Positions 1 to 48,236 of a stretch of 48,236 nt of DNA are shown here, in pieces. The notes under the pieces were generated by a model that was not told the DNA's origin, ran no database searches, and saw only the letters and a program-made list of their open reading frames with translations. Both the position numbers and the translations under genes were made by a program. Source of the DNA: Nitrospirota bacterium (GTDB lineage: Bacteria > Nitrospirota > Thermodesulfovibrionia > Thermodesulfovibrionales > SM23-35); contig JACAFE010000064.1 of the NCBI GenBank assembly GCA_013388435.1, positions 1-48,236 on the forward strand, given 5' to 3'. The stretch's first letter is position 1, and every line of letters starts with the position of its first letter.

Positions 1-443
<443 letters not shown>

Positions 444-1032
444 GTATAGGTAATATCAAAATAAATATTTTTTGGTTCTCAGAAGGTTAACCAAAATAAT
501 TCAGACATTTCTTAAAAATTTTTTTAACTAACTTGCCTGAGGCGTGGGTGCCCTCAAAGGCGGGCGAATCCGCCTCAGGCGTATTATCTCAATAATTGTA
601 TGAAAATAGCACAAATGGCGATAACTCAATTTATAAAACAAAATAAACTACCTTTTTATAAGAACATGGATCTTATATTTAGATGTAGTTGCCTATTTTA
701 TTTCTGAGGCTTAAGCCTCGACTTCAGCCTCAGTAAAAAGAGACCCGTGATTTTTTTCCATAAATTGAGTTATCACCATTTGATTATGTTATTAGTTGGT
801 TACTATAAGCTCTTCGCTCTTCGCTATTTGCTATTTGTCTTCATCCTAAAGCCTTTAGCCTATTTCATTTTTTTAACATCTGCATTTTTTCAACTGTATT
901 TTTCAGGTAAATATAAAAGGCAGAAGATATCATATTCTGGCAATTATAAATAGGTCCGAGTTCTGGATGGGTATTAATGGTGCTCTTTTATATTCAGGTT
1001 ATAATTAGCATTCCAAAATAATGCAAGGATGA
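444..1032. other. Non-coding interval with GC-rich palindromes
   Basis: This 589-base gap between katG and the phoR-like gene (convergent) holds no convincing gene. It contains a 10-bp inverted repeat GCCTGAGGCG (535-544) / CGCCTCAGGC (571-580), a 14-bp palindrome GAGGCTTAAGCCTC (706-719), and CTGAGGC (704-710) / GCCTCAG (727-733). These GC-rich blocks stand out from the AT-rich surroundings. From about 780 to 900 the sequence is pyrimidine-rich with short slippage-like repeats such as GCTCTTCGCTCTTCGCTATT. Confidence 0.7.
535..733. repeat. Cluster of GCCTCAG palindromes (REP-like)
   Basis: The core GCCTCAG, or its complement CTGAGGC, occurs four times in 200 bases: at 536-543 in CCTGAGGC, 572-579, 704-710 and 727-733, with a fifth partial copy at 715-719. 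They form two possible hairpins, 535-580 with a 26-nt loop and 704-733. The position after the katG stop is typical of REP-type palindromes or of mRNA 3'-end stabilisers. No T-tract follows either hairpin, so these are not simple intrinsic terminators. Confidence 0.45.
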
Positions 1033-2802
1033 CTAATTATCTGAAATAATTATGTGCACTTTTGTTCCTTGTCCTTCAATGCTTTCGATGCGCATTTCCC
1101 AGCCGTGTGCCTTGACAAGATGTTTTACTATCGCAAGCCCGAGACCGGTCCCTCCAAGTTCTCTTGAGCGGGCTTTATCAACCCGATAAAATCTTTCCCC
1201 TAAACGAGACAAATATTTACTTGGTATGCCGATTCCTGTATCTTCAACAATAATTTCAGGATATCTTTTTGCTTCATCTTGTATTGATTTTGAATGCTGG
1301 ATTTTGATTATAATTCCGCCACTGTTGGTAAATTTTATTCCATTATCAACAAGGTTCATAAGTATTTGAATCAAGCGATCTCTATCAGCTTTTATGTTTA
1401 TAATGTCTGAAGATATTTCTTGTTTAAGGTATAAACCTTTTGAATTTGCTTTTTCAGAAAGGGTCTCAATAACATGATTAATAATATCAACCAAATTCAC
1501 ATCCGTTTTTTTAATTGCAATATCTCCAAGTTCAATGCCGGATAAAGTCAGAAGGTCGTTAACAAGACAATTTAAACGTTCGCTGTTTGCTTTAATTGTC
1601 TCAAGAAATTTTCTTGCATTTTCCCTGTCATCTATTGCACCGTCAAGCAAGGTCTCGGCAAAACCCTGTATCGCAGTAATAGGCGTTTTTATCTCATGTG
1701 ACACATTTGCAACAAAATCTTTTCTGACCTCTTCAAGCTTTCTAAGTCTTGTAATATCGTGAAAAGTCAGAACAACCCCTGATAGTTTTCGAGGGTCTTC
1801 GAATGAATGAAATGGAGAAGCTGTAGCTACAATAAAAAGTTCTTTTGGACTGGAAATTGCAAGCTCTTTTGATATTCTGTCGTCTTTATCCGCAACAATA
1901 TCAATCATTTCCATTAATTCAGGTTTGCGAAATGCTTCAAGAAGGGTTTTACCTTCAATAGTAGAATTAATTCCGAAAAGCTCCTTAATGGAATTATTAT
2001 GCATCATTATCTTGCCTTTTAAATCTGCAAACACAAGACCATCGGACAAGTTATGAATTATCGCTTCAACTTTCTTCTTTTCATCTTCACTCTGCTTGAG
2101 TCTTTTATGAAGTTCTTCAGCCATTTTACTAATATTCATCCCGAGTTGTCCGAGTTCATCTTTTGCATTAAGAAATAATCTTCGTTTAAAATTGCCTTCA
2201 GCAACATCCTTTGAAAACTCAGCAATTTCTTCTATTGTTTTAGTAACCTTTCTTGTTTGAATAAGGCCTACCATTAATGCAATAAAAGAAATCAATAGTG
2301 AAATAGATATTATTCTGTATCTTATTTCATTAACTGATTTTATTATTTCATTTAAAGGCATGGAAAGCCTTAAATATTTTTTTTGACCGTCGTTTATTAA
2401 TAATGCAAAATAAAACTGATCATGGTTGAGAGTATGACTGAATCTTATTGAGCTTCCAGTTCCGCTGATATTAGCTTCTTTTATCTCAGGCCTGTCAGCA
2501 TGATTTTCCATATGTTCAGATGGCTCATCAGAATCTCCTATAACCTTCCCGTCAGAATCTATTAATGTTACTCTTGCACCGGTTATTTTTTTATAATGCT
2601 TGCAAAAATCATCAAGATTTCCTGAAAAAGATTCAGGTATTGTTTCTTGAATAATGTTGGCTTGTATTAAAAGGTTTTCCTTAAGGTTATTTAAGTAATT
2701 TTGTTTAATCTCTTTTGAGAGATATAATTCCAATGAAATCAATAAAAGTGGGGCAAAAACTATATATGCAAAAAGAATCTTTTTAAAAAGTGACTTATTC
2801 AT
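1033..2802 (-). CDS. phoR: PhoR-type sensor histidine kinase
   Basis: A 589-residue membrane sensor kinase. A first membrane segment at about 10-28 is followed by a periplasmic region to about 163, a second membrane segment at about 164-182, HAMP at about 185-238, PAS at about 245-355, HisKA with the H-box FVANVSHEIKTP (phospho-acceptor H369), and HATPase_c with N-box NLVDNGIKFT (about 483-492), DTGIGIP (521-527) and GGTGLGLAIVK (550-560). This order is that of PhoR/VicK-type kinases, which phosphorylate a partner OmpR/PhoB-family regulator. The start overlaps the end of the upstream regulator gene by 4 bp (ATGA), so the two are translationally coupled. A PhoR role in phosphate sensing fits the regulator and the Pit and porin genes nearby, but the long periplasmic loop is larger than in E. 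coli PhoR, so another ligand is possible. Confidence 0.85.
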   Translation of the reverse strand: MNKSLFKKILFAYIVFAPLLLISLELYLSKEIKQNYLNNLKENLLIQANIIQETIPESFSGNLDDFCKHYKKITGARVTLIDSDGKVIGDSDEPSEHMENHADRPEIKEANISGTGSSIRFSHTLNHDQFYFALLINDGQKKYLRLSMPLNEIIKSVNEIRYRIISISLLISFIALMVGLIQTRKVTKTIEEIAEFSKDVAEGNFKRRLFLNAKDELGQLGMNISKMAEELHKRLKQSEDEKKKVEAIIHNLSDGLVFADLKGKIMMHNNSIKELFGINSTIEGKTLLEAFRKPELMEMIDIVADKDDRISKELAISSPKELFIVATASPFHSFEDPRKLSGVVLTFHDITRLRKLEEVRKDFVANVSHEIKTPITAIQGFAETLLDGAIDDRENARKFLETIKANSERLNCLVNDLLTLSGIELGDIAIKKTDVNLVDIINHVIETLSEKANSKGLYLKQEISSDIINIKADRDRLIQILMNLVDNGIKFTNSGGIIIKIQHSKSIQDEAKRYPEIIVEDTGIGIPSKYLSRLGERFYRVDKARSRELGGTGLGLAIVKHLVKAHGWEMRIESIEGQGTKVHIIISDN

Positions 2803-3502
2803 CCCTGATTTGCTTCAAAAAAATAGCCAATTCCACGAAGGGTTTTTATATATCTTGGTTTAGCAGGATCTTCTTCTATGCTTGAACGAAGCCGCCTTAT
2901 ATGCACATCAACCGTTCGTGGCTCAACAAATGCTTCATCCCTCCATACTGCATCGAGGAGTTGATCTCTGCTGAAAACTCTCCCTTTTCTTTCAGCAAGA
3001 TACACAAGAAGTTTAAACTCAGTAGCACTCAATTTCACCTGATTTCCACTTACGTTTACAATATATCTTTCTTTATCAATTTCTAAATTTCCTATTTTTA
3101 GTATTTTCTCTGGTTCAGATTTTTGTATTGTTCTTCTTAATATAGCTTTGACCCTTGCAATAAGTTCACGCGGGCTGAATGGTTTTGTTATATAATCATC
3201 AGCACCCATCTCAAGTCCTAATATTTTATCTATCTCTTCAGATTTAGCAGTAAGCATAATTATAGGTATTTTTGAAGTTTTTGGGTCATTCCTTAAAATT
3301 TTGCAAAGCTCCATTCCCTGAATGCCGGGGAGCATTAAATCAAGGATTACGAGGTCATATAAGTGCTTTTGAATTTTTGATAGGCCTGATTCACCGTCTG
3401 AAGCTGTATCAATAGAAAATCCTTCTTTTTTCAGATTATAAACAATAAGATCCCTAATATCAGATTCATCATCTATAACTATTATATGTTTTGGAGTTTC
3501 CA

Positions 3503-3503
<1 letters not shown>
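2799..3503 (-). CDS. phoB: PhoB-type DNA-binding response regulator
   Basis: 234 residues with an N-terminal receiver (acidic pair D11-D12, phospho-acceptor D55 in LVILDLMLPG, conserved K107 in ITKPFSP) and a C-terminal OmpR/PhoB winged helix (about 130-230; motifs LSATEFKLLVYLAER, FSRDQLLDAVW, RTVDVHIRRLR, RGIGYFF). It would bind tandem direct repeats in target promoters once phosphorylated by the kinase encoded just downstream. The ATG shares one base with the galE stop (TAATG), and its own 3' end overlaps the kinase start by 4 bp, so galE-phoB-phoR form one translationally coupled unit. The sequence is close to PhoB, but neither pstSCAB nor phoU is in the window, so phosphate control is inferred. 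Confidence 0.87.
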
Positions 3504-4498
<995 letters not shown>

Positions 4499-4504
4499 CT
4501 AACT

Positions 4505-4513
4505 AATATAACA
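4505..4513 (-). promoter_or_regulatory. Extended -10 promoter element of galE
   Basis: On the minus strand TGTTATATT matches the extended -10 form TGnTATAnT and ends 6 nt before the galE ATG. The same 9-mer sits at the same distance before mnmA (11719-11727). No Shine-Dalgarno sequence lies between, and no good -35 is visible, as is common with extended -10 promoters. Confidence 0.5.
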
Positions 4514-4603
4514 TTTCTAATTCAAATGCTGCAGCAGCATCATGATTAAGGATGGTTTGATAAAAGATATAAACACAAAAACAGTTGCTATCAAAGAAAT
4601 TTG

Positions 4604-4678
4604 TGGAGCCGGTGGGGGGAGTCGAACCCCCGGCCAGCTGATTACGAATCAGCTGCTCTGCCTCTGAGCTACACCGGC
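4604..4678 (-). tRNA. tRNA-Thr (anticodon CGT)
   Basis: The minus strand folds as a complete cloverleaf. The acceptor stem is GCCGGTG/CACCGGC, the D arm contains GTAGCTCAGAGGCAGAGC, and the anticodon stem GCTGA/TCAGC closes the loop TTCGTAA (anticodon CGT, reading ACG). The T arm is GGGGG-TTCGACT-CCCCC, the discriminator is T, and CCA is encoded (4604-4606). The gene stands alone between galE and the terminator behind the porin gene. Confidence 0.95.
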
Positions 4679-4739
4679 AAATGCTATCAACTATAACTTT
4701 ATAATTCTAATTCACTTAGAGTTATCCTTGCAAGGCTGC

Positions 4740-4774
4740 AAAAAAATAGGGAGAAAACCTTCTGGCTTTCTCCC
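4740..4774 (-). terminator. Intrinsic terminator of the porin gene
   Basis: Read on the minus strand, an 8-bp stem GGGAGAAA (from 4774) / TTTCTCCC (to 4749) with a 10-nt loop is followed by TATTTTTTT. It lies about 80 bases after the porin stop and before tRNA-Thr, so it separates the two transcripts. Confidence 0.8.
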
Positions 4775-4853
4775 TTAATCCTAATTTGGGGAGTCAGGAT
4801 TGAAGCGTGCCGTATTTAGCTAATAAAAAAGTTTGATTTCAGAATATTTATTC

Positions 4854-6311
4854 TTAAAATTGTGCATAAACACCTAAGTACCAAACTAAAGTAGAGTCTT
4901 CCCATTTCTTAGTTTTAAAATATGCCTTTAAAGCATCATCTGCTTTTACATAATCAGCACCTATTCCAACCCGGGTAGCATCATTAAACCAGTATGATAG
5001 ACAGGCTCCATAACGCTGATAAACAAGGTCTTTTTTGGTTACACCCTCGGTATTTTTGTATTCACCATCAATATTTATATGTTCATATCTAAATCCTATC
5101 CCGGGAAATCCCATCCATATCTTTTCTCCATAAATAAGATGAGCATCTGCATAAGTAGTCCATGCGTCTCCTTTTTCATAGCCATCATCAGTCTGATAAA
5201 AATGTGTATTAGCAAAATTCATGTAACCAAGTTCTAAACCTGTTATATATTTCCCGAATAACTTTTCAAATGAAAAGTCAGCAGCCCATGCATCTCTGCT
5301 TAAAGAAGATTCACCATATTTAGATTGGTCAGCTCCATTTAAATGCTTCTCATGGTGATATCCGATTCCAAAAGTCATGGTATCCATTTTACCAAGGTAT
5401 GTCTGTTTAACCCTTAAAGATGGATCGGAAACAGTTCCTTCAGATTTAAAACCAAACATTGTAGGAGTAAATTCTATTCTCGCATCATATTCCAAGCTTC
5501 TTTTATCCTTTACAGATTCACCGGTTGCAATAGTCGCATCGCCAAATCCACCTGTTAAACTCCAGACTTTGTTAGATTTTGATCTATCTTCATTAGCTAT
5601 CCCTACATAATATTTAAACATACCTTCTTTTATTGACCCTTTAACAACTGCTTCATAATCATTTCTTTTAAAAGGATCTGAGCTTCTATAACCACCCACA
5701 TAAGGATTAACAGCCCTTAAAGCATCTTTAAATTGCGTTGGAAGGAAATAGTTCCCATCGCTTGACATAACAGGACTCTGATGGCGCGCTGTAAAATTGT
5801 GCCTGCTGAATGGTACTCTTGTTTGGCCTATCTCTAATACAAGTTCGGGAAGTAAAGTAAATTGAACCGCTGCCTCCCACAGGTTAACAGAATAATTTTC
5901 ACTCTCATTGGCATCGAGCATGCCGTAAAATTGGATTAGTTTTCCATACTCACCTTTTGCGCCAAGTCTAAATTTATAAATCTCAAAATAATTATTTCTA
6001 TAATCGTGCTCTTTATCCTCGTCTCTGTTCAGATAAAAAGCTCTAATCTGAGCGGAAAGATCCACTTTCGGTAACTTTTTTTCTCCTTTATCAGTTACTT
6101 TCTCAACGTCAATAACCTTCTTTTCTGTTTCAGCAACTTTTGTGGTTGTCTCTGCCTGTTTTTTCTCAAGGTCTTCTATTCTCTTAAGAAGTTTTTGAAC
6201 CTCAGATTTAAGTTGTTCGACCTCCTTTGAAGAATCTGCTGCTAAGGCAGGGATGACAGATAAAGAAAACAAGAATAGAAATGCAAATAAAAGCCCACAT
6301 ACCCGTTTCAC
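4854..6311 (-). CDS. Outer-membrane porin with N-terminal coiled coil
   Basis: 485 residues. A signal peptide (about 1-24, positively charged start, hydrophobic FAFLFLFSLSVIP, cleavage after PALA) is followed by a heptad-rich coiled coil at about 28-75 (EVEQLKSEVQKLLKRIEDLEK). A long beta-barrel region follows, with alternating aromatic strands and a final C-terminal phenylalanine (WYLGVYAQF), the usual outer-membrane insertion signal. It resembles the phosphate-selective porin O/P family. Translation most likely starts at GTG (6309-6311), preceded at proper distance by AAGGAGG. Downstream is a clear terminator. The nearby PhoBR pair and Pit permease make an anion or phosphate pore plausible, but specificity cannot be read from the sequence. 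Confidence 0.85.
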   Translation of the reverse strand: MKRVCGLLFAFLFLFSLSVIPALAADSSKEVEQLKSEVQKLLKRIEDLEKKQAETTTKVAETEKKVIDVEKVTDKGEKKLPKVDLSAQIRAFYLNRDEDKEHDYRNNYFEIYKFRLGAKGEYGKLIQFYGMLDANESENYSVNLWEAAVQFTLLPELVLEIGQTRVPFSRHNFTARHQSPVMSSDGNYFLPTQFKDALRAVNPYVGGYRSSDPFKRNDYEAVVKGSIKEGMFKYYVGIANEDRSKSNKVWSLTGGFGDATIATGESVKDKRSLEYDARIEFTPTMFGFKSEGTVSDPSLRVKQTYLGKMDTMTFGIGYHHEKHLNGADQSKYGESSLSRDAWAADFSFEKLFGKYITGLELGYMNFANTHFYQTDDGYEKGDAWTTYADAHLIYGEKIWMGFPGIGFRYEHINIDGEYKNTEGVTKKDLVYQRYGACLSYWFNDATRVGIGADYVKADDALKAYFKTKKWEDSTLVWYLGVYAQF

Positions 6312-6619
6312 AACATAACCTCCTTTTATGAAATTTTTTAAATCAAAAATTTTGCAGGTTTAATAAATTCCTGTTCCTTTTCAAAACTGTAAATTATACA
6401 ATATTCTTAAACTTTATGTGCTTATTATTTCATATCTTTATAATCTTTATACATGAAAGCAATAATTATACCAATATAAAATTCCCTTAAAAAACAAAGA
6501 TTTTTTTCTGAATGCTTTTTTAATATGAAACAATTTGAGGCAGTATTTTTTATTCTATTAGATAATCTGGTTAACAAATCAATGCAACAATTAATTTCAT
6601 AGGATTAATTTGTTTCATA
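6312..6619. other. AT-rich upstream region of the porin gene
   Basis: This 308-base gap lies upstream of the porin and just downstream of the DUF4912 gene, both on the minus strand. It holds a minus-strand TATAAT (6393-6398) without a good -35, and a perfect 9-bp tandem repeat ATCTTTATA x2 at 6434-6451. No open frame of note is present. An activator-dependent promoter for the porin is a reasonable guess. Confidence 0.5.
6434..6451 (-). promoter_or_regulatory. 9-bp tandem direct repeat upstream of porin promoter
   Basis: ATCTTTATA occurs twice head to tail (TATAAAGAT on the coding strand), 123-140 bases before the porin start and 36 bases before a possible -10. OmpR/PhoB regulators bind short direct repeats, although PhoB boxes usually have an 11-bp period and sit closer to the -10. 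The link to PhoB is therefore speculative. Confidence 0.3.
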
Positions 6620-7897
6620 CTAATATCCGGGTTTTGAAGGGTGCTCAATATAAATTTCAATTTTTTTCTCAGGAAAAATAATTTCAGGAGTTGTAACATC
6701 ATTAGACCTTGCTACAGATATAAAAATACCTTCACTAAAAATAATACCTATATCAGCAATATATTTTTTGCCGGGTAAAACATCTATATACATATCGCCA
6801 ATTCTTTGAGATACTTTCTTTTCTAAAAATAAAGGCAGTTCTTCGCAGGTCGGGTCATTATCAGTTATATCATAAATTTTAAGTGTTAGTTCGCCTTTGA
6901 AAATTTTGAGCGTATCTTCTTTTACCTCCCAGAAAGAAAAAAGCCTGTAAGGATCAACTACAATCAAAGTTATTCCATTTTCTCCATATTCAGAAGGTAA
7001 TGTTTCAACAGGAGATACAGGATATTTAATTATTTCACCTTTTGTCCCGGGTTCTTTTCTTTCGGGTATCTCTTTTTTGATTTGCAATGCACTTCTTTCG
7101 GTTTCTATGGCACGTTCTTTGAGAGCTTCTTGCTCGAGCTCCTTTATTGAAAAAATAGATATCTTTTCAGTTTTCTTTGTTTTTTCTATTTTTTGTTCTC
7201 TGGTTTTCTTTTCTTCTCTTACTCTTTTCTTTTCTTTTACAGTTTCTAAAGGTCTTTTTACTTCAATAGTTGCCTTTTTTATTCTTATACTTTCTGTCTT
7301 TTTTAACTTTGGTGCTTCTTTTTCTTTTGCTTCCCTGACAGTTTTTTCTTTTTTAATCTCTATCTTTTTAGGAATTAATATTTTTGCTGCCTTTGCTTTT
7401 TTTATCTTTACTGAAGGCATTTGTTTTTTGGTTGGTATTTTTTCTTTTCTTGTTTTTGTGGAAGCTAAAGCTTTTTTTCCAGTTATTTTGACTTCTGGTT
7501 CTTTCTCCGCTTCTTTTTTAACTGAAACGAGTTTCTTGATTTGCGTCGGTTTCTTTAAAGATTTTTTTTCTTTTTTTAATTTCTCATGCCTTTTATTCTT
7601 CAATTTCTCAGGTTTTTTTTCAGCGATTTTCCTAACTTTTTTTATAGTAGTTTTTGTTTTAGGCGCAGGTTTAATTTCTTTCTTGGAAACAATTTTCTGA
7701 ACCTTTGCAGGCTTGGCTTTTTCTTTTTTTATTCTGGTAACAGAAGAAATATTTTTCTCAATTTTGCCGGAAGTCTTTTTAGAAGTCTGCTTTTTTATTT
7801 TTCCCGTAGATTTTTTGTTCCGGGCTTCTGTTTTTCTGGCAGAATACTTTTTAATGGTTTTAGTAGTAGATTTCTTAACAGGAGATTTCTTCTTCAT
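6620..7897 (-). CDS. Lysine-rich protein with C-terminal DUF4912 domain
   Basis: 425 residues in two very different parts. Residues 1 to about 290 are low-complexity, dominated by Lys, with Thr, Glu, Ile and Pro, very basic and probably disordered (KKSPVKKSTTKTIKKYSARK at the start), like histone H1 tails. From about 300 the sequence becomes a folded domain with the DUF4912 hallmarks: LPSEYGENGITLIVVDPYRL, FSFWEV, then LTLKIYDITD and YIADIGII. DUF4912 has no established function and occurs in many Nitrospirota, Bacillota and cyanobacteria. A strong TCCGGAGGTGA precedes the ATG. The gene is divergent from bioW. The basic tail might bind nucleic acid or a polyanion, but this is inference. The antisense strand of the tail is open in long frames only because of its composition. 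Confidence 0.8.
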   Translation of the reverse strand: MKKKSPVKKSTTKTIKKYSARKTEARNKKSTGKIKKQTSKKTSGKIEKNISSVTRIKKEKAKPAKVQKIVSKKEIKPAPKTKTTIKKVRKIAEKKPEKLKNKRHEKLKKEKKSLKKPTQIKKLVSVKKEAEKEPEVKITGKKALASTKTRKEKIPTKKQMPSVKIKKAKAAKILIPKKIEIKKEKTVREAKEKEAPKLKKTESIRIKKATIEVKRPLETVKEKKRVREEKKTREQKIEKTKKTEKISIFSIKELEQEALKERAIETERSALQIKKEIPERKEPGTKGEIIKYPVSPVETLPSEYGENGITLIVVDPYRLFSFWEVKEDTLKIFKGELTLKIYDITDNDPTCEELPLFLEKKVSQRIGDMYIDVLPGKKYIADIGIIFSEGIFISVARSNDVTTPEIIFPEKKIEIYIEHPSKPGY

Positions 7898-7959
7898 TTG
7901 TCACCTCCGGAATTAATTGCTATATTTTAACAAAATTCATAATTTTTACAAGCTTTATA

Positions 7960-7988
7960 TTCAAATATATATCTTCCTAAGTTATAAT
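7960..7988 (+). promoter_or_regulatory. bioW promoter, probably leaderless
   Basis: TTCAAA (7960-7965), a 17-bp spacer and a perfect TATAAT (7983-7988) lie directly before bioW, with only 8 nt between the -10 and the ATG. Transcription would start at or next to the ATG, and no ribosome binding site exists in the gap. Confidence 0.6.
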
Positions 7989-7996
7989 CATTTGTT

Positions 7997-8827
7997 ATGA
8001 AAGAATTAGTCAGCATACGAATGAGGGCTTCAAAAGAAGTTGCTCATAATAAAATAAAGTCTGCACAGGATAATAATATTCACATATCAGGTGCTGAAGG
8101 TTTATATAAATTAGAGGATATAAATAAAGTAGTTAAAGATTATATAGAAAGGGCATTAAACCACTCAAGAGGAAAACCTGACAGAATTGTTATTACCATC
8201 GAAAATATCGCAGAAAAACCTTTATATATCAGAGCATTGCCTGTTACTACATTAAGAATAAAATCCATATTTGATGCTGAAATAGCAGTTAAAAAATTAC
8301 TCCTTTTTCATGGTATTTCTTTAGAGGCAATTTCAACTGCTTTTGAAATTCTTCATAAAGAAAATATGAGAGGCGCTTCTTTAATCTCTTTTTCAAACAG
8401 TAAAAGACTTGAATATGATAAGCAGAGAGGAATAAGAGTTTCAAGGCTTGGCATAAGCAAGGAGGCAAAGAGAAAACTATCGCAGCAACTTTCAAAATTT
8501 AATATCAATAATGATACTGTAAAAGAAGCACTTATCCTTGCATCCAAAGTGGCATCATCAGGTAAAATAATTGCTGAAGTTTGCATTTCAGATGATCCTG
8601 ATTATACTACAGGGTATGTTGCATCATCAAAACTCGGATATTTAAGAATACCAAATATTAAAAAGAAAAATAGCAGGAGCGGAGGAAGAGTTTTTTTTGT
8701 AAAAGAAAGTGAAAATATTGAGAAAATAATCAGTTATCTCGAGAAAACACCTGTTATAATTAACAAAATTTCTCATTGCAGGGGAACATTAAACCTAAAT
8801 GAAATCATTGGTATTATTGATAAATAA
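7997..8827 (+). CDS. bioW: 6-carboxyhexanoate--CoA ligase (pimeloyl-CoA synthetase)
   Basis: 276 residues, close to the usual BioW length (about 230-260). BioW activates pimelate with ATP and CoA to pimeloyl-CoA, the entry point of biotin synthesis in organisms without the BioC/BioH route. Family signatures are SIRMRASKE at the N-terminus, HISGAEGLY, NHSRGKPDRIVI, LPVTTLR, MRGASLISF, RGIRVSRLG and DPDYTTGYVAS. The gene is divergent from the DUF4912 gene and its 3' end overlaps the next gene by 29 bp. None of the usual partners (bioF, bioA, bioD, bioB) is in the window, so the biotin genes must be scattered. The ATG follows a TATAAT by 8 nt with no ribosome binding site, suggesting a leaderless mRNA. 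Confidence 0.88.
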   Translation: MKELVSIRMRASKEVAHNKIKSAQDNNIHISGAEGLYKLEDINKVVKDYIERALNHSRGKPDRIVITIENIAEKPLYIRALPVTTLRIKSIFDAEIAVKKLLLFHGISLEAISTAFEILHKENMRGASLISFSNSKRLEYDKQRGIRVSRLGISKEAKRKLSQQLSKFNINNDTVKEALILASKVASSGKIIAEVCISDDPDYTTGYVASSKLGYLRIPNIKKKNSRSGGRVFFVKESENIEKIISYLEKTPVIINKISHCRGTLNLNEIIGIIDK

Positions 8828-9686
8828 TCCTGTTGCTAAAAAATCATCCGAAAATAAAATAAAACAGGCTTGCAGTATATTCACATCAAAAGGTTTTTCT
8901 GTAGAAGTTTTTGTCACAAAACAGAAAGGTGATGCTGAAAATTTTGCACGTAATTCACTTAAAGAAAATCCTGCCATAATTGTTGCTGCAGGCGGCGATG
9001 GAACTGTTAATGAAATTGCAAATGGAATTGTCGGATCGGAAATCCCTCTTGCAATACTTCCACTTGGCACTACCAATGTGCTGGCAAAAGAAATTGGCAT
9101 ACCCGAAGATATTAAAAGCGCAGTTAATATTGCAGCACAAAATTCATTCAAAAATATTTCAACTGGTAAAATAACCCTCTTAGAGTTTCCTGATATAACC
9201 AGATATTTTTTACTAATGGCTGGCATAGGTTATGATGGAGAAACTGTTTATAACATTGATGAGAACTTTAAAAAAATAACGGGTAAAGGAGCATATATTT
9301 TTAGCGGCATAAAGACTTTGATTAAATGGAATCAGGAAGAACTTGAATTTATAATCAATGGGAATAAATATTCAGCTTATTCAGCCATTATTGGCAAATC
9401 ATCAAAATATGGAGGGAATTTTCATGTAACGCCTGATGCAAAACTCACAGAGCATTTTTTTCAGTCAGCTTTATTCACTAAAAAAGGCAAATCAGATATG
9501 CTGAGATACATTTGGGGAATTCTTGCAGGAAAAATATCAAAAATAAAAGATGTAAATTTTATTGAATCCGACAATATTATTATTAAAGGGAATGCACATA
9601 TTCAAATTGATGGAGATTATCTTGGAAAAACACCTGCAAAAATTGAAATTGCAAAAGATGCTTTGAAATTAATTTATCCGAAATAA
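8799..9686 (+). CDS. Diacylglycerol/sphingosine-type lipid kinase (YegS/DagK family)
   Basis: 295 residues, the usual length for bacterial soluble DAG-kinase-fold enzymes. The nucleotide-binding signature GGDGTVNEI lies at about 65-73, preceded by LLINNPVAKK. LPLGTTNVLAKE, MAGIGYDGET and the C-terminal IQIDGDYLGKTPAKIEI are also typical. The family phosphorylates diacylglycerol, undecaprenol or related lipids with ATP at the membrane face. The substrate cannot be told here. The start ATG lies inside the end of bioW (29-bp overlap in another frame), so translation is likely coupled. The gene is convergent with the HD-domain gene downstream. No link between its product and biotin synthesis is known; co-transcription may be the only connection. 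Confidence 0.85.
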   Translation: MKSLVLLINNPVAKKSSENKIKQACSIFTSKGFSVEVFVTKQKGDAENFARNSLKENPAIIVAAGGDGTVNEIANGIVGSEIPLAILPLGTTNVLAKEIGIPEDIKSAVNIAAQNSFKNISTGKITLLEFPDITRYFLLMAGIGYDGETVYNIDENFKKITGKGAYIFSGIKTLIKWNQEELEFIINGNKYSAYSAIIGKSSKYGGNFHVTPDAKLTEHFFQSALFTKKGKSDMLRYIWGILAGKISKIKDVNFIESDNIIIKGNAHIQIDGDYLGKTPAKIEIAKDALKLIYPK

Positions 9687-9735
9687 CATCCTTGACGCTA
9701 AAAATGCAACCAACAAAATTTTTTTGTCTGTATTT

Positions 9736-10587
9736 TCAGGTTTGTATTGGAGGATAAAGCTTTTTTATTGAATTAATGTTCTTTTCAATTTTTTCAATAA
9801 AATTTTCACTATTTTCAGAAATATATAAATAAACAGATCCCATGTATTTAAATCTTTCTTTTACAACATTTTCATAGAAAAAAGGGGTATTCCTGATAAG
9901 TTCCTCTGCTGTATCAAAAACTGCAATTCCTGATTTTTTTAACTTATTCTTGCCTTCAAAATTATAAGCCTCATTAAATTCATTAAAAAGCTCATGGAGT
10001 TTTTGAATATAATCATGAGCAGACATCTGTCCGAGTAAATCAGCAGTTCCCAGAACATATCCTGTTATTTTTTCTTCTTCAGAATTAAAAATAATTTTAT
10101 CAATATCCAATTTTACACCTGTGCACATAATAATATTAGTGACACACTTTATATATTTTTCATCAAAGCCTTTTTCTAAAAGATATTTTTCTGCAAAATC
10201 AGCACTTCTCTGAATATGCACAAATGTATATTTGGCTCCAGTTCCATCTATATCATTTTCAGTCTTAATATAACCCGTGTCATGTAACAAAACAGCTATT
10301 ATGCCTTTTTCAAAATATTCTTTTGTTATTTTTGGAAAATTTCCGCTTTTATTCCAGCCGTTAACTATAGAAAGAAACGGTGGAATAACCTGAAATGTGT
10401 GTAAAAGATCATGGTATTTTGTGTCACACCTTAGAAATCCTTTTTTATTGCCAGCAAAAAGATCTACAACATCATTATATACGGATTCAATAAGGCTAAT
10501 ACAGGATAATCCATAGTTGTTTTTATAGAAATTTTTGATCTCAGTCAGTAAATTTAATTGATAATTTTTACTGTTCTTATTTTTCAT
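9736..10587 (-). CDS. HD-domain phosphohydrolase-like protein
   Basis: 283 residues with the metal ligands of the HD superfamily in order: H59-D60 and H63 in KYHDLLHT, H102-D103 in AVLLHDTGYI, H124 in TFVHIQRSA, and D173 in GTADLLGQMS. HD proteins hydrolyse phosphoester bonds of nucleotides or cyclic nucleotides. This one resembles stand-alone PDE-like HD proteins but lacks the HD-GYP extension, so c-di-GMP cleavage is not supported. The first region (1-50) and the tail after 200 have no recognised domain. It follows mnmA by 12 bases on the same strand, without an obvious ribosome binding site. The substrate is unknown. Confidence 0.7.
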   Translation of the reverse strand: MKNKNSKNYQLNLLTEIKNFYKNNYGLSCISLIESVYNDVVDLFAGNKKGFLRCDTKYHDLLHTFQVIPPFLSIVNGWNKSGNFPKITKEYFEKGIIAVLLHDTGYIKTENDIDGTGAKYTFVHIQRSADFAEKYLLEKGFDEKYIKCVTNIIMCTGVKLDIDKIIFNSEEEKITGYVLGTADLLGQMSAHDYIQKLHELFNEFNEAYNFEGKNKLKKSGIAVFDTAEELIRNTPFFYENVVKERFKYMGSVYLYISENSENFIEKIEKNINSIKKLYPPIQT

Positions 10588-10599
10588 TTTCTATTGAAA

Positions 10600-11712
10600 T
10601 TATAAAATAATACCTCCTCCCAATACTATATCTTTTACATAAAAAACAGCACTCTGTCCCGGCGCAGGTGCCCACTGAGGTTCATCAAATACAATCTTTA
10701 AAACTTTAGAGTTTAAAGGTTGAACTGTTTCATTATGGTTCTCATCCTGATTATTGTAGAAATAAATGGTCGCAGGCTGTTCCTTCATAGTTGATCTTAT
10801 TTTTACAGAAGCTTTTATTAAGTCGTTTTTCTTAATAGACGGTTGTTCTATCCAGTTAATCTCAGAAACAAGAAATTCTCGCTTTTTTGCATATTCACGT
10901 GGTCCTGCGATAATAATATTATTTATTGGGTCTATTTTGACAATATACAATGGTTCTGTAAAAGCTATGCCCATGCCCTTCCTCTGCCCGATAGTATAAT
11001 TATAAATACCTTTATGTTTTCCGATGATCCCGCCGTTAACATGCATAATATTCCCATGCCTTGAGGCAAAAGACAAATGTGACTGAATAAAACTTTTATA
11101 ATTCCTTCCCTGAATAAAACAAATCTCCTGACTTTCCTGCCTTTCTAATGACGGAAGCCCAATTTCATGTGCAAGTTTTCTGACTTTATCTTTAGTCATT
11201 GAACCAAGAGGCAGTATTAATTTTTTAAGAATATCCTGATTTAAAGCGTATAAAAAATAAGATTGATCTTTTTTTGGATCAATGCCTTTTCTAAGGATTG
11301 CTCTGTTTGATTTCTCGACTTTTTCAACAATTGCATAATGTCCTGTTGAAATATATGATGCATTTCTTTCTTTTGCTTTCTCAAGAAGCATTGGAAATTT
11401 TATAAAACGATTACAGATAATACAAGGATTAGGAGTTTTACCTTTTTGATATGCATTAATAAATGGTTCTATCACCATTTTTGAAAATTCTTTTCTTATA
11501 TCTATAATTTCATGTTTAATGCCGAAACAATCCGCTATATCGGAAACTTCTTTAACCGACTTTAATGATGAGCAGGTTGTCATATTGTTGTTAACTTCTT
11601 GTTCATACATATAATAAGTAACTCCTTCTACCTCGTACCCCTGCATTTTTAAAAGATATGCGGCAACTGAAGAATCTACTCCTCCGCTCATTGCAATAAT
11701 TACTTTTTTCAT
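10600..11712 (-). CDS. mnmA: tRNA-specific 2-thiouridylase
   Basis: 370 residues. The PP-loop AMSGGVDSSVAAYLL at about 7-21 binds ATP. The catalytic cysteines are C97 in TPNPCIIC and C198 in SQEICFIQG, which act as thiol acceptor and disulfide partner when sulfur is transferred to U34 of tRNA-Lys, Glu and Gln. Other family blocks are STGHYA, KDQSYFLY, IGQRKGMGIA and the C-terminal QWAPAPGQSAVFY with GGGII at the end. The length is normal. The start has no ribosome binding site, and TGTTATATT ends 6 nt before the ATG. The gene is divergent from aroK with only 54 bp between, leaving almost no room for untranslated leaders. Confidence 0.95.
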   Translation of the reverse strand: MKKVIIAMSGGVDSSVAAYLLKMQGYEVEGVTYYMYEQEVNNNMTTCSSLKSVKEVSDIADCFGIKHEIIDIRKEFSKMVIEPFINAYQKGKTPNPCIICNRFIKFPMLLEKAKERNASYISTGHYAIVEKVEKSNRAILRKGIDPKKDQSYFLYALNQDILKKLILPLGSMTKDKVRKLAHEIGLPSLERQESQEICFIQGRNYKSFIQSHLSFASRHGNIMHVNGGIIGKHKGIYNYTIGQRKGMGIAFTEPLYIVKIDPINNIIIAGPREYAKKREFLVSEINWIEQPSIKKNDLIKASVKIRSTMKEQPATIYFYNNQDENHNETVQPLNSKVLKIVFDEPQWAPAPGQSAVFYVKDIVLGGGIIL

Positions 11713-11718
11713 ATTTTA

Positions 11719-11727
11719 AATATAACA
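11719..11727 (-). promoter_or_regulatory. Extended -10 promoter element of mnmA
   Basis: Minus-strand TGTTATATT ends 6 nt before the mnmA ATG, identical in sequence and distance to the element before galE. It lies between the mnmA start and the divergent aroK -35 (11730). Confidence 0.5.
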
Positions 11728-11729
11728 GA

Positions 11730-11758
11730 TTGACCTTAAATATTATAATTACTACAAT
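11730..11758 (+). promoter_or_regulatory. aroK promoter, probably leaderless
   Basis: TTGACC (11730-11735), a 17-bp spacer and TACAAT (11753-11758) are followed by 8 nt and the aroK ATG (11767). Geometry is the same as in the bioW promoter. No ribosome binding site is present. Confidence 0.6.
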
Positions 11759-11766
11759 AAGAATCT

Positions 11767-12273
11767 ATGAAAAACATCATTCTTACAGGTTTTATGGGCA
11801 CAGGCAAAACAGCTGTAGCAAAAGAACTATCAAGCTTATTGAATTTAAAAATGGTAGATATTGACAATGAGATAGAAAAAGCTGAAGGCATTACTATAAA
11901 TGAAATATTTGAACGCTATGGCGAATCAAAATTCAGGGACATAGAAACAGAAATGATAAAAAAAATTTCACCTGAAAAGAATCTTATCATATCAACCGGT
12001 GGCGGAGTTGTTTTAAGAGAAGAAAACATCAGAATGCTAAAAGAAAACGGAATTATTATCTGTCTAATTGCGTCTCCGGAAACAATATTTGAAAGGACGA
12101 AAAATAACTCTGACAGGCCTTTGCTCAAGGTTAGCGATCCTTTAAAGAAAATAAAAGAGCTTCTTGAATTCAGGATGCCTTTTTATAAAAAAGCAGACAT
12201 AATTATAAATACTGAAGGCAAAGCTCCTTTACAGATAGCAGAGGAAATAATAGAGAAAATAAAATGGATTTGA
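11767..12273 (+). CDS. aroK: Shikimate kinase
   Basis: 168 residues, the normal length. Walker A GFMGTGKT at about 8-15, the shikimate-binding D and R residues in MVDIDNEIEK and FRDIETEMI, the GGG motif ISTGGGVVLRE, and the lid arginine in NNSDRPLLK. The enzyme phosphorylates shikimate at the 3-hydroxyl with ATP in the aromatic amino acid pathway. It is followed 69 bases later by aroB, which acts earlier in the same pathway, a very common pairing. It is divergent from mnmA. The ATG lies 8 nt after a TTGACC-17-TACAAT promoter with no ribosome binding site. Confidence 0.94.
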   Translation: MKNIILTGFMGTGKTAVAKELSSLLNLKMVDIDNEIEKAEGITINEIFERYGESKFRDIETEMIKKISPEKNLIISTGGGVVLREENIRMLKENGIIICLIASPETIFERTKNNSDRPLLKVSDPLKKIKELLEFRMPFYKKADIIINTEGKAPLQIAEEIIEKIKWI

Positions 12274-12342
12274 ATTTTTTAATTCTTTTAGTTATTAATT
12301 TGTAGAAAAATCAAAGACATTAATACATAAGAAAGGATATTA

Positions 12343-13416
12343 ATGGAAAATATTAGAGTAGAGCTTGGTGATAGAAGCTATGACATATTAATCGGAAATT
12401 CAATACTCGAGATTATTGGAGAGAAATTAAAAACATTCAATTTCAGTCCTAAACTTGCTTTAATAAGCAATGAACTTGTCTTTTCATTATATGGAGATAT
12501 TGTTTCAGAATCTATTAAAAAAGCTGGGTTTGATCTACTGACTGTAATCATTCCTGATGGGGAAGAATATAAAAATATAGAAACCCTGCAATATATTTAC
12601 AACGAACTCTTAAAATACAAACTTGACAGAAAATCCGCTCTTGTAGCTCTTGGCGGCGGCGTTGTAGGTGATATTACTGGATTTGCCGCTTCAACTTATA
12701 TGAGAGGTATTTCATATATACAGATACCGACAACACTTCTTGCACAGGTTGACAGTTCTGTGGGTGGAAAAACAGGCATAGACCATAAACTCGGCAAAAA
12801 TATGATTGGAGCATTCTGGCAACCAAAACTTGTATTAATAGACACAAAAACTCTCAATACTCTTGAAAAAAGGCAATTTCTTGCAGGGCTTGCGGAAGTT
12901 ATCAAATACGGCGTAATATGGGATTCAGAATTATTTCAATTTATTGAGGTGAATAAAGAAAAAATATTAGGACTCGACTATAATCCGCTGAATTATATCA
13001 TTAAACGTTCCTGTCAGATAAAAGCAGAGATTGTTTCAAAGGATGAAAGAGAAACAGGACTGAGAGCAATTCTTAACTACGGGCATACAATTGGTCATGC
13101 TATTGAAACTGTAACAAAATATACCCGTTATCTTCATGGCGAAGCCATTTCAATAGGAATGTGTCTTGAAGCAGAACTCGCTCAATTATTAAATATAACC
13201 GAGCCATCTGAAGTTAAAAAAATAAAAGAGCTTATTCAGTTCTGCGGGCTCCCCTATTGTCTTCCTGAAGATATAGACAGAACAGAAATTATTTCTTCCA
13301 TGTATCTTGACAAAAAAGCAATTGCAGGTAAGCTTAAGTTTGTTCTACCTGAAAAAATCGGTAAAGTTAGAATAGAAAGAAATATTCCTGGGGAAATTTT
13401 GAAGAAACTCTTATAA
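12343..13416 (+). CDS. aroB: 3-dehydroquinate synthase
   Basis: 357 residues. It converts DAHP to 3-dehydroquinate using NAD and a divalent metal. Visible signatures are PDGEEYKNIE, the NAD-binding ALGGGVVGDITGFAAST, the substrate region QIPTTLLAQVDSSVGGKTGI, the metal-site lysine/glutamate block GLAEVIKYG, and the metal histidines in NYGHTIGHAIE and LHGEAISIGM. AAGGA precedes the ATG at a good distance, so it can be translated independently although probably co-transcribed with aroK. The end shows no truncation. No clear terminator follows before the convergent pit gene. Confidence 0.95.
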   Translation: MENIRVELGDRSYDILIGNSILEIIGEKLKTFNFSPKLALISNELVFSLYGDIVSESIKKAGFDLLTVIIPDGEEYKNIETLQYIYNELLKYKLDRKSALVALGGGVVGDITGFAASTYMRGISYIQIPTTLLAQVDSSVGGKTGIDHKLGKNMIGAFWQPKLVLIDTKTLNTLEKRQFLAGLAEVIKYGVIWDSELFQFIEVNKEKILGLDYNPLNYIIKRSCQIKAEIVSKDERETGLRAILNYGHTIGHAIETVTKYTRYLHGEAISIGMCLEAELAQLLNITEPSEVKKIKELIQFCGLPYCLPEDIDRTEIISSMYLDKKAIAGKLKFVLPEKIGKVRIERNIPGEILKKLL

Positions 13417-13465
13417 TTTTAGGACAGAAAAGGGCATTGTTAAGGTTAACCAAAATCAAATTATT

Positions 13466-14458
13466 CTAAAAAAATAGGTGAAGAATTTTACATATTATCC
13501 ATGAAATAATCAGACATGAAGGAAGTGTAAAGATCCATGCAAGTACTATATTTTTGCCAATACCCCATCTTACTGCTGAAAATCTTTTTGAAGCTCCAAC
13601 ACCCATAATTGTTGAAGAAATAACATGTGTTGTTGAAAGTGGCAAGCCAATTCTTGATGCGACCTCTATTACTGTTGCTGCTGCTGTTTCTGCTGCAAAT
13701 CCGTGTATAGGCCTTAACTGAACCAATTTTATACCAAGGGTTTTAATAATCCTCCATCCGCCTGCTGCAGTACCAAAAGCCATTGCTGTTGCGCACATAA
13801 CAATTACCCATAATGGCACATAAAAATCCTTAAGCTGATAATAACTCACTAAAGCCATTGTTATTATTCCCATTGTTTTCTGTGCGTCGTTGCTTCCATG
13901 GCTGAAAGCCATATAAGCTGCTGACAAAACTTGTAATCTTCCAAATAGATTACTCACTAATATCGGGGTTGATTTTCTAAACAACCACATAAGGAATGAC
14001 ATCAATAATATACTCAAAATAAAACCTATCAAGGGAGAAAGCACCAGGCCTATAAGTATTTTATAAACACCCTTCATTATCACCACTTTAAAACCTGAAG
14101 TAGCTATCGCAGCTCCTACAACTCCTGATAAAATAGCATGGCTTGAGGAAGTAGGAAGACCAAAATACCATGTTAATAAATCCCAGATTATTGCAGCACT
14201 TAAGGCAGATATTATAGTTATTTGAGTGATACTGATAGCTTCAACTAAACCAGCGCCTACAGTTTTTGCAACAGCAGTCCCTGATAAAGCTCCAACCATA
14301 TTCAGGAAAGCAGCCATTGATACTGCTACCTTAGGCGAAAGAACCCTTGTTGATACAGACGTGGCTATTGCATTTGCTGTATCATGAAATCCGTTAATAA
14401 AATCGAAAACAAGTGCAAGAATTATGACTATGATAAGAAGAATAAAAGACTCAGGCAT
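13466..14458 (-). CDS. pit: Low-affinity inorganic phosphate transporter, Pit family
   Basis: 330 residues with about ten hydrophobic membrane spans and the two inverted PiT signatures: DFINGFHDTANAIATSVSTR near the N-terminus and FSHGSNDAQKTMGIIT in the middle. GLPTSSSHAI and GLPLSTTHVISSTIMG are the paired half-repeat loops. Members carry metal phosphate, or sometimes sulfate, through the inner membrane driven by protons or sodium. The start overlaps the end of the DUF47 gene by 8 bp, so the two are translationally coupled, a standard arrangement. It is the only phosphate transporter in the window, and the phoB/phoR-like pair is 10 kb away. Confidence 0.92.
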   Translation of the reverse strand: MPESFILLIIVIILALVFDFINGFHDTANAIATSVSTRVLSPKVAVSMAAFLNMVGALSGTAVAKTVGAGLVEAISITQITIISALSAAIIWDLLTWYFGLPTSSSHAILSGVVGAAIATSGFKVVIMKGVYKILIGLVLSPLIGFILSILLMSFLMWLFRKSTPILVSNLFGRLQVLSAAYMAFSHGSNDAQKTMGIITMALVSYYQLKDFYVPLWVIVMCATAMAFGTAAGGWRIIKTLGIKLVQLRPIHGFAAETAAATVIEVASRIGLPLSTTHVISSTIMGVGASKRFSAVRWGIGKNIVLAWIFTLPSCLIISWIICKILHLFF

Positions 14459-15068
14459 TTTTAAGGACTATGGATTCAAGAATATTTGCAACATCCTCAC
14501 ATTTATCCGAAGCATCTTCAAGATGTTCATAAATTTCTTTCCATTTTATAATAAGTATAGGATCGGTAAATTCATCAAAAAGATGTCCAAGCGCATCTTT
14601 AAAGCCTCTGTCAATTCTATTTTCAAGACGGTTTATTTCAATGCAGTATTCCTGAATATGGTTATAATTTTTATCCTTTAGTTTTTTTATTGCTTTCTCA
14701 ACAAGCTCTACGGTCGTTAATAAATCCTTTGCCATTGTAATAGCCCATTTTGTGGATTCTTTCAGTTTGAACACTGTCAATCTGTCGGCAGCACCCCAGA
14801 TAAGATCCACAATATCATCAAGTGTTGATGCGAGCGCATGAATATCTTCTCTATCAATGGGTGTTACAAAAGTTTTATTCAGCTTTCTTATAATATCGTG
14901 GGTCATGACATCGCCTTCCTGTTCAAGTTCATGTACCTCGCGTGCCCATGCTTCAAGATTTGTAAAATGTTCCATGATTCCCACAATTAATGTGGCTGCA
15001 TGAGTTGCATTTGCAGCAGCTTTTTCAAAAATGCTGAAGAAATCAGTTTCTTTTGGAAATATTTTCAT
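14451..15068 (-). CDS. DUF47 / PhoU-like Pit accessory protein
   Basis: 205 residues, mostly helical, of the PhoU-div (DUF47) family. The repeated acidic helix motifs EVHELEQEGDVMTHDIIRKL and INRLENRIDRGFKDAL resemble the E/DxxxD metal-binding motifs of PhoU. FVTPIDREDIHALASTLDDI and EIYEHLEDASDKCEDVANIL are family hallmarks. Such proteins are nearly always encoded next to Pit permeases and are thought to regulate them. It is first in a two-gene operon and divergent from glgP. TATAAT lies very near the ATG (15073-15078), so the leader is very short. Confidence 0.9.
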   Translation of the reverse strand: MKIFPKETDFFSIFEKAAANATHAATLIVGIMEHFTNLEAWAREVHELEQEGDVMTHDIIRKLNKTFVTPIDREDIHALASTLDDIVDLIWGAADRLTVFKLKESTKWAITMAKDLLTTVELVEKAIKKLKDKNYNHIQEYCIEINRLENRIDRGFKDALGHLFDEFTDPILIIKWKEIYEHLEDASDKCEDVANILESIVLKNA

Positions 15069-15254
15069 ATCTATTATACCTACCGAGTGTTAGAATATAC
15101 AAAAATTTCAACAAAGTCAATGAATGATTTGAAATTTTTCAATAAAGATTATAAAATCATTAATAATTATTTTTTATATTTAATTAACTAAATAATTAAA
15201 ATTAAAATACGATAAATAAGTTAGATATTTCTTTTAATTAAAATATTAAAATTT

Positions 15255-17684
15255 ATGACAAGATCAATAAAAGTATTCCATGAATCATTATTAGATCATC
15301 TGGTATATACCTTTGCAAAAGATAAATTCTCTGCTACTCCCAGAGACAAATTCAATGCTGTTGTAATGTCTGTCAGGGAAAATCTTACCGAAGCATGGAT
15401 GAATACTCAACAGCAATATTATTATAAGGACTTAAAAAGAGTCTATTATCTTTCTCTTGAATTCCTCCTTGGAAGGCTTCTCAGAAGTTATGTTTTAAAT
15501 CTTGATTTACCAGAGGACTATAGTAAAGCTGTTGATGTTCTCGGTCTTACCTACGAAGAAATTATTGAACATGAATGGGATGCAGGACTTGGAAACGGAG
15601 GTCTTGGCAGGCTTGCAGCCTGTTTTCTTGACTCACTTGCAACACTCGGTTATCCTGCTTATGGTTACGGGATAAGATATGAATATGGGATATTTAACCA
15701 GAAAATCATCAATGGCTATCAGGTCGAATCTCCTGACAACTGGCTCAGGTATGGCAATCCATGGGAATTCCCGAGACCTGAAGTAATCTATCCTGTTCAC
15801 TTTTACGGTAGAGTTAACACAATAACAGGAGAGAGTGGCAGATTCAGAATGGAATGGGTCGATACCGACGAAGTCATGGCAATGGCTTACGATTATCCTG
15901 TTCCAGGATTTCATAACATGATTGTCAATACACTAAGACTATGGTCAGCAAAATCATCAAGAGAATTTAATCTTGAATATTTCAATAGCGGTGATTATAT
16001 CAAAGCAGTAGAAGATAAAAGTAATAGTGAAACCATTTCAAAAGTATTATATCCTGATGATCAGACTCTTGCGGGTAAAGAACTCCGTTTGAAGCAGCAA
16101 TATTTTTGTGTAAGCGCTACAATCAGAGATATTATAAGAAGATTCAAAAAAGACCACAATAATTTTGAAGAATTTCCCGATAAGGTAGCCATACAATTAA
16201 ATGATACACATCCTGCTATAGGCATAGCTGAACTTATGAGAATATTTGTTGACGAGGAAATGATAGGGTGGGCTGAAGCATGGAACATAACCAGGAAAAC
16301 CTTTGCATATACTAATCATACTGTTTTACCCGAAGCCCTTGAAACATGGTCAGAAGGTTTGATGAGCTATTTACTCCCAAGACATCTTCAAATAATTCAA
16401 GAAATAGACAGAAGATTTATGATACAGGTTGAAAATACATTTCCTGATGAACCAGAAATGAAGTGGCAGACAGCAATAATAACTGGCAATGGCGACAGGA
16501 AAGTTCATATGGCAAGGCTTGCAATTGTCGGCAGTCATACTGTCAATGGTGTATCAAAATTGCACTCTGATATTTTAAAAAATTATGTATTTAGCAATTT
16601 CTATAAATTATATCCTGATAAATTCTGTAATATAACAAACGGAATCACACCAAGACGCTGGCTTCTTGAATCAAATCCTGAACTTTCGGCACTTATAACA
16701 GAAGCCATTGGCAACAGGTGGATCAGGAATCTTGAATTTTTAAGAGAGCTTGAAAAGTTTACAGATGATTCCGAATTCTGCAACAGATTTCGTCAGATTA
16801 AAAAAGATAATAAAAGTGCTTTATCTAAATATCTTGAAAAGACTTTTAAGCTGTCTTTCCCTGTTTCATTCATGCTTGACTGCCAGATTAAAAGAATGCA
16901 TGAATACAAAAGACAATTATTAAATATACTTCATATTTTAACTCTATATAACAGGATTATAGATGGAAAAGTTAATGATTATTTTACTCCAAGAACTATA
17001 CTTTTTGCGGGAAAAGCCGCGCCAGGTTATTACATTTGTAAGCTTTTCATTAAATTAATTCACAATATATCACAAATTATTGATGCTAATGCTGATATTA
17101 GAAAATACTTAAAAGTCATTTTTGTGCCAAATTACGGGGTATCCCTTGCACAACGCATTATTCCTGCCGCAGAACTTTCAGAACAGATATCAACTGCTGG
17201 ATATGAAGCATCAGGCACAGGAAATATGAAATTTACATTAAACGGCGCCTTAACTATTGGCACACTTGATGGTGCCAATGTCGAAATAGTTCAGGAAGTC
17301 GGAGAAGAAAATTTCTTTATTTTCGGGATGACTGCTCAGGAAATTATGGAAATTCAGAAGAACTATAACCCGCACACATATTATGAAAACAATAAAGAAC
17401 TTCGAACAATTATAAAACAACTTTCCGACGGACATTTTTCTCCGGGAGAACCACATCTATTTCAACCCATTGTGAGAGCTTTGCTTGAACACGACAGATT
17501 TTTTGTTCTCGCAGACTATGAATCCTATATCAAGACTCAAGAAAAAGTTTCAGAAATATACCAGGATAAAGACAGGTGGACAAAAATGGCAATACTTAAT
17601 GTGGCAAGGTCAGGCAAATTCTCAAGTGACAGGGCAATAAAAGAATATGCAGAAAAAATATGGCATATTTCACCTTTGATTTAA
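15255..17684 (+). CDS. glgP: Glycogen phosphorylase
   Basis: 809 residues, the usual length for the short bacterial GT35 form. It releases glucose-1-phosphate from alpha-1,4-glucan ends using phosphate and pyridoxal phosphate. Hallmarks: YYLSLEFLLGR, AGLGNGGLGRLAACFLDS, QLNDTHPAI, and the PLP site SGTGNMKFTLNGAL with the Schiff-base lysine K659, followed by TIGTLDGANVEI. No regulatory N-terminal extension is present. No ribosome binding site precedes the ATG (AT-only sequence for over 60 bases), so initiation is weak or unusual. It stands alone between a phosphate uptake operon and a DUF488 gene; no other glycogen genes are near. Confidence 0.95.
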   Translation: MTRSIKVFHESLLDHLVYTFAKDKFSATPRDKFNAVVMSVRENLTEAWMNTQQQYYYKDLKRVYYLSLEFLLGRLLRSYVLNLDLPEDYSKAVDVLGLTYEEIIEHEWDAGLGNGGLGRLAACFLDSLATLGYPAYGYGIRYEYGIFNQKIINGYQVESPDNWLRYGNPWEFPRPEVIYPVHFYGRVNTITGESGRFRMEWVDTDEVMAMAYDYPVPGFHNMIVNTLRLWSAKSSREFNLEYFNSGDYIKAVEDKSNSETISKVLYPDDQTLAGKELRLKQQYFCVSATIRDIIRRFKKDHNNFEEFPDKVAIQLNDTHPAIGIAELMRIFVDEEMIGWAEAWNITRKTFAYTNHTVLPEALETWSEGLMSYLLPRHLQIIQEIDRRFMIQVENTFPDEPEMKWQTAIITGNGDRKVHMARLAIVGSHTVNGVSKLHSDILKNYVFSNFYKLYPDKFCNITNGITPRRWLLESNPELSALITEAIGNRWIRNLEFLRELEKFTDDSEFCNRFRQIKKDNKSALSKYLEKTFKLSFPVSFMLDCQIKRMHEYKRQLLNILHILTLYNRIIDGKVNDYFTPRTILFAGKAAPGYYICKLFIKLIHNISQIIDANADIRKYLKVIFVPNYGVSLAQRIIPAAELSEQISTAGYEASGTGNMKFTLNGALTIGTLDGANVEIVQEVGEENFFIFGMTAQEIMEIQKNYNPHTYYENNKELRTIIKQLSDGHFSPGEPHLFQPIVRALLEHDRFFVLADYESYIKTQEKVSEIYQDKDRWTKMAILNVARSGKFSSDRAIKEYAEKIWHISPLI

Positions 17685-17724
17685 ACAAAATATTTTTTTA
17701 GAAATGTTTGTATTATTAAGCCGA

Positions 17725-18162
17725 TTAATATTTCAATCTATAAGCAGGAGCCCAGATTTTATCTTTGTCTATTATATGCAAAACCTCCCAACCTCTTCTA
17801 TATAATTCTCCTGCTATCCATCTTCTGTGGCATTTCCATGGAAACTTTTCAGCACATACAATAACAGAATGTTTATTAATAGCTATTTTCTCAAGTATTT
17901 CTATTCCTTCTCTAAAACTTTCGGTTAATGCATAAGCCTTATACCCGCCTTTTCTGAATCCCCCAAGTTCTTTGCCGAGAAAATAATAATCAATACCTTG
18001 TTTATTGAGCAGTTCTTCAAGCTCTTTTTTACAAAATATATTTATTTTACTTTTCGGATAACTTCTCACATCAATCAATGCCTGAATATTGTATGACGCG
18101 AGAATCTCGATAAAATCTTCTTCTGTTCTTAAATCTGTTCCGAGTGTATATATTTTTTTCAT
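17725..18162 (-). CDS. DUF488 family protein
   Basis: 145 residues. The N-terminal YTLGTD, LIDVRSYPKSK, LGKELGGFRKGGYKAY and the C-terminal VIVCAEKFPWKCHRRWIAGEL blocks are typical of DUF488. The conserved Cys-Ala-Glu followed by Cys-His is the best-preserved part. The function of the family is not established. The gene is convergent with glgP, with only 40 bases between, and is transcribed away from tRNA-Val. It has no strong ribosome binding site. The length is within the family range (about 120-180). Confidence 0.8.
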   Translation of the reverse strand: MKKIYTLGTDLRTEEDFIEILASYNIQALIDVRSYPKSKINIFCKKELEELLNKQGIDYYFLGKELGGFRKGGYKAYALTESFREGIEILEKIAINKHSVIVCAEKFPWKCHRRWIAGELYRRGWEVLHIIDKDKIWAPAYRLKY

Positions 18163-18251
18163 ATTAAGCTGCGAAAACTATAACTTGTCAGGTATTCAAA
18201 AAAACAAAAAATTCGGTTATTATATTAAGACTATTTTCCTTTCATTCTATC

Positions 18252-18326
18252 GGGCGATTAGCTCAGTGGAAGAGCGCTTCCTTCACACGGAAGAGGTCGC
18301 TGGTTCAATCCCAGCATCGCCTACCA
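18252..18326 (+). tRNA. tRNA-Val (anticodon CAC)
   Basis: Complete cloverleaf: acceptor GGGCGAT/ATCGCCT, D arm TAGCTCAGTGGAAGAGC, anticodon stem CTTCC/GGAAG around TTCACAC (anticodon CAC, reading GTG), T arm GCTGG-TTCAATC-CCAGC, discriminator A and encoded CCA. The first acceptor pair is G1:U72 rather than G:C, a small oddity. An open frame runs through it on the plus strand but is meaningless. Confidence 0.95.
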
Positions 18327-18492
18327 TATTCTCTGATTTAAAACTTCTATCTGCCTGATAATAAACATTTCTCGAAAATTTTATTTTTTTTGCAACAGGT
18401 TAATTGTTTCACGAAGTTTTCACAGTTTCTTCATTATTAATTCATAGTTTGTAGCTATTATATAAAATAATATTAGTTTCAAATCCCTCCCG

Positions 18493-18519
18493 AGCAGGCA
18501 GACCCCCCATCTGCCTGCT
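18493..18519. repeat. GC-rich inverted repeat AGCAGGCAGA/TCTGCCTGCT
   Basis: A perfect 10-bp inverted repeat with a 7-nt loop (18493-18502 / 18510-18519). The word GCAGGCAG recurs just downstream (18536-18543) in a second hairpin. Together the two hairpins form a short GC-rich palindromic cluster in AT-rich DNA, like the one behind katG. No T-tract follows this first hairpin. Confidence 0.55.
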
Positions 18520-18537
18520 TTCATAACCATCTTCCGC

Positions 18538-18576
18538 AGGCAGCCGTACTCCTTCGGCTGCCTTATTTCTTTTTTT
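18538..18576 (+). terminator. Intrinsic terminator after tRNA-Val region
   Basis: A 9-bp perfect stem AGGCAGCCG (18538-18546) / CGGCTGCCT (18555-18563) with an 8-nt loop is followed by TATTTCTTTTTTTATT on the plus strand. It would stop plus-strand transcription coming from tRNA-Val before the convergent nitroreductase gene. Confidence 0.75.
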
Positions 18577-18618
18577 ATTCTGCCATGTTTTGTTTATCCT
18601 GAATTTTCAAATATCAAA

Positions 18619-19281
18619 CTATTCTATAAATTTCACAATCTCTGAAGTTGATACTCTTTCTGTTCTATAACTGTTTATAGGTGAATCCATATCCGGGTAT
18701 CCTATTGAAATGCCTATAACAAGCCTTTTTGACGCAGGTATCCCGAGAAATTCTTTTATCTGCTTTGCATAATCAGTAAGAAATGCCTGCGGGACAGTAC
18801 CAAGACCGAGTGAGTGAGATGCGAGCATAAGACTTTGAGTAAAAAGTCCAAGGTCAAAAATAGACCATGTTGTCAAAGATGAATCATGGAAAAGAAATAT
18901 GCCGTGAGGAGCGCCATAAAAATTGAAATTTGCTATCTTGGCTTTTTTTCTTACCTCCGGATCATTTAAATCCTTTCCTGTAATTTCACTTCTTTTTCTC
19001 AATAAAGCAGAAATTCTTTTTTCATTTTCTGCCGGCCATGATTTTGGCTCTTCAATATCAGGAGATGGTTTTTCACCATTTTCGAGCAAATTTACAAGAT
19101 ACCTGGAAAGCTCTTCCTTTTTCCTTCCTGATACAATTATCGCTTCCCATGGCTGACTGTTTTTATAAGAAGGACTCCATTTTGCTGTATCGATTACTTT
19201 CATTAGAACATCTTCCGGAACACGATCTGGTTTAAATTTCCTTATACTCATCCTTGTTTTTATACATTCAATCGCATCCAT
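18619..19281 (-). CDS. Nitroreductase family flavoprotein
   Basis: 220 residues with the usual FMN-binding nitroreductase blocks: the N-terminal TRMSIRKFKPDRVP (phosphate-binding Arg and Lys), WSPSYKNSQPWEAIIVSG, FDLGLFTQSLMLASHSLGLGT and the C-terminal IGISIGYPDMDSPIN. Such enzymes reduce nitro compounds, quinones or other acceptors with NAD(P)H and act as homodimers in the cytoplasm. The physiological substrate is not predictable. A GGAGG ribosome binding site precedes the ATG. It is a single-gene unit, convergent with the tRNA-Val terminator. Confidence 0.87.
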   Translation of the reverse strand: MDAIECIKTRMSIRKFKPDRVPEDVLMKVIDTAKWSPSYKNSQPWEAIIVSGRKKEELSRYLVNLLENGEKPSPDIEEPKSWPAENEKRISALLRKRSEITGKDLNDPEVRKKAKIANFNFYGAPHGIFLFHDSSLTTWSIFDLGLFTQSLMLASHSLGLGTVPQAFLTDYAKQIKEFLGIPASKRLVIGISIGYPDMDSPINSYRTERVSTSEIVKFIE

Positions 19282-19529
19282 AAATTACCTCCATCCCTCA
19301 GATTATTTTTTCTATAGTAGCCAAATTCGTTTTCCATGTGCAAGAATATATCTTCAAAATCTTTTAATCCTATAAACTTGTTGAAAACTATTTAGATTTT
19401 ATCATTTCTCTGAATTATAACCCGAAAATGTAACAAACATTAAAATTACTGACATAAAAAAATTAGTTCTTCAAGATATGTTATATTATAAATATTTGCT
19501 TATAATTTTTATAAAACAGGACCGATTTC

Positions 19530-19763
19530 TTGATGAAAAAATTAGTTTTGTTCGCATGTCTTGGTATCCCTGCTGTTGCAGGAGCTATGCTTGGACTAAT
19601 CGCTAATAAAAAACATCCGGTTAAAGGTAGTTTGCTTGGTGCAACAACAGGAGTGCTTGCCGGCTCAGCAGTAGTTGCTGCATATAATTTAATTGAAACA
19701 GAAAATAAAGTTCCTTATTATTCAAAGTCATCGCCTTTATATGAAGATATATCTTCTTTTTAG
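19530..19763 (+). CDS. Small glycine-zipper membrane protein
   Basis: A 76-77 residue hydrophobic protein. Gly/Ala-rich segments at about 8-24 (ACLGIPAVAGAMLGLIA) and 33-52 (GSLLGATTGVLAGSAVVAAY) are linked by a basic loop NKKHPVK. The spacing of small residues is that of glycine-zipper helices, which pack in membranes. The C-terminus is polar. Two starts are possible: TTG at 19530, 8 nt after AGGA, and ATG at 19533, 11 nt after it. No specific family is recognised. It lies divergent from the nitroreductase and convergent with the FAD oxidase gene (5 bases between stops). Confidence 0.6.
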   Translation: MMKKLVLFACLGIPAVAGAMLGLIANKKHPVKGSLLGATTGVLAGSAVVAAYNLIETENKVPYYSKSSPLYEDISSF

Positions 19764-19768
19764 GCAGA

Positions 19769-21133
19769 TTAATAACCCGTAAATATTTTACCTGGATTTA
19801 GAATATTTTTCGGATCAAAAACCTTTTTAATTGATTTCATAATCTCGAGTTCTTTTTCTTTTATTTCCATATTTAAATACGGAGCTTTTGTAAGTCCAAT
19901 CCCGTGTTCACCAGAAATTGTTCCTCCGAGCTCAAGAGTTTCGCTGAAAATTCTCTTGACAAGTTCTATTCCTTTCTGATATTCATGCTCATCATTTTTA
20001 TCTACCATAATATTAACATGTATATTGCCATCTCCGGCATGGCCGAAATTCACTATTTTAATACCGGTTTCATCAGACAAAATCCTTAATTTTTTCAACA
20101 TATCTGTAAGCCTGTTTCTCGGGACAACAATGTCTTCGTTGATTTTAGTTGGTTTCAATTTATATAGAGCAGGAGAAATAGCACGTCTCGATACCCAGAG
20201 ATTATTTCGTGCGTACTCATCTTCAGCCATTTTGATTTCTGCACCGAGTTTGTGACATATATCTATTATTTTTTCAGCTTCTTTTGTAATAACCGAAGGG
20301 TAACCATCAAGTTCAATAAGCAAAAGAGCATCCGCATTATCTGGAAGCCCCACAGGTTTGTAACTCTCGACAGCTAAAACAGCTTCTCTATCCATAATTT
20401 CAAGGGTTCTCGGTATTATGCCTCCAGATACTATTTTCGAGACCACATCCCCTGACGCTTCAAGACTATTGAAAACCGCCAATAAAGTAATGACTTCAGC
20501 AGGCAATGGAATTACTCTAAGCCTTATTTTTGTAAAAACTGAAAGTGTACCTTCTGATCCTACAAGTAACCTTGTTAGGTCATAACCAACAACTCCTTTG
20601 GCAGTTTTAACTCCTGTAGTAATTATTTTGCCATCAGGCAATACTGACTCTATTTCCATTACATAGTCTCTCGTAACTCCATATTTTAAAGCTCTTGGAC
20701 CTCCGGCATTTTCAGCTACGTTTCCTCCTATTGTGCAAAAATTCATACTTGCAGGATCAGGCGGATAAAATAACCCCATCCATTCAAGCTCATCCTGCAG
20801 CCTCCCGTTAATTACTCCAGGTTCACAAACTACATATAAATTGTCTTTGTCTATTTCAAGGATATTCTTCATTTTCTCAAAACTGAGAATTATTGCTCCT
20901 CTGGAAGCAATAGCTCCTGCTGTCACTCCTGTGCCAGCTCCCCGCGGCACAACAGGAATATTATTTTCGTGTGCTAATTTCATAATATTCACAACATCGA
21001 GAGTGCTTTTTGGCCAGATTACTGACATAGGAATTTGCTCAATACTTGAAGCATCAAAGCTGTAAGACAGAAGGTCTTCCGGTGAAGTTGAAAATTTTAT
21101 GTCTTTTAATTTATCAAGAACTTTTTCAATCAT
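19769..21133 (-). CDS. FAD-linked glycolate/D-lactate-type oxidase (GlcD-like)
   Basis: 454 residues. An N-terminal PCMH-type FAD domain shows IPVVPRGAGTGVTAGA (about 59-74) and FCTIGGNVAENAGGPRALKYG. The C-terminal FAD-linked oxidase domain has VNFGHAGDGNIHVNIM and ends with GEHGIGLTKAPYL and FDPKNILNPGKIF. This is the GlcD/lactate dehydrogenase architecture, oxidising a 2-hydroxy acid to a 2-oxo acid. No glcE or iron-sulfur glcF partner is adjacent, so the electron acceptor is unclear. It lies directly behind smc (17 bases), probably in the same transcript. Confidence 0.87.
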   Translation of the reverse strand: MIEKVLDKLKDIKFSTSPEDLLSYSFDASSIEQIPMSVIWPKSTLDVVNIMKLAHENNIPVVPRGAGTGVTAGAIASRGAIILSFEKMKNILEIDKDNLYVVCEPGVINGRLQDELEWMGLFYPPDPASMNFCTIGGNVAENAGGPRALKYGVTRDYVMEIESVLPDGKIITTGVKTAKGVVGYDLTRLLVGSEGTLSVFTKIRLRVIPLPAEVITLLAVFNSLEASGDVVSKIVSGGIIPRTLEIMDREAVLAVESYKPVGLPDNADALLLIELDGYPSVITKEAEKIIDICHKLGAEIKMAEDEYARNNLWVSRRAISPALYKLKPTKINEDIVVPRNRLTDMLKKLRILSDETGIKIVNFGHAGDGNIHVNIMVDKNDEHEYQKGIELVKRIFSETLELGGTISGEHGIGLTKAPYLNMEIKEKELEIMKSIKKVFDPKNILNPGKIFTGY

Positions 21134-21150
21134 GAAGGTTTATAATACTT

Positions 21151-24100
21151 CTATGTTAACGCCTGGGCTTCGACCAGTTGCATTGATATAACCTTGGAAA
21201 CTCCTGCTTCTTCCATTGTGATACCGTAAATATAATCCGCAACACTCATGGTATTTCTATTATGGGTAACAACAATAAACTGGGTATCGCGTGAAAATTC
21301 TTTCAAAAGACTGGCAAATTTATCAGTATTTATTTCATCAAGAGCAGAATCAGCCTCATCTAAAATACATAAAGGAGTTGGTTTCAAAAGAAAGCTGGCG
21401 AATAAGAGTGATAATGCTGTGAGAGTTTTTTCTCCACCTGATAAAAGTGAAATATTCTGGAGCCTTTTGCCCGGCGGCTGGGCTATTATATCAATGCCGG
21501 TTTCAAGTATATTATTTTCGTCAGTCAGAATTATTTCTGCTCTTCCGCCTCCAAATAAGGATACGAAAACTTCTGAGAATTTAGCTTTAAGAGCTTCGTA
21601 AGCTTCTCTAAGTTTTTTGCGTGTTGTAATATTTATCTTCGATATTGCCTCTTCAAGTTCTGCTATGGATTTGTTTAAATCATTCTGCTGGTTGGTAAGA
21701 AATTCATAACGTGTGCGTAATTCTTCGTATTCCTCTATTGTGCCGAGATTTACTGTACCAAGCTCCTGAACTTTTTGTTTTAGCTCTGCAAGCCGAACTT
21801 CATCATCTTCTGTCAAAGGTTCAACCTCAACATCTTCTATATTATGACCATAATTTTGTCTGACATGTTCGGCAAGATTCTCCATTTTAATCTTATGCTC
21901 TGCTCTCTGCACATCGAGTTCATTAAGCCTTTGTGATAGGGATTCTGTCTGGCTTCTTAATTGCTTAAGATACTGTTCTATGCTGAATAAGTGCTGATTC
22001 TCATTGTCTATAACATCTTTTCTTGTGGATATATCAAATCTAAATTTATCAGCTTCCGATACTTTTAATTTTATTTTATCCTCATTTTCCAGCATCTCAT
22101 TTTCTTTCTCTATGATGCGGGACTGAACCGATGATATTTCTTCAGCAAGAAATTCTTTCTTCTGCTGAATATCCCCCAGTTCCTTTGAAATGGATTCTTT
22201 TTCTTTTGAGATAGAATCTATCTTTTCCTTTAATGAAGTCAGTGTTAATCTTATATCAGTAACTTCTGAGCGCTGTTCTTCCAGTTGTGATTTTTTTTGT
22301 GAAATCTCTTCCTGAATAGTACCGCAATTCTGTTCCAGTATGCTTCTTTTATCATCTATGGCCTTTATTTCCTGTTCTTTTTCAAAAAGAAGTTTATTCA
22401 ATGCCTCTTTTTCTTTCGTGATCTGTTCAATTTCAAGAGCTACATAAGCAAGCTTTCTGCTTCTGCGCTCTTTATCTTCTTTAAAATTTTCAGCAGTAAG
22501 TTTTAAAAGAGAAATTTCTTTTTCCCTTTCGACAATCGAAGATTCAATTGATTTAAGTTCAGCTTCCTTGCTCTCGATCATCTGCTGGAGAGACAAAATA
22601 TTTTTCTGTATGCGTTCAATAGAAAGCTTCTTATCCTCGATTTCTGATTCTAACTCTCTTAGTTCTCTTTTTCTTTTCAGAACACCTTTTATTTCTCCTG
22701 CGATAACAGTTCCTGAAGGTTCTATAACATCTCCTTCAAGAGTTACATAGTGCAAATTGTGTCCTGCTTTTATAAGCTCAAAAGCTGAATTGAGGTCTTG
22801 CACAATAAAGACATTATGAAAAATCCTTTTAATAATAGAACTAAACTGATTTCCGGCTTTAATAAAATCAATAGCTTTACCAATCACTCCATTCGGGGAC
22901 TCCTTTATATCATCTAAAGAAGTATTATTAGCAGGGATAAAACCTGTTCTTGCCAGGCCCTTCGCTTTAATTAGTGAAACAGCCGAATTTATATCATCAA
23001 ATGTTTGGAGTATAAATGAATTAACTTTTTCAGAAAGAAATCCCTCAACAGCTTTTTCATATTTTGAATCAACCTGAAAAGTATCAGATAAGGAAGCTAT
23101 TAACTGGAATTTTACATCTCCTGAAAAAAGTTCCTTTGTAGAAGAATCAAGAACAAGCTCTTTAAGAGATTCAGCTCTTGATATACTGGAAGCAAGCTCT
23201 TCCTTCAATTTTGAGAGACTTTCCCTTAAATTTTCAAACTTATTTTTATTCTCGGACAATTCATTTAAAAGATTTGTTTTTTGATCTTTCAGAATAATAA
23301 GGTTGTTATTTTTATCAAGAAGACTCGACTGAATGTCTTTAATTGAAATATCAACATCGGATAATGTTCTTTTAAGGCTCTCTGCTTCTCTGCCTGCATT
23401 TTCTTCACGGTGCTTTAGATTTTCAATGGAGGAGATTATTTTATTGTATGAATTTTTAAGATTACTGAGTTCTTCAGAAATTTTGAAAACATCTTTCCTT
23501 CTATCTTCAAGAAGTTCCTCTTTTTCTGCCAGCTCATCTTCAATATTTTTTGCAATGTCTGACTTTTCTCTTAAGATTTCCCTTTGATTTTCAAGCTCTG
23601 AAATGAGTGTTTCAGATGTCTTTTCAAGCTCCTGTTTTTTCGCCAAATTATTTGCTTCTCTGTCAGCGTATTCTTCTTTTTGTTGTAATAATCTTGAAAG
23701 ATATTCTTTTTGATTTTCTATCTCGGTTTTTGCGACAGCTATAGCTTTTTCAATTTCAGCGATTTCTCTTTCAAGACCCTGAAATTTTATCTGAATTTCA
23801 TCGAGAGCCTTTTCCTTTTCAGCAAGTTCAAGACGTCTTTTCTCTGTTTCATTTTCAATTGTAGATAATTCGGTTCTTTTAACAGCATCCTGTTCTTTAA
23901 GCATATTATATTCAGACGATATCCCAGCATATGACTGCCCTAAAATATCATAATCTCTCTTTGCAATTTTTAATTCTATTAAATTTATCTCTGAAGAAAG
24001 TTTCTTGAATCGCTCGGCTTTTTTCGCGAGGCGATCAAGAAAATTAATTTGTTTCTTTACTTCGGCTACAATGTCATTTACTCTTTGCAGGTTTGCTCTC

Positions 24101-24678
24101 GATGATTCAAGTTTCGACAAAGCTTCTTTTTTCCTGACATTATATTTCATTACACCCGCAACTTCCTCTATAAGAATACGCCTTTCCTGAGGTTTTGCAT
24201 TCAGAATTTCGGTTATCCTGTCCTGTTCAAGTATCGAAAAACTTTTCACCTCAAGCCCTGTATCGAGAAATAGATCTTTTATATCTTTTAGCCTGCAGGG
24301 TGTTTTATTTAATATATATTCGCTATCACCCGAACGGTATAATCTCCTTGTTACCGTAACAATATCTGATTCTGGTTCTCCGTTATCACCATTTTGTTCG
24401 GGCTCTCGAGACGGGTTGATGCCTGAAATATATAATGAGACCTCTGCCATACCTTTTGGCTTTTTAGAAGTAGAGCCATTGAATATGACTTCCTCCATCT
24501 TTTCACCCCTGAGGCTCTTAGCGCTTTGCTCACCTAATACCCACCTGAATGCATCAACAACATTGCTTTTACCACAACCATTAGGACCTACAATACAGGT
24601 AATCCCGGGATGAAAATTAAATACAGTCTTATCTCCAAAAGATTTGAAACCAATTAATTCAAGTTTTTCAATGCGCAT
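21151..24678 (-). CDS. smc: Chromosome segregation protein SMC
   Basis: 1175 residues, the standard SMC length. The N-terminal ATPase half has GFKSFGDKT and the Walker A GPNGCGKSN (31-39), then a Q-loop region. A coiled coil (about 170-500) follows, then a hinge (about 510-650, ending near GDVIEPSGTVIAGE), a second coiled coil, and the C-terminal half with signature LLSGGEKTLTALSLLFAS and Walker B CILDEADSALDE. It compacts and separates chromosomes as a homodimer with ScpA and ScpB; neither is here. The leader contains an unusual palindrome and repeat array (24717-24747). No ribosome binding site is evident in the AT-rich sequence before the ATG. Confidence 0.96.
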   Translation of the reverse strand: MRIEKLELIGFKSFGDKTVFNFHPGITCIVGPNGCGKSNVVDAFRWVLGEQSAKSLRGEKMEEVIFNGSTSKKPKGMAEVSLYISGINPSREPEQNGDNGEPESDIVTVTRRLYRSGDSEYILNKTPCRLKDIKDLFLDTGLEVKSFSILEQDRITEILNAKPQERRILIEEVAGVMKYNVRKKEALSKLESSRANLQRVNDIVAEVKKQINFLDRLAKKAERFKKLSSEINLIELKIAKRDYDILGQSYAGISSEYNMLKEQDAVKRTELSTIENETEKRRLELAEKEKALDEIQIKFQGLEREIAEIEKAIAVAKTEIENQKEYLSRLLQQKEEYADREANNLAKKQELEKTSETLISELENQREILREKSDIAKNIEDELAEKEELLEDRRKDVFKISEELSNLKNSYNKIISSIENLKHREENAGREAESLKRTLSDVDISIKDIQSSLLDKNNNLIILKDQKTNLLNELSENKNKFENLRESLSKLKEELASSISRAESLKELVLDSSTKELFSGDVKFQLIASLSDTFQVDSKYEKAVEGFLSEKVNSFILQTFDDINSAVSLIKAKGLARTGFIPANNTSLDDIKESPNGVIGKAIDFIKAGNQFSSIIKRIFHNVFIVQDLNSAFELIKAGHNLHYVTLEGDVIEPSGTVIAGEIKGVLKRKRELRELESEIEDKKLSIERIQKNILSLQQMIESKEAELKSIESSIVEREKEISLLKLTAENFKEDKERRSRKLAYVALEIEQITKEKEALNKLLFEKEQEIKAIDDKRSILEQNCGTIQEEISQKKSQLEEQRSEVTDIRLTLTSLKEKIDSISKEKESISKELGDIQQKKEFLAEEISSVQSRIIEKENEMLENEDKIKLKVSEADKFRFDISTRKDVIDNENQHLFSIEQYLKQLRSQTESLSQRLNELDVQRAEHKIKMENLAEHVRQNYGHNIEDVEVEPLTEDDEVRLAELKQKVQELGTVNLGTIEEYEELRTRYEFLTNQQNDLNKSIAELEEAISKINITTRKKLREAYEALKAKFSEVFVSLFGGGRAEIILTDENNILETGIDIIAQPPGKRLQNISLLSGGEKTLTALSLLFASFLLKPTPLCILDEADSALDEINTDKFASLLKEFSRDTQFIVVTHNRNTMSVADYIYGITMEEAGVSKVISMQLVEAQALT

Positions 24679-24716
24679 TTTTAATATTTATATTTTTGAT
24701 AAATAAAAGGTATGTA

Positions 24717-24747
24717 TATACTAAGTTATTAGTATACCTTTAGTATA
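24717..24747 (-). promoter_or_regulatory. Palindromic TTAGTATA repeat array upstream of smc
   Basis: TATACTAA (24717-24724), GTTA, TTAGTATA (24729-24736) form a perfect 8-bp inverted repeat. A third copy TTAGTATA (24740-24747) follows with an 11-bp period, one helical turn. A wider arm pair AAAGGTAT (24706-24713) / ATACCTTT (24734-24741) overlaps it. The array starts 39 bases before the smc ATG, a usual place for an operator. No regulator can be named. Confidence 0.5.
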
Positions 24748-24818
24748 TATGTTTTGAAAAGGGGCGAAAGTATATTAAGTTTGCTTTCTAAACACAAGGT
24801 TTAGCAAAAAGAAGGTCT

Positions 24819-25025
24819 TCAACCACCGCTGCTGAAACCAGAATTCGACGAACCTCTTGAGCTGCCCGAGCTTGAATCAATAGAACACGAGCAACTAAAA
24901 GATGAAAGTTTCTTTTTAATATTTTTTGACCCGCATTTCGGGCATTCTGTACTTTGATTTGAACTCCATTGTAAAATAGAAAAAATTTCGTTACAATCCA
25001 TGCAATTGTATTCATAAATAGGCAT
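24819..25025 (-). CDS. FmdB-family zinc-ribbon protein
   Basis: 68 residues. MPIYEYNC, MDCNEIF, then TECPKCGS form the two CxxC zinc knuckles of the FmdB/CxxC_CxxC_SSSS family. The tail is Ser/Gly-rich (SCSCSIDSSSGSSRGSSNSG), which is also typical. The family was named from a presumed regulator of formamidase, but its role is not known. A GGAGG motif precedes the ATG. A second frame across the same bases is a shadow. The gene sits between smc and the Mut7-C gene on the same strand. Confidence 0.85.
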   Translation of the reverse strand: MPIYEYNCMDCNEIFSILQWSSNQSTECPKCGSKNIKKKLSSFSCSCSIDSSSGSSRGSSNSGFSSGG

Positions 25026-25089
25026 ATTATTAACCTCCCAATATATTAATAAATTACTTTATTTATTATAATTAATCTGAACAACTGAG

Positions 25090-25584
25090 TCAACATAAAA
25101 ATACATTATGCGCCTTCAATAAACTATTTACTTTACTGATAAATTTCCAAAGATGCGAGCCTTCCCAGTAAATCTTCCCACATGAGTTGCACCTATAAAA
25201 TTTATTGTTATTTAAATAAACATATTCAGGCACAAGGTCTCTAATTAAATCTTTATCAGTTATATCAGCAATAATTCCATTGCAAACCAAACATCTGCTC
25301 ATAAAATCAATTTTCTCTGGTTTAAGTCTATTCAAAACTTCAATTATCTGTTCTTCAACATTATTAGAAGTTATTAGAACAAAATCCTTCAAACCTTTAA
25401 TTTTAATAAGTCCTGTATCACGTGTAAGTATTACTCTATCTTCTTTCAGGGCTATACTAATAAGCGCCCTGTCTGTAATATGTGGATAATAAAGAGTATC
25501 ATAACCGAGAAATCTGAGCCATCTTGCGAGCCTGCCAAGCATCGCATCTGCTATGAATTTTTTCTTTACATTTTGTACTTCCAT
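25090..25584 (-). CDS. Mut7-C RNase-domain protein with zinc ribbon
   Basis: 164 residues. The N-terminal KFIADAMLGRLARWLRFLGYDT is the Mut7-C (former DUF82) signature with its catalytic-type Asp. ILTRDTGLIKIKG supplies the second acidic site of this PIN-like fold. The C-terminal half has CLVCNG and CNSCGKIYWEGSHLW, a zinc ribbon found in the same family. Mut7-C proteins are predicted RNases; substrates are unknown. The length agrees with bacterial members. The next feature downstream is a nested palindrome. Confidence 0.85.
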   Translation of the reverse strand: MEVQNVKKKFIADAMLGRLARWLRFLGYDTLYYPHITDRALISIALKEDRVILTRDTGLIKIKGLKDFVLITSNNVEEQIIEVLNRLKPEKIDFMSRCLVCNGIIADITDKDLIRDLVPEYVYLNNNKFYRCNSCGKIYWEGSHLWKFISKVNSLLKAHNVFLC

Positions 25585-25621
25585 TGTATTATCAAATTAT
25601 AACTGATTTCTAATTCTTCTT

Positions 25622-25711
25622 AACCTTAAATAATACAGACATTGTTCATAGTAGTAAGGCCGTCTGGCCGGACGACCTTACTACTTCAGCTTTTAGCCTA
25701 TTATTTAGGTT
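25622..25711. repeat. Nested inverted-repeat element (about 90 bp)
   Basis: The outer arms AACCTTAAATAAT (25622-25634) and ATTATTTAGGTT (25700-25711) are complementary except for one bulged T. Inside, AGTAGTAAGG (25650-25659) pairs with CCTTACTACT (25676-25685), and CGTC (25661-25664) pairs with GACG (25671-25674). The whole can fold as one long interrupted hairpin. No T-tract follows the central stem, so it is not a typical intrinsic terminator. A MITE-like or palindromic repeat is a better description. It lies between the Mut7-C and radical SAM genes. Confidence 0.6.
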
Positions 25712-25746
25712 GGATGAGGTTTTTAAAGAATATTTCTATCAGGGGT

Positions 25747-26826
25747 TTAAATAAAGAATGATGCCCGGGTCGATCCCTGTCTGAGCGTTTTGTAAATATT
25801 AATGGCGGTGTTTATTGCTGCTTTTTCAGATGCGCAAAGAAAAGGTCCAGCCTTATCATAAAAACCTGATGTAAGGTAGTTTGAACAGCAACACCAGTTC
25901 ATACAGAGGTTTTTAAAATCGCAGAAAATACATTTTTCCTGAAAATCAAAACCAGTTGTTTCCTTTTGGTTGATTCTTTCCTGGAATAATCCCTCATAAA
26001 TGTTTCCGATGCTGTTTTCGTTATTTGAGGAATCAGTTATAAAACGGTCACATGGATAAATATCTCCTGATGGTGAAAATGCCATACCCGATGAACCGGG
26101 TGAGCATTTATCAGAAGTCATGTATCCTCCTTGCTGAATGATTTCCAGTTTCTTATTTATCAAATTTATATATATAGATTCATTTTTTTGTGCATAGTTA
26201 AGATACCAATTTGCAATTTTATGATATATTACCGGAAGCAAATCAGCGTCCTTTTTTGTCCAGTGAGCTGTAAAGTCAGGGTTTAGATAAATATTTTTAA
26301 CTCCAATCGATATCAGATATTCTATGACATAATGAAGATTTCTGAAAGTTGCAGGATGATAAGTTGCCTGGACTGAAATATTGGAAAATATATTTACTGC
26401 TTCTTTTAATGTCTGTTCAACAAGATAAGAACTCCCGCGATTATATTGAAAATGTCTCATAACATCGTGAATAAATGCAGGCCCATCGCAACTTATACAT
26501 AATGAAAAATTGTTATCGAGAAGAAATTTTTTTATTTCTTCACTAAAAATTGTGCCATTTGTTATCAACGAAAGTTTGACATCTCTGTCTTGAAATGATG
26601 AAAGTTTCTTTATTAAAGATGTGACTTGTTTTAGAAGTTCAAATTCTATTAACGGTTCTCCACCTGTGAATAAAATTTCAATTTTTTCTTTTATTGGTGT
26701 ATGATTGAATATAAAATTAATAATATCATTTGCAACTTCAATCGGCATGGTAACATCAGATTTAATGATATGGCAATATTTGCATTGGAGATTACATTTA
26801 AAAGTTGTATGGAATATATACCTCAT
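25747..26826 (-). CDS. Radical SAM/SPASM domain protein
   Basis: 359 residues. The iron-sulfur cluster motif CNLQCKYC (C11, C15, C18) binds SAM, FTGGEPLIEF (about 53-62) is the SAM-contact GGEP, and ITNGT follows. The C-terminal third has Cys clusters of a SPASM domain: DKCSPGSSGMAFSPSGDIYPC, then EKCIFCDFKNLCMNWCCC, and a last Cys near FLC. This architecture is shared by anaerobic sulfatase-maturating enzymes and peptide maturases that modify ribosomal peptides. No sulfatase and no small precursor peptide gene was found on either side. The 370 bases upstream are AT-rich and empty. The substrate is open. Confidence 0.85.
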   Translation of the reverse strand: MRYIFHTTFKCNLQCKYCHIIKSDVTMPIEVANDIINFIFNHTPIKEKIEILFTGGEPLIEFELLKQVTSLIKKLSSFQDRDVKLSLITNGTIFSEEIKKFLLDNNFSLCISCDGPAFIHDVMRHFQYNRGSSYLVEQTLKEAVNIFSNISVQATYHPATFRNLHYVIEYLISIGVKNIYLNPDFTAHWTKKDADLLPVIYHKIANWYLNYAQKNESIYINLINKKLEIIQQGGYMTSDKCSPGSSGMAFSPSGDIYPCDRFITDSSNNENSIGNIYEGLFQERINQKETTGFDFQEKCIFCDFKNLCMNWCCCSNYLTSGFYDKAGPFLCASEKAAINTAINIYKTLRQGSTRASFFI

Positions 26827-27202
26827 AATTTTACCCCTTTGCCTATAAATAATATATCAAATGCTAAATTTAATTACAAGAAAATAATGATATTTTGTTT
26901 AATTAAAATTTTTATAAATATATAACAATTAAATATTAGACTGAAATGGTGAAAGTAAATTTTAATTTAAACCGAAAATGCATTTAAACATCAAATTGGA
27001 AATTAGATATCAAAAAAATTTTTCAGAACACAATGTATTATTTCAATTGCATTTTCTGGGTTTGAATAAAATCATTTTTAAAAATTATTATTAGCAGTAG
27101 TTAATAAAGATTATGATATTATAATAAAAATATTTAATTGTACTAATAATATTATTTTAGGTAAAATAACTTACAAATTTTGGAATAAAAGGAGATTTGT
27201 TT
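26827..27202. other. AT-rich divergent intergenic region
   Basis: 376 bases between the divergent radical SAM and SulP genes, extremely AT-rich. Frames are broken by stops, and no precursor-peptide-like small ORF was found. A 12-bp palindrome AATAATATTATT (27145-27156) lies 47 bases before the SulP start. The only clear signal is the SulP ribosome binding site AAAAGGAGA at 27187-27195. Confidence 0.6.
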
Positions 27203-29326
27203 ATGCTGGTACGTATTTTCCCTTTTTTAGAATGGCTAAAAGATTACAACTTTGCCAAGCTAAAAGCCGATGCAATTGCCGGACTTACTGTTGCATTGGT
27301 ATTAATACCACAATCAATGGCTTATGCCCAGTTAGCAGGATTGCCGTCTTATTATGGTTTGTATGCATCTTTTTTACCTCCAATGCTTGCAGCATTGTTT
27401 GGTTCAAGCAGACAGCTTGCAACAGGACCTGTAGCCGTTGTTTCACTTATGACATCCGCATCTTTAAGTCCACTGGCTACAGCAGGAAGTGATAGTTTTA
27501 TAGCTTATGCAATATTACTTGCATTAATTGTAGGAGTTTTTCAATTTTTGCTCGGAGTTTTAAGACTCGGACTTGTCGTAAATTTTTTATCCCATCCTGT
27601 TGTCAATGGCTTTACAAATGGCGCAGCAATAATTATTGCCACTTCCCAGTTATCAAAAATGTTTGGTGTTTCAGTTGATGAAGCCCACCACCATTACGAA
27701 ACAGTCATTAGAGTTATAGAAGCTGCAATTCATTATACACACTGGCCTACCTTTATTATGGGCGTTGCTGCCTTTATTATTATGTTTGGATTAAAAAAGA
27801 TTAATCCAAGAATACCAAATGTTCTTGTAGCTGTTGCAATTACTACAGCTATTTCATGGGCAATAGGTTTTGAAAATGATATGAGGGTAGATATTTCCCG
27901 CATTCAGTCCCCAAAAGTTCATGAAATGATAGCAACCTTCAATAAGACACTAAATGATATTTCCGAACTCTCAAAACAACGCACCGAGAATACAAAACTT
28001 ATGGAAGAAGCAAAAAAGAATAATAATAAAATTGACATGCTGAATATTAAACGTAATGAAGAAGTTTTAAATGTCAATATGGAAGAACTTAAAATGAAAG
28101 AAGCATCTATAAGAAAAGAGCTTAGAGACATGTTTTTTACTGGGGTCAAGCAATCAGATGGTTCTATGTATTTTTACATTAAAGGAGAAACTCCACAGGG
28201 GATTGTATCAGATGGTAAAATATGGAGGCTTAAAGTAGGCAACAAACCAATAAAAGAGGATTCTATACGCTTTATTGGAGGCGGTGCTGTAGTGGGTGTT
28301 GTTCCAAAAGGACTACCTTCATTTACGGTACCACCAATAGATTTCAAGGTTATACTTCATCTTTTTCCATATGCTGTAATTATTTCTTTACTTGGTTTCA
28401 TGGAAGCAATATCCATAGCTAAAGCATTAGCGGGTAAAACAGGACAAAGGCTCGATCCAAATCAGGAACTTATAGGACAGGGCATAGCGAATATGGTTGG
28501 TGCTATAGGAAAAGGCTATCCTGTTTCAGGTTCTTTTTCCCGTTCAGCAGTTAATTTTCAGGCAGGAGCAATAACAGGGCTTTCAAGTGTTTTTACAAGT
28601 CTTGCTGTTCTGATAGTCCTTTTATTCTTTACTCCATTGCTCTATCATTTACCGCAATCGGTTCTTGCTGCTGTTATTATGATGGCTGTTATAGGTTTAA
28701 TAAATGTTTCAGGTTTTATACATGCATGGAAAGCCCAGAAATATGACGGGATTATTTCAGTACTTGCTTTTATTGCAACTTTAGCTTTTGCGCCTCATCT
28801 TGATAAGGGCATAATGATTGGCGTTGTTCTTTCAATTTCGGTATTCTTATATAAGAGCATGAAACCTAAGATTGCATTACTGGCGAGACATGAAGATAAA
28901 TCTCTTCGTTGCATCGAAACGCACGGACTCAAAGAATGCGAGCATATCGCAGTTGTTAGATTTGATGGTCCTTTGTTCTTTGCAAATTCAAGCTATCTTG
29001 AAGATAGTATAAGAGAACTCATCTCAAAGAAAAAGAATTTGAAGCATATTATTCTTGTTGCCAACGGTATAAATGAAATGGATGCTTCTGGCGAAGAAAC
29101 TCTGTCATTGCTTGTTGACAGGATAAGAAGTTCCGGAATGGATATATCTTTGAGCGGGGTTAATGAGTCGGTGATGGCAGTACTTAAACGTACACATCTT
29201 TTTGAAAAAATAGGCGCTGACCATATATATCCGACACAGGAACAGGCAATAAACAAGATTTATCCAACAACCCATAGGGACACATTAGAAAAAGAATGCC
29301 CCTTGCTTGCTGTTTGCAAGGTTTAG
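27203..29326 (+). CDS. SulP family anion transporter with coiled-coil insertion and STAS domain
   Basis: 707 residues from the ATG at 27203, which sits 8 nt after GGAG; the in-frame TTG at 27197 is only 2 nt after it and is unlikely. SulP hallmarks: ALVLIPQSMAYAQLAGLP, YYGLYASFLPP, SSRQLATGPVAVVS, LSHPVVNGFTNGAAI, GFMEAISIAKALA and GSFSRSAVN. The C-terminal STAS domain (about 565-690) has VRFDGPLFFANSSYLE and NEMDASGEETLSLL. Members carry sulfate, bicarbonate, molybdate or dicarboxylates. About 130 residues (roughly 225-355) form a charged, heptad-like insertion (SELSKQRTENTKLMEEAKKN) where the usual permease has a short loop. The gene is followed 19 bases later by the kinase-like/BON/receiver gene, suggesting joint regulation. 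Confidence 0.92.
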   Translation: MLVRIFPFLEWLKDYNFAKLKADAIAGLTVALVLIPQSMAYAQLAGLPSYYGLYASFLPPMLAALFGSSRQLATGPVAVVSLMTSASLSPLATAGSDSFIAYAILLALIVGVFQFLLGVLRLGLVVNFLSHPVVNGFTNGAAIIIATSQLSKMFGVSVDEAHHHYETVIRVIEAAIHYTHWPTFIMGVAAFIIMFGLKKINPRIPNVLVAVAITTAISWAIGFENDMRVDISRIQSPKVHEMIATFNKTLNDISELSKQRTENTKLMEEAKKNNNKIDMLNIKRNEEVLNVNMEELKMKEASIRKELRDMFFTGVKQSDGSMYFYIKGETPQGIVSDGKIWRLKVGNKPIKEDSIRFIGGGAVVGVVPKGLPSFTVPPIDFKVILHLFPYAVIISLLGFMEAISIAKALAGKTGQRLDPNQELIGQGIANMVGAIGKGYPVSGSFSRSAVNFQAGAITGLSSVFTSLAVLIVLLFFTPLLYHLPQSVLAAVIMMAVIGLINVSGFIHAWKAQKYDGIISVLAFIATLAFAPHLDKGIMIGVVLSISVFLYKSMKPKIALLARHEDKSLRCIETHGLKECEHIAVVRFDGPLFFANSSYLEDSIRELISKKKNLKHIILVANGINEMDASGEETLSLLVDRIRSSGMDISLSGVNESVMAVLKRTHLFEKIGADHIYPTQEQAINKIYPTTHRDTLEKECPLLAVCKV

Positions 29327-29345
29327 ATAGCATACGGAGGGAAAT

Positions 29346-30560
29346 ATGTCAATAATAAGTATCTTTTCAGGTAAGTATTGCAATGAAGAAATAGCTATAA
29401 AAGAAATTATAGCAATTTCCGGTTATAAATATCTCACCGACTCTGACTTCGTTTCAAAAGCCGCCAAACTATCCGGAATGTCTGAAGATAAAATATCAAA
29501 AGCTTTTTCTTCAAAAACATCTGTTTTTAATCAATTTACAAGAGAAAAGGAAAAATCAATTGCTTATCTTAAACTGGCAGTTGCAGAAACTTTAACTGAA
29601 GATAATCTAATTATTAATGGTTTTACAGCACATCTGATACCATCAAAAATTTCACATGTTCTTAAAATATGCCTCATAGCTGACATGAAATACAGGATTT
29701 CAGTTGCTGTTTCATCAGGTGTACAAGAAGGGGATGCATCAAAAGTAATTCATAAAAGTGACGAAGAAAAAATTGCATGGACAAGAACTATTCTTGAGAA
29801 AGATGACCCATGGAATATCTCGCTTTATGATATGGTTTTACCTACTGACAAGATGAACTCAAAAGAAATCGCAGATATGGTAAGAAAAAGTCTTGAAAAA
29901 GATGTTCTGAAAACAACCGAACAGAGCAAAAAAGCGGTTCAGGATTTCATTCTCGCAGCACATTTTGAAACAATTCTTGTAAATGAAGGATATTATTTTG
30001 TAAATGCAGAAGCAGAAAATGGCGAAGTTACATTAATAATAAATAAAAACGTTCTAATGCTTGAGAAACTTGAAAAAGAATTGCAGGCAATAGCAACTAA
30101 AGTTTCGGGGGTTAAATCCGTTTCAACAAAAGTTGGCAAAAAATTTTACCAAACTGATATTGTCAGAAAATATGATCTTGAGATGCCGACAAAATTATTG
30201 CTTGTTGATGACGAACGCCAGTTTGTTCAGACACTTTCTGAAAGACTTTTTATGAGAGAAATAGGTTCTGTTGTAGCTTATGATGGTGAAAGCGCTTTGA
30301 ATATAATCAAAGAAGAAGAACCTGAAGTTATGATACTTGACCTGAAAATGCCAGGAATTGATGGCATTGAAGTTCTTAAACGTGTTAAACAGACAAACCC
30401 GAAAATTGAAGTTATTATTCTTACAGGACACGGCTCTGAAGAAGACAGGAAAAAATGCATGGAACTTGGCGCTTTTGCATATCTTGAAAAACCTGTAGAT
30501 GTAAATCTTTTAAGCGAAACAATTAAAAAAGCAAACGAGAAGATAAAGCAAAGCAAATAG
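29346..30560 (+). CDS. Cytidylate-kinase-like / BON / response-regulator receiver fusion protein
   Basis: 404 residues in three parts. Residues 1 to about 195 resemble the cytidylate-kinase-like family (Cytidylate_kin_2): ISIFSG at the start, NLIINGFTAHLI, KICLIADMKYRISVA and NISLYDMVLPTDKMNSKEIA. The expected glycine-rich P-loop is replaced by SGKYCNEE, so catalysis is doubtful. Residues about 200-268 look like a BON domain (AHFETILVNEGYYFVN to VSGVKSVSTKVG). Residues 281-404 are a receiver with D288-D289, phospho-acceptor D332 (MILDLKMPG) and K382 (LEKPVD). It has no DNA-binding output. GGAGG precedes the ATG. It follows the SulP gene in one unit and its receiver is very similar to those encoded convergently. 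Confidence 0.78.
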   Translation: MSIISIFSGKYCNEEIAIKEIIAISGYKYLTDSDFVSKAAKLSGMSEDKISKAFSSKTSVFNQFTREKEKSIAYLKLAVAETLTEDNLIINGFTAHLIPSKISHVLKICLIADMKYRISVAVSSGVQEGDASKVIHKSDEEKIAWTRTILEKDDPWNISLYDMVLPTDKMNSKEIADMVRKSLEKDVLKTTEQSKKAVQDFILAAHFETILVNEGYYFVNAEAENGEVTLIINKNVLMLEKLEKELQAIATKVSGVKSVSTKVGKKFYQTDIVRKYDLEMPTKLLLVDDERQFVQTLSERLFMREIGSVVAYDGESALNIIKEEEPEVMILDLKMPGIDGIEVLKRVKQTNPKIEVIILTGHGSEEDRKKCMELGAFAYLEKPVDVNLLSETIKKANEKIKQSK

Positions 30561-30573
30561 GAATTTAAAGAGA

Positions 30574-30600
30574 AGGAGGGGTTTTGCCTAAACCCCTCCT
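30574..30600. terminator. Shared hairpin between convergent SulP and signalling operons
   Basis: A perfect 11-bp stem AGGAGGGGTTT (30574-30584) / AAACCCCTCCT (30590-30600) with the 5-nt loop TGCCT. It lies 14 bases after the plus-strand stop and 19 bases after the minus-strand stop. The flanking T-tracts are weak on both sides, so it may be a bidirectional terminator of moderate strength or a 3'-end stabiliser. Confidence 0.7.
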
Positions 30601-30619
30601 GTAACCTTAAAAAGCATAA

Positions 30620-31060
30620 CTACCAGGCTTTACTCTGGATAATTTCCTTAATATGTTCTTCGTGCTTCTTTTCAACAAGAACAAATCTCTTATGTTTTGC
30701 CTCTGCAATTTTTTCCATAATCTTATTGAGGTCAGCAGGTTTCTCCATGAAATCGATAGCTCCGGCTTTAATAGCTTCAACTCCTTTGTCAATTGAACCA
30801 TGTCCTGTTAGCATTATAATCTGCAAGTCAGGATTTTCGGCTTTAATTTTCTTGAGAGTTTCTATACCGCTCATGCCGGGCATGGCGAGGTCGAGAACTA
30901 TAGCATCAAATTCCTTGCCTTTAACTTTGTTGAGAGCTTCCTCACCACTTGTTGAGGTATCAACCTTTAACCCTCTTCCTTCAAGCCTCTGAGAAAAGAC
31001 TTTCAAAAATTGTTCCTCATCATCAACCAGTAAAACATTAGCATTAAGATCTTCTGCCAT
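30620..31060 (-). CDS. Stand-alone receiver (CheY-like) protein
   Basis: 146 residues, a single receiver: VLLVDDEEQF with the acidic pair at 13-14, phospho-acceptor D57 in AIVLDLAMPGMSG, the switch region MLTGHGSIDKG, and the Lys of FMEKPADL. A short charged tail (about 120-146) has no known domain. It has no output domain, so it must act by contact with other proteins or as a phosphate sink in a relay. An excellent AAAGGAGGATATT precedes the ATG. It is last in the five-gene minus-strand operon. It is one of four similar receivers in this block. Confidence 0.85.
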   Translation of the reverse strand: MAEDLNANVLLVDDEEQFLKVFSQRLEGRGLKVDTSTSGEEALNKVKGKEFDAIVLDLAMPGMSGIETLKKIKAENPDLQIIMLTGHGSIDKGVEAIKAGAIDFMEKPADLNKIMEKIAEAKHKRFVLVEKKHEEHIKEIIQSKAW

Positions 31061-31083
31061 TTAATATCCTCCTTTTTGATTAA

Positions 31084-31503
31084 TTATTTGTTATTATCTT
31101 CTGCTTCAGTTTTAATTCTTTCAATATTACTTTTTTCTTTATAGGCCTTTCTTATCTTCTGCTCAAGATTATCAATGTCAGCTGGTTTTTTTAAAAAATC
31201 AAAACCTCCAAGCAGTCTTGCTTCCTCTTCATCTTTATCAGTACCATGAGCTGTAAGTATAATTACCTGAACATCAGGATACATACTTTTAATTTTTTTA
31301 AGCACATCAAGTCCGTGCATGCCGGGCATTTTTAAGTCAAGTAACACTACATCAATAATTGATTCCTTTAGCTTTGAAAGAGCCTGTTCTCCATCATACA
31401 CAGGAACAGCTTTAATATTCCTCATGTTAAGCCGCTGTGACAGAGTATTAGCAAATGCAACTTCGTCATCTACAACAAGTAATTTTATTTCATTAGTATT
31501 CAT
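31084..31503 (-). CDS. Stand-alone receiver (CheY-like) protein
   Basis: 139 residues. LLVVDDEVAFANTLSQRL carries the acidic pair at 11-13, D56 in VVLLDLKMPGMHG is the phospho-acceptor, IILTAHGTDKDEEEARLLGG is the switch region, and FLKKPAD holds the conserved Lys. The tail after 120 is charged and helical. The RLNMRNIKAVPVYDGEQAL stretch is nearly shared with the receiver of the kinase-like fusion encoded opposite, pointing to local duplication. It follows the degenerate histidine kinase gene by 3 bases and precedes the next receiver by 23. Confidence 0.85.
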   Translation of the reverse strand: MNTNEIKLLVVDDEVAFANTLSQRLNMRNIKAVPVYDGEQALSKLKESIIDVVLLDLKMPGMHGLDVLKKIKSMYPDVQVIILTAHGTDKDEEEARLLGGFDFLKKPADIDNLEQKIRKAYKEKSNIERIKTEAEDNNK

Positions 31504-31506
31504 ATA

Positions 31507-32181
31507 CTAACTTTCATTAGATTTTTTTGAAATACTGGAAATTTTCATTACTACAACATTACCTTTATCTTCAATTTCTCCTTTCATTTTTTCTTTGACA
31601 ATGGTGTATATAATTTCTGATGAATCATTTAAAGGTTCATAATTTATAATGTCTCCCTTAAATGAAAGGCTTATTCTAACAGAATCATCCATTTTTTCGG
31701 TTGTAACAATGATACTGTTTCCATTTCCGGATTGCTGAATATATCTTTCAAAATAGCAGAAAATTACGAACTGAAACAAAGAAGGATTATTATAAAGTTC
31801 AGGGAGTTCGGGATCAAAAGATTTTTCGAAGCTGATTCTTTTCTGATTTGCGAGCCGCGTCATTAAGGCAATTAATTCTTCAAGGCTTTCATTAATATGA
31901 AAATTGCAAAATTGATTATCCATTCTATGGGCAAAGCTGTTTAAGAACCTGAATAAACCAATGCTTTTGTCAACCTGTTCAACTATTGAATTTATAATAT
32001 CAAGGTACTGGCTGCTACTATTTTCAGAAGATTTACCAATTCTTAACATATCATCCATAAGACCCGCAGATTCTTTTATTATTGCAAGATGATTCTTAAT
32101 TTCATGAGTAAAACTTGCAATAATTTTGCCGATGAATCTCAAATGAAGCTGGCGCAGTAATTGATCAAATTTCTCTTCCAT
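31507..32181 (-). CDS. Histidine-kinase-like protein lacking ATP-binding motifs
   Basis: 224 residues without membrane segments. A dimerisation/phospho-acceptor helix is clear: GKIIASFTHEIKNHLAIIKE with H26, matching the H-box of HisKA proteins and similar to AHEINNPLAIINEKAG of the full kinase encoded upstream. The region that should be HATPase_c has no N-box (FQFVIFCYFERYIQQ stands there), no DxGxG and no GTGLGL. The fold may persist, but ATP binding is not expected. It may serve as a phosphotransfer intermediate like Spo0B, as a phosphatase, or as a partner of the full kinase. AAAGGAAA precedes the ATG. Confidence 0.75.
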   Translation of the reverse strand: MEEKFDQLLRQLHLRFIGKIIASFTHEIKNHLAIIKESAGLMDDMLRIGKSSENSSSQYLDIINSIVEQVDKSIGLFRFLNSFAHRMDNQFCNFHINESLEELIALMTRLANQKRISFEKSFDPELPELYNNPSLFQFVIFCYFERYIQQSGNGNSIIVTTEKMDDSVRISLSFKGDIINYEPLNDSSEIIYTIVKEKMKGEIEDKGNVVVMKISSISKKSNES

Positions 32182-32191
32182 TATTTTTCCT

Positions 32192-32575
32192 TTAAGTTAA
32201 ACTTTTTCTCCTTTTCTCCATAGCACCATCAATCTTTGTGGTTAATTCACCTATATCAATTGGTTTCATTATATATTCAAATGCTCCACTCTTCATTCCT
32301 TCTTCGACACTTTTTATATCACCATGTCCTGTCAGTATAATAACCTCAATAGACGGATCAAACTTTTTTATGCTTTTAAGTATTTCTATACCGTTCATGC
32401 CCGGTATCTTAAGGTCGAGTATTACAACATCTGGAGGGCTTTTATGAAACAATGCCATTGCTTCAAGTCCGTTTGAAGCTGTGTCAACTATATAATTACG
32501 CATTTGTAATCGCTCCGCAAGAGCTGATGCAAATTCAAATTCGTCATCCACCAGAAGAACCTTTGTTTGTGACAT
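32192..32575 (-). CDS. Stand-alone receiver (CheY-like) protein
   Basis: 127 residues, essentially only a receiver: KVLLVDDEFEFASALAERL (acidic pair at 10-11), D54 in VVILDLKIPGMNG as phospho-acceptor, IILTGHGDIKSVEEGMKSGA, and MKPIDIGE with the Lys. There is no output domain. A strong AAGGAGG lies 9 nt before the ATG. It sits 14 bases behind the full kinase gene, so it is the most likely direct partner of that kinase, and it is 10 bases ahead of the degenerate kinase gene. Confidence 0.87.
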   Translation of the reverse strand: MSQTKVLLVDDEFEFASALAERLQMRNYIVDTASNGLEAMALFHKSPPDVVILDLKIPGMNGIEILKSIKKFDPSIEVIILTGHGDIKSVEEGMKSGAFEYIMKPIDIGELTTKIDGAMEKRRKSLT

Positions 32576-32589
32576 TATTAATACCCTCC

Positions 32590-34317
32590 TTACACAGCCT
32601 CGTATTTTACTGGGATATCAATCATAAAAGTAGTTCCCTTTCCAACTTCACTTTCTACAGCTATATTCCCGCCGAGTTTCTGAATAATTCCATAGGATAT
32701 AGAAAGTCCGAGGCCTGTTCCTTTCCCTTTCTCTTTTGTAGTATAAAATGGTTCAAATATATGTTTTATTTTATCCTTTGGAATACCTATTCCGTTATCG
32801 GATATTAAAATTCTTATTCTATTATTATCAACTATTTTTGTAATTACTTCAATACGTCCGTCTTCCTCCACTGCATCTATGGCATTGTTTATTATATTTA
32901 AAATTACCTGTTGTAATTGTCCTTTGTCAGTTTCAATTCTTGGCAATTCAGGAGTTAAGTCTAAAATAAGATTAATATTTCTGAACTGAATCTCTTTCTC
33001 AATAAAGCTTACTACTTCTTTAATTGCTTCGTTTAGATCAAAAAGATCATGAGATAAATCCATTCTTCTTGAAAATCCGAGAAGACGGTGTGTTATAGTA
33101 CGTGCTCGCGTAATACTATCAAATATTCCATTCAGTAAAGAAAGAAATTTATACTTATTCTTTTGAAGGTCGTCAGAGGATTCAAGAATGTCTTTCATCA
33201 ATCCTGCTTTTTCATTAATAATTGCAAGTGGGTTGTTTATTTCATGAGCAACCCCTGATGCGAGCCTGCCAATAGAAGCCATTTTCCCTGCATGTTCACA
33301 GGAAGCAATTGCTTCCTCACGTTCCATATCAGTCTGTTTAATTTTATTAACAATTGCCTGCGCTATTAGTGTAGTAATAAAAGTATTAAGTATTATACTC
33401 AAAATTATGATAAAAAATAATTCATTCCTGAAAATGCCAGGGATCCTGGCATATGGAGTTGACCGTATTACAGCAATGAGAAACCAGTTAGTATTTTTTA
33501 TTAAAGAATAGCCGCATATTTCATGCCCATGAGTTTTAATACTTGATTCTTTTACTACTGTTTGTTCATTTGAAGGCACAGGCGTTTCTATATATTTATC
33601 AAGAGCTTTGCCATGAAAACGTGTATCAGTTTGTAAAACTCCATCCTTATTAATTATAAAATTATCATCTTTTTCCCCAATGTTTAGATTATAAACATAT
33701 TTTTTTAAAGTTTCCATGTCAATTGTAGCTCTTATAATCCAGAAACCTTCTTTTTCAGGCAATTCTTTTTTAACTGCTATTGAAAAGTGAGGTATTTTCC
33801 TATATCCCATATAAACATCGCTTATATTTGAAGAACGAATAGCTACTTCATTAAACCAGTTCTGATTGGAATAATCTACACCTGTTAATTTATATGGACC
33901 TGCATATGCTATCTGAATACCATTATCATCAATTATACCTATATCTACAATACCAGGGAATTCTCTTTTAAATGCATAAAATACTTTTGAAAGTTTTTTA
34001 TAATCAGAAAGTTCTTCATATGTATATGATAGTGTAAGGAATCTTAAAAATGAGAGTCTCTCATCAAGAAATGCTTCAATAGATTGTTTCGTACTCTCAA
34101 TATCCCATTTTAATTGATTCCTGTAATCATCTTTAAGAATCTGCTGAAACCAGAAATAGCTGATTGTTACAACTATTAAAAGCGGAAGTATAGATAAAGC
34201 AACTTCGAGAATAACTATTCTTCTTTTAAGACTCTTATACTTATCCGAACCTAAAAGACCAAATAGATCATGAGATATAAACCATTCTTTGAAATTTGAA
34301 ATAGTAATATTTTTCAT
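32590..34317 (-). CDS. Membrane sensor histidine kinase with Cache-like periplasmic domain
   Basis: 575 residues. Membrane segments at about 32-56 and 300-326 frame a large extracytoplasmic region with double-Cache features (VDIGIIDDNGIQIAYAGPYK, then DVYMGYRKIPHFSIAVKK). HisKA follows with H-box ASGVAHEINNPLAIINEKAG at about 355-375, then HATPase_c with N-box QVILNIINNAIDAVEEDG, DNGIGIP, PFYTTKEKGKGTGLGLSIS. No HAMP is obvious. This is the only complete ATP-dependent kinase in the block and so the likely phosphate source for the four receivers. It is first in the operon. Its ligand is unknown; Cache domains often bind small organic molecules. Confidence 0.88.
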   Translation of the reverse strand: MKNITISNFKEWFISHDLFGLLGSDKYKSLKRRIVILEVALSILPLLIVVTISYFWFQQILKDDYRNQLKWDIESTKQSIEAFLDERLSFLRFLTLSYTYEELSDYKKLSKVFYAFKREFPGIVDIGIIDDNGIQIAYAGPYKLTGVDYSNQNWFNEVAIRSSNISDVYMGYRKIPHFSIAVKKELPEKEGFWIIRATIDMETLKKYVYNLNIGEKDDNFIINKDGVLQTDTRFHGKALDKYIETPVPSNEQTVVKESSIKTHGHEICGYSLIKNTNWFLIAVIRSTPYARIPGIFRNELFFIIILSIILNTFITTLIAQAIVNKIKQTDMEREEAIASCEHAGKMASIGRLASGVAHEINNPLAIINEKAGLMKDILESSDDLQKNKYKFLSLLNGIFDSITRARTITHRLLGFSRRMDLSHDLFDLNEAIKEVVSFIEKEIQFRNINLILDLTPELPRIETDKGQLQQVILNIINNAIDAVEEDGRIEVITKIVDNNRIRILISDNGIGIPKDKIKHIFEPFYTTKEKGKGTGLGLSISYGIIQKLGGNIAVESEVGKGTTFMIDIPVKYEAV

Positions 34318-34427
34318 TTTATTAAAATAATTATGCTCAATATCCTTTTAACCAAATTCATTATTTAAATATATCATTTGATAGTTTATTTATACAATGA
34401 AATAATATTTTGGAGTTTCCTGAGTTT

Positions 34428-34640
34428 TTAGTCAAACTTAGAACATAACTGGAAACGGTCGATAGTATTTGGTTTTATTCCCTGTAAAGCAATTTTATCA
34501 GGAAAGAGCAGGTTATAGATACCATCTGCAATGGCATAGTTTAAAAAGCTCGGCACACCGAAAAATCTTTTTGACACCAAGAATATCCTCTCTACCAACA
34601 TCTTCAGTTTAATGCTCTGCCCAGAGTTGTTATTTTTCAC
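34428..34640 (-). CDS. Hypothetical small protein (doubtful)
   Basis: 70 codons starting at GTG, with AGG about 9 nt upstream. The protein starts KNNNSGQSIKLKML and contains VSKRFFGVPSFLNYAIADG; no domain is recognised. Composition is not obviously artefactual. Parts of its DNA (CATTAAACTGA and TTTAAACTATGC, in this order) recur in non-coding DNA near 36593-36635, where the frame is broken. It could be a small gene, the leftover of a larger one, or a non-coding repeat that happens to be open. Confidence 0.3.
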   Translation of the reverse strand: MKNNNSGQSIKLKMLVERIFLVSKRFFGVPSFLNYAIADGIYNLLFPDKIALQGIKPNTIDRFQLCSKFD

Positions 34641-34876
34641 ATAAAAATACCTAAAACATGTTTTAATTTCTCATAATATTTTGTATAAAAGGGAATAATT
34701 ATCAAAATAAATTAACCAGAAATAGAAAGGGCAATTATTAACCTGACGTTATGAATTTCAGATAAAAAATACATAAGAAAGCATAATTGAATATGCAGTG
34801 CTCTTTTGCTTATGGAATTTTCAGGGCCCTATGCTATGGAATTTATTGTACCTTTGAGGCATGGCTTTTAAAGTTA

Positions 34877-34923
34877 TTGACATATCTCTCTATAAGTATT
34901 ACTATCTTATTAAGTAATACTTA
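34877..34923 (+). promoter_or_regulatory. Promoter and operator of the AbrB/PIN module
   Basis: TTGACA (34877-34882), a 17-bp spacer and TACTAT (34900-34905) form a near-consensus promoter. A perfect 11-bp inverted repeat TAAGTATTACT (34893-34903) / AGTAATACTTA (34913-34923) overlaps the -10 and start point, with a smaller palindrome CTTATTAAG in its centre. This is where an autorepressing antitoxin would bind. Confidence 0.7.
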
Positions 34924-34945
34924 ATAGAAAGGTAAGGTAATTTAC

Positions 34946-35200
34946 ATGACATCCGCAGCAGTAAAGATTACAAGAAAGGGGCAAGTTACTATCCCAAAGG
35001 AAATCAGGGAGAGGCTTAAAACGAATACAGTTTATTTTGAAATAGAAGGTGATACTGTTATCGTAAAGCCGGTTAGGGATGCAGCTGGTTCATTAAGTGA
35101 ATACGCTAAAAATGTTAAGCCCGGCACCCCAATGAAGAAAATAAAAGAAATGGCATGGGAGGAGGCTGTTCGTGAGAAAACCCGCAAGAAGTCTTCCTGA
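34946..35200 (+). CDS. AbrB/MazE-type antitoxin
   Basis: 84 residues. The N-terminal swapped-hairpin AbrB fold is clear: AAVKITRKGQVTIPKEIRER, then TVYFEIEGDTVIVKPV. This part binds DNA, normally the module's own promoter. The C-terminal half (PGTPMKKIKEMAWEEAVREK) is the toxin-contact segment of VapB-like antitoxins. The stop lies 29 bases inside the following PIN toxin gene, so the pair is translationally coupled. AAGGTAAGG precedes the ATG. Confidence 0.88.
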   Translation: MTSAAVKITRKGQVTIPKEIRERLKTNTVYFEIEGDTVIVKPVRDAAGSLSEYAKNVKPGTPMKKIKEMAWEEAVREKTRKKSS

Positions 35201-35573
35201 CACTAATATTATTGTCCGCTATCTTGTTAAAGATGACATTCCCCTTTATACGAAAGCAAAGGGTTTTTTTGATAAGGTTAAAAACGGCAGTGAAAAGGCT
35301 GTTATTCTTGAAAGTGTTATTGCTGAGTGCATCTATGTTCTGACAAAGATTTATCAAGTGCCAAAAGACAAAGCTTCTCAAAGCCTGATTGATATCTTGC
35401 ACTACAAAGGGATTGCAAATGATGACCGAGAGGAACTCATCAAAGCATTGAACCTTTTTTCGAAACAGGGCATTGATATTGTTGATTGCATTTTATGTGC
35501 AAAGAGCGTAGACAGTGGTGATGTTCTCTTTTCATTTGATGATGAGTTAAATAAAGTGGTAAGACACTTATGA
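35172..35573 (+). CDS. PIN-domain toxin (VapC-like)
   Basis: 133 residues from a GTG start, with GGAGG about 8 nt upstream inside the antitoxin gene. PIN residues are LPDTNIIVRYLV (first acid), ESVIAECIYVLTKIY (second), and GIDIVDCILCAKS with SFDDELNKV (third and fourth). VapC toxins are ribonucleases, often cutting tRNA or rRNA loops, and are held inactive by the antitoxin encoded just before. The length is normal and all acidic positions are present. Confidence 0.88.
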   Translation: MRKPARSLPDTNIIVRYLVKDDIPLYTKAKGFFDKVKNGSEKAVILESVIAECIYVLTKIYQVPKDKASQSLIDILHYKGIANDDREELIKALNLFSKQGIDIVDCILCAKSVDSGDVLFSFDDELNKVVRHL

Positions 35574-35715
35574 ATATCTTTAATCTGAGAGACAGAGTCA
35601 TTAATGATTACCACCAGTATGTCGAAAGCTTTCTCAATTTCTTATAAAGGTGATATGTATATTTATACTTTACAAATAGTTCTACTTTTTCTAAATCAAC
35701 ATGTCTGTGGTATGG

Positions 35716-35758
35716 TTGACATATCACATTAATATGTGATACACATAATTATGTGATA
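35716..35758 (+). promoter_or_regulatory. Promoter and operator repeats of the RHH/PIN module
   Basis: TTGACA (35716-35721) is followed by TATCACAT (35722-35729), TAAT, ATGTGATA (35734-35741), then a perfect 14-bp palindrome CACATAATTATGTG (35742-35755), with a further ATGTGATA at 35751-35758. The four half-sites of ATGTGATA type are those expected for cooperative ribbon-helix-helix binding. GGAGG follows at 35766-35770, before the ATG. Confidence 0.65.
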
Positions 35759-35776
35759 TATTAAACGGAGGTTTGT

Positions 35777-36022
35777 ATGGAACGGCAGAATGTAACATTA
35801 TCCCTTCCTAAGGCGATGCTGAAAAAGGCTAAGATGCTGGCATTGAAGGAAGATAAGTCGCTCAGCGCCCTGATACGGGAATCCCTCGAGGAGAAGATCA
35901 GAAAGGACACAGGGTATAAGGAAGCTATGGAACGAGAAATAAGCCTTATGGAAAAAGGCTTTAATCTGGGCACAGGTGGCCGCATGCCATGCTCACGAGA
36001 GGAATTGCATGAACGGCGATAA
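35777..36022 (+). CDS. Ribbon-helix-helix antitoxin
   Basis: 81 residues. The N-terminal QNVTLSLPKAMLKKAKMLAL, followed by DKSLSALIRESLEEKI, is a ribbon-helix-helix DNA-binding fold. The C-terminal region (EREISLMEKGFNLGTGGRMP) resembles the toxin-binding tail of VapB-type antitoxins. It should dimerise on the palindromes just upstream and repress its own operon. The 3' end overlaps the PIN toxin start by 14 bases. Confidence 0.85.
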   Translation: MERQNVTLSLPKAMLKKAKMLALKEDKSLSALIRESLEEKIRKDTGYKEAMEREISLMEKGFNLGTGGRMPCSREELHERR

Positions 36023-36515
36023 GGTGTTTGTGGACACAAATGTGATTGTATATGCATATGATAAAGACGCAGGTAAAAAGCACCAGTCTGCCTTAAATAT
36101 TATGAAAGACCTTTGGCACTCGGGGCTTGGGATTATAAGCACTCAGGTTCTACAGGAGTTTTTCGTTACTCTCACAAACAAAATCTCAGCGCCGCTGAAA
36201 ATATCTGTTGTCCGGGAAACAATCAGAAGACTTTCAAGGTGGGATGTAGTGCTGATTGATGTAGACATAATAATAAGGGCAACAGAATTGCAGGAGAGAT
36301 ACAAATACTCATTCTGGGACTCTTTAATTATCGCATCTGCAATAGGAGGTGGGGCAAAAACCATCCTTTCAGAGGATCTTGCCGATGGTCAGACAATACA
36401 GGGCGTTACAATCAAGAACCCATTTATCGGTGAAGATACTATTTACCTTTTTTATCCTCAAAAGATTTTAAAGAAAAAGCAATCTCCATGTTATAAAAGA
36501 CAGGCAATTTCTTAA
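36009..36515 (+). CDS. PIN-domain toxin (VapC-like)
   Basis: 168 residues from ATG 36009, which has AGAGGA just upstream; a frame extension back to 35976 lacks a binding site and adds nothing conserved. PIN blocks: KVFVDTNVIVYAYDKD, STQVLQEFFVTLTNK, YSFWDSLIIASAIGGGAKTILSEDLADGQ. This is the usual set of acidic residues for a VapC ribonuclease. Family members commonly end just after a GVTIKNPF-like segment. Here about 22 further residues follow (LFYPQKILKKKQ), perhaps through loss of the original stop codon. Confidence 0.87.
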   Translation: MNGDKVFVDTNVIVYAYDKDAGKKHQSALNIMKDLWHSGLGIISTQVLQEFFVTLTNKISAPLKISVVRETIRRLSRWDVVLIDVDIIIRATELQERYKYSFWDSLIIASAIGGGAKTILSEDLADGQTIQGVTIKNPFIGEDTIYLFYPQKILKKKQSPCYKRQAIS

Positions 36516-36662
36516 TCCAATAAACATTTGTATATATAACACCCTCTCAAAGATTTACAATTCCTTCAATTTCTATGAACAAAGGAATAATCGCATAGTT
36601 TAAATACAATTTTGAGTTTTCTGGTCAGTTTAATGTGAGAGATAACAACACTGGATAATAAT

Positions 36663-36703
36663 AAAAAGCCCCGCAAAAACTGCGGGGCTTGTATTTTTTT
36701 ATT
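36663..36703. terminator. Bidirectional terminator between PIN toxin and rpoC
   Basis: A perfect 10-bp stem AAGCCCCGCA (36666-36675) / TGCGGGGCTT (36681-36690) with loop AAAAC. On the plus strand it is followed by GTATTTTTTTATTTT, and on the minus strand by TTTATTATTATT. It ends both the toxin-antitoxin transcript and the long ribosomal/RNA polymerase operon. Confidence 0.9.
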
Positions 36704-36712
36704 TTAAAGTTT

Positions 36713-39700
36713 TTATTCCTGTAATTGCGGCTGTTCCATTAATGGAGGCTGAATTTCCCGCTTCACAAAGGTATTCCTGTATTTAGGTGTCCCTGTTCCT
36801 GCAGGTATAATTCTTCCCATTATCACATTCTCTTTTAAACCTCTAAGTTCATCAACTGCGCCGCTTATAGCAGCCTCTGTAAGCACCCGTGTTGTTTCCT
36901 GGAAGGATGCAGCAGAAACAAAGCTATCCGTAGTAAGTGATGCTTTTGTTATACCGAGAAGTAAAGGTTTGCCCTGCGCAGGTTTTCCACCTTCGGATTT
37001 TACTCTTGCGTTTTCTTCCTGAAATGCTCTTCTGTCAACCTGTTCACCTATAAGGAAATTAGTATCTCCCGGGTCTTCAATTCTGACTTTCTTCATCATC
37101 TGTCTTACTATGACTTCAATATGTTTGTCATTAATAGTAACACCCTGAAGTCTGTAAACCTTCTGTACTTCATCCACAAGATACCTTTGAAGTTCCTGAG
37201 GACCGAGTATATCAAGAATATTATGCGGGTTAACAGCGCCATCCATCAAAGGCTCTCCTGCCCTGACCCAGTCTCCTTCATGAACACCGACATGTTTTCC
37301 CTTGGGAATAAGATATTCTCTTGTTTCATCTCCACCTCTTACGACAACAACGCGCATTCCTTTATGAGCGCCTCTGAATTCAACCATTCCATCAATTTCA
37401 GTAACTATTGCCTGTTCTTTTGGCCTTCTGGCTTCAAACAACTCAGCAACTCTCGGAAGACCTCCGGTAATATCTTTTGTCTTTGTTGTTTCTCTTGGTA
37501 TTTTTGCGAGTATATCACCCGGATACACAATATCATTTTTTTCAACAAGAATATGCGCACCTGCCGGAAGCAAATATCTTGCTAATGTATTAGTTCCGGG
37601 TATTTTCTGTGTAACCCTTCCCTGTTCATCCTTTATAGAAATTCTTGGTCTCATATTAGCGGGGTAATCAATAATAACCTTATGGGAAAGTCCTGTTACC
37701 TCATCAACTTCTTCTTTGACTGTAACACCTTCGATAATATCTCCATGCGCTACCTTACCGCCAATTTCAGTAAGAATAGGCATAGAATAAGGGTCCCATT
37801 CAACAAGCTTTTGACCTATTTCAACTTTTTGTCCATCATTAACAAGCAGCTTTGCGCCGTAAACAACAGAATATTTTTCTTTTTCCCTGCCTTTAGAATC
37901 TACTATAGCTATGCTGCCGTTTCTGTTCATTACGACAAGAAGTCCTTCTCTGTTTCTGACTGTATTAACATTAATAAACTTAATAATGCCAGAGTTCTTT
38001 GCTTCAAGAACAGTTTGTTCAACAACTTTTGAAGCTGCACCACCTATATGAAATGTCCTCATCGTGAGCTGTGTTCCGGGTTCTCCAATAGACTGCGCTG
38101 CAATTATACCAACAGCTTCTCCTTTTTCTACAATTTCACCTCTTCCGAGATCTCTACCATAACATTTACGGCAAACACCAAATTTTGACTGGCATGTGAG
38201 AACTGAACGTATTTTTATTTTATCTATGCCAGCCTCTATAATTTTCTTTGTAATATCCTCATCAATCTCTTGATTGCGTTTCACTATTACTTCTTTTGTA
38301 ATCGGATCTTTTATATCTTCAACAGCAATTCTTCCGAGTATTCTCTCTTCAAGTGGCTGAATTATTTCTCCACCCTCTACAAGAGATGTAACATTAATAC
38401 CTTCTCTTGTTTCGCAATCATCTTCATAAACAATAACATCCTGAGCAACATCTACGAGTCTTCTTGTAAGGTATCCTGAATTAGCTGTTTTCAGTGCAGT
38501 ATCAGCAAGTCCCTTACGAGCACCATGTGTCGATATAAAATATTGCAAAGGAGTAAGGCCTTCTCTGAAGTTTGCAGTAATCGGTGTTTCAATAATTTCA
38601 CCTGATGGCTTTGCCATAAGACCTCTCATACCAGCAAGCTGTCTGATCTGAGCTGTGCTTCCTCTCGCGCCTGAGTCAGCCATCATGAAAATACTGTTAA
38701 AAGCTCTGCGTTCTTTTAATTCCTCTTCGGTAAAAGTTTTACCATCTTCAGCACCCAATTCCTTCATCATTTCATCAGCAACTTTTTCAGTAACATTTGC
38801 CCAGATGTCAATAACTTTATTGTAGCGTTCACCATGAGTAATCAGACCATCAGCGTATTGCTTCTGAACTTCTATAACTTCTTGCTCAGCATATCGTATT
38901 AACTCAGCTTTCCTGGATGGTATATGCATATCAGCCATTGAGATTGAAAAACCCGCTTTTGTTGCATACCTGAAACCGAGTTGCTCGAGTTTATCAAGAA
39001 AAACAACCGTTTCCCTTTTACCTGCCTGCTTATAAATATAATCAATTAACTTACCAAGTTCTTTTTTGGTCATTTCTTTATTTATCATGGAAAAAGGTAT
39101 TCCGGCAGGCAATATTTCTCTGAAAATTATACGGCCAACAGTTGTATTTACATATTCGCCATTGAGTTTAACACTTATTCTTGCATGTTCACTCAATTGT
39201 CCTAAGTCATAAGCTATTATTACATCCTCAGGACTGAGGTACCTGCCATTTGATTCAGCTTTTAATCTTTCCACAGGATCTTTTATTTGTTTAAGCTGCT
39301 CTTTTGTATATTCTATTCTCTCACCTTTAGCGCCCTTTTTCTCTTTCATTAGATAATAGATACCGAGAACCATATCCTGAGTTGGAACAACTATTGGCTT
39401 GCCATTTGCAGGTGACATTATGTTATTCACAGACATCATGAGTACCCTTGCTTCTATCTGCGCTTCAATAGAAAGCGGAACATGAACAGCCATCTGGTCA
39501 CCATCAAAATCTGCATTAAATGCTGTACAAACCAGAGGATGTAGTTTTATAGCCTTGCCTTCAACAAGAACAGGGTCAAATGCCTGAATTCCAAGCCTGT
39601 GCAATGTTGGAGCGCGGTTAAGCAACACAGGATGTTCTCTGATAACTTCTTCGAGCGAATCCCATACCTCAGGACTTTCTTTTTCAACAAGCTTTTTAGC

Positions 39701-40891
39701 AGCTTTTATAGTTGTAGCATAACCTTTTTCTTCGAGTTTATTGAAAATAAAAGGTTTAAACAATTCAAGCGCCATTCTTTTGGGAAGCCCGCACTGGTGC
39801 AATTTAAGTTCAGGACCAACAACAATAACAGACCTGCCAGAATAATCAACCCTTTTACCGAGAAGGTTCTGCCTGAATCTTCCCTGCTTTCCCTTTATCA
39901 TATCACTAAGTGATTTTAAAGGACGCTTGGTGGTTGTCTTAAGAACCCTGCTTCTTCTGCCATTATCAAACAATGCATCAACAGCTTCCTGAAGCATTCT
40001 CTTTTCATTTTTTATAATAACGCTCGGCGCTTTTAATTCCATGAGCCGCTTTAATCTGTTATTCCTGTTAATAACCCTTCTATAAAGGTCATTCAAATCA
40101 GAAGTAGCAAAACGTCCTCCTTCAAGCGGAACCAAAGGCCTTAAATCAGGTGGAAGCACAGGAATTACATCCATAATCATCCATTCTGGTTTGTTACCTG
40201 ATTTTCTGAAAGCATCTACAACCTTTAGTCTTTTTGTAAGTTTTTTCTTAATCCCGATGGATACTGCTTCATTGATTTTTATTTTTAAATCAGCGTAAAG
40301 AGCTTCGAGATCACATCTTCTCAAGAGTTCTCTAATAGCTTCAGCACCCATGCCAGCTTTGAATTTAGTCCCAAATTCGGATGTTTTCTTTTTATATTCT
40401 TCTTCTGTAAGTAAATCCTTTTCTTTGAGATTAGTATCCCCGGGATCAATAACAACGTAGCTTTCAAAATAAAGCACTTTTTCGAGCTGTCTCATCGTCA
40501 TATCGAGCAGAGTGCCTATTCTGCTCGGCAAGCCTTTAAGAAACCAGATATGAGCAACCGGGGTTGCGAGTTCTATATGCCCCAATCTTTCTCGTCTTAC
40601 CTTTGACTGTATAACTTCAACACCACATTTATCACAGACAACTCCTCTGTGCTTCATCCTTTTGTATTTACCGCAAATACATTCCCAGTCCTTAATTGGA
40701 CCGAAAATTTTTGCGCAGAAAAGTCCATCCCTTTCAGGCTTAAATGTACGATAATTTATTGTTTCAGGCTTTTTAACTTCGCCATAAGACCATTCCCTAA
40801 TTTTTTCCGGAGAGGCAAGCCTGATTCTTACAGCTTCAAAATCTGTCGGGTCTTTTGGTCTCTGAAAAATTGAATAAATATCTTCTGTCAA
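36713..40891 (-). CDS. rpoC: DNA-directed RNA polymerase subunit beta'
   Basis: 1392 residues from a TTG start at 40891. That start gives the family N-terminus [19 protein letters not shown], lies one base after the rpoB stop, and is preceded by AAGGGGGAG. The in-frame ATG at 40930 would add 13 residues (LNFWRRK) translated from rpoB coding sequence. Features: zinc ribbon [20 protein letters not shown], the absolutely conserved catalytic NADFDGDQM, the second zinc site with [16 protein letters not shown], and the bridge/trigger region [17 protein letters not shown]. The C-terminus is complete. Long insertions of the gammaproteobacterial type are not obvious. It is the last gene of the operon and ends just before the terminator. 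Confidence 0.95.
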
Positions 40892-40892
40892 G

Positions 40893-43800
40893 CTACTCCC
40901 CCTTATTTTTCTTCTCCAGAAGTTCAACATCTAAACCAAGACTCTGGAGTTCCTTTATTAATACATGAAAAGATTCGGGCACTCCTGGTTCAAGGGTTGC
41001 ATCACCTTTCACGATTGCTTCATACATACGCGCTCTTCCAGTTACATCATCACTCTTGACAGTTAGAAATTCCTGCAATGTATATGCAGCGCCATATGCT
41101 TCAAGTGCCCATACTTCCATTTCACCAAGTCTTTGACCGCCAAACTGTGCCTTTCCACCAAGCGGCTGTTGTGTAACAAGAGAATAAGGACCTATTGAAC
41201 GTGCGTGTATTTTGTCATCAACAAGATGATGTAATTTCATCATGTACATATATCCTACTGTTACAGGCTTATCAAAAGGCTCACCAGTTCTGCCATCAAT
41301 TAAAGTTATCTGACCATTAGCAGGAAGTTTTGCTTTTTTAAGAAGTTCCTTTATTTCGGCTTCTTTTGCTCCTTCAAAAACAGGAGTTGACACATGAATA
41401 CCGAGTGCTCTTGCAGCCCATCCGAGATGTGTCTCGAGTACCTGGCCTACATTCATTCTCGAAGGAACTCCCAAAGGATTTAGCACAATATCAACCGGAG
41501 TTCCATCGGGAAGATAAGGCATATCTTCCTGTGGCATAACCATTGCAACAACACCTTTGTTTCCATGACGGCCTGCCATTTTATCGCCAATCTGTATTTT
41601 ACGTTTCATCGCTATATAAACTTTAACAACCTTTGTTACTCCGGGAGGCAGTTCATCACCTTTTTTAAGTCTTTCGATAAGCTCATCATACCTGGATTCA
41701 ATTCGTTTTATGAGCTGGTTCGCTTCATGATTTGCCATTTCCATCTTTTCACGAACATTCATATCTTCAAGCTTTATGCGCATGAGTTGTTCGTCTTTGA
41801 TTCTTTCGAGTTGCTTTTCTGTCAGCTTTTTGCCCTTATAGCAAATAATTTCTTTTGTCTTCGAGTCTTTTATATCTTCAGCAACAGCACGACCAGATAG
41901 AATTTCTCTAAGCTTTCTGAATTTTTCTTGTTTTGCTATTCTTATCTCTTCATCAAGATCGCGTTGAAGTCTCTGTATTTCATCTTCTTCTATGCTCTTT
42001 GCTCTGTTGTCTTTTGCAATCCCTTTGCGTGAAAATACTCTGACATCAACAACAATTCCTTCTATACCAGGTGGAACATAAAGACAGCTTTCTTTGACTT
42101 CTTCAGCTTTTTCGCCAAATATCGCCCTTAAAAGTTTTTCTTCAGGTGTTAACTGGGTTTCACCTTTAGGAGTTACCTTTCCGACAAGAATATCACCCGG
42201 TTTTACTTCAGCACCAATTCTTATGATGCCGCTATCATCAATATCTTTAAGCGCTTCTTCGCCAACATTGGGAATATCGCGTGTTATATCTTCCGGTCCG
42301 AGTTTCGTCTCCCTCGCTTCAACACTGAATTCTTCTATATGTACGGAAGTGTAAACATCTTCCATAACAAGACGTTCACTGATAAGTATGGCATCCTCAA
42401 AGTTATAACCACCCCAGGGCATAAAAGCTACAAGAACATTTTTCCCGAGCGCAAGTTCTCCTGCTTCAGTACATGTTCCATCAGCAAGTATGTCTCCTGC
42501 GGATACTGTTTCACCAACATTAATTATTGCTTTCTGATTAATACATGTTGCCTGATTTGATCTTTGAAATTTAATCAATTTATAAATATCAACTCCGCCA
42601 CCATTTTCATTAGTTCTTACAACTATTCTTGAAGAATCGACACTCTCTACAATACCGCCTCTTCTTGCAATAACCAGAGCTCCTGAATCTCTCGCAGCAA
42701 CATGTTCCATTCCGGTTCCTACAATAGGCGCTTCGGGACTAAGCAAAGGCACAGCCTGTCTCTGCATATTTGAACCCATTAAAGCTCTATTTGCATCGTC
42801 ATTTTCAAGAAAAGGTATTAATGAAGCTGAAACTCCGACAATCTGTTTTGGAGATACGTCCATATATTCAACTTCCTGCGGAGAAACCATTCTGAAATCT
42901 CCGCCAACTCTTGCTGATACTGTCTCACCAGTGAGGTATCCTTTTTCATCCATAGGCGAAGTCGCTTCTGCGATTATGTATTTTTCTCCATCAATGGCTG
43001 AAAGATATTCAACTGTTTTCGTAACTCTTCCATTTATAACTTTTCTATATGGAACTTCAATAAACCCAAAGTCATTAACCCTTGCATAAGATGCGAGTGA
43101 GGTAATAAGTCCGATGTTTGGACCTTCAGGAGTCTCAATAGGACAAATTCTTCCGTAATGGGTTGGATGAACGTCTCTAACTTCAAAACCAGCTCTTTCG
43201 CGTGTAAGACCACCGGGTCCGAGAGCAGAGAGTCTTCTTTTATGGGTAATCTCAGATAATGGATTTGTCTGATCCATAAACTGACTTAGCTGACTTGAGC
43301 CAAAAAATTCCTTTAGAGCAGCCATAACAGGCTTTGCATTAATAAGGTCATGCGGCATTGCGGTCTCGAGTTCTGTAAGGGTCATCTTTTCTTTGATTGT
43401 CCTTTCCATCCTTACAAGACCTATGCGGAATTGATTCTCAAGCAATTCTCCGACCCTTCTAATCCGTCTGTTGCCAAGATGGTCTATATCATCAACCTCT
43501 CCTTTGCCTGTCCTTAAATTGAAAAGATATCTGACGATTTCAACAATGTCTTTATCTGTAAGTACCCTGTTGTCAAGATTAACATCAAGATTCAGCCTTT
43601 TGTTCAATTTGAGTCTTCCAACAGGCGAAAGGTCGTATCTTTTTGGATCAAAGAAAAGTCCATTAAAAAGATCCCTTGCCGCATTAATTGTAGGCGGCTC
43701 ACCCGGCCTTAATTTCTTATAAATTTCTATTAATGCTTCTTCCTGACTGTTTACTTTATCTGTAAGCAAGGTATCTCTAAGTGAAGACAAATAATGCACA

Positions 43801-44825
43801 TTGTCTATAAAGAGGAGATTCAATGTATCAATCTTAAGCGAAATGATTTTGTTAAATACATCCTCAGTAATTGTGTCATTGCCTTCAAGAAGCACCTCCC
43901 CTGTTGAAGGGTCTATAATATCTTTTAATGTTATTCTGCCAATTATATCTTCTTTTAATATGGGAATAGTTTTAATGCCGCAGGCTTCCATTTTTCTAAG
44001 AGCACCTTTTGAAATCTTGTTGCCTTCTTTAACAATCAATTCTTTTGTAACAGGGTCTGTAATATTTATAGAAGATTTCAAACCAATAAGAACTTCACTA
44101 ACTCCCCGGCTAAATTTATTCCCGTTTATTGTAATCACTTCAACAGGATAGAAAATCTTCAGGAGATCCTCATTACTGTAACCTAAAGCTTTAAGCACAA
44201 TTGTTGCAGGCAGTTTACGCCTTCTATCAATTCTTACATATAATAAGTCTTTTGTATCAAATTCAAAATCAAGCCATGAACCTCTTGATGGAATTACCCT
44301 TGCAGAATATAATAGTCTCCCGCTAACATGGGTCTTCCCCTTGTCATGGCTGAAAAATACTCCGGGTGATCTATGCAACTGACTTACGATAACACGCTCG
44401 GTGCCATTAACCACAAAGGTACCGGTTTCGGTCATCAGAGGCATTTCACCTATATAGACATCTTCTTCTCTCGATTCTTTAAGCCTCTTATTCCCCTTTG
44501 ACTCTATTTCCCAGAGATTCAGTCTAACCTTAATTTTTAAAGGCGCAGCAAATGTAAGGCCTTTTTGCAGGCAATCCCTTATCCCGAATTTCGGTTCACC
44601 CAAAGAGTAACCCAGAAATTCGATAGAAGCAGTTTCGTTATAATCTACAATAGGGAAAACACTTAAAAAAGCTGCCTGTAAACCTGTCTCCTCTCTTTTA
44701 TCAGATGGTATATCTCTCTGTAGAAATTTTTCATATGATCTTTTCTGTATTTCAATGAGGTTCGGGATGTCTAAAATATGGGGAACTTTTCCAAAGTTCA
44801 GTCTTTTTCTAAGAACCCTTGACAT
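40893..44825 (-). CDS. rpoB: DNA-directed RNA polymerase subunit beta
   Basis: 1310 residues, a usual length. It contains the rifampicin-site region [21 protein letters not shown] and [20 protein letters not shown], followed by [20 protein letters not shown]. The C-terminus has [32 protein letters not shown] and [15 protein letters not shown]. The rifampicin-contact residues look like the sensitive wild type. GGAG lies 7 nt before the ATG. It follows rplL by 11 bases, so there is no room for a separate promoter. Confidence 0.97.
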
Positions 44826-44836
44826 ATGTCTCCTTT

Positions 44837-45223
44837 TTATTTAATTTCTACTGTTGCACCCTGTTCCTCGAGTTTTGCCTTAATTGATTCGGCTTCTTCT
44901 TTTGAAACACCTGTTTTAACCGGCTTTGGAGCGCCGTCAACAAGATCTTTGGCTTCTTTTAATCCTAAAGATGTAAGTTCTCTAACAACTTTGATTACCT
45001 GTATTTTCTTATCTCCTGCTGCAGAGAGGATAACATCAAAGCTTGTCTTTTCCTCTACCTCAGGAGCTGCCGCACCAGCACCTGCTCCTGGCATTGCTGC
45101 AACAGCAACAGGAGCCGCTGCCGTAACTCCATATCTTTCCTCGAACTCTTTGATGAATTTTGACATATCGAGGATTGTCATGTTGTCAATAAACTCAAAA
45201 ACTTGTTCTTTTGTAACAGCCAT
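44837..45223 (-). CDS. rplL: 50S ribosomal protein L7/L12
   Basis: 128 residues. The N-terminal dimerisation helices ([19 protein letters not shown]), an Ala/Gly/Pro hinge ([20 protein letters not shown]) and the C-terminal factor-binding domain ([38 protein letters not shown]) are complete. The stalk protein recruits translation factors to the ribosome. AAAGGAGGACTT precedes the ATG strongly, as expected for a protein needed in four or more copies per ribosome. It is separated from rplJ by 84 bases. Confidence 0.97.
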
Positions 45224-45307
45224 TTCTTAAGTCCTCCTTTTTTATTAAACGCTCGCAAATAAGGTATTTTGTCTTAACCTTTTTTTGATTGTTTTTATTC
45301 TTTAAAT

Positions 45308-45823
45308 TTAACTTTTTTTAGTTTTTAATGCCTCAACCGCATAAGCAAATCTGCTTACCGACGCCTGTAATAGAGAAGCAAACTTACTGAGAGGAGCCTG
45401 AAATACTCCAGCCATCATTGAAAGAAGCACCTGTCTGGAAGGCAGCTCAGATACTGCCTTTAAATCACTGGCTTCACATAATGAGCCCTCAACAATACCT
45501 GCGTTAACTTTAAGCTTATCGTTCTTTTTTGAAAATTCAAGAACCTTTTTAAGAGCAAGCACTGGGTCATCATAGCTGATAGCAATACCTACAGGTCCTT
45601 TAAAAGAATCTTTTGCTATAGATAAAGAAGTTCCTTCAGATGCAATTCGTGCAAGTGTATTCTTAACAATTTTATACTCGAAATTTCCTTCTCGAAGAAG
45701 TTTCCTTAAATCTGAAAGTTCGGCAACAGTCATACCTCTGTAATCTGTAAAAACCACAGCCTTTGCTCTGCTGAAATCGTTTTTCAGCTCTTGAATAACC
45801 TGTTCTTTTTCTGTCCTGTTCAG
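45308..45823 (-). CDS. rplJ: 50S ribosomal protein L10, probable CTG start
   Basis: 171 residues if translation starts at CTG (45821-45823). This reads (M)NRTEKEQVIQELKNDFSRAK, the typical N-terminus of L10, and is preceded by AAGGGGG at 6 nt and by the rplA stop at 1 nt. The only upstream candidates in frame (TTG/ATG at 45856/45853) would add a peptide [10 protein letters not shown] coded inside rplA, with no ribosome binding site. Downstream blocks AVVFTDYRGMTVAELSDLR, YKIVKNTLARIA and GPVGIAISYDDP are standard. L10 anchors L7/L12 on the stalk and autoregulates this operon in other bacteria. Confidence 0.92.
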   Translation of the reverse strand: MNRTEKEQVIQELKNDFSRAKAVVFTDYRGMTVAELSDLRKLLREGNFEYKIVKNTLARIASEGTSLSIAKDSFKGPVGIAISYDDPVLALKKVLEFSKKNDKLKVNAGIVEGSLCEASDLKAVSELPSRQVLLSMMAGVFQAPLSKFASLLQASVSRFAYAVEALKTKKS

Positions 45824-45824
45824 T

Positions 45825-46517
45825 TTACACCCCCTTCCCCAGAGACGCCACATCAACTGGAATCCCCGGTCCCATAGTAGAAGAAACAGTCATTTTCTTC
45901 AAATACTTTCCTTTGCTTGTTGATGGTTTAGCTTTTATTATCGAATTAATTATTGTTTTAGCATTATCTATGAGTTTTTCTGTATCAAAAGAAACTTTTC
46001 CCACAGGCACATGTATAATTCCAGCTTTTTCGGTTTTGTATTCAACTTTACCTGATTTTATTTCTTTTACAGTCTTTGCAATATCAAAAGTCACTGTCCC
46101 AAGCTTTGGATTCGGCATCAAACCTCTCGGACCGAGTATTTTACCGAGTTTCCCGACTATCCCCATCACATCAGGCGTAGCAACGGATTTATCAAAATCA
46201 AGCCACCCCTTGGAAATTTTCTCAACAAGGTCTTCAGCTCCAACATAATCTGCTCCAGCCTCTAATGCTTCTTTCTCTTTTTCTCCTTTGGCAAACACGA
46301 GAACTCTAACTTTTTTACCTATTCCATGGGGAAGAACAACCGTGCTTCTTACCATCTGATCCGATTTTCTTGGATCAACACCAAGATTAACTGCGAGGTC
46401 AACTGTTTCATCAAATTTAGCGCAGGAAGATTCTTTTACAATTTTCATTGCTTCTTCCAGAGTATATTGCCTGGTTAAATCAATTTTTTCTTTTACTGCC
46501 TTTAATTTCTTACCCAT
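45825..46517 (-). CDS. rplA: 50S ribosomal protein L1
   Basis: 230 residues, standard length. Signatures: [34 protein letters not shown]-like [31 protein letters not shown], and the C-terminal [22 protein letters not shown]1 binds 23S rRNA and forms the mobile stalk beside the E site. In many bacteria it also represses its own operon. AGAGG precedes the ATG. It follows rplK by 20 bases, and its stop lies one base before the rplJ start. Confidence 0.97.
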
Positions 46518-46537
46518 CTTTACCTCTTTATTTTTAA

Positions 46538-46966
46538 TTAATCAATAACATCAATCCCCATACTTCTTGCTGTGCCACGAATAATGCTCTCGGCTTTGCT
46601 AACATCAAAAGCATTCAAATCAGGAAGCTTTTTTTGCGCTATCTCTTTTATCTGAGCTGATGTCACTTTTCCAACTTTATCCTTATTCGGAGTCCCTGAA
46701 CCTTTGATTATTCCAGCAGCTTTCTTTAAAAGCTCCGAAGCCGGCGGTGTCTTTGTAATAAAAGTAAAAGACCTGTCTGCATAGACCGTCATAACAACAG
46801 GGATAATTGTATCCCCGAGCGCCTGCGTCTGCGCATTAAATGCTTTACAAAACTCCATTATGTTCACTCCATGAGGACCCAAAGCAGGGCCAACCGGTGG
46901 CGCAGGATTAGCCTTACCAGCAGGTATCTGAAGTTTAACCTGTGCAATTACTTCCTTCTTAGCCAT
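46538..46966 (-). CDS. rplK: 50S ribosomal protein L11
   Basis: 142 residues. The N-terminal [26 protein letters not shown] and the C-terminal RNA-binding part ([32 protein letters not shown]) are complete. L11 binds the GTPase-associated region of 23S rRNA. GAGGGGG lies before the ATG. 121 AT-rich bases separate it from nusG. Confidence 0.97.
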
Positions 46967-47087
46967 AAAACCCCCTCAATATTTCAAAATGGAAACTGAA
47001 AAATAAAAATACATAAGAGATTTTTGAACTTCTCATTTTCCACTTTGCATTTTAAATTTAAATTCTAAGTTCTCATTCCTAAACTTA

Positions 47088-47612
47088 TTATGCCTTCTCA
47101 ACCTGGAAAAAATTTAATTCAACAGGTGTCTGTCTTCCGAAAATACTTACCATAACACACAATCTTCCATGATCCATATCAACTTCTTCCACATTACCTA
47201 TAAAATTTGTAAAAGGACCATCTATAATTCTTACACTTTCACCTTTCTGGAATTGGGTCTTAACATGAGGAACAGGTCCCTTTTCCAGTTGTTGCAATAT
47301 TACAGAGACTTCTTCTTCTGATAGAGGAACCGGATTTGAACCACCAACAAAACCAGTAACTCTCGGAGTACTTCTGATTAAATGCCATGTTTCATCATCA
47401 AGTTCCATTTCAACAAGAATATATCCAGGATAAAATTTTTTATCACTTTCCTTCTTTTTACCGCTCCTCAGCTCGATTATTTTTTCAGAAGGAATTAATA
47501 TGCGTGATATTCTGTCCTTAAAATTTTGCTTTTCAACCTTTTCTTCAATTGATATTTTTACTTTTTCTTCAAATCCCGAATATGTGTGTACTACGTACCA
47601 GTTCTTTCCCAT
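47088..47612 (-). CDS. nusG: Transcription elongation/antitermination factor NusG
   Basis: 174 residues, the common length. The NGN domain starts KNWYVVHTYSGFEEKVKISI and contains GYILVEMELDDETWHLIRSTPRVTGFVG. The C-terminal KOW domain is KGESVRIIDGPFTNFIGNVEEVD. It links RNA polymerase with Rho or the ribosome. It follows secE by 3 bases, with a weak GAGAT motif as binding site overlapping the secE end. Confidence 0.97.
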   Translation of the reverse strand: MGKNWYVVHTYSGFEEKVKISIEEKVEKQNFKDRISRILIPSEKIIELRSGKKKESDKKFYPGYILVEMELDDETWHLIRSTPRVTGFVGGSNPVPLSEEEVSVILQQLEKGPVPHVKTQFQKGESVRIIDGPFTNFIGNVEEVDMDHGRLCVMVSIFGRQTPVELNFFQVEKA

Positions 47613-47615
47613 AGT

Positions 47616-47801
47616 TTATCTCAGAGCTATTCCAACCAGTTTTGAAAGTCCGAGGTCAACAAGTCCAAGAAACAAAGAAATAATTATTACAGTTATGATA
47701 ACAACCCAGGTTGACCCGATTAATTCTTCTCTGGTCGGAAAGACAACTTTTTTTATTTCGATTTTTACTTCCCTGAAAAACTCCTTTATCCTGTTAATCA
47801 T
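47616..47801 (-). CDS. secE: Preprotein translocase subunit SecE
   Basis: 61 residues: an amphipathic N-terminal helix (RIKEFFREVKIEIKKVVFPT) with the conserved FPTREE motif, followed by one membrane span (WVVIITVIIISLFLGLVDLG). This is the short single-span form seen in most bacteria. It clamps the SecY channel in the inner membrane. It lies between tRNA-Trp and nusG, as is classical. Confidence 0.95.
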   Translation of the reverse strand: MINRIKEFFREVKIEIKKVVFPTREELIGSTWVVIITVIIISLFLGLVDLGLSKLVGIALR

Positions 47802-47855
47802 ATCTCTCTTCCTGCTCTTTAAGTTTTTTTTCTATAAAAACTATCTTTCGTAAAC

Positions 47856-47932
47856 TGGCAGGCCAGGAGGGATTTGAACCCCCAACCCTCGGATTTGGAG
47901 TCCGATGCTCTAGCCGTTAGAGCTACTGGCCT
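47856..47932 (-). tRNA. tRNA-Trp (anticodon CCA)
   Basis: Complete cloverleaf on the minus strand: acceptor AGGCCAG/CTGGCCT, D arm TAGCTCTAACGGCTAGAGC, anticodon stem TCGGA/TCCGA around CTCCAAA (anticodon CCA), a T arm with GGTTCAAATCC, discriminator G and encoded CCA (47856-47858). A1 and discriminator G73 agree with bacterial tRNA-Trp. The first two bases are also the last two bases of the rpmG stop codon. Confidence 0.96.
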
Positions 47933-48083
47933 ACGCTTTTGTTTCCTTATGTAAAGTATGTTTTCTACAATGCCTGCAATATTTCTTAAGCTGAAGTTTC
48001 TCGGTTGTATTTTTCTTATTTTTCATGCTCGAATAATTTCTATTCTTACATTCAGTACACTGAAAAAGTATTATATCACGCAT
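47931..48083 (-). CDS. rpmG: 50S ribosomal protein L33
   Basis: A 50-residue protein starting [19 protein letters not shown], with the zinc pairs C9/C12 and C36/C39 (YCRHCRKHT) of the zinc-binding form of L33. The end HTLHKETKA is usual. AAAGG lies just before the ATG. It is in its classical place between tuf and tRNA-Trp/secE. The stop codon TAG overlaps the tRNA 5' end by 2 bases. The small size makes it easy to miss. Confidence 0.95.
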
Positions 48084-48133
48084 TCCTTTTATCCCTTAAA
48101 ATTTATATTTTAATATTAATTTATATTTTTTCT

Positions 48134-48236
48134 CTACTGAATTATCTCAGTTACTACTCCTGCTCCAACTGTCCTTCCACCTTCTCTTATCGCAAACCTC
48201 AGTTCCTTCTCCATCGCTATCGGTGATATTAACTCA
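48134..48236 (-). CDS. tuf: Elongation factor Tu, C-terminal fragment (5' end outside window)
   Basis: The last 33 codons are present, ending at TAG (48134-48136): [20 protein letters not shown], then [13 protein letters not shown], the highly conserved C-terminus of domain III of EF-Tu. EF-Tu delivers aminoacyl-tRNA to the ribosome. It is upstream of rpmG by 50 bases on the same strand, the usual tufB position. The start lies beyond the window edge. Confidence 0.96.

What the first reader, a model, noticed from the sequence alone, without database searches (positions are those of the whole stretch)
27203..34317. SulP transporter beside a four-receiver, two-kinase phosphorelay without DNA-binding output
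Seen: a SulP anion transporter and a kinase-like/BON/receiver protein converge on an operon coding for one complete membrane histidine kinase, three single-domain receivers and one kinase-like protein without ATP motifs. All four receivers keep their acidic pair and phospho-Asp, and share near-identical stretches (DLKMPG, ILTGHG, RLxMRN), so they look locally duplicated. Established: single-domain receivers act by protein contact or as phosphate sinks. Inference: the block is a self-contained system that adjusts anion uptake (sulfate or bicarbonate) by phosphorylation rather than transcription. I know of no characterised system with this composition, though related SulP/response-regulator neighbourhoods may exist in sulfate-reducing bacteria.
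Basis: partly seen in the sequence, partly recalled or inferred. Interest (0 to 1): 0.78.

Follow-up and report, generated by a model that had tools for sequence, protein, structure and literature searches.

The report
Phosphorelay wired to a sulfate transporter
Many sulfate-breathing bacteria carry a conserved gene set that joins a sulfate-type membrane transporter to a multi-step phosphate-passing signal chain that has no DNA-binding end in this window, which suggests that the cell controls sulfate uptake directly at the transporter.

Summary
A SulP transporter and a cytidylate-kinase-like/BON-like/receiver fusion (FUS) converge on an operon: dCache kinase, receiver, pseudo-kinase, two receivers. 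The block is conserved: searching species genomes with the FUS N-terminus alone gave 166 relatives, mainly Desulfobacterota sulfate reducers. SulP is immediately upstream in 74 of 79 checkable loci; of 47 loci with enough flank, 46 have the kinase and 45 the pseudo-kinase. The pseudo-kinase keeps its H-box His (66/66) but lost its ATP motifs, so I read it as a ChpT/PhyT-like phosphotransferase. The FUS receiver is the best conserved part between phyla (median 75%). The receivers are old paralogues, not local duplicates. The same relay also sits beside DASS sodium:sulfate symporters, favouring sulfate over bicarbonate. A 2025 paper already reports the SulP/two-component/TetR cluster but calls its regulators WalR-type and proposes transcriptional control; three related loci hold only bare receivers. 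Relatives do add TetR or sigma-54 regulators, so 'no DNA-binding output' is not general, and the coiled-coil insertion is predicted periplasmic. Direct gating of SulP by FUS is inferred, not shown.

The parts
27203..29326 (+). SulP/SLC26 anion transporter, 707 aa
   Evidence: PF00916 E 3e-107 and STAS E 2e-17; TIGR00815 sulP above cut-off; median 67% identity to 64 relatives
27875..28276 (+). 134-aa insertion in the TM7-TM8 loop of SulP, predicted periplasmic
   Evidence: length 129-139 aa in 65 sequences but only 34% identical against 78-79% in the membrane parts; no hydrophobic segment; position from alignment to solved SULTR4;1 and prestin
28925..29257 (+). STAS domain of SulP, with conserved D-A-S-G
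   Evidence: PF01740; Ser in 63 of 65
29346..30560 (+). FUS: cytidylate-kinase-like / BON-like / receiver fusion, 404 aa
   Evidence: PF13189 and PF00072 in 69 of 69 members; AlphaFold pLDDT 85
29346..29894 (+). FUS cytidylate-kinase-like domain with eroded nucleotide-binding loop (F-S-G-x-F/Y-C)
   Evidence: PF13189 match in the window protein begins only at profile position 28; loop columns and Cys12 in 79 of 80
29919..30134 (+). FUS BON-like domain (tentative)
   Evidence: BON in 9 of 69 members, best E 0.01; secondary-structure order in model
30186..30557 (+). FUS receiver domain, phospho-Asp332
   Evidence: D332 in 80 of 80; median 75% identity to window, highest of all parts; VIA-align Z 22 to solved receivers
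30620..31060 (-). REC3: single-domain receiver with conserved C-terminal tail
   Evidence: PF00072; groups with the last receiver of Desulfobacterota operons, support 98/93
30623..30703 (-). REC3 tail ending in ...VEKKxExxxKEIIxxKAW at the C terminus
   Evidence: receiver ending in Trp with this tail found in at least 46 of 106 loci examined, many loci being truncated
31084..31503 (-). REC2: single-domain receiver
   Evidence: PF00072; acceptor residues conserved in its positional group
31507..32181 (-). HPT: pseudo-histidine-kinase, predicted histidine phosphotransferase, His26
   Evidence: H-box His and Asn30 in 66 of 66, N and G boxes lost; DHp hairpin plus CA-like fold, pLDDT 89.6; PDB matches are histidine kinases
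32192..32575 (-). REC1: single-domain receiver between HK and HPT
   Evidence: PF00072; phospho-Asp 61 of 61
32590..34317 (-). Membrane sensor histidine kinase with dCache sensor, HisKA, HATPase_c
   Evidence: catalytic boxes conserved in 67 sequences

Best explanation
The block is a conserved sulfate-uptake module of sulfate-reducing bacteria. The membrane kinase senses a periplasmic cue with its dCache domain and autophosphorylates. Phosphate passes to REC1, then to the His of the ATP-dead kinase HPT, then to the receiver of FUS and to REC2/REC3 (a Spo0- or PhyT-type four-step relay). FUS, encoded directly behind SulP and probably no longer a kinase, acts as an adaptor that binds SulP on its cytoplasmic side (STAS is the likely site) and changes its transport when phosphorylated. 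REC2 and REC3 act by contact or as phosphate buffers; REC3 through its tail. Shown: gene content, conservation, motif loss and retention, predicted folds. Inferred: direction of phosphotransfer, FUS-SulP contact, effect on transport, sulfate as substrate.
For: Linkage: SulP directly upstream of FUS in 74 of 79 loci found by FUS alone; HK in 46 of 47 and HPT in 45 of 47 loci with enough flank. Median gaps 19 bp SulP-FUS, -16 HK-REC, 4 REC-HPT. Insert-type SulPs sit beside a PF13189 protein in 10 of 10 cases against 2 of 15 for other SulPs in relatives, Fisher 2e-5. Relay: HPT keeps His 66/66 but has no ATP motifs; the HK keeps its boxes; the receivers keep their acceptor Asp. HPT is modelled as DHp plus degenerate CA, like ChpT (PMC3433190) and PhyT (PMC5898713). 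Output: FUS receiver 75% against 36-38% for the other receiver positions, 37% HK and 22% HPT, close to SulP's 67%; bare receivers only. Substrate: the same relay lies beside DASS sodium:sulfate symporters in other genomes, and shares one locus with SulP-FUS and DASS in G009/G018; sat and aprA are in this genome.
Against: No phosphotransfer, binding or transport has been measured. Relatives add TetR or a sigma-54 regulator, so transcription may be the main output there. In G033 and G021 FUS is encoded away from the insert-type SulP, which has its own receiver-less PF13189 partner. High FUS-receiver conservation could reflect contacts other than SulP. HK and HPT diverge far more than FUS between phyla, which weakens the idea of one tightly co-evolving chain. 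dsrA was not found in this genome, although the sister species has it.
Confidence: 0.5

Rival explanations
1. The relay controls expression, not activity. As proposed for the Desulfobacteraceae SulP cluster, the kinase and its regulators switch transcription of the transporter genes, with TetR as a second control.
For: PMC11887813 proposes it. TetR precedes SulP in most Desulfobacterota loci, and a sigma-54 regulator ends the operon in G033 and G021. REC1-3 could hand phosphate to a regulator elsewhere.
Against: The regulators are bare receivers in the Desulfosarcina alkanivorans, Desulfonema magnum and NaphS2 loci. The most conserved receiver is fused to the transporter's neighbour, not to a transcription factor. 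The same paper reports constitutive SulP formation. No TetR is next to SulP in the window.
Confidence: 0.2
2. HPT is not a phosphotransferase but a phosphatase or competitor, and REC1-3 are phosphate sinks; the kinase phosphorylates FUS directly.
For: PhyT (then PhyP) was first described as a phosphatase and also sequesters its partner. Several bare receivers fit sinks. Asn30 after the H-box is invariant, near positions used for phosphatase activity in some kinases (own knowledge).
Against: Gene order HK-REC-HPT-REC mirrors relay order, with overlapping or 4-bp gaps. Receiver acceptor sites are fully kept, as a relay needs.
Confidence: 0.15
3. The transporter carries bicarbonate and the relay controls inorganic carbon uptake.
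For: An LCIB-type carbonic-anhydrase-like protein, once fused to a receiver, is in the SulP-FUS operon of L031 and L197. LCIB also recurs in the DASS loci. Most characterised prokaryotic SulPs are bicarbonate carriers (PMC5840216).
Against: No LCIB in the 80 loci. The protein resembles the long sulfate-like group Ci and falls far below the BicA cut-off (151 of 880 bits). The relay co-occurs with DASS sulfate symporters and the hosts are largely sulfate reducers.
Confidence: 0.12
4. FUS is still an enzyme: a receiver-gated nucleotide kinase-like protein that makes or senses a nucleotide linked to sulfate activation, and SulP is only a neighbour.
For: PF13189 domain found in 69 of 69 members, fold well modelled, near-invariant Cys12 and Cys109 around the old nucleotide site.
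Against: The phosphate-binding loop is replaced in all members and the window match omits the first 27 profile positions. Strict SulP adjacency.
Confidence: 0.1

Closest known systems
SulP / two-component / TetR gene cluster of Desulfobacteraceae (PMC11887813, 2025)
   Same: SulP transporter, dCache sensor kinase, receivers, TetR repressor; described as widespread in Desulfobacteraceae; linked to sulfate uptake; a DASS cluster with similar kinases is described too.
   Different: The main text does not mention cytidylate, STAS, phosphotransferase or phosphorelay (0 hits); it calls the regulators WalR-type and proposes transcriptional control. The window is Nitrospirota, lacks TetR and has the relay convergent to SulP.
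SulP group Ci of sulfate reducers (PMC5840216, 2018)
   Same: About 710 aa, long insertion, Ala/Ser common in place of the PXYGLY proline; proposed sulfate transporters.
   Different: The insertion here is 129-139 aa and has no extra hydrophobic helix; FUS and the relay are not described there.
PhyT-SdrG-PhyR phosphorelay of Sphingomonas (PMC5898713) and ChpT of Caulobacter (PMC3433190)
   Same: A degenerate histidine kinase acts as phosphotransferase; in PhyT it passes phosphate from a single-domain receiver to an output regulator.
   Different: There the output is a sigma-factor switch or CtrA; here the candidate output is a fusion protein beside a transporter. PhyT is membrane-anchored; HPT here has no membrane part.
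Spo0 phosphorelay of Bacillus (Spo0F-Spo0B-Spo0A)
   Same: Kinase, bare receiver, HK-derived phosphotransferase, output.
   Different: Output Spo0A binds DNA and the genes do not form an operon with a transporter (own knowledge).
DauA-DctA-DcuS of E. coli (PMC5703999)
   Same: A SulP-family transporter physically coupled to a sensor-kinase complex.
   Different: The transporter acts on the sensor; no phosphorelay to the transporter.
SypE-SypA of Vibrio fischeri (PMC10120452)
   Same: A response-regulator-type protein acts on a STAS domain by protein contact.
   Different: Serine kinase partner switching with a free STAS protein, no transporter.

Membership tests
SulP/SLC26 anion transporters | Sulfate_transp membrane domain plus C-terminal STAS | tested here: met
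SulP group Ci of sulfate reducers | about 710 aa with long insertion relative to Rv1739c-type SulP | tested here: met
   707 aa, insert 134 aa, 129-139 in relatives; the survey says about 90 aa
SulP group Ci of sulfate reducers | phylogenetic placement in clade C | not tested
   the survey's alignment was not available here
HK-derived histidine phosphotransferase (ChpT/Spo0B/PhyT type) | conserved phospho-acceptor His in a DHp hairpin | tested here: met
   His26 in 66 of 66; helices 2-48 and 53-88
HK-derived histidine phosphotransferase (ChpT/Spo0B/PhyT type) | CA-like domain without ATP-binding motifs | tested here: met
   N box replaced, G boxes absent; no HATPase match
HK-derived histidine phosphotransferase (ChpT/Spo0B/PhyT type) | transfers phosphate between two receivers | not testable with these tools
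   gene order only
HK-derived histidine phosphotransferase (ChpT/Spo0B/PhyT type) | specific structural or sequence kinship to ChpT or Spo0B | tested here: inconclusive
   SPOB_ab sub-threshold in 1 of 65; PDB rows are ordinary histidine kinases
Single-domain receivers (CheY/Spo0F type) | DD, phospho-Asp, Thr, Lys kept and no output domain | tested here: met
Cytidylate-kinase-like family PF13189 | profile match above curated cut-off | tested here: met
   58.2 against 28 bits; 69 of 69 members match
Cytidylate-kinase-like family PF13189 | intact nucleotide-binding loop | tested here: not met
   window match begins at profile position 28; loop replaced by F-S-G-x-F/Y-C in 80 sequences
SulP/two-component/TetR cluster of PMC11887813 | SulP with dCache kinase and receivers adjacent | tested here: met
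SulP/two-component/TetR cluster of PMC11887813 | TetR repressor gene | tested here: not met
   absent beside SulP in the window; present in most Desulfobacterota loci
SulP/two-component/TetR cluster of PMC11887813 | WalR-type (DNA-binding) response regulators | tested here: not met
   receivers only in the window and in L089, L138, L142
BON domain PF04972 | profile match | tested here: inconclusive
   9 of 69 members, best E 0.01

The most novel reading that the evidence does not exclude
A class of signalling system in which a four-step phosphorelay ends not on DNA but on an adaptor (PF13189-BON-receiver) that gates a SulP sulfate transporter. The same relay is plugged into DASS sulfate symporters in other genomes, and a shared receiver with a conserved Trp-ended tail (REC3) connects both. 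Sulfate respiration would then be throttled at its first step within seconds.
Probability: 0.35. Interest if true: 0.8.

Novelty: new variant of a known kind. Interest (0 to 1): 0.62.

Why it matters
Sulfate uptake costs energy and comes before every step of sulfate respiration, a main anaerobic route of carbon breakdown in sediments. How uptake is tuned is open: transport studies report switching between high and low accumulation, while the SulP protein is reported as constitutive, which points to control of activity. This module names candidate parts for such control and makes it testable with a handful of mutants. It would also be a rare phosphorelay whose end point is a transporter.

Tried and rejected
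Local duplication of receivers: rejected by the tree (FUS receivers one group at 100/96 across phyla). Correlation of FUS with dsrA across relatives: uninformative, dsrA is in nearly all genomes of the order. 'p153', an apparent conserved 153-aa ORF beside the relay, is an antisense frame of REC3. The N-terminal part of FUS was not separately tested by fold comparison, because the receiver filled the match list. ChpT and Spo0B do not appear among the PDB rows; this is no evidence against kinship. A literature search for cytidylate kinase-like with response regulator and sulfate-reducing gave no papers. An additional TM helix in the SulP insert, predicted for group Ci in 2018, was not seen here.
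Full report
What is there. The window belongs to a Nitrospirota genome (2.15 Mb, 98% complete); its closest named relatives are Thermodesulfovibrionales and Nitrospirae MAGs. Pfam assigns SulP with STAS, a cytidylate-kinase-like (PF13189) plus receiver fusion (here FUS), a dCache sensor kinase, three bare receivers, and a 224-aa protein with only a sub-threshold HisKA match.

Conservation. FUS without its receiver was used as bait, so SulP and the relay were not selected for. In relatives, 14 of 61 genomes gave a match at E 0.001, ten of them strong. In GTDB species genomes, 166 stretches encode a relative and 80 loci were kept, from Nitrospirota and many Desulfobacterota, including cultured Desulfonema magnum, Desulfosarcina alkanivorans and NaphS2. 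SulP lies directly 5' on the same strand in 74 of 79 loci. In the 47 loci with more than 5.5 kb downstream, the kinase is present in 46 and the pseudo-kinase in 45. Of the five exceptions, L152 has a second PF13189 gene between SulP and FUS, and L137 was missed by the script although SulP is adjacent to its FUS. The usual order is TetR-SulP-FUS-HK-REC-HPT-REC, with median gaps of 19, 51, -16, 4 and 56 bp from SulP onward. In Nitrospirota the module is patchy: 14 of 396 genomes, in two families.

Which parts are constrained. Median identity to the window protein is 75% for the FUS receiver, 67% for SulP, about 50% for the two other FUS regions, 36-38% for the other receivers and the kinase, and 22% for HPT. 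The part most constrained between phyla is thus the receiver of the protein encoded next to the transporter. This is the main reason for naming FUS as the output; it is an inference.

The pseudo-kinase. HPT keeps His26 and Asn30 in 66 of 66 sequences, while the N box is replaced and the glycine boxes are gone; the partner HK keeps its boxes. AlphaFold on 65 sequences gives a long helical hairpin and a small alpha/beta domain at pLDDT 89.6. PDB matches are histidine kinases (VIA-align Z about 14-16; many rows have high rmsd because domain angles differ; best CA-domain match Z 16.0, rmsd 2.5 over 129 residues). ChpT and PhyT are phosphotransferases of this kind of origin. The role as phosphotransferase is therefore likely but untested.

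FUS. PF13189 and the receiver are found in all 69 members scanned. The phosphate-binding loop is gone: the window match starts at profile position 28, and the loop reads F-S-G-x-F/Y-C, with Cys12 in 79 of 80. Cys109 and Cys371 are also nearly or fully invariant, which may hint at redox or sulfide sensing; this is unexplained. The BON assignment is weak by sequence. The model shows the expected order of elements at residues 192-263. Fold comparison tested only the receiver part.

SulP. Like group Ci of the 2018 survey, the protein is about 710 aa with a long insertion. The insertion is 129-139 aa in 65 sequences, 34% identical, without a hydrophobic stretch, while membrane parts are 78-79% and STAS 70% identical. 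Alignment to solved SULTR4;1 and prestin puts it between TM7 and TM8; in the 7+7 inverted-repeat fold that loop is extracytoplasmic (own knowledge of SLC26 structures). It could meet the periplasmic dCache sensor, but not a cytoplasmic receiver. In relatives, insert-type SulPs are next to a PF13189 protein in 10 of 10 cases, other SulPs in 2 of 15 (Fisher 2e-5). In G021, G033 and G053 that neighbour lacks the receiver, and FUS is encoded elsewhere. The basic pair is thus SulP plus a PF13189 protein; the receiver adds relay control.

The relay beyond SulP. A profile of HPT found the same HK-REC-HPT set in further Nitrospirota genomes, most of them without FUS. Nine of 16 fetched neighbourhoods hold a DASS sodium:sulfate symporter (L185-L189, L192, L194, L198, L199), often with CBS-domain, TauE and LCIB-type proteins. 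In L027 and L028 the DASS operon and SulP-FUS flank one relay. This matches the 2025 report that SulP and DASS clusters have alike sensor kinases, and it favours sulfate as the transported anion; sat and aprA are in the genome, dsrA was not found here but is in the sister species. Against this stands an LCIB-type protein in the SulP operon of L031 and L197.

REC3. The last receiver has a conserved tail that ends in Trp, in Nitrospirota and Desulfobacterota and in DASS loci alike (at least 46 of 106 loci). REC3 groups with the last receiver of many Desulfobacterota operons at 98/93. The tail is a good candidate for a docking element.

What was known. PMC11887813 (2025) reports the SulP cluster of Desulfobacteraceae with two-component genes and TetR, calls the regulators WalR-type and proposes transcriptional control; the words cytidylate, STAS, phosphorelay and phosphotransferase do not occur in its main text (its supplements were not readable here). 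In three related loci the regulators are bare receivers. The cluster is therefore known in outline; the relay, the pseudo-kinase, the FUS adaptor and the spread to Nitrospirota appear to be new readings, as far as the papers searched here go. Novelty is set at 'new variant of a known kind': a Spo0/PhyT-like relay with a transporter-side output.

Verdict. Observation confirmed; linkage very strong; relay likely; direct gating of sulfate uptake plausible and testable, about even odds.

Noticed in passing
L185-L189, L192, L194, L198, L199: The same HK-REC-HPT relay lies beside DASS sodium:sulfate symporters with CBS-domain, TauE, GntR and LCIB-type carbonic-anhydrase-like genes.
   Followed up: partly
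L031:10611-11792 and L197:8901-9695: LCIB-type carbonic-anhydrase-like protein in the SulP-FUS operon, once fused to a receiver.
   Followed up: partly
window 30623-30703 (REC3 C terminus): Receiver tail ending in a C-terminal Trp, conserved between Nitrospirota and Desulfobacterota.
   Followed up: partly
window 29379-29381, 29670-29672 and 30456-30458 (FUS Cys12, Cys109, Cys371): Three near-invariant cysteines in FUS, the first at the place of the lost phosphate-binding loop; possible redox or sulfide sensing.
   Followed up: no
L036:2644-10891: A PF13189 protein, TauE exporter, bare receiver and two PPDK_N proteins in one stretch: another anion-transport neighbourhood with the same domain.
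   Followed up: no
L024:3881-5890: A receiver fused to an AAA/Lon-type protease near the relay in the sister species.
   Followed up: no
whole genome G000: dsrA not found although aprA and sat are present and the sister species has dsrA; probably an assembly gap.
   Followed up: partly
window 34946-36515: Two small gene pairs beside the relay that look like toxin-antitoxin pairs (AbrB-like/PIN-like), judged from sequence only.
   Followed up: no
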